A DNA stretch of 46,059 bases from the NCBI GenBank assembly GCA_035516965.1, contig DATIZR010000080.1, positions 1 to 46,059 on the forward strand, in the 5' to 3' direction. The translations under genes and the position numbers were made by a program. Positions 1 to 46,059 of the stretch are shown here, piece by piece. Position 1 is the first letter of the stretch; every line of letters begins with the position of its first letter. The notes beneath the pieces are model-generated. The model ran no database searches, was not told where the DNA came from, and saw nothing but the letters and a program-made list of their open reading frames with translations. The DNA comes from Nitrospirota bacterium. GTDB taxonomy: Bacteria > Nitrospirota > UBA9217.

Positions 1-1026
1 GAGGCCGCATATGACCGTCCCGTTCCTCCGGCGGAAAGAAGCTTCGAGGTTTTTCACTTCGCCCGTTCTTCGGAGGACCTCGACCAGCCTCATCCTGTCG
101 TCGGGGTTTACCCATATGTTCAAGGCGACGGTCGTCTTGCCGACAACTTCCTTCTCGGCATATCCCAGGATGCGCGTGAATCCTTCATTGACGGTGACTA
201 GTCCGCCATCGCTGTACCGGCTCATAATGATCGCATCGGGGCTTGTATGAAATACTTTCCGGAACCGTTCCTCGCTGACCCTCAGCGCCTCCTCCGCCCG
301 CTTGCGCTCGGTGATATCGCGAATGACATGCAATACTTCGTCCTGGTCCAGAAAGACAATGCGGTCATCGTAGAATCGCGCTTCGCCGTGCACGTTTAGT
401 TCGTACTCGAGCGTTCGCGGCTTGCCTGACGCGAACACCTGGCCCATGAGCTCGATCGCCCGGCCGGCGATCGGCGCGGGAAGAACATCCTGGATTTTTT
501 CCCCCAGGAACACGTCGGGCGGAACGTACAATGTCGAAGCGTCGGAGCTGCGATAGTCCCGTATCGTACCCTCGCGGGATATGCGAAACAGCAGGTCGGG
601 AAGCGCGTTGATCAGCATGCGATTTTCCGATTCGCTTCGTTTCAGCGACTCCTCGGCCCGCTTGCGTTCGGTGATGTCCTGAGTGATGGCCATGACGCGG
701 GGAACACCGTTCAGGACGATTCTCTTCAGGGAGATGTCGCGCCAATACGTCCGCCCCTCCCGGTCGAGGTCCTTCCATTCGAAGCGCTGCGGGCCTTCCG
801 CAGCGGCCTTGCGGACCCATCGCGCGACATCCCGGAGGGAATAAGGCTCCGGCAGCCAGTAGTCCATCGCCTTCAGCTCTTCGAAGGAGCTCAGACCGTA
901 GTCCTCAACCGCTTTGCGGTTGGCCTCGATGAGTTCCCCGGTCTCACTGTTGTGAATGAGGAACGAGACAGCGGCGTTTTCGAAGAGCGCCCGGAACCGG
1001 GCCTCGCTTTCCGTGAGTCCCTTCAT
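1..1026 (-). CDS. Multi-PAS sensory protein, C-terminus cut by window edge
   Basis: An open frame runs from an ATG at 1026 to the window edge with no stop, giving about 342 residues of a longer protein. Three PAS domains are visible in series. The first starts at the N-terminus (ESEARFRALFENAAVSFLIH) and ends with the PAC signature ITQDITERKRAEESL. The second ends at IRDITERKRAEEAL, and the third (SEERFRKVFHTSPDAIIMS) runs into the edge. No signal peptide or membrane segment is seen, so it is probably a cytoplasmic sensor. The missing C-terminus most likely carries a histidine kinase or a GGDEF/EAL output, which cannot be told from here. The start lies 3 bases after the stop of the acyl-CoA synthetase gene, with an AGAAGG-type ribosome site inside that gene's end, so the two are probably co-transcribed. 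Confidence 0.85.
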   Translation of the reverse strand, partial: MKGLTESEARFRALFENAAVSFLIHNSETGELIEANRKAVEDYGLSSFEELKAMDYWLPEPYSLRDVARWVRKAAAEGPQRFEWKDLDREGRTYWRDISLKRIVLNGVPRVMAITQDITERKRAEESLKRSESENRMLINALPDLLFRISREGTIRDYRSSDASTLYVPPDVFLGEKIQDVLPAPIAGRAIELMGQVFASGKPRTLEYELNVHGEARFYDDRIVFLDQDEVLHVIRDITERKRAEEALRVSEERFRKVFHTSPDAIIMSRYSDGGLVTVNEGFTRILGYAEKEVVGKTTVALNIWVNPDDRMRLVEVLRRTGEVKNLEASFRRRNGTVICGL

Positions 1027-1029
1027 CCC

Positions 1030-2706
1030 TTATACCTTCTGTCCTCCGAGCCCGGGCTTGCCCAGCTTCCGCTCCACCTCTCGGCTCCGGAGCACGGCGC
1101 GCTTGACCTTGCCGCTCACGGTCTTGGGCAGTTCGTCCATGAACTCGATCTCGCGCGGATATTTGTAGGGCGCCGTCTTTGTCTTCACGAAGTCCTGGAT
1201 CTCCCGGGCGAGGGCGTCCGACGCCTTGTACCCCGGCGCGAGCACGATGAACGTCTTGATGATCTCGCCGCGGATCGGGTCCGGGCTCGCGACCACGGCG
1301 TTCTCCGCCACTGCCGGGTGCTCCTGGATCACGCTCTCGACCTCGAAGGGGCCGATGCGGTAGCCCGATGCCTTGATGATGTCATCGCCCCTGCCGACGA
1401 ACGTGAAGTAGCCCTCATCGTCCTTCGTCGCCTTGTCGCCGGTGCTGTACCAGCCGTGCTGGAAGACCTTCGCGTTCTCTTCAGGGTCCTCGAGGTACCC
1501 CTCGAAGATGCCCACGGGTCTCTTTTCGTTCACCCGGACACAGATGTATCCGACCTCTCCGGCAGGTAAGGGCCTGAAGTCCTCGTCCAGGATGTCGATG
1601 GTCAGGTCCGGCACCGGCCTGCCCATGGAGCCGGGCTTGACCCTGATGAAGGGATAGTTCGCAACGAGCACGGTGCTCTCGGTCTGGCCGTATCCCTCGC
1701 GGATGGTCCTCCCCGTTGCCTCCTCCCAGACCTTGATCACCTCGGGATTGAGGGGCTCGCCGGCCGACATGAAATTCCTCACGCCGGTGTAGTCATAGTT
1801 CGCGAGGTTCTCCAGGATCAGCATGCGGTAGACCGTGGGCGGTCCGCAAAAGGCCGTCACTCCCCTCGCGGTCAGCAGTTCGAGGGTCAGCTTCCCGTTG
1901 AACCTGCCCTCGGCGTTGTGAACGAACAGCGCCGCCCCGATGGCCCACTGGCCGTAGAGCCCCCAGGCCGATTTGGCCCAGCCCGTGTCCGAGACGACCC
2001 AGATCAGGTCCTTGTCTGTGAGCCCGTGCCACAGGCCAGCCGTCCGCAGATGGCCCAGCGGGTAGGAGCAGACATGGTGCACCATCTTGGGATATTTGGT
2101 CGTTCCCGACGTGAAGTAGATCAGGAAGGAATCAGTCGCCTTCGTCGGCTCTACATCGCTCCGCCTGAGTTCCGGAGACGCGTCCTGCATTTCTGTTTCG
2201 AAGTCGTGCCAGCCTTCCGCTCTGCCGTTCAGCAGGACCCGGTGCCGGAGGAACGGCGCGGCGATCTTCCGGGCGGCCTCGTCCACCTTGGCGTAGTTCG
2301 CCCGGTTCGTGATCACCACGTTCGCCCTGCCCTTCATGATCCGGTACTCGATGTCCGGGGGAAGCAGGATGACGGGGGCGGGCATGATCACGGCGCCCAG
2401 CTTGTGGCAGGCCACGAGAATGAAGTACCATTCAGGCACGCGGCCGAGCATGATGAAGACCCGGTCCCCCTTTCTGACGCCGATGCTCCTGAGCGCGTTC
2501 GCCGCCTGGTTCGAGAGCCGCGAGATGTCCCGGAAGGTGAACTCCTTCTGCTCCTTTCCGGAGGCATCGGTCCAGACCAGCGCCCGCTTGTCCGGGTCCT
2601 CAGCGTGCCTGTCGATCACGTCGAAGCCGAAGTTGAACTCCTCCGGCACGGTGATCGCGAACAGGGAGCGTGCATGATCGTAGTCACGTGCGACAAAAGA
2701 AAACAT
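1030..2706 (-). CDS. AMP-forming acyl-CoA synthetase (ACSM/medium-chain-like)
   Basis: A 558-residue member of the ANL adenylating superfamily. It activates a carboxylic acid through an acyl-AMP and transfers it to CoA in the cytoplasm. Core motifs occur in the usual order: the phosphate loop YFTSGTTKYPKMVHH, GYGQTES, YSTGDKATKDDEGY, GRGDDIIKASGYRIGP, and the C-terminal catalytic lysine in TVSGKVKRAVLR. The loop has KYPK where most members have GxPK, as in medium-chain and butyryl-CoA type enzymes, so acetate is an unlikely substrate. The dedicated acetyl-CoA synthetase is at 14.5 kb. The ATG at 2706 was chosen because AAGGGGGG lies 7 bases upstream; a longer in-frame extension to 2799 has no ribosome site. 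Substrate cannot be read from sequence alone (fatty or aromatic acid possible). Confidence 0.9.
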   Translation of the reverse strand: MFSFVARDYDHARSLFAITVPEEFNFGFDVIDRHAEDPDKRALVWTDASGKEQKEFTFRDISRLSNQAANALRSIGVRKGDRVFIMLGRVPEWYFILVACHKLGAVIMPAPVILLPPDIEYRIMKGRANVVITNRANYAKVDEAARKIAAPFLRHRVLLNGRAEGWHDFETEMQDASPELRRSDVEPTKATDSFLIYFTSGTTKYPKMVHHVCSYPLGHLRTAGLWHGLTDKDLIWVVSDTGWAKSAWGLYGQWAIGAALFVHNAEGRFNGKLTLELLTARGVTAFCGPPTVYRMLILENLANYDYTGVRNFMSAGEPLNPEVIKVWEEATGRTIREGYGQTESTVLVANYPFIRVKPGSMGRPVPDLTIDILDEDFRPLPAGEVGYICVRVNEKRPVGIFEGYLEDPEENAKVFQHGWYSTGDKATKDDEGYFTFVGRGDDIIKASGYRIGPFEVESVIQEHPAVAENAVVASPDPIRGEIIKTFIVLAPGYKASDALAREIQDFVKTKTAPYKYPREIEFMDELPKTVSGKVKRAVLRSREVERKLGKPGLGGQKV

Positions 2707-2806
2707 AGAGTCCCCCCTTGGTAGAATGAACTTTTGCTTCAGAGGCGTTGCTCCGCAGGCCGCTGCCCGCGGCTGCGGTTGCTGATGTTCCGCATGCACT
2801 CCCGTC

Positions 2807-4009
2807 TCAATCCGTCACCTTGTTCGTTTCTCGCAGCCGCAGCGCCATCTCGCGCAGCATCTCCACGACGAACTCGGGGTATTCGTTCATGAGACTGTTG
2901 ATATTCTCGTTGTTCAGCGTCACGAGTTCCACGTCCTCGAGGGCTATTGCCGTCGCCACGCGAGGCGACGCGAGGAGGAACGAAAGCCCGCCAAAGCTCA
3001 TGCCCTGCGATACGACGCCGATCTCGCGGTCGCCTTTCCGGATCGACACCTTCCCGTGCAGCACGGAATACATCTCGTTCCCGGCGTCCCCGTCCCGGAA
3101 AATGACGCTCCCCTTCTCAAAGCGCAGGAGAGAGCGGCTCACGACGCCGGCGGGGATGTTCTTCCTGCCTTCGATCAGGGACTTGATATGGACCGCATCG
3201 TCCCTGCCGAGGCTCGCGGCAATCTCCGCCCCGAACAGGAAGATGGCCAGCGATATGTAGATCCAGATGACGACCACGAAGAGCGACTTGAACGATCCAA
3301 AGGCGAACCCGTATCCCGGGTTGAAGGTGAGAAAGAGGTGAAATGCCGGCCGGAGAGCGAACCAGAACAGCGACGCGGCGAGGGCCCCGGCCAGGAGATG
3401 GAGGAACCGCGACCGCTTCGAGAAGATGAAGTAAAGGCTCAGAACGACACCGTTGACGGTGACGAAGAACGCGGTCTCCGCGAGGTAGCCCGGCACCAGC
3501 CGCAGATGACGGACCCGCTCCAGGAGCGTGAACACAAGGCCGGCCACGCTCACCGCGGCAAGTCCCACGAGGAATACCATGCTGACCGCGGCATCGAACA
3601 GTTTTTCCATCAGGAAGGGGCGGGAGGGCTTCTTGCGGAAGACCGTGCCGAGCGATACGCGCAGGTCCGCGACGAGAGGCGTCGTGCTCCAGAAGAGCAC
3701 CAGGAGGTTCACGAGCCCGATCGTTCCCTTGTGGCTCGCAATGAAGTCCACTTCCCGCAGGATCACCTGGCTGTAGGCGGGAATGAGCTGCGTCATGAGA
3801 TCGCTCGTCTCCTGCACCGCCCGCGCCGATGAGCCGATGGCGGCGCTGAGCATGAGGGTAAGCAGGAACAGCGCGGGTATGATCGCGAGCATCGCCGAGA
3901 ATGCGAGCGACGACGCCAGGGTCAGGCCGTTGTTCCTCCCGAACGATGATGCTGCATCAGCAAGAACGACCCAGGTTTTCTTCAGAAGATCATCAGGCGC
4001 TGTTCTCAT
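2807..4009 (-). CDS. YihY/BrkB-family membrane protein fused to a cyclic-nucleotide-binding domain
   Basis: About 400 residues. The N-terminal 280 match the YihY/virulence factor BrkB family: several hydrophobic helices, including LTLASSLAFSAMLAIIPAL near the start and SLFVVVIWIYISLAIFLFGA at the end. The C-terminal 120 residues form a cNMP/Crp-type beta-roll (FEKGSVIFRDGDAGNEMYSV, GKVSIRKGDREIGVVSQGMS, FGGLSFLLASPRVATA). Family members are inner-membrane proteins of unknown transport role; the fused domain suggests ligand-gated control from the cytoplasm. The phosphate-cassette Arg is in SPRVAT, so binding is plausible but unproven. The frame extends to an ATG at 4087, but that ATG overlaps a consensus -10 box, so I place the start at 4009, which has no clear Shine-Dalgarno. 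Confidence 0.85.
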   Translation of the reverse strand: MRTAPDDLLKKTWVVLADAASSFGRNNGLTLASSLAFSAMLAIIPALFLLTLMLSAAIGSSARAVQETSDLMTQLIPAYSQVILREVDFIASHKGTIGLVNLLVLFWSTTPLVADLRVSLGTVFRKKPSRPFLMEKLFDAAVSMVFLVGLAAVSVAGLVFTLLERVRHLRLVPGYLAETAFFVTVNGVVLSLYFIFSKRSRFLHLLAGALAASLFWFALRPAFHLFLTFNPGYGFAFGSFKSLFVVVIWIYISLAIFLFGAEIAASLGRDDAVHIKSLIEGRKNIPAGVVSRSLLRFEKGSVIFRDGDAGNEMYSVLHGKVSIRKGDREIGVVSQGMSFGGLSFLLASPRVATAIALEDVELVTLNNENINSLMNEYPEFVVEMLREMALRLRETNKVTD

Positions 4010-4085
4010 GTCGGACGCAGATCGGCTGCCCCTGCACAACGGTCGGAAATTGCCGCTCAACAGCCGGCGCAAAACAGTGCTGATC

Positions 4086-4114
4086 ATTATAGAGGGTTAG
4101 GCCCGAAATAGCAA
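4086..4114 (-). promoter_or_regulatory. Sigma-70 promoter for the BrkB-cNMP gene
   Basis: On the minus strand, TTGCTA (4109-4114), a 17-base spacer and a perfect TATAAT (4086-4091). Expected transcription start is near 4079, which rules out the ATG at 4087 as start codon and leaves a leader of about 70 bases. Confidence 0.75.
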
Positions 4115-4149
4115 GGACGAGGCGGGATTGCCGTCTCGTGATATTGACC

Positions 4150-4178
4150 TTGACGGGGCGCCTGTTCTCATCTATCAT
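4150..4178 (+). promoter_or_regulatory. Sigma-70 promoter for the PP2C gene
   Basis: TTGACG (4150-4155), a 17-base spacer and TATCAT (4173-4178). Expected start is near 4185. It is divergent from the BrkB promoter, 36 bases away. Confidence 0.7.
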
Positions 4179-4293
4179 TTTTCCTATGATTCGGCGCCGG
4201 CCCCGGTGCGGCAGTTCCTTTCTCGGGATCTGCCTGCCGGCCATGGCCCCTAAGCCTCCGCCCGGGACCGGGGAGACCGCCGAAACCAACCCG

Positions 4294-5031
4294 ATGAAAA
4301 TTATTTCAGCAGCAGGCACGGACAGAGGCAGGATACGGGAAAACAACGAGGACTCGGTGCTCGCCGAGGACGATATCGCGCTCTATGCCGTGGCCGACGG
4401 GATCGGAGGACACCGGGGTGGCGAAGTGGCGAGCCGCTTGGCAATTGAGACGCTCAGGATGATCGTCCGGGAAAGCGTCTCCCGCGGCTTCGACCCCGAA
4501 ACGGCGGAGGCAACCCTGGACACCGCCTTCACGACCGCCAACGCGAGGATCGTTGAAACCGGCTCGCAGGACCCGTCTCTCGCGGGCATGGGAACAACGA
4601 TGACGGCCCTGCTCATGACCGGGAAGAGGGCCTACGTCGCCCACCTCGGCGACAGCCGCGCCTATTTGCTGCGCGACGGAAGTCTCCGGCAGGTGACCGA
4701 GGACCATGCGGTCGTGGCGGAGCAGGTCCGGGCCGGGTTGATCACGCCGGAACAGGCGAGGCGAAGCCCGCTGCGTCACATCATCACTCGGGCGCTTGGG
4801 ATCCAGCAGGAAGTGCACGTCGACCACCGGACGATCGAGCTCGGACCGGCTGACGTGTTCCTGCTCTGTACCGACGGGCTGACCGAGATGGTCGAGGGCC
4901 CGGAGATCGAAAGCATTCTGATCCGGGACAGCCCGGCTGAAGCGGTCGTAAAGTTGATCGCAGCTGCGAACGATTACGGCGGGGCGGACAATATAACCGT
5001 TGTGGTGGTCGCCAGGGGCGAGCTGCCGTGA
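4294..5031 (+). CDS. PP2C-family serine/threonine protein phosphatase
   Basis: A 245-residue cytoplasmic metal-dependent phosphatase. All PP2C metal-binding and core motifs are present in order: RENNEDS, ADGIGGHRGGEVAS, GMGTTMTAL, AHLGDSRAYLLRDG, TEDHAVV, LCTDGLTEM and GGADNITVVVV. This is the short bacterial Stp/PrpC form without extra domains. The frame continues upstream to 4138, but that part is Pro/Arg-rich and not family-like, and the promoter ends at 4178. The ATG at 4294 (MKIISAAGTDRGRIREN) matches the usual N-terminus, though its ribosome site is weak. No partner kinase lies in the window. It converges on the receiver-PilZ pair. Confidence 0.9.
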   Translation: MKIISAAGTDRGRIRENNEDSVLAEDDIALYAVADGIGGHRGGEVASRLAIETLRMIVRESVSRGFDPETAEATLDTAFTTANARIVETGSQDPSLAGMGTTMTALLMTGKRAYVAHLGDSRAYLLRDGSLRQVTEDHAVVAEQVRAGLITPEQARRSPLRHIITRALGIQQEVHVDHRTIELGPADVFLLCTDGLTEMVEGPEIESILIRDSPAEAVVKLIAAANDYGGADNITVVVVARGELP

Positions 5032-5059
5032 GCAGAGGGAGAGGCGGGAAACCGGGTCG

Positions 5060-5812
5060 TTAATTCGTTACCTGGTCCCGGATGAAGGCCCTGATGAATT
5101 CGCGATCGGCATCGGATATCTCGATGAACTTCATGCCCATGCCGGGCTCTTTGAGCGGCCCGCCGGCCGAGGTGAAGGCATAGAGGACGCACGCCTGCAC
5201 ATTCACCTGCCGGCCCTGCATGAAGAACGTCACGGGAAGCACCGCTTTGAGCGGCCGCGGATGATAGGTCCTGATGAAGAGCCCGTTCTCGGAAAGGGCC
5301 GTGACGTAGTCACCACCGGGATCGGGGCTCCCGGCGGCAGCCTGGCCTCCGATGACGGCCTTGAAGCAGGTGTTGAGCCGGATGTAATGCCGGGGTGTCG
5401 CCTCGATCGCGTGCTGAACGGTCCGGTAGAGCGTGTTGGGGTCAACGGGCTTGCGGAGATAGGATGCGCAGCCGGCGACCATACAGAGCTCTTCGATCTT
5501 CGGGTCCTTCATCTGCGACAGGACGACGACGGGAACGTTCTTCGTACGAGGCGCCTGTTTGATCCTGTTCACGAACTCCATGCCGTTCATAGCAGGGAGC
5601 AGCATCTCGGTAACGACGAGCGAGGGCATGGCAATATCCATATACTGACCGGCCTCCTCCGCGGTTCCCGTCGTAAAAACGTTGTACTCGAGGCGCTGCA
5701 GCAGCATGCCCGTTTCGTAACGGTCCCGGGGATTACCGTCCACAACGACGAGAAAATTCTTTTTCCGCTCTACGCTGCCGCTTGCAGCTTCCTTACCCGC
5801 ACCGTCCGCCAT
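5060..5812 (-). CDS. Receiver-PilZ protein with degenerate receiver (second of a tandem pair)
   Basis: A 250-residue soluble protein. Residues 19-135 fold as a CheY-like receiver (FLVVVDGNPRDRY, VVVLSQ, YLRKPVDP), but the phospho-acceptor Asp is Glu69 in VVTEMLLPAMNG and the acidic pair is reduced to Asp25-Gly26. The conserved Ser and Lys remain. Residues 145-250 resemble a PilZ-like beta-barrel ending PGMGMKFIEISDADREFIRAFI. The c-di-GMP signatures RxxxR and DxSxxG are imperfect (IRLNTC, TALSENG). It is 18 bases downstream of a close paralogue with the same changes, with AAGGAAGG before the ATG. It probably acts by protein contact rather than by classical phosphorelay. Target unknown. Confidence 0.85.
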   Translation of the reverse strand: MADGAGKEAASGSVERKKNFLVVVDGNPRDRYETGMLLQRLEYNVFTTGTAEEAGQYMDIAMPSLVVTEMLLPAMNGMEFVNRIKQAPRTKNVPVVVLSQMKDPKIEELCMVAGCASYLRKPVDPNTLYRTVQHAIEATPRHYIRLNTCFKAVIGGQAAAGSPDPGGDYVTALSENGLFIRTYHPRPLKAVLPVTFFMQGRQVNVQACVLYAFTSAGGPLKEPGMGMKFIEISDADREFIRAFIRDQVTN

Positions 5813-5830
5813 GATCTCAAGCCTTCCTTA

Positions 5831-6601
5831 TCAAGTACGTACCGATCCCCAGTCGGGCGGCTTCGTACCGGAGCTTTCCGTGGGAGCGATATCGCGGGTC
5901 AGTTGTTCCCTGATGAACTGCCTGATCGATTCCCGGTCTGCGTCGGCAAGGTCGACGAATTTCATCCCCATGCCTGCCTCGAGGTAGGGTCCCGCGCCCT
6001 TGGGGAAGCTGTACAGAACGACCGCCCGCGCCCGGATCTCTGCATGCGGCAGGAAGATACGGACCGGCGTCAGCGCGCTTTGTGGCTGCGGATACCGCGT
6101 GCTGACATACATGCCGCCTTCCGAGATGGCGATGGCGAGCTCGTCCCGGGACGCGCCGCCCATCGGCGTCCCGTCTCCGACCGTCACCGCAAGCGAGGTC
6201 TTGAGCCTGATATGCGCACGAGGAATGGTTTCCGATACGGCCTGGAGCGTCCGGTAGAGCAGGTCAGGATCGACCGGCTTGAGGAGATACGCGGCACAGC
6301 CAAGCCGCATGCAGGCATCCTGCGTTTCGCGGTCGCGCTCGCCGGTGAGCATGACCACCGGGATGCTCCGGCGCAGGTGATCGTCCTTGATCCGCTTGAG
6401 CAGGTCGCTCCCCCGCATGCCGGGAAGCGCAGTCTCGGTCAGCACGATGGAGGGCAGGTGATCCTCCATCTTCCGGAGCGCATCTTCGGCGCTGCGCGCA
6501 GTCTCCACCCGGTACTCGAGACGCTTCAGCAGCATACCGATGGAAAAGAGCAGCGAGGCGCTGCCGTCCACAAGAAGAATCGTTCGGATCTCCCGGTCCA
6601 T
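5831..6601 (-). CDS. Receiver-PilZ protein with degenerate receiver (first of a tandem pair)
   Basis: A 256-residue paralogue of its downstream neighbour, clearly arising from tandem duplication. The receiver (residues 5-120) reads TILLVDGSASLLF and IVLTETALPGMRG, so the phospho-acceptor is Glu56, with the signature VVMLTGE and the Lys in YLLKPVDP intact. The PilZ-like half (about 130-240) has HIRLKTSLAV, IAISEGGMYVST and AGMGMKFVDLADADRESI. The c-di-GMP ligands are again non-canonical. AGGAA lies about 11 bases before the ATG. A strong promoter lies about 110 bases upstream, so this gene leads a two-gene operon. The histidine kinase just upstream is transcribed the same way, but a Glu receiver would not accept its phosphate. 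Confidence 0.85.
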   Translation of the reverse strand: MDREIRTILLVDGSASLLFSIGMLLKRLEYRVETARSAEDALRKMEDHLPSIVLTETALPGMRGSDLLKRIKDDHLRRSIPVVMLTGERDRETQDACMRLGCAAYLLKPVDPDLLYRTLQAVSETIPRAHIRLKTSLAVTVGDGTPMGGASRDELAIAISEGGMYVSTRYPQPQSALTPVRIFLPHAEIRARAVVLYSFPKGAGPYLEAGMGMKFVDLADADRESIRQFIREQLTRDIAPTESSGTKPPDWGSVRT

Positions 6602-6712
6602 GTTCTAAGCGTTCCTGCCTTTCCCGGTCGGCCGTGGTCGCCGCACCGTTGCTCCCCGCAGCGGCCCACCGGCATCGCCGCAGGCGCTTCTGAAAGATAT
6701 GAATCCCCCTAC

Positions 6713-6740
6713 AAGATAACATCTCTGCGTTGTTTGTCAA
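6713..6740 (-). promoter_or_regulatory. Sigma-70 promoter of the receiver-PilZ operon
   Basis: Perfect TTGACA (6735-6740), a 16-base spacer and TATCTT (6713-6718) on the minus strand. Expected start is near 6706, with a leader of about 105 bases before the ATG at 6601. Confidence 0.75.
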
Positions 6741-6774
6741 GGCGGAACGGCGTGGCGGAAAAGCCGCCATCAGA

Positions 6775-8619
<1,845 letters not shown>

Positions 8620-8672
8620 CAGAGGTCTCCGGAGGTCCGGCGCGAAAAAGCCGTCGCTGGACATAATAACAT

Positions 8673-8681
8673 ATTGTAGCA
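8673..8681 (-). promoter_or_regulatory. Extended -10 promoter for the 7TM histidine kinase
   Basis: TGC-TACAAT on the minus strand (-10 at 8673-8678, TGn at 8679-8681) in an AT-rich stretch without a good -35 box. Expected start is near 8666. Confidence 0.45.
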
Positions 8682-8682
8682 T

Positions 8683-9052
8683 ATTTTTAACAAAAAGTAA
8701 CAGTCGTGTCGTACTAATTTAGGCAATGGGAGATAGATGGAAACGGGGTGGGAGGGATAAGAACACGGAGATCATCCTCATGGAAGGTCCACCTTCTTTG
8801 CTACTGCATCCTGTTCATGCGGTCACGGCATTACATGAAGAAGTATACCAGAAGGGGCCATTACGCAAGGTTTGCACCAGACTGGGAAGTAAACGATTGA
8901 ATATGCATTGCCCGTTGGGTAGCATGCGGTCTTCAAACTGTCGCTACTGCTTGCAAATGCTTGCCATTGTCGCGAAGGGCTCGAGCGGGTGACAGGTCGT
9001 TGCATTGCGGCAGAAGCGGAGGGCTGCGGCTTCCCGACGGCCCCCCGGCCGT
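8683..9052. other. Intergenic region, no gene supported
   Basis: About 370 bases between the kinase promoter and the CarD-like gene. Short open frames exist on both strands, but they have no ribosome sites, no recognisable motifs and unusual composition. No tRNA, hairpin array or repeat was recognised. It may be a decayed gene. Confidence 0.5.
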
Positions 9053-9562
9053 TCACGCTTCCGACTTCTGGCCCACGAAATAATCGCTCTTTTCCCTGAA
9101 CAGGACATTGAAGGTGGTGAGCGATCCGTAAATGCGGGTAATATATTGCTGCAGCTCGACCTTTTCAGTGTCCGTGAGCACCTTGTGGCCGTTGATCTGC
9201 GCCTCCATGACGCGCAGGCGGTCGCGGGCCATCACGATCTTATGGAAAAAGGTCTCGATGGGTAAGCTCTTCGCCGCCAGTTTCGGGTCCCCGGGCTTCA
9301 GGATCATTTCCCCGCCCTGCCATCGCGTGCCGAGGGCGATCCTCGGAAGCTCTTCGCGGCTGGCCTCGAGGGCAGCCAGCTTCATCATCTCGAAGGTGCT
9401 TCTCTCGATCTCGGACAGGGCCTGCAGTTCCTCCTCTGCGGCACGCTCCCGCTTATCAGGCCGTGGAAAATAGACGATGCAGTCCTGCCCGTCCGCCTCC
9501 TCGACGCGGCCTATCCCGAATTGTTCATGCCGCACCAGGTCTCCCTGCTTGAAATCTCCCAT
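9053..9562 (-). CDS. Conserved hypothetical protein with N-terminal CarD/UvrD-Tudor-like domain
   Basis: A 169-residue soluble protein. The first 60 residues carry GDLVRHEQFGIGRVEEADGQ, the small beta-barrel signature shared by CarD/CdnL RNA polymerase-binding domains and the C-terminal Tudor-like domain of UvrD/PcrA helicases. The rest is predicted helical and charged (EEELQALSEIERSTFEMMKL, then MARDRLRVMEAQINGHKVL), with no recognised fold. The ATG at 9562 has GAGGAGGAA just upstream. The N-terminal domain suggests binding to RNA polymerase or another nucleic-acid machine, but the C-terminal half is not CarD-like, so the function is unassigned. It stands alone on the minus strand downstream of the nitroreductase gene. 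Confidence 0.75.
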   Translation of the reverse strand: MGDFKQGDLVRHEQFGIGRVEEADGQDCIVYFPRPDKRERAAEEELQALSEIERSTFEMMKLAALEASREELPRIALGTRWQGGEMILKPGDPKLAAKSLPIETFFHKIVMARDRLRVMEAQINGHKVLTDTEKVELQQYITRIYGSLTTFNVLFREKSDYFVGQKSEA

Positions 9563-9651
9563 TGGTTCCTCCTCTCGCAGCCCCGACCGATCAACCTGTT
9601 CTCACGAGCACTGCCCGTTGATGCATGCATCAGTATGCACGTCGCGTTCAA

Positions 9652-10215
9652 CTACTGCCCTCCCCATTTCTCAGAGAAGCAGATCTCCTGAAGCGGCTTC
9701 CGCGGAGGACCGTCCTTTTTCTCTTCCACCGGGTAGCCCAGCGGGAAGAGCCCCACGATCCTGATCGAAGCGGGGATGCCAAGGAGCGACTTCAACTTGT
9801 CCTCGTCATAAACGCCCACAAAGACCGTGCCCAATCCCTGCGCCCGCGCAGCCAGCATCAGGTTCTGGGAAGCGATCCCGGCATCGGTGAGATAATAGTT
9901 CTGGCCCCAGAGGACCCCTGACTGGGCCGGATCTGCACAGAGCACGATGACCGCCGGAACCTCGGCAAGCGCCCTCTTCGAGGGGTTCGCCTTGTAGCCC
10001 TTGGGCGAGAAGTAGGATTCAACGTAGGAGAGCTCGCTGATCTTTTCCTTCACGGCCTTGTCCTTCACGACGACGAGGCGCCAGCATTGATAGTTGGCCC
10101 ACGATGGCGCCATGCGCACGGCTTCGAGCACGGCGGCGAGCTTCTCGTCCTCCACAGGCTTGTCAAAAAATTTTCTGACGCTTCTTCGCGTCTTGATGGC
10201 TTCGAACAGGTCCAT
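9652..10215 (-). CDS. Nitroreductase-family FMN oxidoreductase
   Basis: A 187-residue protein of the NfsA/NfsB/FRP nitroreductase fold. The N-terminal FMN-binding signature is [20 protein letters not shown], followed by [20 protein letters not shown]. Near the end [20 protein letters not shown] and [14 protein letters not shown] are typical. Members reduce nitro compounds, quinones or flavins with NAD(P)H as homodimers in the cytoplasm; substrate cannot be predicted. The GGAGGA element 5-10 bases upstream fixes the start at 10215 rather than the longer frame to 10239. It follows the TRL lipoprotein genes on the same strand but is separated from them by a probable terminator. Confidence 0.9.
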
Positions 10216-10332
10216 TGTGGTCCTCCTCGCGTATGTCATGATAGCAGCCTTTTTTTATAGCGAGCGTACTATACCTGCGGATTTAGGCAATGCGTTTGCC
10301 GGCGGCTTCGATCGTGATCTGATAGCACCAAT

Positions 10333-10365
10333 AAAAAAGGCGGCCAGTGATGTTCTGACAGCCTT
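10333..10365 (-). terminator. Probable Rho-independent terminator after the TRL genes
   Basis: On the minus strand, AAGGC (10361-10365) can pair with GCCTT (10337-10341), followed directly by a run of T (opposite the A run at 10333-10338). The stem is short with a long loop, so confidence is moderate. Confidence 0.45.
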
Positions 10366-10396
10366 ATCGGGTCCGATTGTCCCGAGCGTGCGGCCC

Positions 10397-10729
10397 CTAC
10401 CTGCCGTAAATGTGCACGACGTCCATTCTCCAAAAGCCCAAGCAACAGCTCCACTTTTCCAGATCGGCATAGTAGATCGTATCGATCCCCTCTTGTTTTG
10501 CAACTTCACCTAGTCCATTTTTCCCCAGTCGAACGCTTATGGTCGACATGAATGGGGTCTCCCCCTGAATAATATATCCGCGCGCCTTGGTCAGGCTTTC
10601 CCGGACCTCGGTAGGGTTTGGGTTTAAAGTGAGAGGCTCCACCGTATGACTGAACAGCAGAGCATTGGAGCATCCAATCAGGAGCATGCAGACTATCCAG
10701 ATGAAGGATATGCGGCCGATGGTTTTCAT
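10397..10729 (-). CDS. TRL-like lipoprotein (second of a pair)
   Basis: A 110-residue putative lipoprotein: positively charged N-terminus, hydrophobic segment ISFIWIVCMLLIG and lipobox cysteine (LLIGC-S). The mature part resembles the TRL (tRNA-associated locus) family seen in Leptospira and other diderms: a proline-rich lead (VEPLTLNPNPTEV), GLGEVAKQEGIDTIYYADLE and the C-terminal VVHIYGR. Function is unknown; the signal places it in the periplasm, membrane-anchored. The ATG at 10729 has AAGGAG 6 bases upstream; a longer TTG-initiated frame to 10747 is less likely. It follows its paralogue directly (TGA at 10744-10746), so the two form an operon. Confidence 0.75.
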   Translation of the reverse strand: MKTIGRISFIWIVCMLLIGCSNALLFSHTVEPLTLNPNPTEVRESLTKARGYIIQGETPFMSTISVRLGKNGLGEVAKQEGIDTIYYADLEKWSCCLGFWRMDVVHIYGR

Positions 10730-10743
10730 CTCCGGCTCCTTCC

Positions 10744-11040
10744 TCAATCGCCGTAGACGATCGTAGTTGTTCGGGTATAGATGCCGAACAGGATACCTTC
10801 GAATTCCCTATCCATGTGTGTCAGCACGGTTACCCCGCCATTGTTCGCTGCAGCCGCGGCCCCCGCATTTCCCCAGGCTACTAGCCATAGCACGGAGTAC
10901 ATGGATGCCTCTCCCTGCTTATGACCGAGGTCCGTTTTATTGAGCTCAATACTTAAGGGCGTGGTGACATGCGTATAAATGCATCCCGACAGCATCAGAA
11001 TGGAACAGATGATCACAGCAATAACGACGATCGGTTTCAT
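10744..11040 (-). CDS. TRL-like lipoprotein (first of a pair)
   Basis: A 98-residue lipoprotein with signal MKPIVVIAVIICSILMLSG and lipobox Cys (LMLSGC-I). The mature chain fits the TRL family well: YTHVTTPLSIELNKTDLGHK at the front, then WGNAGAAAAANNGGVTVL and the end TRTTTIVYGD. The family has no known activity and is usually found as small clusters of divergent copies, as here. GGAGGA precedes the ATG. Transcription probably starts at the palindrome-embedded promoter about 70 bases upstream. The gene is 98 codons and shows no sign of decay. Confidence 0.8.
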   Translation of the reverse strand: MKPIVVIAVIICSILMLSGCIYTHVTTPLSIELNKTDLGHKQGEASMYSVLWLVAWGNAGAAAAANNGGVTVLTHMDREFEGILFGIYTRTTTIVYGD

Positions 11041-11111
11041 AACTTCCTCCTCACGTGTGAATACAAACTGTCGATAGGGACGGCTCCTCCTGTTCGCCCA
11101 TTCAGCGAATA

Positions 11112-11128
11112 CGTGGTATTATACCACG
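11112..11128 (-). promoter_or_regulatory. Palindrome overlapping an extended -10 promoter of the TRL operon
   Basis: CGTGGTATTATACCACG is a perfect 17-base inverted repeat (8+1+8). On the minus strand it contains TGG-TATAAT, an extended consensus -10 (11118-11123). By symmetry the plus strand reads TGG-TATTAT. A repressor covering this site would block both directions. Start on the minus strand is expected near 11111. Confidence 0.6.
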
Positions 11129-11234
11129 AAGGGGAAACAATAAAACCGCGTTCTTTTCCAGCTTCACCATGCCGTTCGCCGCAAGAAAATGGGTCCGGGA
11201 CGACTGAACTCCTGCTTCAGTTCGTTTTTTAGCG

Positions 11235-11243
11235 TGATATACT
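11235..11243 (+). promoter_or_regulatory. Extended -10 promoter for the thioredoxin gene
   Basis: TGA-TATACT (-10 at 11238-11243), about 42 bases before the start codon. No good -35 hexamer is visible. Confidence 0.4.
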
Positions 11244-11284
11244 AACAGCGACGGGGTTCCCCGTACCTGAGAGAAGGAGCAAGC

Positions 11285-11728
11285 ATGTCGGAACCGATCG
11301 TACTGCGATGCAAAGCCTGCCGCACGCTCAACCGGGTGCCAGCTGAAAAGCTTTCGTCAAACCCCATCTGCGGCCAGTGCAAAACGCCGCTCGAATTCCC
11401 CCGGCATCCGGTCACCGCCACGGCGGCGACGTTCGACCGCGAGATCTTTGACTGGCCGGGATATGTGCTCGTCGAGTTTTGGGCGAAATGGTGCGGCTAC
11501 TGCCGCATGATCGAGCCGGTCGTGAACGACCTTGCGAGCTGGCGAGCCGGCCGCTTGAAAACGGTCAGGATCGATATTGACCTGGAGCCGGACCTCCAGA
11601 GGCGCTTCATGGTCAAGGCAACGCCGACCTTTATCCTGTTCAAGAACGGGACCCAGGTCGCGCGCATGGACGGCGCGCCCAAGGAAAAAATTGAACTCGT
11701 CCAGTGGGTCGACCAGCTGATGCGGTAG
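11285..11728 (+). CDS. Trx2/TrxC-like thioredoxin with zinc ribbon and WCGYC active site
   Basis: A 147-residue cytoplasmic thiol-disulfide oxidoreductase. The N-terminal 40 residues carry two Cys pairs (C9-x2-C12 and C29-x2-C32) that bind zinc in thioredoxin 2. The thioredoxin fold follows with VLVEFWAKWCGYC (C70, C73) and the cis-proline loop VKATPTFILFKNG. The dipeptide between the active cysteines is Gly-Tyr instead of the usual Gly-Pro, which should raise the redox potential. AGAAGGAG lies 7 bases before the ATG. It is a single plus-strand gene between minus-strand genes and converges on fdhE. Confidence 0.92.
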   Translation: MSEPIVLRCKACRTLNRVPAEKLSSNPICGQCKTPLEFPRHPVTATAATFDREIFDWPGYVLVEFWAKWCGYCRMIEPVVNDLASWRAGRLKTVRIDIDLEPDLQRRFMVKATPTFILFKNGTQVARMDGAPKEKIELVQWVDQLMR

Positions 11729-11769
11729 GGTCCGCGCACGGCGAACCTCCCCGGCGGGCCCGGAAGGCC

Positions 11770-12528
11770 CTAGCCCCGCGTCGTGATCTTCCGAATGCCG
11801 ATCGGGTTCGGGGCCCGGCGCATATACCCCTTTTCCTGCGCGCGAATGTCGAGCGGCAGGCTGGCGATGTCTGCAATCTCGGCTGACCAGCGCGACAACA
11901 TCGCCGCATCGATTATCTTCACATAGGATCGGCAATGATCGCAGGTCAAGATACTGAAACCGTCCTCGCCCTCGAAGCGGAAAACGCTCTGTTTTGACCC
12001 GTCTTCGGAAAGGCAGACCGGGCAACCGGTAGAGACGGCGTATCCCGTGGTCCTGCAGAACGAGCAGAAGGCTGTGCGCCGTCCGGCCTCCGTTGCCCCG
12101 GTTACGGCCGGACGGGCATGACAGACGGGGCATCTCCCCTCCTCCCAGACCCTTTCATCAAGGCGGGTCTTCCCCCGCAGGGCAAGAAACCAGGGCCTGC
12201 TCAGCAGATAGAGCATCATGAACAGGTCGTCCTCGTCATAGGGAAGCGAAAAGGCCGGGACCTCGCCATGCGGCAGTCTCGCGAAATCGATTTCCCCCAC
12301 CTCCAGGGCCTGCAACAGCGGCGTAAGGACCCCTTCCGGCAGACCAAGCAGTGCTGAGAAACGCGCAAAGATGACGGGCGCCTGTTCGCGGGCATAGGCG
12401 CCCTGGTCCGCGCCCGCGGAGGCGGCCGTTCCGTTCACAGACGCGATGAATTCCAGTGTCTTTTCATAGAAGCGGAACGGGTCCGCGAGATGCGGCTTTT
12501 CCCGGATGATGTCCTCAATTTCCTTCAT
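11770..12528 (-). CDS. fdhE: FdhE, formate dehydrogenase accessory protein
   Basis: A 252-residue cytoplasmic protein that binds the catalytic subunit of formate dehydrogenase during maturation or export. Four Cys pairs form two rubredoxin-like iron sites typical of FdhE: CPVC, CSFC, CPVC and CDHC, in the region from GRCPVCHARPAV to TCDHCRSYVK. The helical N-terminal half (KPHLADPFRFYEKTLEFIA) is also typical. Length is somewhat below E. coli FdhE (about 309). GGAGG precedes the ATG at 12528. The formate dehydrogenase genes are outside the window. The presence of FdhE fits a genome that also reads UGA as selenocysteine, since many formate dehydrogenases use that residue. Confidence 0.88.
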   Translation of the reverse strand: MKEIEDIIREKPHLADPFRFYEKTLEFIASVNGTAASAGADQGAYAREQAPVIFARFSALLGLPEGVLTPLLQALEVGEIDFARLPHGEVPAFSLPYDEDDLFMMLYLLSRPWFLALRGKTRLDERVWEEGRCPVCHARPAVTGATEAGRRTAFCSFCRTTGYAVSTGCPVCLSEDGSKQSVFRFEGEDGFSILTCDHCRSYVKIIDAAMLSRWSAEIADIASLPLDIRAQEKGYMRRAPNPIGIRKITTRG

Positions 12529-12642
12529 GAGTAAACTCCTCCGAGATAGATAGAAAACCTCCGGACATGATCAATACCTCGTACATGTTCAATTTACGAT
12601 CTCCATTTTCCGGTCAGGGCTGTTCCCCGGTACCAGCCAGGT

Positions 12643-13722
12643 TTACGGTATCTTAGGGTATTCGAAGGGGGACGGCTCTCCGGAAAGGGCCTCAACGAGG
12701 AACGTTTTCAGAGAGCGCTTCTCCTTGTCCGTCAATCTCAGCGGCTTCAGCGCCGTGTTCCCCTTGCCTCCGCCCCTATCGAAAAAATCGATCACCTCGT
12801 CGAGCGACGCGAAGATGCCGTTGTGCATGTAGGGCCCGGTCGCGGCTATGTCAAGCAGCGTCGGCGTGCGGAAGGCCTTCCAGTCCTTCCGGTCCTTCGT
12901 GATGAGGTACCTGCCGGGGTCCTCGGTCAGCGTCCGGTAATCTTCGAAATGATAGACCTTCGCGACAAAGCGCCGGGTGACCGCGATCCGCGGGTCGGAC
13001 TGGTGCTCGGGGTTCTCGGGCACCTGAAGAGCGTGAAACGCGTCGTCCGACAGGCTCACGCCAAAATGACAGTCGATGCATTTCCCTTTCTGTGTGAAGA
13101 TCACCAGGCCTTTTTTCGCTTCATCCGAGAGCGCCTTCTTGTCCCCCTTCAGGAAGCGCTCCAGCGGGGTGTTCCGCGAGATGAGCGTCCGCTCGAATGC
13201 AGCGATTGCCATGGCCATTCGCTCCCGGCTGGGTTCGGCATTGAAGACCTTCCGGAAGGCCTCGACGTACTCCGGGACCGAGCGGATCACCTCCTCGGCG
13301 AAATCGAGGTTCCTGTTCATCTCGAAGGCCGACATCATCGGGAACAGCGCCTGGTCCTCCAGCGTGAGCGCCCTGCCGTCGTGGAACAGGTATTTCTGAA
13401 AGCCCACGTTCAGGAGCGTCGGCGCGTTCCGCCAGTTCCTGGTCGTGGGGTAGCTGAGCGAGATGTCGAGTCCGTCAGTGAAGGCGTGCTCCGGGTCGTG
13501 GCAGGTCACGCAGCTCATGGTCCCGTCACCGGAAAGCCGGCGGTCGAAGAACAGCTTCTTGCCCAGTTCGATCTTTTCCGGCGTCTGGGGGTTCTGCTCT
13601 GGCACCGGAACGGGTGTCATGGGAGCCAAAGCGCCGGCGGAAGCGGCCACGGAAATTGTCATCAACCCAACAAACGCTATTGCCGTCATTAAACGGTATA
13701 ACATGTTCATCATTCTCCGCAT
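12643..13722 (-). CDS. Di-haem cytochrome c peroxidase (CcpA/MauG family)
   Basis: A 359-residue secreted protein: signal peptide MLYRLMTAIAFVGLMTISVA and cleavage near ASAGA. Two CxxCH haem sites are visible: CVTCH in the N-terminal domain (LSGDGTMSCVTCHDPEHAF) and CIDCH in the C-terminal one (GKCIDCHFGVSLSDDAFH). It also has TATGPYMHNGIFASLDEVIDF, whose Met ligates the electron-transferring haem. It reduces H2O2 to water in the periplasm with electrons from small c-type cytochromes. AAGAGGT precedes the ATG at 13722. It lies 83 bases downstream of the selenocysteine DsbA-like gene on the same strand, which may help disulfide or haem handling in the same compartment. Confidence 0.93.
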   Translation of the reverse strand: MRRMMNMLYRLMTAIAFVGLMTISVAASAGALAPMTPVPVPEQNPQTPEKIELGKKLFFDRRLSGDGTMSCVTCHDPEHAFTDGLDISLSYPTTRNWRNAPTLLNVGFQKYLFHDGRALTLEDQALFPMMSAFEMNRNLDFAEEVIRSVPEYVEAFRKVFNAEPSRERMAMAIAAFERTLISRNTPLERFLKGDKKALSDEAKKGLVIFTQKGKCIDCHFGVSLSDDAFHALQVPENPEHQSDPRIAVTRRFVAKVYHFEDYRTLTEDPGRYLITKDRKDWKAFRTPTLLDIAATGPYMHNGIFASLDEVIDFFDRGGGKGNTALKPLRLTDKEKRSLKTFLVEALSGEPSPFEYPKIP

Positions 13723-13805
13723 CGTGACCTCTTGTCCCCTTGCCCCAGCCCTCTCCCCTTGGGAGATGAGGCTTTTGTTCCGACTCCGAACTCTCAACCC
13801 TTAAC

Positions 13806-14393
13806 TCAATTCTTTCCCTTCAGTTCCTCGTCGATGAGCTTCTTAAAATACCCGAACGGCCGTTCACCCACGACTTCCCTGCCGTTGATGAAGAAGGTCG
13901 GCGTGTTGTACAGGTCCATCCTGACTGCCAGCGCCTTGTCACGCTCGATCTCGGACGCATGCTTTCGCTTGTCGAGGGAATCAGTGAACTTGACGACGTC
14001 CAGCCCGAGTTCCTTCGCGTATCCGATCAGGCTCGATCGGTCAAGCCTGGGCGAGCGCCTGATCAGGAGGTCATGCATCTCCCAGTACTTCCCCTGGTCC
14101 CGGGCCGCCAGCGACGCCTCCGCCGCGATGTGCGAGTAATCCCGGTACTGGTAGGGATAGTTCTTGATCACGAGCCTTATCCTGCCCTGATAGGTATCCA
14201 TGATCTTCCTGACGGTCGGACCGGCCGCCACGCAGTGCGGTCACTGGAAGTCGATGAACTCGATGATGGTGACGGGAGCGCTGGCCGGACCGAGCGAGGG
14301 GGAGTCCTCGAGCGGTACGTCAAATCGTTTTTCCTGGGCTGCGGCGGTAACCGCGAAAAACGCCACGGCGAGGAACAGTGTGAGCTTTTTCAT
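13806..14393 (-). CDS. Selenocysteine-containing DsbA-family thiol oxidoreductase (UGA at codon 51)
   Basis: Read through the in-frame TGA at 14241-14243, this is one 195-residue protein. Signal peptide MKKLTLFLAVAFFAVTAAA is followed by ASAPVTIIEFIDFQ, then U51-P-H-C54 where relatives have C-P-H-C, a helical insert (YSHIAAEASLAARDQGKYWE), the cis-proline loop NTPTFFING and a short C-terminal helix. Homology is continuous on both sides of the TGA, the frame does not shift, and the codon falls exactly at the nucleophilic Cys, so selenocysteine is far more likely than a nonsense mutation. A SECIS-like hairpin follows the codon. GGAGGT lies 9-10 bases before the ATG at 14393. It acts in the periplasm. 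Automatic callers would split it at 14231 and 14241. Confidence 0.85.
14211..14240 (-). promoter_or_regulatory. Bacterial SECIS-like stem-loop for selenocysteine insertion
   Basis: Counting from the base after UGA: GGCGG at +12 to +16 pairs with CCGUC at +26 to +30 (one G-U), leaving a 9-base loop with GGUC at +19 to +22. The E. coli fdhF element, as I recall it, also carries GGUC at +19 to +22. SelB recognises the loop GGU. Hand-folded only. Confidence 0.7.
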
Positions 14394-14415
14394 GTCTGCT
14401 CTACCTCCGGTTTTT

Positions 14416-14424
14416 ATTTTAGCA
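14416..14424 (-). promoter_or_regulatory. Extended -10 promoter for the selenoprotein gene
   Basis: TGC-TAAAAT on the minus strand (-10 at 14416-14421), between the acsA terminator and the GGAGGT ribosome site. Expected start is near 14409. No clear -35. Confidence 0.45.
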
Positions 14425-14452
14425 GAAATTGCCCGAATCGGCGAAGAGCAAG

Positions 14453-14493
14453 AAAAAAAGCCCATGTGCTGTCTTGGCGACGGCACATGGGCT
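14453..14493 (-). terminator. Rho-independent terminator of acsA
   Basis: An 11-base-pair perfect stem (AGCCCATGTGC at 14459-14469 against GCACATGGGCT at 14483-14493), followed on the minus strand by seven T. It ends the acetate cluster and separates it from the selenoprotein gene. Confidence 0.85.
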
Positions 14494-14534
14494 CCCGATT
14501 TCGGTCGAACAGAGCCTCTTCTTTCCGATCTCTC

Positions 14535-16511
14535 CTACACCCGGTTCTTGACGAGGCTATCGACGACACTCGGATCGGCAAGCGTCGAAGTATCGCCAAG
14601 TTCATCAACCTGGTTGTGCGCGATCTTCCGGAGGATGCGGCGCATGATCTTGCCGCTTCGGGTCTTCGGAAGTCCGGGTGCGAACTGGAGTTTATCCGGA
14701 GTGGCGATCGGTCCGATGACCGAGCGGACATGGCCGGAGAGGATCTTTTTCAGGTCATCGGACGGTTGCTGGCCGTCCTTCAGGGTCACGTACACGTAGA
14801 TCCCTTCTCCCTTGATGTCATGCGGATACCCGACCACGGCGGCTTCGGCAACAGCAGGATGGCTCACCAGCGCGGACTCGACCTCTGCCGTGCCCAGCCG
14901 ATGACCGGACACGTTGATAACGTCGTCTACGCGGCCCATCAGCCAGTAATCGCCGTCCTCGTCAAAACGCGCGCCGTCGCCCGTGAAGTACTTGCCCGGG
15001 AACCTGCTGAAGTAGACTTCCTTGATGCGCTTGTTCTCGGGATCACCGTAGGTGCCGCGGAGCATGCCCGGCCACGGCTTATTGATGCACAGGTAGCCGC
15101 CCTCGTTTGGCCCAGCCGGTGATCCGTCTTCTTTGACCACTTGCGGCACGAGCCCCGGAAATGGTTTCGTCGCCGATCCTGGCTTGGCGATTATGGCCCC
15201 CGGAAGCCCCGTAATCAGGATCCCGCCGGTTTCGGTCTGCCACCACGTATCCACGATGGGTACCTTTTCCTTGCCGATGTTTTTATGATACCACATCCAT
15301 GCCTCGGGGTTGATCGGCTCTCCCACGGTGCCCAGGACCTTGATCGACGAAAGGTCGTGACTGGCCACCCACTTCTCGCCTTCTTTCATGAGCGCCCGGA
15401 TGGCCGTCGGCGCTGTGTAGAAAATATTCACCCGGTGCTTGTCCACGATGTCCCAGAACCTGCCCGGGTTCGGGTAGGTCGGGATGCCTTCGAACATCAG
15501 GCTCGTTGCGCCTGCGGAGAGCGGGCCGTACACGATATAGCTGTGGCCGGTTACCCAGCCGATATCGGCTGTGCAGAAATGGATGTCCTCATCGTGATAG
15601 TCGAAGATCCACTTGAAGGTGAGGTTCGTATACAGCAGGTAGCCTGCCGTCGTGTGGAGAACGCCTTTCGGCTTGCCCGTGGAACCTGATGTATAGAGAA
15701 TGAAGAGCGGGTCTTCCGCATCCATCTTCTCGGGCTCGCAGTACAGGCCGATGTCGGGAGCGTTCATTTCCTCGTGCCACCACGTGTCCCTGTTCGGCTC
15801 CATGCTGGTCTTCTTGGTCTTGGCATGCTGCACCACGATGACGTCCTTGACCTTGGGGCATTCGTTCAGGGCCTCGTCCGCGTTGGCTTTCATGGCCACG
15901 AAGCGGCCGCCGCGCACGCCTTCGTCGGCCGTGATGAGCATCGTGGACTCGCAGTCCTGAATGCGGTCCATGAGCGACTTTGCGGAAAACCCGCCGAAGA
16001 CAATGCTATGGATCGCGCCGATCCGGGCGCAGGCAAGCATGGAGATCGGAAGCTCGGGGATCATGGGGAGATAGATCGTTACCCGGTCTCCCTTCTTGAC
16101 GCCTTTTTTCTTCAGGACGTTTGCAAACTTGTTAACCTCGGTATACAGCTGCTGGTAGGTGTAGGTCCGGTACTCACCGCCGTCCGCCTCCCAGATGATG
16201 GCCGCCTTGTTGCGCGTCGGCGTGTTGATGTAGCGGTCCAGGCAATTCACCGAAACATTGAGCTTCCCTCCGACGAACCACTTGATGTAGGGCTTGTGGA
16301 AGTCGTAGTCCAGGACCTTGTCCCATTTCTTGAACCATGTCAGGTTTTGTTCGGCCATCTCGCCCCAGAACTTTTCCGGCTGATCGACCGACCTCCTGTA
16401 GATCGCCTCGTAATCCGTGATGCTTTTGATCCAAGCTTTTTTGCTGAATTCCTTGGACGGGGGGAACGTCCTCTTTTCCGTCGAGAGGACTTCGATTTTT
16501 TCCTTTCCCAT
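14535..16511 (-). CDS. acsA: Acetyl-CoA synthetase (AMP-forming)
   Basis: A 658-residue enzyme converting acetate, ATP and CoA to acetyl-CoA. Family signatures are complete: N-terminal [38 protein letters not shown] phosphate loop, [45 protein letters not shown] and the C-terminal [11 protein letters not shown], whose Lys is the usual regulatory acetylation site. Length equals E. coli Acs (652). GGAGGA lies 9 bases before the ATG at 16511; an in-frame extension to 16646 runs across an intergenic repeat and is not coding. It follows actP and ends at a strong terminator. Together with ActP it forms the high-affinity acetate scavenging route. Confidence 0.97.
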
Positions 16512-16541
16512 TCTTTTTATCCTCCTCTTTCGATACCCGTG

Positions 16542-16600
16542 GTAGGGGCAACCCTCGTGGCTGCCCTTTAGACCGGGGCAGGCACGAAACCTGCCCCTAC
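16542..16600. repeat. Palindromic intergenic repeat unit
   Basis: GTAGGGGCA (16542-16550) and TGCCCCTAC (16592-16600) are exact inverted ends. Inside lie two smaller hairpins, one near 16546-16565 and GGGGCAGG/CCTGCCCC around a 7-base loop. Such units occur as scattered copies between genes in many G+C-rich environmental bacteria. No second copy is present in this window. Confidence 0.6.
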
Positions 16601-16610
16601 AACGGCTCTG

Positions 16611-16666
16611 CCCTGGAAACAAAAGAAGTGAACCGGTGAGCAGCATCGGCCGCTCACTGGTTCACT
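16611..16666 (-). terminator. Terminator or attenuator between actP and acsA
   Basis: GTGAACCGGTGAGC (16628-16641) pairs with GCTCACTGGTTCAC (16652-16665): 14 pairs with one G-U. On the minus strand it is followed by TTCTTTTGTTT. It should stop or reduce read-through from actP into acsA. Confidence 0.75.
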
Positions 16667-16704
16667 GTATGATCTTGAAGCCCGCAGCGCTGCGCTCGGT
16701 GCCG

Positions 16705-18492
16705 CTATTCCGCGCCGATGCCCACGTACTCCCTGACTCTCTCGCCGTCGAACTTCTCCTGAGCCTCCTTATCCGGCGACATGAGGGAGACGAGAATGCC
16801 GATCAGGAACGCGGCCCCCATGGAGAAGATGCCCGGATTCTTCATGGGGAAGATGGCCTTCGGCATGGTGGCGTTTGCGTCCTTTTTCTTCGCTGCCAGC
16901 GCGTCCTTCTCGGCAGTTTTCGCGGTCACGGACGCCTGGAGGTCTGCGTTCTTCTTCTCAGCAGCGGGTCTTTGCTTCTTGTTGAGCTTCGCGATCACAT
17001 CGGCGCCAACCATCTGCTTCTGCAGGCCCGCGATCTGAGGGTCAATGGCGGCAGAGGCAGCATCGATCTCCTTGATCTGCGCGTTCACCTTTGCAACCTC
17101 GTCCTTCTTTACGATATCGATCCACACCGTCGGGCTCAATATGATAAGCACCGTCGCTATTATAAGGCCGGTATAGATGCTCATCACCGCCCCTCCCGTC
17201 GTGAACTTCTTCCACATGATCGACATGAGCAGTGCCGGGAAGTTCGCGCTCGCCGCGATGGCGAACGTCAGGCCGACCAGGAAGGCGACGTTCTGGCCCT
17301 TGAACAGGATGCCCAGAAGGATCGCGAAGGCACCGAGGCCTACGGTCGCGATCTTGGCGACCTTCACCTCTTCCTTCTCGTTCGCGACGCCGCGACGGAT
17401 CACGCCCACGTACAAATCGTGGGAAAGGGCCGAAGCGCCGGCCAGCGTGAGCCCGGAGACCACGGCGAGGATCGTGGCAAAGGCCACGGCCGACAGGAAG
17501 CCCAGGAAGATGTTCCCTCCCAGCGCCTCGGCCAGGAGCGGGCCTGCCATGTTGCCGCCCTTGTCGATGCCCATGATCACCTTCTGGCCCACGAGCACAG
17601 CCGCGCCGAAGCCGATGGTCACGGTCAGGATATAGAAGTAGCCGATGAACCCGGTCGCGTAGAACACGGACTTGCGAGCCGCCTTTGCGTCAGGCACGGT
17701 GTAGAACCGCATCAGGATGTGCGGAAGACCGGCGGTGCCGAACATCAACGCAAGACCGAGGGAGAAGGCTTCCAGCGGGCTGGTGATCAGGCCTCCCGGC
17801 TCGAGAAACTTTTGCCCCGCCGGCGTGGCAGTAGACGCCTGGCGGAAGAGCTCGCCGTAGCTGAACCCGAACTTGGCGAGCGTCATGATCACGAGGATCG
17901 TGGCGCCTCCCAGCAGCAGGCCGGCCTTGATGATCTGGACCCATGTCGTCGCGATCATGCCGCCGAAGAGAACATAGGAGATCATGAGCGCGCCGGTTAT
18001 GACGATCGCGAGCTCGAAGGGCAGGCCGAACATGAGCTTGATCAGGGTTCCGGCGCCCACCATCTGGGCGATCAGGTAGGTGAGGACGACGACGAGCGAT
18101 CCCGCGGCTGCAGCGGCGCGAATGGGCCGCTGCCGGAGCCGGAACGCCACGACGTCGGCAAAGGTGTACTTGCCGAGGTTGCGGAGCGGCTCGGAGATCA
18201 GGAACATGATGATGGGCCATCCCACGAGCCAGCCCACGGAATAGATGAGGCCGTCATAGCCCTTGGTGGACACGAGGCCGGCGATGCCGAGAAACGATGC
18301 GGCGCTCATGTAGTCTCCCGCGAGGGCGAGCCCGTTCTGGAACCCGGTGATACTCCTGCCGGCCGCATAGAAATCTTTTGTGGTCCTTGTCCGTTTTGCC
18401 GCCCACCACGTTATCAACAGGGTGGAAACAACGAACGCGACAAAGAACATGATTGCAACGGGGTTAGCCTGTCCAATGATCGTCTGGTGCAT
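16705..18492 (-). CDS. actP: Cation/acetate symporter with coiled-coil insertion
   Basis: A 595-residue sodium:solute symporter (SSS family) for acetate uptake in the inner membrane. About 13 hydrophobic helices, with the ActP-type stretches [35 protein letters not shown] and [18 protein letters not shown]. Unlike E. coli ActP (549 residues), a Lys/Ala/Asp-rich, helix-forming insert of about 88 residues (roughly 458-545) separates the last two membrane helices, between SPTVWIDIV and [13 protein letters not shown]. It reads as a charged coiled coil ([40 protein letters not shown]). GGAGGAT precedes the ATG and overlaps the end of the DUF485 gene, so the two are translationally close. Confidence 0.95.
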
Positions 18493-18493
18493 G

Positions 18494-18805
18494 TTATCCT
18501 CCTACCTTTTCTACGACTCTTTTGACCATTTCGTCGTATTTCGCGTTTGCCCACCAGATGTAGATCCCGGTGAATACCCATGACAGCAGGATCGTCCCGA
18601 CCGCGATCGGTATCCCGATCGTCGCCGCGCCGCCTTCACTCATCTTCTGCGAGAGAAAGCCCTTGCCTTCCGCGACGAGGTAGATGAACCCGAAATACAG
18701 CACCAGCTCCAGGATCGTCAGAATGAGCGAGATGGTGTCCTTCTGGCCGGTCAACCGCATGAAATCCGGGTCATTCAAGATGTCTTCTTTCTTCACCTTA
18801 GCCAT
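18494..18805 (-). CDS. yjcH: DUF485 (YjcH-type) small membrane protein
   Basis: A 103-residue inner-membrane protein with two hydrophobic helices ([19 protein letters not shown] and [20 protein letters not shown]) and charged ends. DUF485 proteins are almost always encoded next to acetate symporters, as here, and are thought to assist ActP; the biochemical role is unknown. The ATG at 18805 has GGGAGGA upstream. The stop is one base from the ActP start codon. Confidence 0.92.
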
Positions 18806-18843
18806 GTTTCTTCCTCCCTTGCTAATAGAATGAGCATCACGAT

Positions 18844-19545
18844 CTAAAAATTGCCGAATTCGTTCGTCAGTCTGAAGTTATCACCCCCCTTGAATGGCGT
18901 TCCTAATTGCAAAAGATCATCAATGTCAACGGCCCCGGACTCTGCTGCGAGCGGCAGGAACCGCTGAAAGAGCTGGGCCGTCGTAAAGGCGTCCATCATG
19001 GCGTTGTGAGCGTTGCCGACCGGGACGTCGAAGCATTTCGCCAGGTCATACAGCCGGTATCCGGCGAGCGGTGTGGCAAAACACTCGCGGGACTTGCTCC
19101 GCTTCCGCAGCCACTCGTACATGCTGAAGGTATCCACGGCCGGATTGGCCAGCTCTCTCCCGAGCGTCCTTTTCATCTCCCGGTTCAGAAAGGCAAGGTC
19201 TATGGAGATGAAATGGCCGACCAGGACATCGCTGCCGCAGAACTCGAGAAAAGCCCCCAGCGCAGCGTCGATGGCCGGCTGCGCCTCCAGGTCCGACGGG
19301 GTAATTTCATGAATGACCACGCTGTCGGACGTCAGCTTGCTTCCCGGGCTGACCAGTTGGTGGAACGCAGTGCCCAGTTCAATGACCCCGCCGGTCATGC
19401 GGACCGCGCCGAGTGAAACGATGGCGTCCCTTTTCTCATCCAGGCCGGTCAGCTCCGTGTCGATTACCACATAGCGGGACTCGGCGATCGCGGCATGCAG
19501 ATCGATCCCGGGGAACTTCCGTTTCCTTCCGAATATGCTGAACAA
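18844..19545 (-). CDS. DnaQ-like 3'-5' exonuclease (DEDDh)
   Basis: A 233-residue protein with the RNase T/DnaQ exonuclease fold. The metal ligands are present: Asp and Glu in VVIDTELTGLD (ExoI), the ExoII Asp in LVGHFISIDLAFLNRE, and His plus Asp in GNAHNAMMDAFTTAQLF (ExoIIIe, DEDDh type). It lacks a polymerase-binding tail, so it is an independent exonuclease rather than a proven Pol III epsilon. This gene accompanies DUF294 and acetate transport genes in many proteobacteria, for unknown reasons. The start is a TTG at 19545 with GGGG upstream; no better in-frame ATG exists near the conserved N-terminus. Confidence 0.9.
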   Translation of the reverse strand: MFSIFGRKRKFPGIDLHAAIAESRYVVIDTELTGLDEKRDAIVSLGAVRMTGGVIELGTAFHQLVSPGSKLTSDSVVIHEITPSDLEAQPAIDAALGAFLEFCGSDVLVGHFISIDLAFLNREMKRTLGRELANPAVDTFSMYEWLRKRSKSRECFATPLAGYRLYDLAKCFDVPVGNAHNAMMDAFTTAQLFQRFLPLAAESGAVDIDDLLQLGTPFKGGDNFRLTNEFGNF

Positions 19546-19628
19546 TGAAGAACCCCATTAGAAACCCGAGGCATCAACGGAGCAGCATCACGTTGTTCAC
19601 CCTACGCTTCACCCCATGGGGGCTCACG

Positions 19629-21563
19629 TTACCAGATCAGCGACTTGTACCGCTCGATGATCGTGTCCTGGATCTTCGCGACCAGCTGGAACGCCTCCTT
19701 GATCGACCGTTTTTCCAGGTTGCTCAGCCGGTTCGGGTTGATGAAGTTGTCCGGCGTCTCGCCCGAGCTGATCTGAGCGTACTGATGATGGATGCGGAGC
19801 AGCATGATGAACTCGAAGGCCTGCTCGAGATCATCGGCATATTCCTGGACAATGGTGTGCTTCGTGCGCAGGACCTCGAGCCGCTCCAGCGTCGAGGTCT
19901 CGCGCACCCCGCGCTCAAGCGCAAAAAGCCTCAGAATGTCCACCAGCGGCGCGATGCCCTTGATCTTCAGGTTCAGCTCGTCCTTGTGCTCGCCGCCCTT
20001 CTCCACCACGAAGGACTTGAGGAAGCCGATGGGCGGCGAGTTCTTGATCGCCATGTTGGCGAGGTAGCCGAGGAACACCTTCTGGTCCTGCAGCACGGCA
20101 TGCAGGTGGTCCCGCAGCTGCTCTGCCAAAAGCGCGTCACCGCACATGGGACGGAAGTCGAAAAAGGCCACGGAGTTGAGGACCGCCTCCGCCGTCGGCG
20201 TCGCGACCCAGGTCGAAAAATATTTTTTCCACGTCCTGACCGGCTGGTTCCACTGCGGGTTACTGGCCATGTAGTTGGCGGGGCACGGAGGGAACCCGCA
20301 CTGCAGCAGTCCGTCGCGCACCTGCCCGGCAAAGGACGCGAAGTATTTCCGGGCCGTCTCGGCCTCGGCTTCCGTCGTCGGGTCGGCGTAGACTAGGGCG
20401 TTGTCCTGGTCGGTCTTGAACGTCTGCTCCTTGCGGCCCTCGCTCCCGAACACGATCCAGCAGAACGCGAGCGGCGGTCTCCCCATCTTCCGTTCGACGA
20501 CCTCGATCACCTTGCGGACCAGCCGGTCATTGATCTCGGTGATCACCTTGGTGATATTGCTGGCCTTGCCGCCCTCCTTGAGCAGGAGTCCGACAATATT
20601 ATTGATCTTCTTCGAGACCGGGACCAGCCCCTCGATGGTCTGCTGGCTCTCGATGTCCTTCGTGAGCGACAGCGGCGAGGTGCCCTGCAGGAGCATCAGG
20701 TCATGGTTCGTGACCACGCCGAAAAGCCTGCCGTCCTTGATGACCATGATGTGATGGATGTTGTACTTGAGCATCCGGAGAACGGCCTCGAAGCAGTAGT
20801 CGCGGGCATCGACGCGGATGAGGGTCGTCGTCATGATGCCCTTGACCGGCTCCTGTACGCTGCGGCCGCGGGCGACGACTTTTTCCCGGAGATCGCGGTC
20901 CGTTACGATGCCGGCGGGCAGATCGTTCCGGTCCACGATGATGAGAGAGCTGATACGGTTCTCGGTCATGATCTGGGCCGCTTCCCGGATCGGGGTGTCC
21001 TCTCCGGTCGAGACCACGTCCTTGATGGCCATGTCCCCGACCCGTGTCGTGAACAGCAGCCGGTCGCTCCCGCCGTAGAACATGCTTTTGTCCTGCATCT
21101 CCCGGTAGGTCCGGTCGATGTACTTCGTGATGTGCGACTTCAGGAAATATTCGGTAAAAACGAGGTTCGAGTCCAGGAGCTTCAGGACCATCTCCTGGCC
21201 GAGGAGATAACAGATCGTGTCTTCCACTGCCACGACATTGGAGCGGATGCGGTCCTTCCCGACCATGGACAGGAAGCCGAAGGTGTCTCCCTCCCCGCGG
21301 TAGTCGATGACCACCTCGTCGCCGTCCTCGGAGGTCATCGAGACCTTGACGCCGCCCTTCTTGATGATCCGGAGAGAATCGCTCGGCAGACCATCCTGTT
21401 TCAGGATCACCATGCCGCGCGGGTAGAACTCCATGGACAGGTTCCTGGCGACAGCCTGCAGGTTCTCTTCTTCAAGGAACTGGAAGGGAGGCACCTTACC
21501 GAGGAAGGCGATCACGTCTTCCATGATCAAATTGTGGTTGTTCGGCTTCACTGCCTGCTTCAT
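19629..21563 (-). CDS. DUF294 putative nucleotidyltransferase with cNMP-binding and CBS domains
   Basis: Up to 644 residues with four parts. A Crp-like cyclic-nucleotide domain spans about 20-140 (EFYPRGMVILKQDGLPSDSL). Two CBS domains span about 170-295 (VSTGEDTPIREAAQIMTENR and IMTTTLIRVDARDYCFEAVL). A GlnD-like nucleotidyltransferase core spans about 325-480 (CWIVFGSEGRKEQTFKTDQD, with the GS and DxD metal site). A helical DUF294 C-terminal domain follows. Such proteins lead acetate-symporter operons and probably modify or sense an adenylate-linked partner, which has not been identified. A second in-frame ATG at 21524 (MEDVIAFL) fits relatives about as well; neither has a ribosome site. 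The first ATG lies just downstream of a possible sigma-54 promoter. Confidence 0.92.
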   Translation of the reverse strand: MKQAVKPNNHNLIMEDVIAFLGKVPPFQFLEEENLQAVARNLSMEFYPRGMVILKQDGLPSDSLRIIKKGGVKVSMTSEDGDEVVIDYRGEGDTFGFLSMVGKDRIRSNVVAVEDTICYLLGQEMVLKLLDSNLVFTEYFLKSHITKYIDRTYREMQDKSMFYGGSDRLLFTTRVGDMAIKDVVSTGEDTPIREAAQIMTENRISSLIIVDRNDLPAGIVTDRDLREKVVARGRSVQEPVKGIMTTTLIRVDARDYCFEAVLRMLKYNIHHIMVIKDGRLFGVVTNHDLMLLQGTSPLSLTKDIESQQTIEGLVPVSKKINNIVGLLLKEGGKASNITKVITEINDRLVRKVIEVVERKMGRPPLAFCWIVFGSEGRKEQTFKTDQDNALVYADPTTEAEAETARKYFASFAGQVRDGLLQCGFPPCPANYMASNPQWNQPVRTWKKYFSTWVATPTAEAVLNSVAFFDFRPMCGDALLAEQLRDHLHAVLQDQKVFLGYLANMAIKNSPPIGFLKSFVVEKGGEHKDELNLKIKGIAPLVDILRLFALERGVRETSTLERLEVLRTKHTIVQEYADDLEQAFEFIMLLRIHHQYAQISSGETPDNFINPNRLSNLEKRSIKEAFQLVAKIQDTIIERYKSLIW

Positions 21564-21575
21564 GTATTCAGAATT

Positions 21576-21592
21576 AGCAAGATAAATACCAA
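21576..21592 (-). promoter_or_regulatory. Possible sigma-54 promoter of the acetate cluster
   Basis: On the minus strand TTGG-N8-TTGCT, with GG and GC exactly 10 bases apart as sigma-54 RNA polymerase needs. The first half lacks the usual CACG. Expected start is near 21565. Confidence 0.5.
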
Positions 21593-22207
21593 GTTGCTAA
21601 AAAAACAGGCATCCCCGGCCAGAAGAGGGGCGGTTTGCGGAGTACAGGGACCGCTGAGCACAGGTATGAAACTCTGATAGAGGATCGCGGTCATCGAGGG
21701 CAGCCGACAAGGCCGGCACGTGACTTCATAAGTCTTGTTATTTCAATATTGTTTTGCCCTCTTTGTTGATGGAACCATTTAAGCGTCACAAAAGCACGGG
21801 ATTTATGAAATCAGAATTTACAAAAAACTAAAGCTGCAGATATATACTTGAAAGAAATAAATTTCCTCCTCTCAGCCAAAGCGCAGCGTTCCTTATGCTA
21901 TTTCTTTTCCGCATTGTAACCGACGGTAATCAGGCGTGTTACATGAAGATACTAAAAGTAACTATGATAAGATTCCAAATGGAGGAGAGATAGCCGCAGG
22001 CCATTGGTTATAGAAGGGTTACCATGCGTGCCTAAATGATGTGATAGAGGGGAGCAAGTTCGCAGAAGCTTGTCCGCCCGCTGCACCGAAGCCCGGCAAT
22101 TCGCCTCTATCGCTGTGATCAACACCGCGGAGGATGCGGGGACTGCGGTCAGAGTTCCTGTCAGCCCGGAGCAGAATACCCCGAATGCGGCGGGGCAGTC
22201 ACAGCGG
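21593..22207. other. Intergenic region, AT-rich, no gene recognised
   Basis: About 615 bases upstream of the acetate cluster. Bases 21735-21960 are markedly richer in A and T than the rest of the window, which would suit an enhancer region for sigma-54 activators. The small frames across 21952-22207 have no ribosome sites and low-complexity Ser/Arg content. I see no RNA gene. Confidence 0.5.
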
Positions 22208-22444
22208 TCACTGCGCGCCACGGTTCTTGAGAAGGGTTTCGATCTCCGCGATTTGTTCATTGAACATGCGGCACTCCCGCTCGAACTCTTCCTGCAGGTT
22301 CTGCGCTTTTTCCGCCCCGATGTGGACCGAGGTCTTGACGAACGTGAAGGTGTGCATGTCTTCCAGGTCGCAGAGATTGTCCTTGAGCTTCCTGAGTTCC
22401 GCTTCCAACTCTGCAGTCGTCCGTGTATCGAATGACTTATCCAT
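22208..22444 (-). CDS. Small coiled-coil protein of unknown function
   Basis: A 78-residue acidic, helix-rich soluble protein. Heptad-like stretches (LEAELRKLKDNLCDLEDMHT and NLQEEFERECRMFNEQIAEI) flank a short linker (FVKTSVHIGAEKA), suggesting an antiparallel or dimeric coiled coil. I do not recognise a family. The coding signal is supported by a near-consensus promoter ending about 7 bases before the ATG and by balanced amino-acid use, unlike the Arg/Ser-rich overlapping frame. There is no ribosome site, consistent with a leaderless transcript. It is divergent from the fchA-folD genes. Confidence 0.65.
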   Translation of the reverse strand: MDKSFDTRTTAELEAELRKLKDNLCDLEDMHTFTFVKTSVHIGAEKAQNLQEEFERECRMFNEQIAEIETLLKNRGAQ

Positions 22445-22450
22445 GTCACG

Positions 22451-22479
22451 ACTATAACCCTGATTTTCCTCTCCGTCAA
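22451..22479 (-). promoter_or_regulatory. Sigma-70 promoter of the small coiled-coil gene
   Basis: TTGACG (22474-22479), a 17-base spacer and TATAGT (22451-22456) on the minus strand. Transcription should begin at or next to the ATG at 22444. Confidence 0.65.
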
Positions 22480-22553
22480 CAGAAGCGGGAGGGGGACGAG
22501 GACGCCCTCAGGTTCTGCCGCTCATGCATGCTTGAGCCGGAGCTATTTTCTTA

Positions 22554-22582
22554 TTGACAATAAAGGACAATTTTATTATCTT
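22554..22582 (+). promoter_or_regulatory. Sigma-70 promoter of fchA-folD
   Basis: Perfect TTGACA (22554-22559), a 17-base spacer and TATCTT (22577-22582). Start is expected near 22589, giving a short leader that contains AGGAGG at 22603-22608. Confidence 0.75.
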
Positions 22583-22620
22583 TGAACTCCAAATCGAATT
22601 CCAGGAGGACACTTCGAACC

Positions 22621-23247
22621 ATGTACATCGACCAGCCCTTGAGGCATTTTACGGACAAATTGGCGAGCAAGTCGCCCGAACCCGGCGGAGGCAGCGTGGC
22701 CGCGCTCACAGGCGCGCTTGGCGCCGCCCTCGTCAGCATGGTGGCCAACCTCACTCTCGGCAAGGAGAAATACAAGGACGTACAGCCCCGGATCGAAGCG
22801 CTGCTGAAAGAATCGGAAATGGTCAGGACCGGGATGCAGGACTTCATCCAGAAAGACACCGAGGCATACGGCGCCCTGTCCGAGGTGTATAAGATGCCGA
22901 AGAACACCGATGCGGAAAAGGCGGCCCGCGCGGTGAAGATGCAGGAAGCGCTCAAGAAAGCATGCCAGGTGCCCTTCGAGATCGGGCTCAAGGCGCTCGA
23001 CGTGGCGAAACTGGCGGAACGTGCCGCGGATATCGGGAATGTGGGGGCCGTGAGCGACGCGGGCGTCGCGGTGCTCCTGGCCCAGGCCTGCGCCCAGAGC
23101 GCCGCGCTGAACGTGAAGATCAACGTGAACAGCATCAGGGACGATGCGTACAACAAAGAGACCTGGACGCGAATGCAGGACGTGCTCAGGCAGGTGGCCG
23201 CGCTCGAAAAGAGCGTAATGGAAACGACCTATCGGAAGATGGGTTAG
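22621..23247 (+). CDS. fchA: Methenyltetrahydrofolate cyclohydrolase (FTCD_C/FchA family)
   Basis: A 208-residue all-helical cytoplasmic protein of the cyclodeaminase/cyclohydrolase family. The N-terminal signature FTDKLASKSPEPGGGSVAAL is the folate-binding Gly-rich loop, followed by GALGAALVSMVANLTLGKEK. Later, EIGLKALDVAKLAERAADIG and SDAGVAVLLAQACAQSAALN are characteristic. The family hydrolyses 5,10-methenyl-THF to 10-formyl-THF, or deaminates formimino-THF. Next to a FolD without cyclohydrolase residues and with no formimino genes nearby, the cyclohydrolase role is preferred. The ATG at 22621 follows AGGAGG with a 12-base gap, and a strong promoter is just upstream. Confidence 0.88.
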   Translation: MYIDQPLRHFTDKLASKSPEPGGGSVAALTGALGAALVSMVANLTLGKEKYKDVQPRIEALLKESEMVRTGMQDFIQKDTEAYGALSEVYKMPKNTDAEKAARAVKMQEALKKACQVPFEIGLKALDVAKLAERAADIGNVGAVSDAGVAVLLAQACAQSAALNVKINVNSIRDDAYNKETWTRMQDVLRQVAALEKSVMETTYRKMG

Positions 23248-23294
23248 GGCAATTGCGGCTTGTGGATTTCAGAGCGCGATATGAAAAATCGTCA

Positions 23295-23312
23295 TTCCTG
23301 CGGAAGCAGGAA
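23295..23312. repeat. Short inverted repeat in the fchA-folD gap
   Basis: TTCCTGC-GGAA-GCAGGAA, a 7-pair hairpin with a GGAA loop, preceded by GTCA. It is followed by CTCTGCGTCCTCTGCGG. Both short sequences look like the dispersed intergenic repeats of related environmental genomes. Single copy here. Confidence 0.5.
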
Positions 23313-23377
23313 CCTGGCATTTTCTGGGCGATCTCTGCGTCCTCTGCGGTAAATTCTTCTTAATAAGGGAGTCATTC

Positions 23378-24229
23378 ATGCCGGCAAAACTGTTGACGGG
23401 AAAAGAAGTTGCACAGAAGATGGACCAGGACATCCAGAAGGAGGTCCAGGAGCTCAAGGCGAAGGGCGTCAATCCCGCGCTCAAGATCATGATCGTGGGC
23501 GACGCGGCGGATTCGCTGGCATACGCGAACAGCGCCAAGAAGATGGCCGAGAAGAACGGCATCGCCTGCGACATCGAGCAGCTGCCGGGCACGACGAGCC
23601 AGGACGGATTCGTGGGCGTCCTGAAACAGAGGAACGCGGACCGGAACATCCACGGCATCATCGTGATGAGGCCGTTCCCGAAGCAGATCAGGGAGGATGT
23701 GGTGAAGTACATCCTCTCGCCCGAAAAGGACGTGGACTGCTTCAACCCGGTCAATGCCGGCAAGATCATGGCAGGAGACATGACCGGCTTCCCGCCTGCC
23801 ACACCCCAGGCGGTGATGGAGATCCTCCGCTTCTACCAGGTGCCGATGAGCGGCAGGGAGGCCGTGGTCATCGGCCGCTCCATGGTCGTGGGCAAGCCCC
23901 TGTCGATGCTGCTCCTCGGCGAGAACGCCACCGTGACCGTATGCCACTCGAAGACGCAGGACCTGCCCGGCGTTTGCCGGAGGGCGGACATTCTCGTGGC
24001 GGCCATCGGCAAGGCGAAAATGATAACGCCGGACTTTATCAAGCCCGGCGCGACCGTCATGGACGTGGGTATCAATGTGGAAGGCGACAAGCTCTTCGGC
24101 GATGTGGACACCGAGCCGGCAAAGGACGTGGCCGGAGCCATCACTCCCGTTCCCGGCGGGGTCGGCACCGTCACGACGCGCGTGCTGCTAAAGCATGTGG
24201 TGAAGGCCGCCAGGCTTCAGAATCCCTGA
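23378..24229 (+). CDS. folD: Methylenetetrahydrofolate dehydrogenase, FolD variant lacking cyclohydrolase residues
   Basis: A 283-residue FolD. The NAD(P)-binding half is normal (AVVIGRSMVVGKPLSMLLL, DVGINVEGDKLFGDVD, ITPVPGGVGTVTTRVLLKH). In the folate site, Tyr49 is kept, but the catalytic Lys (Y+4, Lys54 in E. coli) is Ala53, with Lys at 54-55 one place later. The Gln of VQLPLP (Gln98) is Met97 in VMRPFP. Asp120 in KDVDCF is kept. It should therefore oxidise methylene-THF but hydrolyse methenyl-THF poorly, a task the adjacent FchA can take. AAGGGAG precedes the ATG. It ends shortly before a bidirectional terminator. Confidence 0.93.
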   Translation: MPAKLLTGKEVAQKMDQDIQKEVQELKAKGVNPALKIMIVGDAADSLAYANSAKKMAEKNGIACDIEQLPGTTSQDGFVGVLKQRNADRNIHGIIVMRPFPKQIREDVVKYILSPEKDVDCFNPVNAGKIMAGDMTGFPPATPQAVMEILRFYQVPMSGREAVVIGRSMVVGKPLSMLLLGENATVTVCHSKTQDLPGVCRRADILVAAIGKAKMITPDFIKPGATVMDVGINVEGDKLFGDVDTEPAKDVAGAITPVPGGVGTVTTRVLLKHVVKAARLQNP

Positions 24230-24260
24230 CCTGACCGTACCTGTACCCTTCTCTCACGAA

Positions 24261-24291
24261 GAAACGCTCCCGGTCGTTTTGGGGGCGTTTC
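24261..24291 (+). terminator. Terminator between folD and the hybrid kinase
   Basis: GAAACGCTCCC (24261-24271) pairs with GGGGGCGTTTC (24281-24291), eleven pairs with one G-U, followed by TCATTGTT. The genes converge here, so the hairpin may serve both strands. Confidence 0.7.
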
Positions 24292-24298
24292 TCATTGT

Positions 24299-26641
24299 TC
24301 AATCCCCATCCGGCGATCGGCGGCCCGTAATCTCATTTCCCTCCACCACGTTGCCGACGACCCTGACCAGCTCGGCGATCCGGTAGGGCTTCTGTACGAA
24401 GCCGGCCGATCCCTGCTTCAGGAGCTCGTCGGCGTCCCGCTCATGGCTGTAGCCGCTTGACGCGATCACCTTCACCGCGGGATCGATCTCGCGGAGGCGG
24501 CGGAAAACTGCCCTGCCGTCCATGCCGGGCATGACCATGTCCAGGATCACCACGGCGATCTCCTGCGCCCGACTTTCATACATGCTGACAGCCTCGTCGC
24601 CCGAAGCCGCGGTCAGGACATGGTAACCATAGCGCCGCAGGATCTCTCTGGCAAGGTCCGTGATCGACGGCTCGTCGTCCACGACCAGCACGGTCTCGGT
24701 CCCCCTCCGCAGGTCGCCGATCTCTTTTTTCCCCGGTCGCGGCTCTCCCGCTGTGCTGGCGGGCAGATACACCAGAAAATCCGAGCCCGCGCCCGGTTCG
24801 CTGCGGACCTGGATGAACCCATTGTGCTTCCTGACGATGCCATAGGCAAGCGACAGCCCGAGGCCCGTCCCCCTGCTCTTCGTCGTAAAGAAGGGATCGA
24901 AGATGTGATCCCTCGTCTTTCGGTCCATGCCGACGCCGGTGTCGGACACCGTGACCAGCACGTAGTCGCCGGGAGTAGCCTCGACGTAGGACTGAACGTC
25001 CCTGACGTTGAGATGCTCGTTCCTTGTCGTGATCGTGAGCGTACCGCCATCGGGCATCGCGTCGCGGCCGTTGATGCACATGTTCAGGACCGCCTGCTGG
25101 ATCTGGCCCGCGTCGCACAGCGCCGGGCGGAGGTCCTCGGAGGCCCTTACCTCGATGGCAATGTTCTTGCCGATGGTCCGGGAAAGGAGCGTCGCCACCT
25201 CGCGCACGACCGTGTTGACGTCATTCGGCCTCGGGTCATATTTCCCCCCCTTCGCGAAGGCGAGCAGCTGCTGGGTGAGCTCCGACGCGCGGAGCGACGC
25301 CGTTTCGATGATGGAAACATGCTCGTGCACGGGGTCGCCCTCGGGCAGGTCCGCTTTTGCCAGCGACGCATACCCGAGGATGGACGCCAGGAGGTTGTTG
25401 AAGTCGTGGGCGATGCCGCTCGCGAGCGTGCCGAGCGCTTCGAGCTTCTGCGACTGGAAGAGCTGCCCCTGGAGCTTTCTCTTTTCCTCGTCAGCTTGCC
25501 TGCGGTCCGTGATGTCGCGGATCACGGAGCGGCTCTTCACGAACCGCCCCTCCGCGTCCACGATGGCGGTGGCAGTCATCGTCACGGGCAGCAGCGACCC
25601 GTCCTTCCTCGCCATGGTGAGCTCGATGTTCGTGATCCGGCCCGATTGCTTGAATTCCGGGAACAGCTTGAGGCATATCGCGGCGCTCTCCTTTGACAGC
25701 AGGTCCTCGATGAACAGCTTTCCCACGACGTCCTCGCGGCTGTACCCGAGCATGTTCAGGAACGTCTGGTTGACCTCGACGATGAGACCGTTCCCCGCGA
25801 GGGAATAGTAGCCGTCGGGCGCGTTGTCGTAGAGATCGCGGTACTTCTCCTCGGATTCCTTCAGCTGCTGCTCGAGCAGCACGCGGTCCGTAACGTCGTT
25901 CAGGGTCTCGATCGCCCTGACGACTCTGCCGGCTCCGTCCAGGATGGGATAAGCGTGGCACTCGACATAGACGTTCCGGTCCTGGTCGTCATAGTGCGTA
26001 TGGAGCGCCTGCGACGCCGCGCCCGTCTCGAACACGGCCTTGACCGGGCAATCGTGGCCCTGCCCGCTGCAGGGAGCGCTGAAGCGGTGGGAAACCTCAA
26101 AGCAGTGCCTGCCGACCACATCATTCGCCTTTTTCCCGACCTGTTCAAGGTAGCCCTTGTTCGCGATCAGGATGCGGTACTCCCGGTCCACGACCACCAC
26201 GCCCGCGCCGATGCCCTCCAGGACGCTTGCGAGGAATTCCGCCGACCGGCGGGTCGCCTCCTGCAGATGGCGCTCCTCCGTTACGTCGCGTATCACTTCG
26301 ATCATCCTGATCACCCTGCCGTCCTGATCGCGGACCGGCGATGCGGTCAGTTCGCAGATGATCTCCTTGTTGTCCCGGGTGAAGTGACGGTGGGTCGCGG
26401 TGATCGCTCTCCCCGATGCAAACACTTCGTGATGCTGGCATTGCCCGTCGGGCAGCCGGCAGGGAAAGCATTCGTGGTGGAGGACGGTGAAGCAGTTTTT
26501 TCCGATCAGGTCCTCGCGGGTGGCGCCCTGCATGGCGAGAAACGAATCATTTACCATGGCGATGGTACGGTCGCCGTCGATGATCATGATCGGGTCGAGG
26601 ATGCTGTTGATGAGGTCCTGGGTATACTGGTCGCTGAACAC
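24299..26641 (-). CDS. Hybrid histidine kinase: three PAS domains, kinase core, receiver
   Basis: About 780 residues, cytoplasmic. Three PAS modules lie in series. The first two carry Cys-rich inserts (HHECFPCRLPDGQCQHHEVF and CSGQGHDCPVKAVFETG), a pattern common in PAS domains of anaerobes that may hold a metal or sense redox state. The third is SEEKYRDLYDNAPDGYYSLA to RDITDRRQADEE. The kinase core has the phospho-His in LASGIAHDFNNLLASILGYA, N box LNMCINGRDAM, DTGVGMDRK and GTGLGLSLAYG. The C-terminal receiver is intact (LVVDDEPS, Asp in VILDMVMPGMDG, Lys in VQKPYR). I prefer the GTG at 26641 with AAGGA upstream; the frame also opens at a GTG at 26740. Confidence 0.92.
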   Translation of the reverse strand: MFSDQYTQDLINSILDPIMIIDGDRTIAMVNDSFLAMQGATREDLIGKNCFTVLHHECFPCRLPDGQCQHHEVFASGRAITATHRHFTRDNKEIICELTASPVRDQDGRVIRMIEVIRDVTEERHLQEATRRSAEFLASVLEGIGAGVVVVDREYRILIANKGYLEQVGKKANDVVGRHCFEVSHRFSAPCSGQGHDCPVKAVFETGAASQALHTHYDDQDRNVYVECHAYPILDGAGRVVRAIETLNDVTDRVLLEQQLKESEEKYRDLYDNAPDGYYSLAGNGLIVEVNQTFLNMLGYSREDVVGKLFIEDLLSKESAAICLKLFPEFKQSGRITNIELTMARKDGSLLPVTMTATAIVDAEGRFVKSRSVIRDITDRRQADEEKRKLQGQLFQSQKLEALGTLASGIAHDFNNLLASILGYASLAKADLPEGDPVHEHVSIIETASLRASELTQQLLAFAKGGKYDPRPNDVNTVVREVATLLSRTIGKNIAIEVRASEDLRPALCDAGQIQQAVLNMCINGRDAMPDGGTLTITTRNEHLNVRDVQSYVEATPGDYVLVTVSDTGVGMDRKTRDHIFDPFFTTKSRGTGLGLSLAYGIVRKHNGFIQVRSEPGAGSDFLVYLPASTAGEPRPGKKEIGDLRRGTETVLVVDDEPSITDLAREILRRYGYHVLTAASGDEAVSMYESRAQEIAVVILDMVMPGMDGRAVFRRLREIDPAVKVIASSGYSHERDADELLKQGSAGFVQKPYRIAELVRVVGNVVEGNEITGRRSPDGD

Positions 26642-26755
26642 TGGGAGCAGATCCTTAGGATGTATTCTCCGCCGCCTCCCGCCTGCTGCCGGGGACGGCA
26701 ACAAGATTCTTGCATCCGCGTAGAGGAGGCACGGTAACACAATTTGCCCTGTTCT

Positions 26756-28387
26756 TCAAGAACATTTTGGGCCGTCGCCGCATCCCTGAGAGCGATGCTG
26801 ACCGCCGGGGGGGTCAAGGGCGGTTCGGCCCTTGACAAAGAACGGGGCGTGGTTGGACGTAAAGACGGGCGGGTCGTTCCTCAGGATGGACGCCACCGCC
26901 GGATGCCGTCTGAATTCGCTTTCGAGGAACTGCCTCACCTGCTTCCGGCCCCATCCCGCCGGATGCCGGAAATCCGTATAGAGAGAAAGGTCCCCGTCCG
27001 AGAAGGGCGCTGTCTCGTACTGTGCCGCTTCGGCGCTGCCCGCGGGCATATTGAAGACGGCAAGGTTCAGGAAGGTGATCCCTGCCCGGTGACGGACAAC
27101 GAACTCAAGGGTCCTCCGGGCTGCAGGTTCCGTTTCCGCAGGCGTGCCGAACAGAAGATAGGCGTACGTCGCGATCCCGGCTGCACGGAGGTTCTGCAGG
27201 ACGCGCGACGCCGTTCCGAGGTCGATGCCTTTTTTCATCCTGTCGAGCACCTGCTGGTCGCCCGATTCCAGCCCCAGTTTCAGCATCCCGCAGCCCGAGC
27301 TCTTCAGGGACCTGCAAAAATCAGGGTCCGCGAGATCGCTCCCGATCCGCGCGAATGCATACCAGGGTACGCCGCGGCGCGTTTCCGCCAGCGCCCGCAG
27401 GAGCGCGGGACTGACCGCGTTATCGAGGAGATGAACCATGACCGGGTCCGTGTGCGCGAGCAGGATATCGAGCTGGGCAGAGACCGCGTCAGGTGAAAGA
27501 GGTATGTACGGATTGCCCTCAGCCGGCTCGGGGCAGAAGGAACAGCGGTTCCAGTAGCAACCCGCTGCGGCGGAAAAGGGCAGGACGAAACCCGGAGAAA
27601 GGTATTCCCGCACCGGCAGGGACCCATACTCCGGCGTGAAGAGGCTGCCGTGGCTGGCGTCGACGCCGAACAATTTGAGCAGGGCCGTCTCTCCGGGTCC
27701 TGCGATGAGATGGTCCACGAGACCAACAAAGGGGTTTTGCCAGCCCGGCCTTTTCATCCAGGAGGTGATGAGCCCGCCGCCTAGGACGATCCTCGCGTTG
27801 GGGACCTCCTTCCTGAGAAAGCCGATCATCGCGAACGTGCAGAGTGCCTGGCTCAGATAATTCAGGGAAAACCCTATCACCGGCCTGGAGCCTTCCCCCT
27901 GCTGCTGGCCGGGTCCGGCACGATGCTGTGCCGATTCACTGTCCGCAATGGCCTCTGGCAGCCGCTTCCGAAAATAGGGATAAAAGATGTTCCGCTCCGG
28001 ATGCTCCGCAGCAACTAGCAGGTCACTGCTCCGTATTGGCGACAGGCGCTCGTCCTGATAGTCGGCCAGGCCGACCACCACCCCCTTGCCGGCGCCGGCA
28101 AGAGCAAGGACGCGATTGACATCGCTGACCGCCCGCGCATAGCGGTCGCGGGAGCGATAGGTTTGCGGGTCCCTGAGCGCGTCAACATTCCTTGACACCT
28201 GTTTCATCGCGCGGCGGGCCCAGGTATCGGACGCCGTCTTGGGCTGCTGCAAAAGCCACAGGAGACCTTCGAGGTTTGCGTCGAGAAGCTCGCAGGGAAT
28301 GCCGTTCTGTCTCACGGCGCCGGCCAGCTTCGCAATGCCTGCCGGAGGCTCGCCGGGTTTCGCGGTGGGGGGAAAAACAAGAAGCAT
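26756..28387 (-). CDS. B12-binding-type radical SAM protein with CX4CX2C cluster site
   Basis: A 543-residue protein. The N-terminal 250 residues resemble the Rossmann-like B12-binding region of the BchE/RimO-type class (LLVFPPTAKPGEPPAGIAKL, ARIVLGGGLITSW, DHLIAGPGETALLKLFG), but the cobalamin DxHxxG motif is not evident. The radical SAM core has its cysteines in AAGCYWNRCSFCPE: Cx4Cx2C rather than the usual Cx3Cx2C. This spacing also occurs in a subset of relatives as far as I recall. Further core features are LKLGLESGDQQVLDRMKKGI and YAYLLFGTPAETE. Substrate unknown. There is no ribosome site at the ATG, but a promoter-like sequence puts the transcript start on it. The stop is 15 bases from the frame limit of the hybrid kinase gene. 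Confidence 0.85.
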   Translation of the reverse strand: MLLVFPPTAKPGEPPAGIAKLAGAVRQNGIPCELLDANLEGLLWLLQQPKTASDTWARRAMKQVSRNVDALRDPQTYRSRDRYARAVSDVNRVLALAGAGKGVVVGLADYQDERLSPIRSSDLLVAAEHPERNIFYPYFRKRLPEAIADSESAQHRAGPGQQQGEGSRPVIGFSLNYLSQALCTFAMIGFLRKEVPNARIVLGGGLITSWMKRPGWQNPFVGLVDHLIAGPGETALLKLFGVDASHGSLFTPEYGSLPVREYLSPGFVLPFSAAAGCYWNRCSFCPEPAEGNPYIPLSPDAVSAQLDILLAHTDPVMVHLLDNAVSPALLRALAETRRGVPWYAFARIGSDLADPDFCRSLKSSGCGMLKLGLESGDQQVLDRMKKGIDLGTASRVLQNLRAAGIATYAYLLFGTPAETEPAARRTLEFVVRHRAGITFLNLAVFNMPAGSAEAAQYETAPFSDGDLSLYTDFRHPAGWGRKQVRQFLESEFRRHPAVASILRNDPPVFTSNHAPFFVKGRTALDPPGGQHRSQGCGDGPKCS

Positions 28388-28392
28388 GGCAC

Positions 28393-28422
28393 ATTATGCC
28401 GGAGAAGCGGGGAAAATAGCAA
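28393..28422 (-). promoter_or_regulatory. Candidate promoter giving a leaderless radical SAM transcript
   Basis: TTGCTA (28417-28422), an 18-base spacer and CATAAT (28393-28398) on the minus strand. The predicted start coincides with the ATG at 28387. Confidence 0.45.
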
Positions 28423-28469
28423 GACCTCCTGCACAAATCACCCCCGGCGGCAAAGGGTTTGGCGAATTA

Positions 28470-28478
28470 TGGTATAGT
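28470..28478 (+). promoter_or_regulatory. Extended -10 promoter of the LOG-family gene
   Basis: TGG-TATAGT (-10 at 28473-28478). Start expected near 28485. No strong -35. Confidence 0.45.
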
Positions 28479-28540
28479 ATACGGGACAAAGGGCAATGCG
28501 GAACGGCCGGATGACACTGAGGATCGTGAGGACTACCCAG

Positions 28541-29581
28541 ATGATGACACTGCATTTCACCAGAACGAACGGGCCCGTTGACGAGGCCATCGAAAGGCTG
28601 ATCAGCGCTGCGGGAGGCATCGACAGCCCCGAGTATGTCCGCGAGATGATCCTTGCGGCGCTTAAGGCGGGCCAGGAGGCAGAAGGGGATACGGCGGGCC
28701 TGAAGCTCATGAACAGCACGCTGAAGGAGATGCGGTTCACCGCAAAGGTCTTCGCCCCCTACCAGGCCACGCGCAAGGTCACCGTCTTCGGGTCGGCTCG
28801 CGTTGCCCCCGGGGAGCCGACGTACGAGATGGCCAGGCTCTTCGGGCAAAAACTGGCGGAAGCCGGCTACATGGTGATCACCGGCGGAGGCGCGGGCATC
28901 ATGCAGGCGGCCCATGAAGGCGCCGGCCCGGAGTACTCCTTCGGCGTGAACATCCGGCTGCCCTTCGAACAGAGGCCCAACCCCGTCATCGAGGGCAACC
29001 CCCGCCTCATCACCTACAAGTATTTTTTCAACCGGAAGGTCGCGTTCCTTAAGGAGGCCGATGCGGTCGCCCTGTTCCCCGGCGGCTTCGGTACGCTCGA
29101 CGAGGCCATGGAAACGCTCACGCTCGTGCAGACGGGCAAGCGCAATCCCCTGCCGCTGGTGCTCGTGGACGATCCCGGCGGCACCTACTGGTCTCAGCTG
29201 TTCAAGTTCATGAATGAGGAGCTGCTTTCGCGGGGATATGTGAGTCCCACGGATTTTTCGCTGTTCGAACAGGTCTGCTCTGTGGACGAAGCGATCGGGA
29301 AGATCATGGGTTTTTACCGGCGGTATCACAGCCTGCGGTATGTGGATGGAAAGCTGGTCATCCGGCTCGCGTCGGCGCTCGACGTTTCTACGGTCCAGGG
29401 GCTCAGGGAGCGGTTCCGGGATATTCTGCTGCCGGGGGGTGATATCGCTCCGTCGGTTGCGCTTCCGGCGGAGGTCGAGGACAATGATTTCATCGAACTG
29501 CCGAGGCTGGTTGTCGATTTCGACCGGCGGGACTTCGGCCGGCTCAAGAGCCTGATCGATGCAGTGAACGAACTTTCCTGA
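28541..29581 (+). CDS. LOG-family (TIGR00730-like) Rossmann-fold protein
   Basis: About 346 residues. The central domain is the LOG/lysine-decarboxylase-like fold: VTVFGSARVAPGEPTYEMAR, VITGGGAGIMQAAHEGA and the catalytic motif FPGGFGTLDEAME (PGGxGTxxE with RK in FNRKVAF). Enzymes of this fold cleave cytokinin nucleotides or nucleoside 5'-monophosphates to base and ribose phosphate; the bacterial role is mostly unknown. It is longer than typical LOG proteins (about 190), with a helical N-terminal extension and a C-terminal part after residue 270 that I cannot assign. The ATG at 28541 has TGAGGA 8 bases upstream; in-frame ATGs at 28496 and 28511 are possible. Confidence 0.88.
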   Translation: MMTLHFTRTNGPVDEAIERLISAAGGIDSPEYVREMILAALKAGQEAEGDTAGLKLMNSTLKEMRFTAKVFAPYQATRKVTVFGSARVAPGEPTYEMARLFGQKLAEAGYMVITGGGAGIMQAAHEGAGPEYSFGVNIRLPFEQRPNPVIEGNPRLITYKYFFNRKVAFLKEADAVALFPGGFGTLDEAMETLTLVQTGKRNPLPLVLVDDPGGTYWSQLFKFMNEELLSRGYVSPTDFSLFEQVCSVDEAIGKIMGFYRRYHSLRYVDGKLVIRLASALDVSTVQGLRERFRDILLPGGDIAPSVALPAEVEDNDFIELPRLVVDFDRRDFGRLKSLIDAVNELS

Positions 29582-29663
29582 TCAGGTCACCCTGGCATCC
29601 CGGAACGGCAATCAGCGGAAGGAGTGCGAGAACGGTCTCGTCGGGGATGCCGTGCTCAAACCG

Positions 29664-29888
29664 TCAATGGCACCCCGCACAGGACGAGGACGAGCATCCC
29701 CCGCATCCCGTGCCGCCCGAAGAGCTTGACGACGATGCGCTCGAGGATTTCCCCATCCCGAAGCGTGACATGAGCTTCTCTGCCTCGGGGGAGCCGCATT
29801 TTTCGCAGACGACCTCGGGGTTCGACCCGAAGACCAGCTTCTCGAAATCAGCGCCGCATGCGCTGCAGTGATATTCATAGATCGGCAT
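29664..29888 (-). CDS. FmdB-type small zinc-ribbon protein
   Basis: A 74-residue protein starting MPIYEYHCSACGADFEKLVF, then VVCEKCGSPEAEKLMSRFGM: two CxxC knuckles of the FmdB/CxxC_CXXC_SSSS family. The tail is Ser-rich, then Gly/Cys-rich (GGTGCGGCSSSSCAGCH), with a further potential metal-binding cluster. The family is named from a putative regulator of formamidase expression in Methylophilus; its general function is unknown. GAGG precedes the ATG. It is the last gene of the minus-strand run that begins with purH. Confidence 0.88.
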   Translation of the reverse strand: MPIYEYHCSACGADFEKLVFGSNPEVVCEKCGSPEAEKLMSRFGMGKSSSASSSSSSGGTGCGGCSSSSCAGCH

Positions 29889-29964
29889 TTTTAAACCTCG
29901 ACTGGGAGACAGGGTGACAGGTCAAAAACCTGTGTAGTTCTTTCCTGCGTCTCCGTGTCCCCTG

Positions 29965-30615
29965 TCAGCTCTTCTTTTCCAGCTTCTTCCAGTCCGACAG
30001 GAACTTCCCGATCCCGATGTCCGTGAGCGGATGCTTCACGAGCTGATCGATCACGCTGAAGGGGATCGTGGCGATATGGGCGCCTGCCACGGCCGCGTCC
30101 ACCACATGGAGCGGGTTCCTTATGCTGGCCACGATCACCTCGGTGCCATAGCCGAAATTCTCGTAGATAGCGAGGATCTGCCGGACAAGGTCCATGCCGT
30201 AGTGGCTGATGTCGTCGAGCCTGCCGACAAAGGGGCTGACGTAGGCGGCCCCCACCTTTGCCGCGAGCAGGGCCTGGGAGGGAGAGAACACCAGGGTCAT
30301 GTTCACCCTGATGCCTTTTTGCGCCAGCAGCCTGGTCGCCTTGAGCCCTTCTTTCGTCATCGGCAGCTTCACGATGATGTTCTTGTGGATCGCCGCCAGT
30401 TCCACGCCTTCGGCCACCATCTTGTCAGCCTCGAGACTGACGGCCTCGGCGCTGATCGGACCGTCAACGATCGAGCAGATCTCGGCGATCACCTGCTTGA
30501 AGTCCCTGCCCTCCTTCGCGATGAGCGACGGGTTCGTGGTCACTCCATCGACCACGCCGAGGCTGGCGGCCTCGCGGATCTCTTTCACGTTCGCAGTATC
30601 GATAAAAAATTTCAT
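29965..30615 (-). CDS. fsa: Fructose-6-phosphate aldolase/transaldolase-like protein
   Basis: A 216-residue TIM-barrel enzyme of the short transaldolase (TalC/Fsa) class. It starts [20 protein letters not shown], and [11 protein letters not shown] and the Schiff-base Lys in [13 protein letters not shown] are present, with [16 protein letters not shown] and a C-terminal [15 protein letters not shown]. Length and motifs match the group for which either transaldolase or fructose-6-phosphate aldolase activity is found; sequence alone does not decide. It probably supplies the non-oxidative pentose phosphate branch. AAAGGG precedes the ATG. The gene is 70 bases downstream of the Fe-S protein gene and probably co-transcribed. 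Confidence 0.9.
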
Positions 30616-30685
30616 GCTTTTCCCTTTCCGTTCCGGTGCTCCCCTGAAATCACGCAGGCCTGAGCCCGCCTCCGCTCCTCACTCG

Positions 30686-31906
30686 TCACTCCGAACTTGC
30701 AAGCGCCTCCTCGATCACCTGGACCGTATGAAGGACCGCGATGTCCGATCCGGCGCGCCTGAGCCCGTCGGCGATCTGCATGCGGCAGCCGGGGCACCCC
30801 GTGACCACTGCGTCCGCCCTCGTCGCGATGATGTCTCCGGCCTTCGCATCGGCGATGCCGTCGGAGATGCCGTGGTGCGTCAGCCGCATCACGCCGCCGA
30901 ACCCGCAGCAGCGGTCCGGGTTCCTCATCTCGACGAGCCTGATCCCCGGGATGCTGCGCAGCAGCTCCCTTGCCGTCTTCGCAAGCCCCAGCCCTCTGCC
31001 CAGATGGCACGAGTCATGCCAGGTGATGGTCCTGTTCACGGGGCCTGCCGCGAAGCGTCCCCGCTGCGCGGCAAGGAAGCCATGCAGGTCCAGCACCAGG
31101 GGTACCGTTGCAGCGGGCCCGAGCAGTTTAGGGTATTCACGGGTAAAAGTCAAGGCGCAAGAGGCGCATGCCGTCACGATCGCGTCCGCCCGGACGGCCG
31201 CCAGCAGCGCGGCGTTCTTCGCCGCCAGTTCCCCGGCGGCCTTCCGGTCTCCCAGGGACAGCAGGGGCCTTCCGCAGCATTGCAGCCCGTCAGGAATGAT
31301 TACCTGGTAGCCGATCCTGCTGAGGATACTGACCGCGGATTGCCCGAGGCCGGGCTGATGGTAATTGATCGCGCAGCCCGAAAAAAAAACGACCCTGCCT
31401 TTTCGTTCGCGTTCCTCCGCATCGGTCGATGCCTGAACTATGCGCCGGGGACGCGTTTGCTGTGGCCCTCCCCTGACTGACGCGACGCGGTAATGCAGCA
31501 TGAGCGGCGCCAGACAGGCGGATGCGCGCAGGGCGTCCTCATTGCTCAGGATCCGGGTCAGCAGCGACTTCACGATGCCGGGCCCTCGTTCGTCCACGGC
31601 CTGCTCCCGGGCTGCCTGGATGATCGTCGTGACGGGGACCCCGCTCGGGCATGCGTCCTCACAGGCAAGGCAGCCCGTGCAGGTCTCCAGGCGGTCCCCG
31701 TAGACTTTTGAGACCGGCAGCCGTCCCTCGAGCACGGCACTGATCATCGCCATCCGGCCCCGCGGCGACCGGGACTCCTCCCGGTTCGCCAGGAAGGAGG
31801 GGCAGACCGCGCTGCACGATCCGCATCTGACACAGCGTGAAAGGTCCTGCCGGTGCCTGTCGAGGACTTGGCGCGAAGAGCCAGGTGCGTGTGGTTTGTT
31901 TCTCAT
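30686..31906 (-). CDS. GlcF-like (Fe-S) oxidoreductase subunit with two CCG domains
   Basis: A 406-residue cytoplasmic or membrane-associated electron carrier. Two ferredoxin-type 4Fe-4S sites lie in the first 90 residues (CVRCGSCSAVCP and CTGCLACEDACP). Two Cys-rich CCG domains of the HdrB/GlcF type follow (FFSGCAINYHQ...LQCCGRPLLS and WHDSCHLGRG...RCCGFGG...GCPGCRMQI). This matches the iron-sulfur subunit of glycolate or lactate oxidase. No FAD-binding GlcD partner is in the neighbourhood, so the donor is unknown. Its ATG overlaps the stop of the L,D-transpeptidase gene (ATGA), indicating translational coupling. Confidence 0.88.
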   Translation of the reverse strand: MRNKPHAPGSSRQVLDRHRQDLSRCVRCGSCSAVCPSFLANREESRSPRGRMAMISAVLEGRLPVSKVYGDRLETCTGCLACEDACPSGVPVTTIIQAAREQAVDERGPGIVKSLLTRILSNEDALRASACLAPLMLHYRVASVRGGPQQTRPRRIVQASTDAEERERKGRVVFFSGCAINYHQPGLGQSAVSILSRIGYQVIIPDGLQCCGRPLLSLGDRKAAGELAAKNAALLAAVRADAIVTACASCALTFTREYPKLLGPAATVPLVLDLHGFLAAQRGRFAAGPVNRTITWHDSCHLGRGLGLAKTARELLRSIPGIRLVEMRNPDRCCGFGGVMRLTHHGISDGIADAKAGDIIATRADAVVTGCPGCRMQIADGLRRAGSDIAVLHTVQVIEEALASSE

Positions 31907-32535
31907 GGCAGGATGGTCACGGGTGTGCCTAGGGACAGGACACTGTAGATCTCATCGACATCGGCGTTGTCGATCGCGATGCAGCCGTCGGTCCAGTTCA
32001 TACCCGTCGAGAACCGGGGGGCGACAGCGCTGTCGAGGAGGCGTCCGTGGATGCCGATAGCGCCGCCGAGCCTGGTATCCCAGGGAGGCGGCTGCCGTTC
32101 CTCCTGCGCCTTCTTGATCAGGCGGTATTGCAGCGCAGTGATGAGCCCCTCCTGCAGGCCATGCTCGGCGTGTGACAGCCCCGGATAACTGAGGCCGATA
32201 AACTTGTAGAACCGCTTGCTGGGGTTCATGGTGCAGACGAAAAAATCTCCCTCCGGCGTGCGTTTGTCGCCGGCCTGACGCTTGTCCCCGTCCTGGAAGC
32301 CCTTGCCGAAGACCGCGCGATAGGTCTTGATTGGCCGGTCCCCCTTGTACAGCGTCAGGGTATATTGCGACTTCCAGATGACGATCCGGAGCGCCCCCGA
32401 GAGCGAGGAAACGAGGGAGGCAAAATTGGACGGCCGCGCCGCCGGCGCGTCAGGAGCCGGGGAAAGACAGCTGAGCAGCAGGAGCGAAAGGAGAAGCCTG
32501 AGGGAAAAGAGGATTTTTCTGCCGAGCCTTGCCAT
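31903..32535 (-). CDS. L,D-transpeptidase (YkuD) lipoprotein
   Basis: About 210 residues. The N-terminus is a lipoprotein signal (LFSLRLLLSLLLLSC). The YkuD domain follows: IWKSQYTLTLYKGDRPIKTY, KRTPEGDFFVCTMNPSKRFY, and the catalytic region IGIHGRLLDSAV...GMNWTDGCIAIDNADVDEIY with His and Cys. The Arg usually after the active Cys (GCxR) is Ala-Ile, as in the WTDGCIA subgroup. It cross-links peptidoglycan or attaches proteins to it in the periplasm. I prefer the ATG at 32535, which clears the upstream gene; an ATG at 32574 would overlap it by 23 bases. Confidence 0.88.
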   Translation of the reverse strand: MARLGRKILFSLRLLLSLLLLSCLSPAPDAPAARPSNFASLVSSLSGALRIVIWKSQYTLTLYKGDRPIKTYRAVFGKGFQDGDKRQAGDKRTPEGDFFVCTMNPSKRFYKFIGLSYPGLSHAEHGLQEGLITALQYRLIKKAQEERQPPPWDTRLGGAIGIHGRLLDSAVAPRFSTGMNWTDGCIAIDNADVDEIYSVLSLGTPVTILP

Positions 32536-32551
32536 TGCCTGGTTCCGTCGA

Positions 32552-32812
32552 TTATCCGCGGTGCGCCTCTTCATACCGCTGGGCGCATTCCTCGCTGCAA
32601 AAGAAGTGGATGGACTTTCCGATACGCCGGGTGACCGCCCGGTCCTTGATCACATAGGTCCTGCATTCCGGGTCCATGACCATGTCTTCACCCTGCTGCC
32701 GCTGCCCCGTCCGGCTGTTCTCCTCGTGATAGGCGATGAATGCCGAACGGAAGACCGCCTTGAGGGCGTAATAGACCAGGATTAAGGTGATAAGGATCAA
32801 CAGTCCGCGCAT
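32552..32812 (-). CDS. Membrane-anchored YHS/TRASH-like metal-site protein (PP0621-like)
   Basis: An 86-residue protein: one N-terminal membrane helix (LLILITLILVYYALKAVF), a charged linker, then DMVMDPECRTYVI and IHFFCSEECAQRYEEAH. The spaced cysteines (DPEC, then FCSEEC) are those of YHS/TRASH domains, which bind a metal ion. The role is unknown; it could deliver or sense metal at the inner membrane. Its ATG overlaps the stop of the TPR gene (TGATG), so translation is coupled. Too short for more detail. Confidence 0.8.
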   Translation of the reverse strand: MRGLLILITLILVYYALKAVFRSAFIAYHEENSRTGQRQQGEDMVMDPECRTYVIKDRAVTRRIGKSIHFFCSEECAQRYEEAHRG

Positions 32813-33375
32813 CAGGGATGTCCCTTCTTCAGGGTTTTCCTGAATGTCATGATGTTGGCGCGCATATAGTCGGCCTGGGGATGGTTCGGCGCGAGCCGCA
32901 GCAGTTCTTCCCAGACGTGGATGGCCACCGGATAATTCTTGAAATCGTAGGCGTAGACGATGCCCATGTAAAAGCGGGCGTTGAGATGCCCGGGCTCGTA
33001 CTCGAGCGCCTTCCGGTACTCCGCAAGCGCGCGATCGGGCATGCCGAGGCTCCGGTAGGCTACTCCCAGGTCCGTATGCACGTCGGCGTTCCGCGGGTCC
33101 AGCTTCAGAGCATGTTCATACTGCCCGATGGCCTCCTGCCATGCACCGCTGTCTGCGTAGGCATTGCCGAGGCCGACGATAGCGGGAAGATTATCGGGAT
33201 CACCGGACAGGACCCCCCGGTATTCTTCGATCAGTCCGTAGTAGTAGGGTGTTTCGGATTTCGCGCCATGCTCCACGCCGGCCGGGATGTTCGGTTCGTG
33301 GCGTTCGTCAGTCCTGGAGCACGCGGTGAGCAGCACGACAACGGCTGCCGCGGCAACTGAGAGGGTTTTCTTCAT
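32812..33375 (-). CDS. TPR-repeat lipoprotein
   Basis: About 187 residues. The signal peptide MKKTLSVAAAAVVVLLTAC has a lipobox Cys, so the protein is periplasmic and membrane-anchored. Four or so TPR units follow: YRGVLSGDPDNLPAIVGLGN, EAIGQYEHALKLDPRNADVH, RALAEYRKALEYEPGHLNAR and VAIHVWEELLRLAPNHPQAD. TPR scaffolds mediate protein contacts; the partner is not visible. The start is set at MKKTL (33375) because of the signal peptide; a longer frame runs into purH to 33456. The end is coupled to the YHS protein gene. Confidence 0.85.
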   Translation of the reverse strand: MKKTLSVAAAAVVVLLTACSRTDERHEPNIPAGVEHGAKSETPYYYGLIEEYRGVLSGDPDNLPAIVGLGNAYADSGAWQEAIGQYEHALKLDPRNADVHTDLGVAYRSLGMPDRALAEYRKALEYEPGHLNARFYMGIVYAYDFKNYPVAIHVWEELLRLAPNHPQADYMRANIMTFRKTLKKGHP

Positions 33376-33452
33376 CACGATATCGCAGGTCTTGCCAGCC
33401 GCCGTCCTCCTTGCCCGGCTGCGGCCGAAAGACCGGGGCTGTTCGTCATCGA

Positions 33453-35012
33453 TCAATGCCGGAAGTGCCTCATGCCGGTCATCACCATGGCCAGTCCGTG
33501 TTCTTCGGCGGCCCTGATCACGTCCTCGTCCTTGAGGGAGCCGCCGGGCTGGATCACCGCCGTGATCCCCGCTTTCGCGGCCTCGTCAAGCCCGTCACGG
33601 AACGGAAAGAATGCGTCCGAAGCCAGCACTGTCCCCGTGAGCGGGGACTGCGCCTTCAGCACGGCAAGGCGGACCGAATCGAGGCGGCTCATCTGGCCCG
33701 CGCCGATCCCGACGGTCCTGTCCCTCGTCGTGAACACGATCGCGTTCGACTTCACGTGCTTGCAGACCTTCCAGGCAAAGGCGAGCGCCTGATATTCATC
33801 GTCCGTGGGTTTCCGCTTCGTGGCGACGGTAAGCTTCCGGACGTCGTCGATCCCGCCCAGGTCACGGTCCTGGTAGATGAGGCCGCCAACGACCTTCTTC
33901 AAGTCCATGCCCTCGGCCTGGCCTTTCACGGACGGCCCTATGTCAAGAAGACGCACGTCCTTTTTCTTCCTGAGCTCCTCGAGCGCATCCGGGGCGAACT
34001 CGGGCGCTACCACGACCTCGACAAACGTGGACGTCAGCTCCTTCGCGGTCTCGAAGTCCACCATGTGGTTGAAGGCGATCACGCCGCCGAAGGCCGAGAC
34101 CGGGTCGCAGTCGCGCGCCCTGCGGTAGGCCTCGGCGGGCGCGGCCCCCGTTGCCGCGCCGCAGGGGTTGTTGTGCTTCACGATCACCGCCGCCGTTCCG
34201 TCAAACTCCTTCACGAGCTCCAGCGCACTGTTGGCATCGAGAAAGTTGTTGAAGGACATCTCCTTGCCGTGCAGCTGCCGCGCGCTCGACACGGAAGGCT
34301 CCTTCCTGCCGAACTCTCGGTAAAAGGCGCCTTCCTGATGCGGGTTCTCGCCATAGCGGAGGTTCTGCACCTTCTCGAACTGCAGTGTCAGGATGTTCGG
34401 GAATCGAGTTTTCTCTTCGGTCGGGACCTGGCTGTCGAGCCACGCGGAGATCGCGCTGTCGTATCTGGCCGTGTGAAGGAAGACCGTACGGCAGAGCTCG
34501 AAGCGCGTCCTTGCGGATACCTCGCCGGTCTTCTCGATCTCCGCCAGCACCCTGCCGTAGTCTCGCGGGGAACACACGACGGCGACGTCCGTATAATTCT
34601 TGGCAGCGGAGCGCAGCATGGTCGGTCCGCCGATGTCGATGTTCTCGATCGCATCCTCGAGCGTGCACCCCGCTTTCGCAACCGTCTGCTCGAAGGGGTA
34701 GAGGTTCACGACCACCAGGTCGATGGGCTGGATGCCGTGCTGCTGCATCTGCCTCGCGTGCTCGGGGTTGTTCCGCCTGCCCAGGATCCCGCCGTGCACC
34801 TTGGGGTGCAGGGTCTTGACCCTCCCGTCGAGCATCTCCGGGAAGCCGGTGAACTCCGAGACATCCTTGACCGGGACGCCCGCGTCGCGGAGCAGTTTGG
34901 CCGTGCCGCCCGTTGACAGGATCTCGATGCGGAGTTTCGCTATGCCGTTGGCGAACTCGATGATGCCTTCTTTGTGGGAAACACTGATCAGCGCGCGGCT
35001 AATTTTGCCCAT
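33453..35012 (-). CDS. purH: Bifunctional AICAR transformylase/IMP cyclohydrolase
   Basis: A 519-residue enzyme for the last two steps of de novo purine synthesis: formyl transfer from 10-formyl-THF to AICAR and ring closure to IMP. The N-terminal MGS-like cyclohydrolase domain is complete (ALISVSHKEGIIEFANGIAK, STGGTAKLLRDAGV, DGRVKTLHPKVHGGIL), as is the transformylase domain (NLRYGENPHQEGAFY, IVKHNNPCGAATG with the catalytic Lys-His, SDAFFPFRDGLDEAA, VIQPGGSLKDEDVI). Length is as usual. AGGAGG lies 8 bases before the ATG, and a consensus promoter is just upstream. It links to the fchA-folD pair, which makes the 10-formyl-THF it consumes. Confidence 0.97.
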   Translation of the reverse strand: MGKISRALISVSHKEGIIEFANGIAKLRIEILSTGGTAKLLRDAGVPVKDVSEFTGFPEMLDGRVKTLHPKVHGGILGRRNNPEHARQMQQHGIQPIDLVVVNLYPFEQTVAKAGCTLEDAIENIDIGGPTMLRSAAKNYTDVAVVCSPRDYGRVLAEIEKTGEVSARTRFELCRTVFLHTARYDSAISAWLDSQVPTEEKTRFPNILTLQFEKVQNLRYGENPHQEGAFYREFGRKEPSVSSARQLHGKEMSFNNFLDANSALELVKEFDGTAAVIVKHNNPCGAATGAAPAEAYRRARDCDPVSAFGGVIAFNHMVDFETAKELTSTFVEVVVAPEFAPDALEELRKKKDVRLLDIGPSVKGQAEGMDLKKVVGGLIYQDRDLGGIDDVRKLTVATKRKPTDDEYQALAFAWKVCKHVKSNAIVFTTRDRTVGIGAGQMSRLDSVRLAVLKAQSPLTGTVLASDAFFPFRDGLDEAAKAGITAVIQPGGSLKDEDVIRAAEEHGLAMVMTGMRHFRH

Positions 35013-35057
35013 GGAACTGCCTCCTGATGGGATTGTGGGGCGGGTATGAGCACAAAA

Positions 35058-35086
35058 ATATTAACCGAAACGATGAGCGAAGTCAA
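35058..35086 (-). promoter_or_regulatory. Sigma-70 promoter of purH
   Basis: TTGACT (35081-35086), a 17-base spacer and TAATAT (35058-35063) on the minus strand, with a leader of about 38 bases. No purine riboswitch is seen in it. Confidence 0.75.
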
Positions 35087-35212
35087 TGCATTAAAACCCC
35101 TTCGAGGACCCCTGAACGCCATTCCACGCTTTTTCGGCCGCTAAAGCGATGCGTCCTTCGAACTGGCACGGGCGCTTGAACGACGATAGCACCAAGGGAA
35201 GAACGAGCCCGG

Positions 35213-36583
35213 TCAACCCACGACGTTGTATTCACGGACACGGAACTTCGCACCCAGCCCCTCCGCGATCGCCCTGCAGGCCTCGACGTCCACCCCGGGA
35301 GCCGACACGACCGTGGCCGTCACATCGGGGATGTACTTCCGGGCTTCGCGGATGAAGTCCTTGACTGCTTCATAGGTTTCGATGCCGAACTGAGGCTGGC
35401 TTATCCTGCTGTACAGCTCGGCGTTCTGGGCGTTCAGGCTGATGCTCACGGCGTCGACAAGGCCGGCCAGCTCCGGAAGGACGTTTCTCCTGTGAATGAG
35501 GTTGGCGTGGCCGTTCGTATCGATCCGCACGCGTCCGCCGCGCCGTTTTACCTCGGCAGCCACGGCCTTCACGACGTCGAGCCGGAGAAGCGGCTCCCCG
35601 TATCCGCAGAACACGATCTCGGCGTAGCGCACAGGATCGCCGATCTCCCTGACCAGGTCTTCCACGGCCGGTTCGTCGCGCAGCCGGAGATTGTGCCCCT
35701 TCACGAAATCGGTATGATAGCGCACACAGAACGTGCAGGCCGCGGTGCAGCGGTTCGTGATATTGAGATAGAGCGAGTTCCGGATGGGGTACGTGATCCT
35801 GCCGCGCTCGGGCATCGCTCCGATGCCGAAGAGCTGCATTGCGTTGAAGCTCGTGATCCGGGCGACATCGTCGAAGGTGAGGCCCTTGATCCGTGCGATC
35901 TCCTCGGCGGTATGGCGGACAAAGGCCGGCTCGTTCCGCCTGCCGCGCACGGGCTGGGGCGCCAGGTACGGCGAGTCCGTCTCGATCAGCAGGTGCTCGA
36001 TCGGGACCTGCCGCACGACCTCCCGCAGCGCTTCGGCCTTCGGGAACGTGACCGGCCCGGCGATGGAGATCGCAAACCCCATCTCGATCACCCTCTTCGC
36101 CATGGCGGCGTCTCCCGAGAAGCAGTGCATGACGCCGCCGAGGTCCGGCGACCATTCCTCGGAAAGGATCTGAAGCGCGTCCTCGTGGGCCTCGCGGTCA
36201 TGGATGATCACGGGCAGGTCGAGTTCGCGCGCCTCACGCAGCATGTCCCGGAATTTCCGCTTCTGGTCGGAGCGCGGCGAGTGTTCGTAGTGGTAGTCGA
36301 GCCCGATCTCTCCGTAGGCGACGACCTTCTTGTGCTGGGCGAAGTGCCGGATGATCTCGTAGGCGGGGTGCAGGATGTCCTTGACTTCGTGGGGATGGAT
36401 GCCGATGGCCGCGTAGATGAAGTCGTACTTGTCCGCGAGCAGGACCGCGTCCCGGCTGGACTCCACGGTCGTGCCGACGGTGACGATGTATTCCACGCCC
36501 GTTTCACGCGCGCGTTTGATCACGTCCTCACGATCGTCGTTGAACTCGCGCATTTCGAGGTGCGCGTGGGTGTCGATGAGCAT
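35213..36583 (-). CDS. TatD-family metallohydrolase fused to a TatD-associated radical SAM domain
   Basis: 456 residues. Residues 1-260 are TatD: MLIDTHAHLEMREF, AAIGIHPHEVKDI, YGEIGLDYHYEHSP, VIIHDREAHEDAL, GGVMHCFSGDAAMA and LLIETDSPYLAPQPVRGRRN, with all metal ligands. After FNAMQLFGIG a short link leads to a radical SAM domain (about 270-456): NSLYLNITNRCTAACTFCVR with the CX3CX2C cluster, IVFCGYGEPLLRLDVVKAVA and VDAVSISLNAQNAELY. In many bacteria the two domains are neighbouring separate genes; here there is no stop between them. TatD proteins are 3'-5' exonucleases; the radical SAM substrate is unknown. It follows metG, a common position for tatD. Confidence 0.92.
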   Translation of the reverse strand: MLIDTHAHLEMREFNDDREDVIKRARETGVEYIVTVGTTVESSRDAVLLADKYDFIYAAIGIHPHEVKDILHPAYEIIRHFAQHKKVVAYGEIGLDYHYEHSPRSDQKRKFRDMLREARELDLPVIIHDREAHEDALQILSEEWSPDLGGVMHCFSGDAAMAKRVIEMGFAISIAGPVTFPKAEALREVVRQVPIEHLLIETDSPYLAPQPVRGRRNEPAFVRHTAEEIARIKGLTFDDVARITSFNAMQLFGIGAMPERGRITYPIRNSLYLNITNRCTAACTFCVRYHTDFVKGHNLRLRDEPAVEDLVREIGDPVRYAEIVFCGYGEPLLRLDVVKAVAAEVKRRGGRVRIDTNGHANLIHRRNVLPELAGLVDAVSISLNAQNAELYSRISQPQFGIETYEAVKDFIREARKYIPDVTATVVSAPGVDVEACRAIAEGLGAKFRVREYNVVG

Positions 36584-36672
36584 GGCTTGAACCTTCGTCA
36601 GAAGTAAGGCGTGTGGAGTGAGATGGTGCCGGGTGTTTCCCTTGCCCCTTGCGCCTGACGCCTCACGGATTT

Positions 36673-38667
36673 TTATTTTACTCGTGACCCCGGCTTTGTT
36701 TCCCGGTCGAAGGTGGCCACGGCGAGCAGGTCGCCGCTGCTCGCGGCCAGCAGCATGCCCTGGGACTCGATGCCCATGAGCTTGGCGGGTTTCAAGTTCG
36801 CGACGATCACGACGGACTTTCCCAGCAACTCTTCCGGAGCATAGCTCTTGCCGATGCCGGCAACGACCTGGCGTGTTTCCGTGCCGATATCGACCCTGAG
36901 CCTCACGAGCTTCTCCGACTTTTCGACCCTCTCGGCCGAGACGATCCTGCCGACGCGCAGGTCGGCTTTCATGAAGTCCTCGATCCCGATCAAATCCGGT
37001 CTTGGCGGCGTCGGCTGCGGCGCTGCTGATCCTGTGTCCATTCTTTTCTTCCCTTCTTGCTTCCTGTCATCGTCAATTCGTGCTGATCTGCGGTCATTCT
37101 GTTTTTCCGTTTCGATCCGCGGGAAAAGCTGCGCGCCGGGCCGGACCGGTATGCCGGCCGCCAGTTTCCCCCATTGGCATTCATCGGCCATGCGGCAAGC
37201 GGCCAGCCGCCCATCGAGTCCGAGTGCGTCCCACACCTTCTGGGACGTCGACGGCATGACCGGATAGAGGTAGAGGGCGATCAGCCGGAGCGACTCGGAA
37301 AGATTGTAGAGAACGGTCCCCAGACGGTCCAGATCCCTGTTCTTTGCCAGGGTCCAGGGCGCGTTTTCCTCCACGTAGCGGTTCGCGCGGCTGACGAGCG
37401 CCCAGGCGTCCTGCAGGTACTTCATGAAGGCGAGCGCGCCAAGGTCTTCGGCGATCCTTGCCGGGATCGCGGCGGCGCTGTCGCGCAGCTCCCCGTCAAG
37501 AGGCTGACCGGTTCCCGCGTTCGGGATCCTCCCGTCGAAGTATTTGCCGATCATGGTCAGAACGCGGGAAAGCAGGTTCCCCAGGTCGTTCGCGAGCTCC
37601 GTGTTGAAGCGCGTGACAAAGGTCGCCATCGAGAAGTCACCGTCCAGCCCGAAGGGCACCTCGCGCAGCACGAAGTACCGGAAGGCGTCGGCGCCGTAGG
37701 CATCCACGACCCGGTTCGGGTCGATGACATTTCCGAGCGACTTCGACATCTTTTTGCCGTCCTGGGTCCACCACCCGTGGGCGAAAATGCTGCCCGGAAG
37801 CCGCAGCCCGAGCGCCATGAGCATCGTGGACCAGTAGACGCTGTGCGTGGTCAGGATGTCCTTGCCGACGAGATGGTGCTCCGCGGGCCACCAGAAGGCC
37901 TCTCGCTTCGCAGGATCGGCGGAGCCTTCAGCAGGCGGGCTCAGGTAGCGCGTGGCCGAAAAGTAGTTCACCAGCGCGTCGAACCAGACATAGGTCACGA
38001 AATCGCGGTCAAAGGGCAGCTCGATGCCCCAGGACAGCCTCGCCTTGGGGCGGGAGATGCACAGGTCTCCGAGCGTCTGCGACTTCAGAAACCCGAGCAC
38101 CTCGTTCCGCCTGCTCTCGGGCCGGATATAGCTCGGGTTGGACTCGATATGGGCGATCAGACGTCCCTGATACCTGCTCATGAGGAAGAAATAGTTGTCC
38201 TCCGAGATCCGCTCCACGGGCCTGCCGCAATCGGGACACCTGCCTTCCACGATCTCCTTTTCGGTCCAGAACCGCTCGTCGGGCGTGCAGTACCAGCCCT
38301 CGTAGGTCCTCCGCTCGATCTCGCCCTTGTCATAGAGCTTCTGCAGCAGCTCCTGCACAACCGCGATGTGCTCCGGGTCGGTTGTGCGGATGAAGGCGTC
38401 GTTCGTGATCTCCAGCTTCTGCCAGAGGCGCCGGAAGTTCACCGTCATGCTGTCCGTATGGGCCTTCGGCGTCAGCCCCCGTTCTATAGCCGCTTTCTCC
38501 ACCTTCTGGCCGTGCTCATCGGTCCCCGTCAGGAAGAAGACCGGCTCCCCGAGCAGACGGTGATACCGCGCGAGGGTGTCGGCGGCGATCGTCGTGTAGG
38601 CGTGGCCGATGTGCGGCACGTCATTGACGTAGTAGATGGGCGTCGTGATGTAGAATTTTTTCGACAT
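36673..38667 (-). CDS. metG: Methionyl-tRNA synthetase with C-terminal tRNA-binding domain
   Basis: A 664-residue class I synthetase. HIGH motif in VPHIGHAYTTIAADT, the CP insertion with one CxxC zinc knuckle (CPDCGRPVE), KMSKS in DGKKMSKSLGNVIDP, and the anticodon helix bundle with W in VIPARIAEDLGALAF...NRYVEENAPWTLAK. After a polar linker of about 40 residues comes the EMAP/Trbp111-like domain (IGIEDFMKADLRVGRIVSAE, GMLLAASSGDLLAVATFDRE) that grips tRNA and dimerises. The start at 38667 (MSKKFYITTPIYYVND) matches the family; the frame to 38721 adds unrelated residues. Part of the conserved tmk-holB-ricT-metG-tatD order. Confidence 0.97.
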   Translation of the reverse strand: MSKKFYITTPIYYVNDVPHIGHAYTTIAADTLARYHRLLGEPVFFLTGTDEHGQKVEKAAIERGLTPKAHTDSMTVNFRRLWQKLEITNDAFIRTTDPEHIAVVQELLQKLYDKGEIERRTYEGWYCTPDERFWTEKEIVEGRCPDCGRPVERISEDNYFFLMSRYQGRLIAHIESNPSYIRPESRRNEVLGFLKSQTLGDLCISRPKARLSWGIELPFDRDFVTYVWFDALVNYFSATRYLSPPAEGSADPAKREAFWWPAEHHLVGKDILTTHSVYWSTMLMALGLRLPGSIFAHGWWTQDGKKMSKSLGNVIDPNRVVDAYGADAFRYFVLREVPFGLDGDFSMATFVTRFNTELANDLGNLLSRVLTMIGKYFDGRIPNAGTGQPLDGELRDSAAAIPARIAEDLGALAFMKYLQDAWALVSRANRYVEENAPWTLAKNRDLDRLGTVLYNLSESLRLIALYLYPVMPSTSQKVWDALGLDGRLAACRMADECQWGKLAAGIPVRPGAQLFPRIETEKQNDRRSARIDDDRKQEGKKRMDTGSAAPQPTPPRPDLIGIEDFMKADLRVGRIVSAERVEKSEKLVRLRVDIGTETRQVVAGIGKSYAPEELLGKSVVIVANLKPAKLMGIESQGMLLAASSGDLLAVATFDRETKPGSRVK

Positions 38668-38781
38668 GTGATCGTATCTTGAAAACACATCACCACGAAG
38701 ATGGCTCGCTTCGTGGTTCATGGTTTACGTCGGCCTTCGCTGTTCAACCTTCACTGTTCACTATGCAATTGTCATTCGCTC

Positions 38782-40053
38782 TCAGGAACCGACTGGCCCC
38801 TGAGGCGGCCTGTTGTCTCCCGGCCCCTGTTTCTTATTCTTTTTGCGCCAGAACCTGCGCCTTTTTCTCTTGCCTGACTTCTCGCCTTCCTGTTGGAGCT
38901 GTTCAGTCTTCTGGTCCTGCTGCTGTTGTGGCTGCGGCTGCTGTTGCTGTCTCTGCTGTTTCTGCTGCTGTTTCTGCTGCCGTTCCTGTTTCGGCTGCTG
39001 TTGCCGCTGTCGCGCCTGATCGCCCTGGCCTGCCTGGGCTTTCTTTTCCTTTTCCTGGTACTTCTTCTTCTCGGGCCGGCCCCCGGCCTTCTGGCCCCCT
39101 TCCCGCTGCGCTTCTCTCCGCTGCTCCTGAGGCCGGCGCTCTTCCTGCCGTTTCTTCTCCTCGGCGGTCCGCTGGGCCGCAGCCTCCGTTCGCTCCTCGG
39201 CAAGGCGGCGGTCCTCTTCCTCCTTTTTGTCCTTCAGGGCCGACTGGCGCAGGTCCGCCGCGTCCTTCTTGATCGCTTCGTACATCTCGTATTCGTAGGA
39301 AAGACAGCACAGCAGCCTGCCGCAGACCCCCGAGATCTTGGCCGGGTTCAGCACCATCTCCTGCTTCTTGGCCATCCTGATGGAGACGGGCTCGAAGTTT
39401 TTCAGAAACGAGGAGCAGCAAAGCTCCCGCCCGCAGGGGCCGAACCCGCCTATCATGCGCGCCACATCGCGGACGCCGATCTGGCGCATCTCGATCCTGC
39501 TCTTGAGCTTGTAGGCCAGGTCTTTCACCAGTTCGCGGAAATCGACCCGGTTTTCCGAGACGAAATAGAAGGTGGCCCGGGAGGCGTCGAAGGAATACTC
39601 GACGCGGATCAGCTTCATCGGGAGCTCCCGTTCCGCGATCATGTCCTGGGCCATGGTGAAGGCCTCGGCCTCCCGCTCGCGGTTCTTCTGCTCCCGGGCT
39701 ATGTCGGCTTCCGTTGCCTTGCGAAGCACCTTACGCGTTGCCTTGCCGTCCGGCGCCTTGGAAGATGCAATGGCGGCGTCCTCTTCCCCATCAATCTCGA
39801 TCTCGATCCCCTCGGGAATCTCCATCTTGAACACGGAGGCCGGCGCTGAGGCGGCCGGCTCAGGGGAAGCGGGGGCCTCCGTTCTCCTGATGCGCACGAC
39901 CGAGGCAATCCCCGGTCCCCGCTCGGAGTCGACAATGACCCGGTCACCCACGGCTACGGCAACGTCGGTCGCGTCGAAGTCGTACACTTTCCAGTTCTCC
40001 CGGAAACGGACCCCGGCAATTCGTATCGTCTTATCTTCAGTCTTTTCGGTCAT
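38782..40053 (-). CDS. ricT: RicT/PSP1-family protein with long Gln/Lys/Arg-rich tail
   Basis: 423 residues. The PSP1/RicT (YaaT) core covers about 1-260: VRFRENWKVYDFDATDVAVA, KVLRKATEADIAREQKNR, and the iron-sulfur cysteines in GFGPCGRELCCSSFL and SGVCGRLLCCLSYE. In Bacillus, RicT joins RicA and RicF in a complex that affects RNase Y activity and phosphorelays; in Gram-negatives the role is unclear. Two features stand out: an insert of about 40 residues near 60-100 (EAPASPEPAASAPAS...EIEIDGEED), and a low-complexity tail of about 155 residues rich in Gln, Glu, Lys and Arg, ending in a basic patch (GKRKRRRFWRKKNKKQG), probably disordered and possibly RNA-binding. The gene sits between holB and metG, as usual. 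Confidence 0.92.
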   Translation of the reverse strand: MTEKTEDKTIRIAGVRFRENWKVYDFDATDVAVAVGDRVIVDSERGPGIASVVRIRRTEAPASPEPAASAPASVFKMEIPEGIEIEIDGEEDAAIASSKAPDGKATRKVLRKATEADIAREQKNREREAEAFTMAQDMIAERELPMKLIRVEYSFDASRATFYFVSENRVDFRELVKDLAYKLKSRIEMRQIGVRDVARMIGGFGPCGRELCCSSFLKNFEPVSIRMAKKQEMVLNPAKISGVCGRLLCCLSYEYEMYEAIKKDAADLRQSALKDKKEEEDRRLAEERTEAAAQRTAEEKKRQEERRPQEQRREAQREGGQKAGGRPEKKKYQEKEKKAQAGQGDQARQRQQQPKQERQQKQQQKQQRQQQQPQPQQQQDQKTEQLQQEGEKSGKRKRRRFWRKKNKKQGPGDNRPPQGPVGS

Positions 40054-40113
40054 TGATCAGAGGTCAGCCTTTTTTTCCCGAGTACTCGCTACCGCTGTTC
40101 GCGACGACGGTCA

Positions 40114-41088
40114 TCACCGGCCCAGCTTCATGAAGAGGTTCTCAACGACGAGCTGCGCGCTCACCCGGCGATCGAGCAGGACGCGGCTTCCCGTCAAGAG
40201 GTCCATGTCCAGGAACATCCGCTGCAGCGGGAACTGTTCCGCCCTTTGTTCGTAAAGTATCTTTCCCCGGACATTCACGAGAAGCCTTTCGTCGCCCGTT
40301 TCGCGCAGCACCAGGGCGTCCCGGAGCTGCTCGATCCCCATGTCGATCATCCGTTCGAGCCCCTCCCGGTCCTTGGCAAGCGTTTCGGCCCGGGACAACA
40401 GCTCGACAGGACTCGTCTGAGCCAGGCCGGTCCACAACAGGGCCGCTTCCTCCCGGGCTGCCTTCTCCTGCTCCAGGTCCATCTCCAGCCCGCGCCCCAT
40501 GCTGCCCTGTGCAAGCGCCGCGAGGAGCCAGGCATCCTCTTCGGAGAGCCCGCGCCGTTCGATCAGGGCATGGGCCAGCGTCTGCCGGGAAAGAGGCAGG
40601 AAACGGATCTCCTGGCACCGCGAGCGGATCGTCGGGAGCAGGCCCTGCGGCATCGACGTGACGAGGATGATCAGCGCATCTCCCGGCGGCTCCTCGAGCG
40701 TCTTGAGGAAGGCGTTGGCCGACGCGGCGTTCATCTCCTCGGCGCCGTCGATGATCAGTATTTTTTTCTCGCCTTCGAAAGGCTTGAGCGCAAGGTCCGA
40801 CTGCAGTTCGCGGATGCGGTCGATCTTGATCTCCTCGCCTCCCGACTCCACCAGGTGAACGTCAGGATGTCCGCCGGACGCGATCTTGCGGCACGAAGGG
40901 CACTCCCCGCAACCGGTTCGGGGACCCGCCTTCCGGCAGTTCACAGCCGCCGCCAGTGCGAAGGCCGCCAGCTTCTTGCCGATGCCCGCCTGACCGGAAA
41001 AGATATAGGCGTGGGCAAGCGTATTGTTCGCCAGGGCCCGCGTGAGGATGTTTATCGGCCGCTCATGGCCGATGATCGTCGCAAACAT
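40114..41088 (-). CDS. holB: DNA polymerase III delta-prime subunit
   Basis: About 324 residues, a clamp-loader AAA+ subunit. N-terminal FATIIGHERPINILTRALAN, a P-loop-like AYIFSGQAGIGKKLAAFAL, the zinc module TGCGECPSCRKIASGGHPD, the Walker B-like ILIIDGAEEMNAASANAFLK and the SRC motif in IRSRCQEIRFLPL. Delta-prime is an ATPase-inactive stator in the clamp loader that opens the beta ring at the replication fork. No clear ribosome site; the ATG at 41088 matches the conserved start, with others at 41091 and 41106. It lies 99 bases after tmk and 60 before ricT. Confidence 0.93.
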   Translation of the reverse strand: MFATIIGHERPINILTRALANNTLAHAYIFSGQAGIGKKLAAFALAAAVNCRKAGPRTGCGECPSCRKIASGGHPDVHLVESGGEEIKIDRIRELQSDLALKPFEGEKKILIIDGAEEMNAASANAFLKTLEEPPGDALIILVTSMPQGLLPTIRSRCQEIRFLPLSRQTLAHALIERRGLSEEDAWLLAALAQGSMGRGLEMDLEQEKAAREEAALLWTGLAQTSPVELLSRAETLAKDREGLERMIDMGIEQLRDALVLRETGDERLLVNVRGKILYEQRAEQFPLQRMFLDMDLLTGSRVLLDRRVSAQLVVENLFMKLGR

Positions 41089-41187
41089 CATAATGGGTTC
41101 ATGCAAAGGGGAAATCGCAACTTTTACGTTGAACTACGATATTTCGCACTTTGCTCTCTTCAATTTCCAGACACCACGGCGTGGAAG

Positions 41188-41838
41188 CTACACGCTTCGA
41201 AGGCGCAACGCATCGTCCGCGATCTTCCGCACCTTGTTCTGGATCTCATCAGGCGTCTGTGATGCGTCGATCAGGCGAAAACGGCCAGGCTCCTGTTTTG
41301 CCCGGGTGAGGTACCCCTGCCGGACGCGCTCATGAAACGCGATGGCCTCATTTTCGAACCGCGCCTCCGACTCGAGCCCGCGGCTGCTGTTACGCCCCCG
41401 AGCCCGTGAGAGTCCAGCGACCGGGTCGATGTCGAGCAGGATCGTGAGATCAGGCGTTACGCCTTCCGACACGATGCGGTCGAGCCCCTGGATCAATTCC
41501 GGGTCCAGTCCCCGGCCGTACCCCTGATAGGCGAGCGTCGCATCGGAGAACCGGTCGCACAGGACCGTCTTCCCAGCCTCCAGTTCCGGCCTGATCAGTT
41601 CCTCCAGATGTTGCGCACGCGCCGCCGCATAGAGCAGCAGCTCCGCCCGCGGCACAAGCATGGTATTGGACGGATCAAGCAGGATCCTTCTCACCTGATC
41701 GCCGATTGCCGTTCCGCCCGGCTCCCGGGTGAGCGTCACGGACCTTTTGTGCGCGGTAAGATAGTTTGCGAGCAGGACGATCTGGGTGGACTTTCCGGAG
41801 CCCTCGATCCCCTCGAAGGTGATGAATATGCCCTTCAT
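41188..41838 (-). CDS. tmk: Thymidylate kinase
   Basis: A 216-residue dTMP kinase. P-loop in FITFEGIEGSGKSTQIVLLA, the DRx motif in LCDRFSDATLAYQGYGRGLD, TREPGGTAIGD and the lid region LSRARGRNSSRGLESEARFE. It phosphorylates dTMP to dTDP in the cytoplasm and is essential for DNA synthesis. Length is standard. Its ATG follows the stop of the upstream SMC-like gene with no gap (TAAATG), so translation is probably coupled. Confidence 0.97.
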   Translation of the reverse strand: MKGIFITFEGIEGSGKSTQIVLLANYLTAHKRSVTLTREPGGTAIGDQVRRILLDPSNTMLVPRAELLLYAAARAQHLEELIRPELEAGKTVLCDRFSDATLAYQGYGRGLDPELIQGLDRIVSEGVTPDLTILLDIDPVAGLSRARGRNSSRGLESEARFENEAIAFHERVRQGYLTRAKQEPGRFRLIDASQTPDEIQNKVRKIADDALRLRSV

Positions 41839-43731
41839 TTATTTGAGTTCCGCGGTCGCGTCACCTGCGGCCTTGAGGGCGGGGTTCGAGGTAAGGAGAA
41901 TCACCTGGGTCCTTGCGCCGAGGCTGCGCAGGATCTGGCATGCCGCCTGTTGGCGCTCCGGGTCGAGGCACGAAAGCGGATCATCAAGGATCAGTGGCAG
42001 CCGCCGCTTTCCGGCTAGCGCTTCAACGAGCCCGGTTCTGAAACAGAAGTACACAAGGTCTCTCGTTCCATGGCTCAGTTCCGAAACGGTGATCAGCGAA
42101 TCGTCCTTGGCGTGGATGACGGGACCCCCCTCCTGTCCCAGGTCGATCCGAATATATCTGCCCGCCGTTATCGAGGACAGGTTCCGCTGGGCGGCTGCCG
42201 CAACGGCGGGAATCAGGGTCTCCATCTCGAGCCCTCCGATCCGGCACGCGGCCTCCAACTCCGCGAGGAAACCGTTTCCCTGCACGGCCTGCGCCGGCGC
42301 GGCAAAACCGAAGTCCCCGGGAAGCTCCATGCCGGCCGCCTGACCTCCCCCGCCTCCGGACAATTCCGCTTCCAAGCGCTCGATGTCCTGGCGCAGGCTG
42401 TAAGCATCAATGGCGTACTGGGCCAGAGCGACCGCCGCCTGTTCAAGATCGCCCGCCTCCTGCTGCTGCCGCGCGTATTCCGCTTCGAGTTTCTCTCGCT
42501 CCTCTTCGCCGAACATCTGCCGCCGTTCAGCGTCGATTTCCTCGCGAAGCGTGTGAAAATAGCGGTAATTGTCTGCCTTTTCCTTCAGCTCGGCCGCGGT
42601 CGACGATCCCGTAGCCTTCATGCAGGCCCCGATCTGCGCTCCCCCCTGCTCAAAGCTCTTTTCAAGATCACGGAGCTCGGCCTGTAACGCCTCGACCTCC
42701 TTCACCAGCGTTTTCCGCTCGGCGGTCTGCCGGGAGCCCTTGTACCAGGCGACGGCGATTAGCGCCAGCGCAACAAGCACGCCGAGCGGGAAATAGTGCT
42801 TCTGCTCAGCGGTAAGGATGAACAGTCCGGCAACCACCGACAGGATGGCAAGCACGGCGCCCAGGAGGAAAAGCTTGTCCTTCACCAGGCTCATCTGCGG
42901 CATTGATGCGAGCTGCAGCTTCAGATCCTCGATGTCCTGGCTCAATTCGTCGGACTTGGCCATCTTCTGCCCCTGACGCTGTTCGTGTGCGTCAAGGAGT
43001 TCCATGAAGTCCCCGGGCAGTCCCTCACACCCCTTGAGTGCATCAAGATTCGCATCGATGTCGGCGGCGCGCCGGTCGATCTCGTCCAGCTTGTCAAGCC
43101 TCTTCTTGGTTTCCTCGATCTTCAGCTTTGCAGACTGAAACCGGTAGTCGGCGTCTGACGCTTCTTCCGACCTGCGGAGTGTTTCCCGCAGTTCGGCGAG
43201 CCGCGCTTCCTTCGCAGCGGCCCCCGAATCCCGCGCTGCAGCCGGATGGGAGGACGAGCGGCGCATGGCGGCAGGGAGGGCGGAAGCCTGCATGCTCCCC
43301 GCGTATTGGTCGCGCCGCAGCACGAACAGACGGCTGTATTCATCCTCAGAGATGCCGCCGGTCAGTCCAGCCATGAACCGGGTCGTGCTGTCCCAGTCCT
43401 TGTAGACCAGTGCGAAGTCCTTGGTGGCCGTGTTGTATTTGGAAAGGTTCACCGCGCGCTTGGAAAAATCCTCTATCACGCGGTAATATGCGCCGTCGTC
43501 GGCGTAGACCACCAGCGCGGCCCGTGACGCGTCGGGCGTGTACCGGGACACAAGGCCGTCGATGAGATCCGGGTGATTGCCCGGAAAGAGCAGGCGGAGC
43601 ACGGCATCGGCGGACGAGGTCTTGCCCGATTCATTGCGAGCGGCTACGAAATTGAAGCCGCTCTGGAACCGGAGACGGGCGAGTTCGCGGATCCCCCGCA
43701 CACCCTGCATCACGAGCTCGACAAGGAACAT
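41839..43731 (-). CDS. YhaN/SMC-like AAA ATPase with membrane hairpin inside the coiled coil
   Basis: 630 residues. Walker A is in FNFVAARNESGKTSSADAVL, and the signature and Walker B lie near the C-terminus (ITVSELSHGTRDLVYFCFRT, RLPLILDDPLSCLDPERQQA). Between them are long coiled coils (about 150-280 and 345-450) broken by two hydrophobic helices at about 287-333 (LFLLGAVLAILSVVAGLFIL and YFPLGVLVALALIAVAWY). This is the layout of YhaN-type ATPases, Rad50/SbcC relatives linked in Bacillus with the YhaM/YhaO nuclease proteins. The membrane hairpin would tether the arms to the inner membrane. The ATG at 43731 has GAGGAAAGGA upstream. No nuclease partner adjoins it. Confidence 0.85.
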   Translation of the reverse strand: MFLVELVMQGVRGIRELARLRFQSGFNFVAARNESGKTSSADAVLRLLFPGNHPDLIDGLVSRYTPDASRAALVVYADDGAYYRVIEDFSKRAVNLSKYNTATKDFALVYKDWDSTTRFMAGLTGGISEDEYSRLFVLRRDQYAGSMQASALPAAMRRSSSHPAAARDSGAAAKEARLAELRETLRRSEEASDADYRFQSAKLKIEETKKRLDKLDEIDRRAADIDANLDALKGCEGLPGDFMELLDAHEQRQGQKMAKSDELSQDIEDLKLQLASMPQMSLVKDKLFLLGAVLAILSVVAGLFILTAEQKHYFPLGVLVALALIAVAWYKGSRQTAERKTLVKEVEALQAELRDLEKSFEQGGAQIGACMKATGSSTAAELKEKADNYRYFHTLREEIDAERRQMFGEEEREKLEAEYARQQQEAGDLEQAAVALAQYAIDAYSLRQDIERLEAELSGGGGGQAAGMELPGDFGFAAPAQAVQGNGFLAELEAACRIGGLEMETLIPAVAAAAQRNLSSITAGRYIRIDLGQEGGPVIHAKDDSLITVSELSHGTRDLVYFCFRTGLVEALAGKRRLPLILDDPLSCLDPERQQAACQILRSLGARTQVILLTSNPALKAAGDATAELK

Positions 43732-43806
43732 ACGCGGTCCTTTCCTCAAACGATTCCATACTATAGCGCAAGTAGGAGAAAGTTGCAACTGCGAAAACCG
43801 GCCGCG

Positions 43807-45330
43807 TCAGAGCATTGCAAGCGCTTTCCGGAGCGCCTCGGCCTTCTGGAGCGTCTCGAAATATTCCCGTTCGGGGTCGGAATCGGCGACGATCCCGGCG
43901 CCGACCTGCACATGGACCATGCCGTTCCTGATCACAAAGGTCCTGATGATGATGTTCAGGTCCATGTCTCCGGTATTCGCGATGTACCCGATCGATCCGG
44001 TGTAGGGCCCGCGCGCGACCGGCTCGAGCTCGTCGATGATCTCCATGCACCGCACCTTGGGCACACCGGTGATCGTCCCGCCCGGGAACACTGCCCTGAC
44101 CAGATCAAAAGCGTCCCGATCCGGGGCAAGCTCTCCCCGGACGTTCGAGACGATATGGATCACGTGGGAATAATCTTCGACGATCATGAGTTCGTCCACC
44201 CGAACCGTTCCATAGGTGCATACCCTGCCAAGGTCGTTCCGCTCCAGGTCGAGGAGCATGATGTGCTCGGCCCGCTCCTTCTCGTTCGACAGCAGCTCCT
44301 CGGTCAGATCCCGGTTCTCGACGCTGTTCGACCCGCGCCTCCGGGTCCCCGCGATGGGACGTGTATCCGCGGTCCCATTGTGCAGGCGAATGAGCCGTTC
44401 CGGCGATGAACTGACAAGCTGGAGATCGCCGAAATCGCAATAGGCCGCAAAGGGGGACGGATTGACGCTGCGCAGCGCCGCGTACAAGCGGAGTGGATCG
44501 ATGTCGCCGGCGGGAGCGGAAAGGCGCTGCGACAAATTGGCCTGATAAATGTCGCCTGCAGCGATGTACTCCTTGCAACGCCTGACCATGGATTCGAATT
44601 CGGCCTTCGTCATGTTCGGCGTGAGCTCAAGGATCCGGTCGTTCCCGGTTCGTGATCCGGCATCGCCAGCGTGTGGCCTTTTCCCAAGCCGGGATTCCAG
44701 GACAAGGAGCCGATCAGCCGCCTCATCGTAGAGGCGCCCCCACTCTCCCGGTTCGGGCCGTCGGAACCCCATCTCCTGCCCGCGGGCTCCGGGGTTCACG
44801 ATCACCCAGGACTTCCGCAGGACATGGTCAAAGGCGATCACCGCATCGACGAAGAGAAAGCATGCCTCGGGGATGCCCAGGTCGTCCACGGCAGCCCGCG
44901 GCACCTGCTCGAACTGGCGGACAAAATCATAGGAGAAGAACCCCACGGCTCCTCCGGTGAAAGGCGGCAGCCCGGGGATCCGCTCCGTCCGGTAGTTGGC
45001 GATCAGTTCTCGGAGCTTGGAGAGCGGTCTTCGGATCAGCGAGGCGCGCCTTCCGTACTTGCCCTTCGGTGTATCGGGGAGGCTCAGCTCCACGCTCTCG
45101 CCGCGGGACCGGAAGATCAGGTAGGGCTCTGCCGTTACGAAAGAATAGCGTCCGATCTTTTCGTCCATGCGGGCGCTCTCCAGGAGAACGGGGTTGCCTG
45201 CGGACCTCAAGATCGAAAGGGCATCGAGAGGCGTAATATCCTTATGCCCGATCTCGGCGTATAAAGGATGGATTGATCCCCGTTGCGCCGATTCAAGGAA
45301 GATTTTTTTTTGAGGAAAGATCTGTATCAT
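43807..45330 (-). CDS. pabB: Aminodeoxychorismate synthase component I (PabB), TrpE-like variant
   Basis: About 507 residues of the chorismate-binding family. The C-terminal catalytic half is complete: CKEYIAAGDIYQANLSQRLS, PSPFAAYCDFGDLQLVSSSP, ERAEHIMLLDLERNDLGRVC, FPGGTITGVPKVRCMEIIDE and RGPYTGSIGYI. SSPERL and PFAAY favour PabB. However, the motif PIAGTRRRG (Ala where E. coli PabB has the catalytic Lys) and LLESA near the N-terminus are TrpE-like, so anthranilate synthase is possible. No glutaminase or tryptophan genes are adjacent. PabB would feed folate synthesis, in line with the folate genes at 22.6-24.2 kb. The start at 45330 has no ribosome site, and the predicted transcript begins only a few bases before it. 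Confidence 0.85.
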   Translation of the reverse strand: MIQIFPQKKIFLESAQRGSIHPLYAEIGHKDITPLDALSILRSAGNPVLLESARMDEKIGRYSFVTAEPYLIFRSRGESVELSLPDTPKGKYGRRASLIRRPLSKLRELIANYRTERIPGLPPFTGGAVGFFSYDFVRQFEQVPRAAVDDLGIPEACFLFVDAVIAFDHVLRKSWVIVNPGARGQEMGFRRPEPGEWGRLYDEAADRLLVLESRLGKRPHAGDAGSRTGNDRILELTPNMTKAEFESMVRRCKEYIAAGDIYQANLSQRLSAPAGDIDPLRLYAALRSVNPSPFAAYCDFGDLQLVSSSPERLIRLHNGTADTRPIAGTRRRGSNSVENRDLTEELLSNEKERAEHIMLLDLERNDLGRVCTYGTVRVDELMIVEDYSHVIHIVSNVRGELAPDRDAFDLVRAVFPGGTITGVPKVRCMEIIDELEPVARGPYTGSIGYIANTGDMDLNIIIRTFVIRNGMVHVQVGAGIVADSDPEREYFETLQKAEALRKALAML

Positions 45331-45343
45331 AAGAAGTGGCGAA

Positions 45344-45372
45344 ATTCTAAATACAATTGGTCGCCCGGTCAA
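45344..45372 (-). promoter_or_regulatory. Sigma-70 promoter of the pabB-yhaN-tmk gene run
   Basis: TTGACC (45367-45372), a 17-base spacer and TAGAAT (45344-45349) on the minus strand. Expected start is near 45337, about 7 bases before the pabB ATG. Confidence 0.7.
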
Positions 45373-45394
45373 GACAAATTTCGATAGAAAGAAC

Positions 45395-45421
45395 TTGACA
45401 TATCGCAGGATGTGCTATACT
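45395..45421 (+). promoter_or_regulatory. Promoter facing the right-end structured region
   Basis: Perfect TTGACA (45395-45400), a 15-base spacer and TATACT (45416-45421) preceded by TGc (extended -10). It points away from pabB into a region without a gene. Start is expected near 45428. Confidence 0.65.
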
Positions 45422-45427
45422 TCAATC

Positions 45428-46059
45428 AGAAAGTGGAATCAAGGTCTTTGAAATTGTCGATACCTATGGCGTTGCCGAATCAACACCAGAAGGTGTATGC
45501 AGGTTATCCCGTCGGCAGGGACTCACGCACAGGGAATTACGGAATGTCGAAACCGGCCTGCTGCCCGCAAGTTGAGCGGATAAGCTCCGGTCCTCTGCAC
45601 AGGCAGCCGTAAGAACTGAAGAGCTGAATGCCCTGACCGAATGGGATGAATGGGATGCATCGAACACTGGCTTTGAAAGGTCCGTACTGCGGAGCTTTAG
45701 AAGCAAGGGGAAATTTCCCATTCATACCAAAGGAGCAACGGGAATAATAACTCTGCTGATTCGAAAAGCAACGCCATCTTATTTTCCGCACACCCGGATT
45801 TGCATTTATGATACTTCCGGGCAATCACGCAGTAATGTACCGAGATGCAAGAAAAGGCGTTGCAGGACCTCACCGTCAGGTGAGAGCGTATGTAATATCT
45901 GTTGAGGGCCTTTGACGCCGGGTTTTATGGTTCGGAGCAGAGGACATGCAGCCGCATGCTGCAGCACTCGCAGCTCCGGGCTATAAAAGACCGGAAAGCA
46001 AAGGTCCGAAAGCCCACAGGGAGAAGGTCTAAAGGCCAGCGAGTCAGACGTTCGCAGAA
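45428..46059 (+). ncRNA. Candidate large structured non-coding RNA, continuing past the window
   Basis: About 630 bases after a strong promoter with no convincing gene on either strand but many GC-rich pairings. TGCCGA (45473-45478) pairs with TCGGCA (45512-45517) and encloses ACACC-AGAA-GGTGT. ACCGG (45552-45556) pairs with CCGGT (45587-45591), crossing GCTGCC (45560-45565) with GGCAGC (45602-45607), a possible pseudoknot. Then come CCCGGA/TCCGGG (45793-45821), CTCACC-GTCA-GGTGAG (45869-45884), CGGAGC/GCTCCG (45933-45978) around TGCAGC/GCTGCA, and GGCT/AGCC (45979-46014) around GACC/GGTC. I do not recognise tmRNA, RNase P, SRP, 6S or rRNA. HEARO (IscB omega RNA), group II intron and other long RNA classes are untested options. 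Confidence 0.5.

What the first reader, a model, noticed from the sequence alone, without database searches (positions are those of the whole stretch)
13806..14393. Selenocysteine DsbA-like protein with a U-P-H-C active site
The sequence shows one frame interrupted by a single TGA exactly at the first active-site cysteine position, with DsbA-family homology continuing in frame on both sides and a signal peptide in front. Selenocysteine in place of the nucleophilic Cys is known in thioredoxin-fold proteins of several anaerobes. This would be a periplasmic oxidoreductase next to a di-haem peroxidase and FdhE. Standard gene callers will report two truncated pieces or a pseudogene.
Basis: partly seen in the sequence, partly recalled or inferred. 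Interest (0 to 1): 0.8.

Follow-up and report, generated by a model that had tools for sequence, protein, structure and literature searches.

The report
Selenocysteine DsbA in formate-dehydrogenase operon
A periplasmic disulfide-handling protein in this Nitrospirota genome uses the rare amino acid selenocysteine in its active site; more than 60 related genomes encode it the same way, always beside a di-haem enzyme and often beside formate dehydrogenase genes, so the apparent stop codon is real recoding and not a broken gene.

Summary
One frame of 195 codons has a single internal TGA (14243-14241), at the first active-site position (U-P-H-C), with a signal peptide in front and DsbA homology on both sides. 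The selenocysteine reading passed every test run. The genome has tRNA-Sec, SelA, SelB, a Sec-type SelD and two Sec formate dehydrogenases. All 18 orthologues in relatives and all 68 close orthologues from a genome-wide scan carry TGA there; none carries Cys. The gene occurs only in selB-positive genomes (19/36 versus 0/63). A hairpin with a GGUCC loop starts 18 nt after the UGA, the same spacing as E. coli fdhF. Its codons are invariant at synonymous sites while every other four-fold site varies. New here: one Sec-only clade across Nitrospirota and Desulfobacterota, always followed by a MauG/CCP-type di-haem enzyme, usually near a Tat-exported formate dehydrogenase, FdhE or MoeA. The inferred role is redox maturation or protection of periplasmic formate dehydrogenase, or of its di-haem neighbour. 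DsbA-like selenoproteins are already known, so this is a new member of a known kind with an unreported genomic partnership.

The parts
13806..14393 (-). Sec-DsbA gene, 195 aa, signal peptide residues ~1-19, thioredoxin/DsbA fold, ends in TGA
   Evidence: AlphaFold2 pLDDT 92.3; Foldseek best 3gyk, BdbD 3eu3
14241..14243 (-). in-frame TGA codon 51 = selenocysteine of the U-P-H-C motif
   Evidence: TGA in all orthologues
14210..14230 (-). bacterial SECIS hairpin with one C.A mismatch in the stem, loop 14222-14218 GGUCC starting 18 nt after the UGA
   Evidence: fold; invariant synonymous sites; same spacing and loop as E. coli fdhF
12643..13722 (-). MauG/CCP-type di-haem c-type enzyme (two CxxCH), exported; constant downstream partner
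   Evidence: next to the Sec-DsbA in 65/68 genome-contig loci, the other 3 at contig ends
11770..12528 (-). FdhE-like formate dehydrogenase accessory protein
   Evidence: PF24860 FdhE_C 6.4e-10; TIGR01562 56.9 bits, below its cut-off; FdhE in 35/68 loci

Best explanation
The gene encodes an exported DsbA-fold thiol-disulfide oxidoreductase whose nucleophile is selenocysteine, inserted at UGA51 by SelB, Sec-tRNA and a SECIS hairpin whose loop starts 18 nt downstream (very strongly supported by sequence; about 0.97). It forms an obligate pair with a MauG/CCP-type di-haem enzyme and sits in a formate-dehydrogenase biogenesis neighbourhood (conserved context: shown). Most likely mechanism (inferred, about 0.45): after export the Sec-Cys pair forms or reduces disulfides/selenenylsulfides in the periplasm during maturation or repair of the co-encoded selenium- and molybdopterin-dependent formate dehydrogenase and/or the di-haem enzyme. 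The di-haem enzyme removes or uses H2O2 that would otherwise inactivate the selenol/metal site, or supplies the oxidising equivalents, since the genome has no DsbB and only a sub-threshold VKOR hit. The confidence given is for the whole statement, weighted to the selenoprotein and operon parts.
For: Sec machinery complete; SelD and two FDHs in the same genome are themselves Sec proteins. TGA conserved in 19/19 close orthologues (window included) of four families in the phylum and in 68/68 close loci of genome contigs. Sec-DsbA only in selB+ genomes (19/36 vs 0/63, Fisher p=8e-11). SECIS: third bases of Gly-Pro-Thr after the UGA invariant (19/19, 19/19, 16/16) while all other four-fold columns have entropy 1.24-1.95 bits; 69 distinct sequences, stem 92% paired against 1-71% when slid, with U-A/C-G exchange (Fisher 1.5e-5); UGA+18+GGUC identical to E. 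coli fdhF; meets the published bSECIS model (PMC13188914). Sec clade monophyletic, SH-aLRT 98. Context: di-haem gene downstream in every locus whose contig extends far enough, FDH catalytic or Fe-S subunit near in 48/68, FdhE in 35/68, MoeA-like gene after FdhE in Thermodesulfovibrio-type genomes; Tat motif on FDH. No DsbB, weak VKOR, two CcdA/DsbD.
Against: No protein-level data. The hairpin is not unusually stable against shuffles (58 nt: z = +1.65), 6 of 19 orthologue hairpins miss the -7.5 kcal/mol guideline when folded as 26 nt, and 20 of 69 have a C.A mismatch in the stem. In this particular genome the FDH genes lie on other contigs, so the link to formate dehydrogenase rests on relatives plus FdhE. 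Neighbourhood is not function: the di-haem enzyme scores below every NCBIfam cut-off, so its activity is unknown.
Confidence: 0.85

Rival explanations
1. Pseudogene or sequencing error: a Cys codon (TGC/TGT) changed to TGA in this genome.
For: Table-11 callers split the gene; draft assembly of 120 contigs.
Against: The same TGA is present in 18 relatives' genomes and 68 loci of a second collection (the two sets partly overlap), with purifying selection on both sides and invariant synonymous sites after it.
Confidence: 0.01
2. UGA is read as another amino acid (general recoding such as code 4/25, or a Cys-inserting opal suppressor tRNA).
For: Non-standard UGA decoding, including Cys-inserting tRNAs of the selC type, is known in some bacteria (own knowledge).
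Against: TGA is the stop of this gene and of 10 of 21 window genes; canonical tRNA-Sec with SelA, SelB and Sec-type SelD; a conserved SECIS; no Cys codon ever substitutes at the site.
Confidence: 0.02
3. Sec-DsbA plus di-haem enzyme works like the mau maturation pair (MauD thiol-disulfide protein + MauG): it matures a separate periplasmic protein by disulfide formation and oxidative side-chain modification, and FDH is only a neighbour.
For: Invariant pairing, overlapping genes in Thermodesulfovibrio-type genomes; best NCBIfam hits of the di-haem enzyme are MauG (223.8 bits) and MbnH (199.6).
Against: Both hits are far below cut-off (443.9, 362.9); the closest solved structures are classical cytochrome c peroxidases, with MauG much weaker. 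No substrate gene found; FDH/FdhE/MoeA context points elsewhere.
Confidence: 0.15
4. General periplasmic antioxidant pair: the Sec protein is a thiol peroxidase/reductase and the di-haem enzyme a cytochrome c peroxidase, protecting an anaerobe against O2/H2O2 without any specific client.
For: Di-haem partner most like cytochrome c peroxidases by solved structures; Sec commonly serves peroxide reduction (own knowledge).
Against: DsbA/BdbD fold with insertion domain and TP cis-Pro loop, not a peroxiredoxin; repeated location inside FDH/FdhE/MoeA operons.
Confidence: 0.25

Closest known systems
DsbA-like selenoprotein form 1 (PF01323, UxxC), Table 1 of PMC13188914; first seen in PMC1088965 (listed under COG2761) and PMC1794560
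   Same: DsbA-superfamily fold with Sec replacing the nucleophilic Cys of CxxC, bacterial SECIS, mostly anaerobes
   Different: The Sargasso family is filed under COG2761; by my own knowledge that is the FrnE-type group, which the genome's other gene at C65 (UPFC) resembles more. The window protein is BdbD/Thioredoxin_4-like with UPHC. Operon with di-haem enzyme, FDH and FdhE not mentioned in the passages read. Published member sequences could not be aligned here.
DsbG-like / Rcas_1661 family thioredoxin-like (seleno)lipoprotein NF041057
   Same: UxxC, related domain (88 bits)
   Different: 88.2 bits against a cut-off of 190: not a member
BdbD of Bacillus subtilis (3eu3) and the uncharacterised thioredoxin-like 3gyk
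   Same: Fold (TM ~0.8), CxxC at the same place
   Different: Cys, not Sec; 26-30% identity
E. coli fdhF SECIS
   Same: UGA + 18 nt + GGUC apical loop
   Different: Stem sequence and the encoded peptide

Membership tests
Bacterial selenoprotein | In-frame UGA at a redox-active position with homology on both sides | tested here: met
[quoted passage not shown]
   Window hairpin: loop GGUCC, spacing 18, -10.8 kcal/mol in 26 nt (L031 row), stem with one C.A mismatch; model from PMC13188914. 13 of 19 orthologues meet the energy limit on the 26-nt piece.
Bacterial selenoprotein | Host has selA, selB, selD and tRNA-Sec | tested here: met
Bacterial selenoprotein | Selenium found in the protein | not testable with these tools
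   needs 75Se or mass spectrometry
DsbA superfamily (PF01323/PF13462) | Thioredoxin fold with helical insertion, CxxC/UxxC and cis-Pro loop, exported | tested here: met
   signal peptide read from the sequence
DsbG-like NF041057 (seleno)lipoprotein | Score above the curated cut-off of 190 bits | tested here: not met
   88.2 bits
DsbA-like selenoprotein form 1 (published) | Clusters with the published members | not tested
MauG / MbnH (the neighbour) | Score above NCBIfam cut-off | tested here: not met

The most novel reading that the evidence does not exclude
A dedicated, Sec-only periplasmic redox module (Sec-DsbA + di-haem enzyme) that matures or protects selenium-dependent, Tat-exported formate dehydrogenase in Nitrospirota and Desulfobacterota: one selenoenzyme looked after by another selenoprotein, with the di-haem enzyme as its redox partner in place of DsbB.
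Probability: 0.35. Interest if true: 0.75.

Novelty: new member of a known kind. Interest (0 to 1): 0.5.

Why it matters
Genes like this are split or called broken by annotation pipelines, and no NCBIfam model covers this one. Here an entire orthologous group is Sec-only in two phyla, which is notable among thiol-disulfide selenoproteins, where Cys forms are common. Its constant di-haem partner and the formate dehydrogenase surroundings give a testable role for a class of selenoproteins whose functions are mostly unknown, and cultured carriers exist.

Tried and rejected
Single-sequence folding of 58 nt starting at the UGA showed no excess stability; comparative evidence was needed. Rfam found nothing in the window. 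The first translation of the C65 hit was out of frame, redone. One line used a wrong offset for the window TGA; the L031 row of the same call is the correct one. The first notebook checkpoint gives the TGA as 14234-14232, which is wrong: it is 14243-14241. G004 has the di-haem gene but no Sec-DsbA or selB; its contig ends 6 nt beyond the gene, so its missing DsbA says nothing. Pseudogene, assembly error and general UGA reassignment were rejected (see rivals). Paper searches for this operon or for Nitrospirota selenoproteins found nothing relevant.

Full report
What is there. The gene lies on the minus strand, 14393->13806. With TGA read as U it gives 195 residues: a signal peptide (MKKLTLFLAVAFFAVTAAA), EFIDFQ-U-PHC, a DsbA-type body and the NTPTFFING cis-Pro loop. 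The internal TGA is 14243-14241; the terminal stop is also a TGA. Table-11 ORF calling breaks the gene in two. Pfam places it in Thioredoxin_4/DSBA. AlphaFold2 gives pLDDT 92 and the nearest folds are 3gyk and BdbD.

Is the TGA selenocysteine? The genome (97.7% complete) has tRNA-Sec with anticodon UCA, SelA, SelB and a SelD that itself carries Sec, plus two formate dehydrogenases with UGA at the catalytic position (HQARIUHS, NQARVUHG). Among 99 related genomes (the window's own included) the 19 best matches, the window gene being one of them and the others 50-74% identical to it, all have exactly one TGA, while most more distant homologues have Cys. All 19 TGAs fall in the same alignment column. 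The gene occurs in 19 of 36 selB-positive genomes and 0 of 63 others (Fisher 8e-11; not corrected for phylogeny). pN/pS is well below 1 on both sides of the TGA.

The SECIS. In all 19 sequences the codons after the UGA include GGT CCG (Gly-Pro), and wherever the next residue is Thr its codon is ACC. No other four-fold degenerate column in the gene is invariant (entropy 1.24-1.95 bits). These letters are the GGUCC loop and 3' stem of a hairpin whose loop starts 18 nt after the UGA, exactly as in E. coli fdhF. Over 69 distinct sequences the four-pair stem is 92% paired, against 1-71% when slid by 1-3 columns, with U-A and C-G exchanging at one pair (Fisher 1.5e-5, not corrected for phylogeny). 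RNAalifold finds the same hairpin. It fits the published bacterial SECIS model (PMC13188914). Weak points: no excess stability in one sequence, a C.A mismatch in 20 of 69, and 6 of 19 short hairpins above -7.5 kcal/mol.

How widespread. A scan of 84,980 species genomes gave 68 close orthologues with Sec (UPHC or UPYC in 67, UAHC in L107) in Nitrospirota and Desulfobacterota, a few binned under other names, including cultured Desulfofustis glycolicus, Desulfopila aestuarii and Thermodesulfovibrio sp. N1; no close orthologue has Cys. Some of these loci are the same genomes as. One of the two search patterns required a Cys codon, which biases the scan towards Cys and not towards Sec. The Sec orthologues form one clade (71 rows in the tree, SH-aLRT 98) and the two other Sec paralogues of this genome that were included lie outside it.

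Context. Directly downstream on the same strand is a CCP_MauG di-haem enzyme with two CxxCH: 65 of 68 loci, the other three ending at a contig edge. In the Thermodesulfovibrio-type genomes the two genes overlap. A formate dehydrogenase catalytic or Fe-S subunit lies within about 5 kb in 48 of 68 loci, FdhE in 35 of 68; the FDH has a Tat motif. In the Thermodesulfovibrio-type genomes a MoeA-like gene follows FdhE. In the window the order is Sec-DsbA, di-haem enzyme, FdhE-like; the FDH genes are on other contigs.

Function (inferred). A Sec-Cys pair in a DsbA fold should make a fast thiol-disulfide catalyst (general knowledge). The genome has no DsbB, a sub-threshold VKOR hit and two CcdA/DsbD proteins, so the recycling partner is open; the obligate di-haem neighbour is the leading candidate. 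The FDH, FdhE and MoeA neighbours make periplasmic formate dehydrogenase the most likely client. None of this has been tested biochemically.

Known or new. DsbA-like selenoproteins with UxxC have been listed since 2005-2006 (PMC1088965, PMC1794560; PMC13188914), so the kind is known. This orthologous group is not NF041057 (88 bits against 190), no NCBIfam model covers it, and I found no description of its operon. Whether some published members belong to it could not be tested here.

Noticed in passing
own genome C65:34785-35354 (L001, minus): Another Sec DsbA-superfamily gene, FrnE-like, motif U-P-F-C, with a hairpin downstream of the TGA.
   Followed up: partly
own genome C30, about 32.0-36.3 kb (L002, L003, L080): Two near-identical tandem genes with a half beta-propeller-like N-terminal part fused to a Sec thioredoxin domain (U-P-Y-C); a separate Sec lineage in the tree.
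   Followed up: partly
own genome C42 and C71 (L017, L018, L025, L026): Two sets of selA+selB; the C71 set is on a 4.9-kb contig and could be a contaminant.
   Followed up: no
G095:C15 (L046, L075): Sec-DsbA and the di-haem enzyme run in one open frame, a fusion or a frameshift, where relatives have overlapping genes.
   Followed up: partly
L123, L126, L127 and L114, L129, L132: SECIS loop variants GGGCC, GGGAC and GGUAC; the first three form their own subclade.
   Followed up: no
window 11285-11728 (+): Divergent thioredoxin-2 type gene with Zn ribbon (WCGYC) beside the FdhE-like gene.
   Followed up: no
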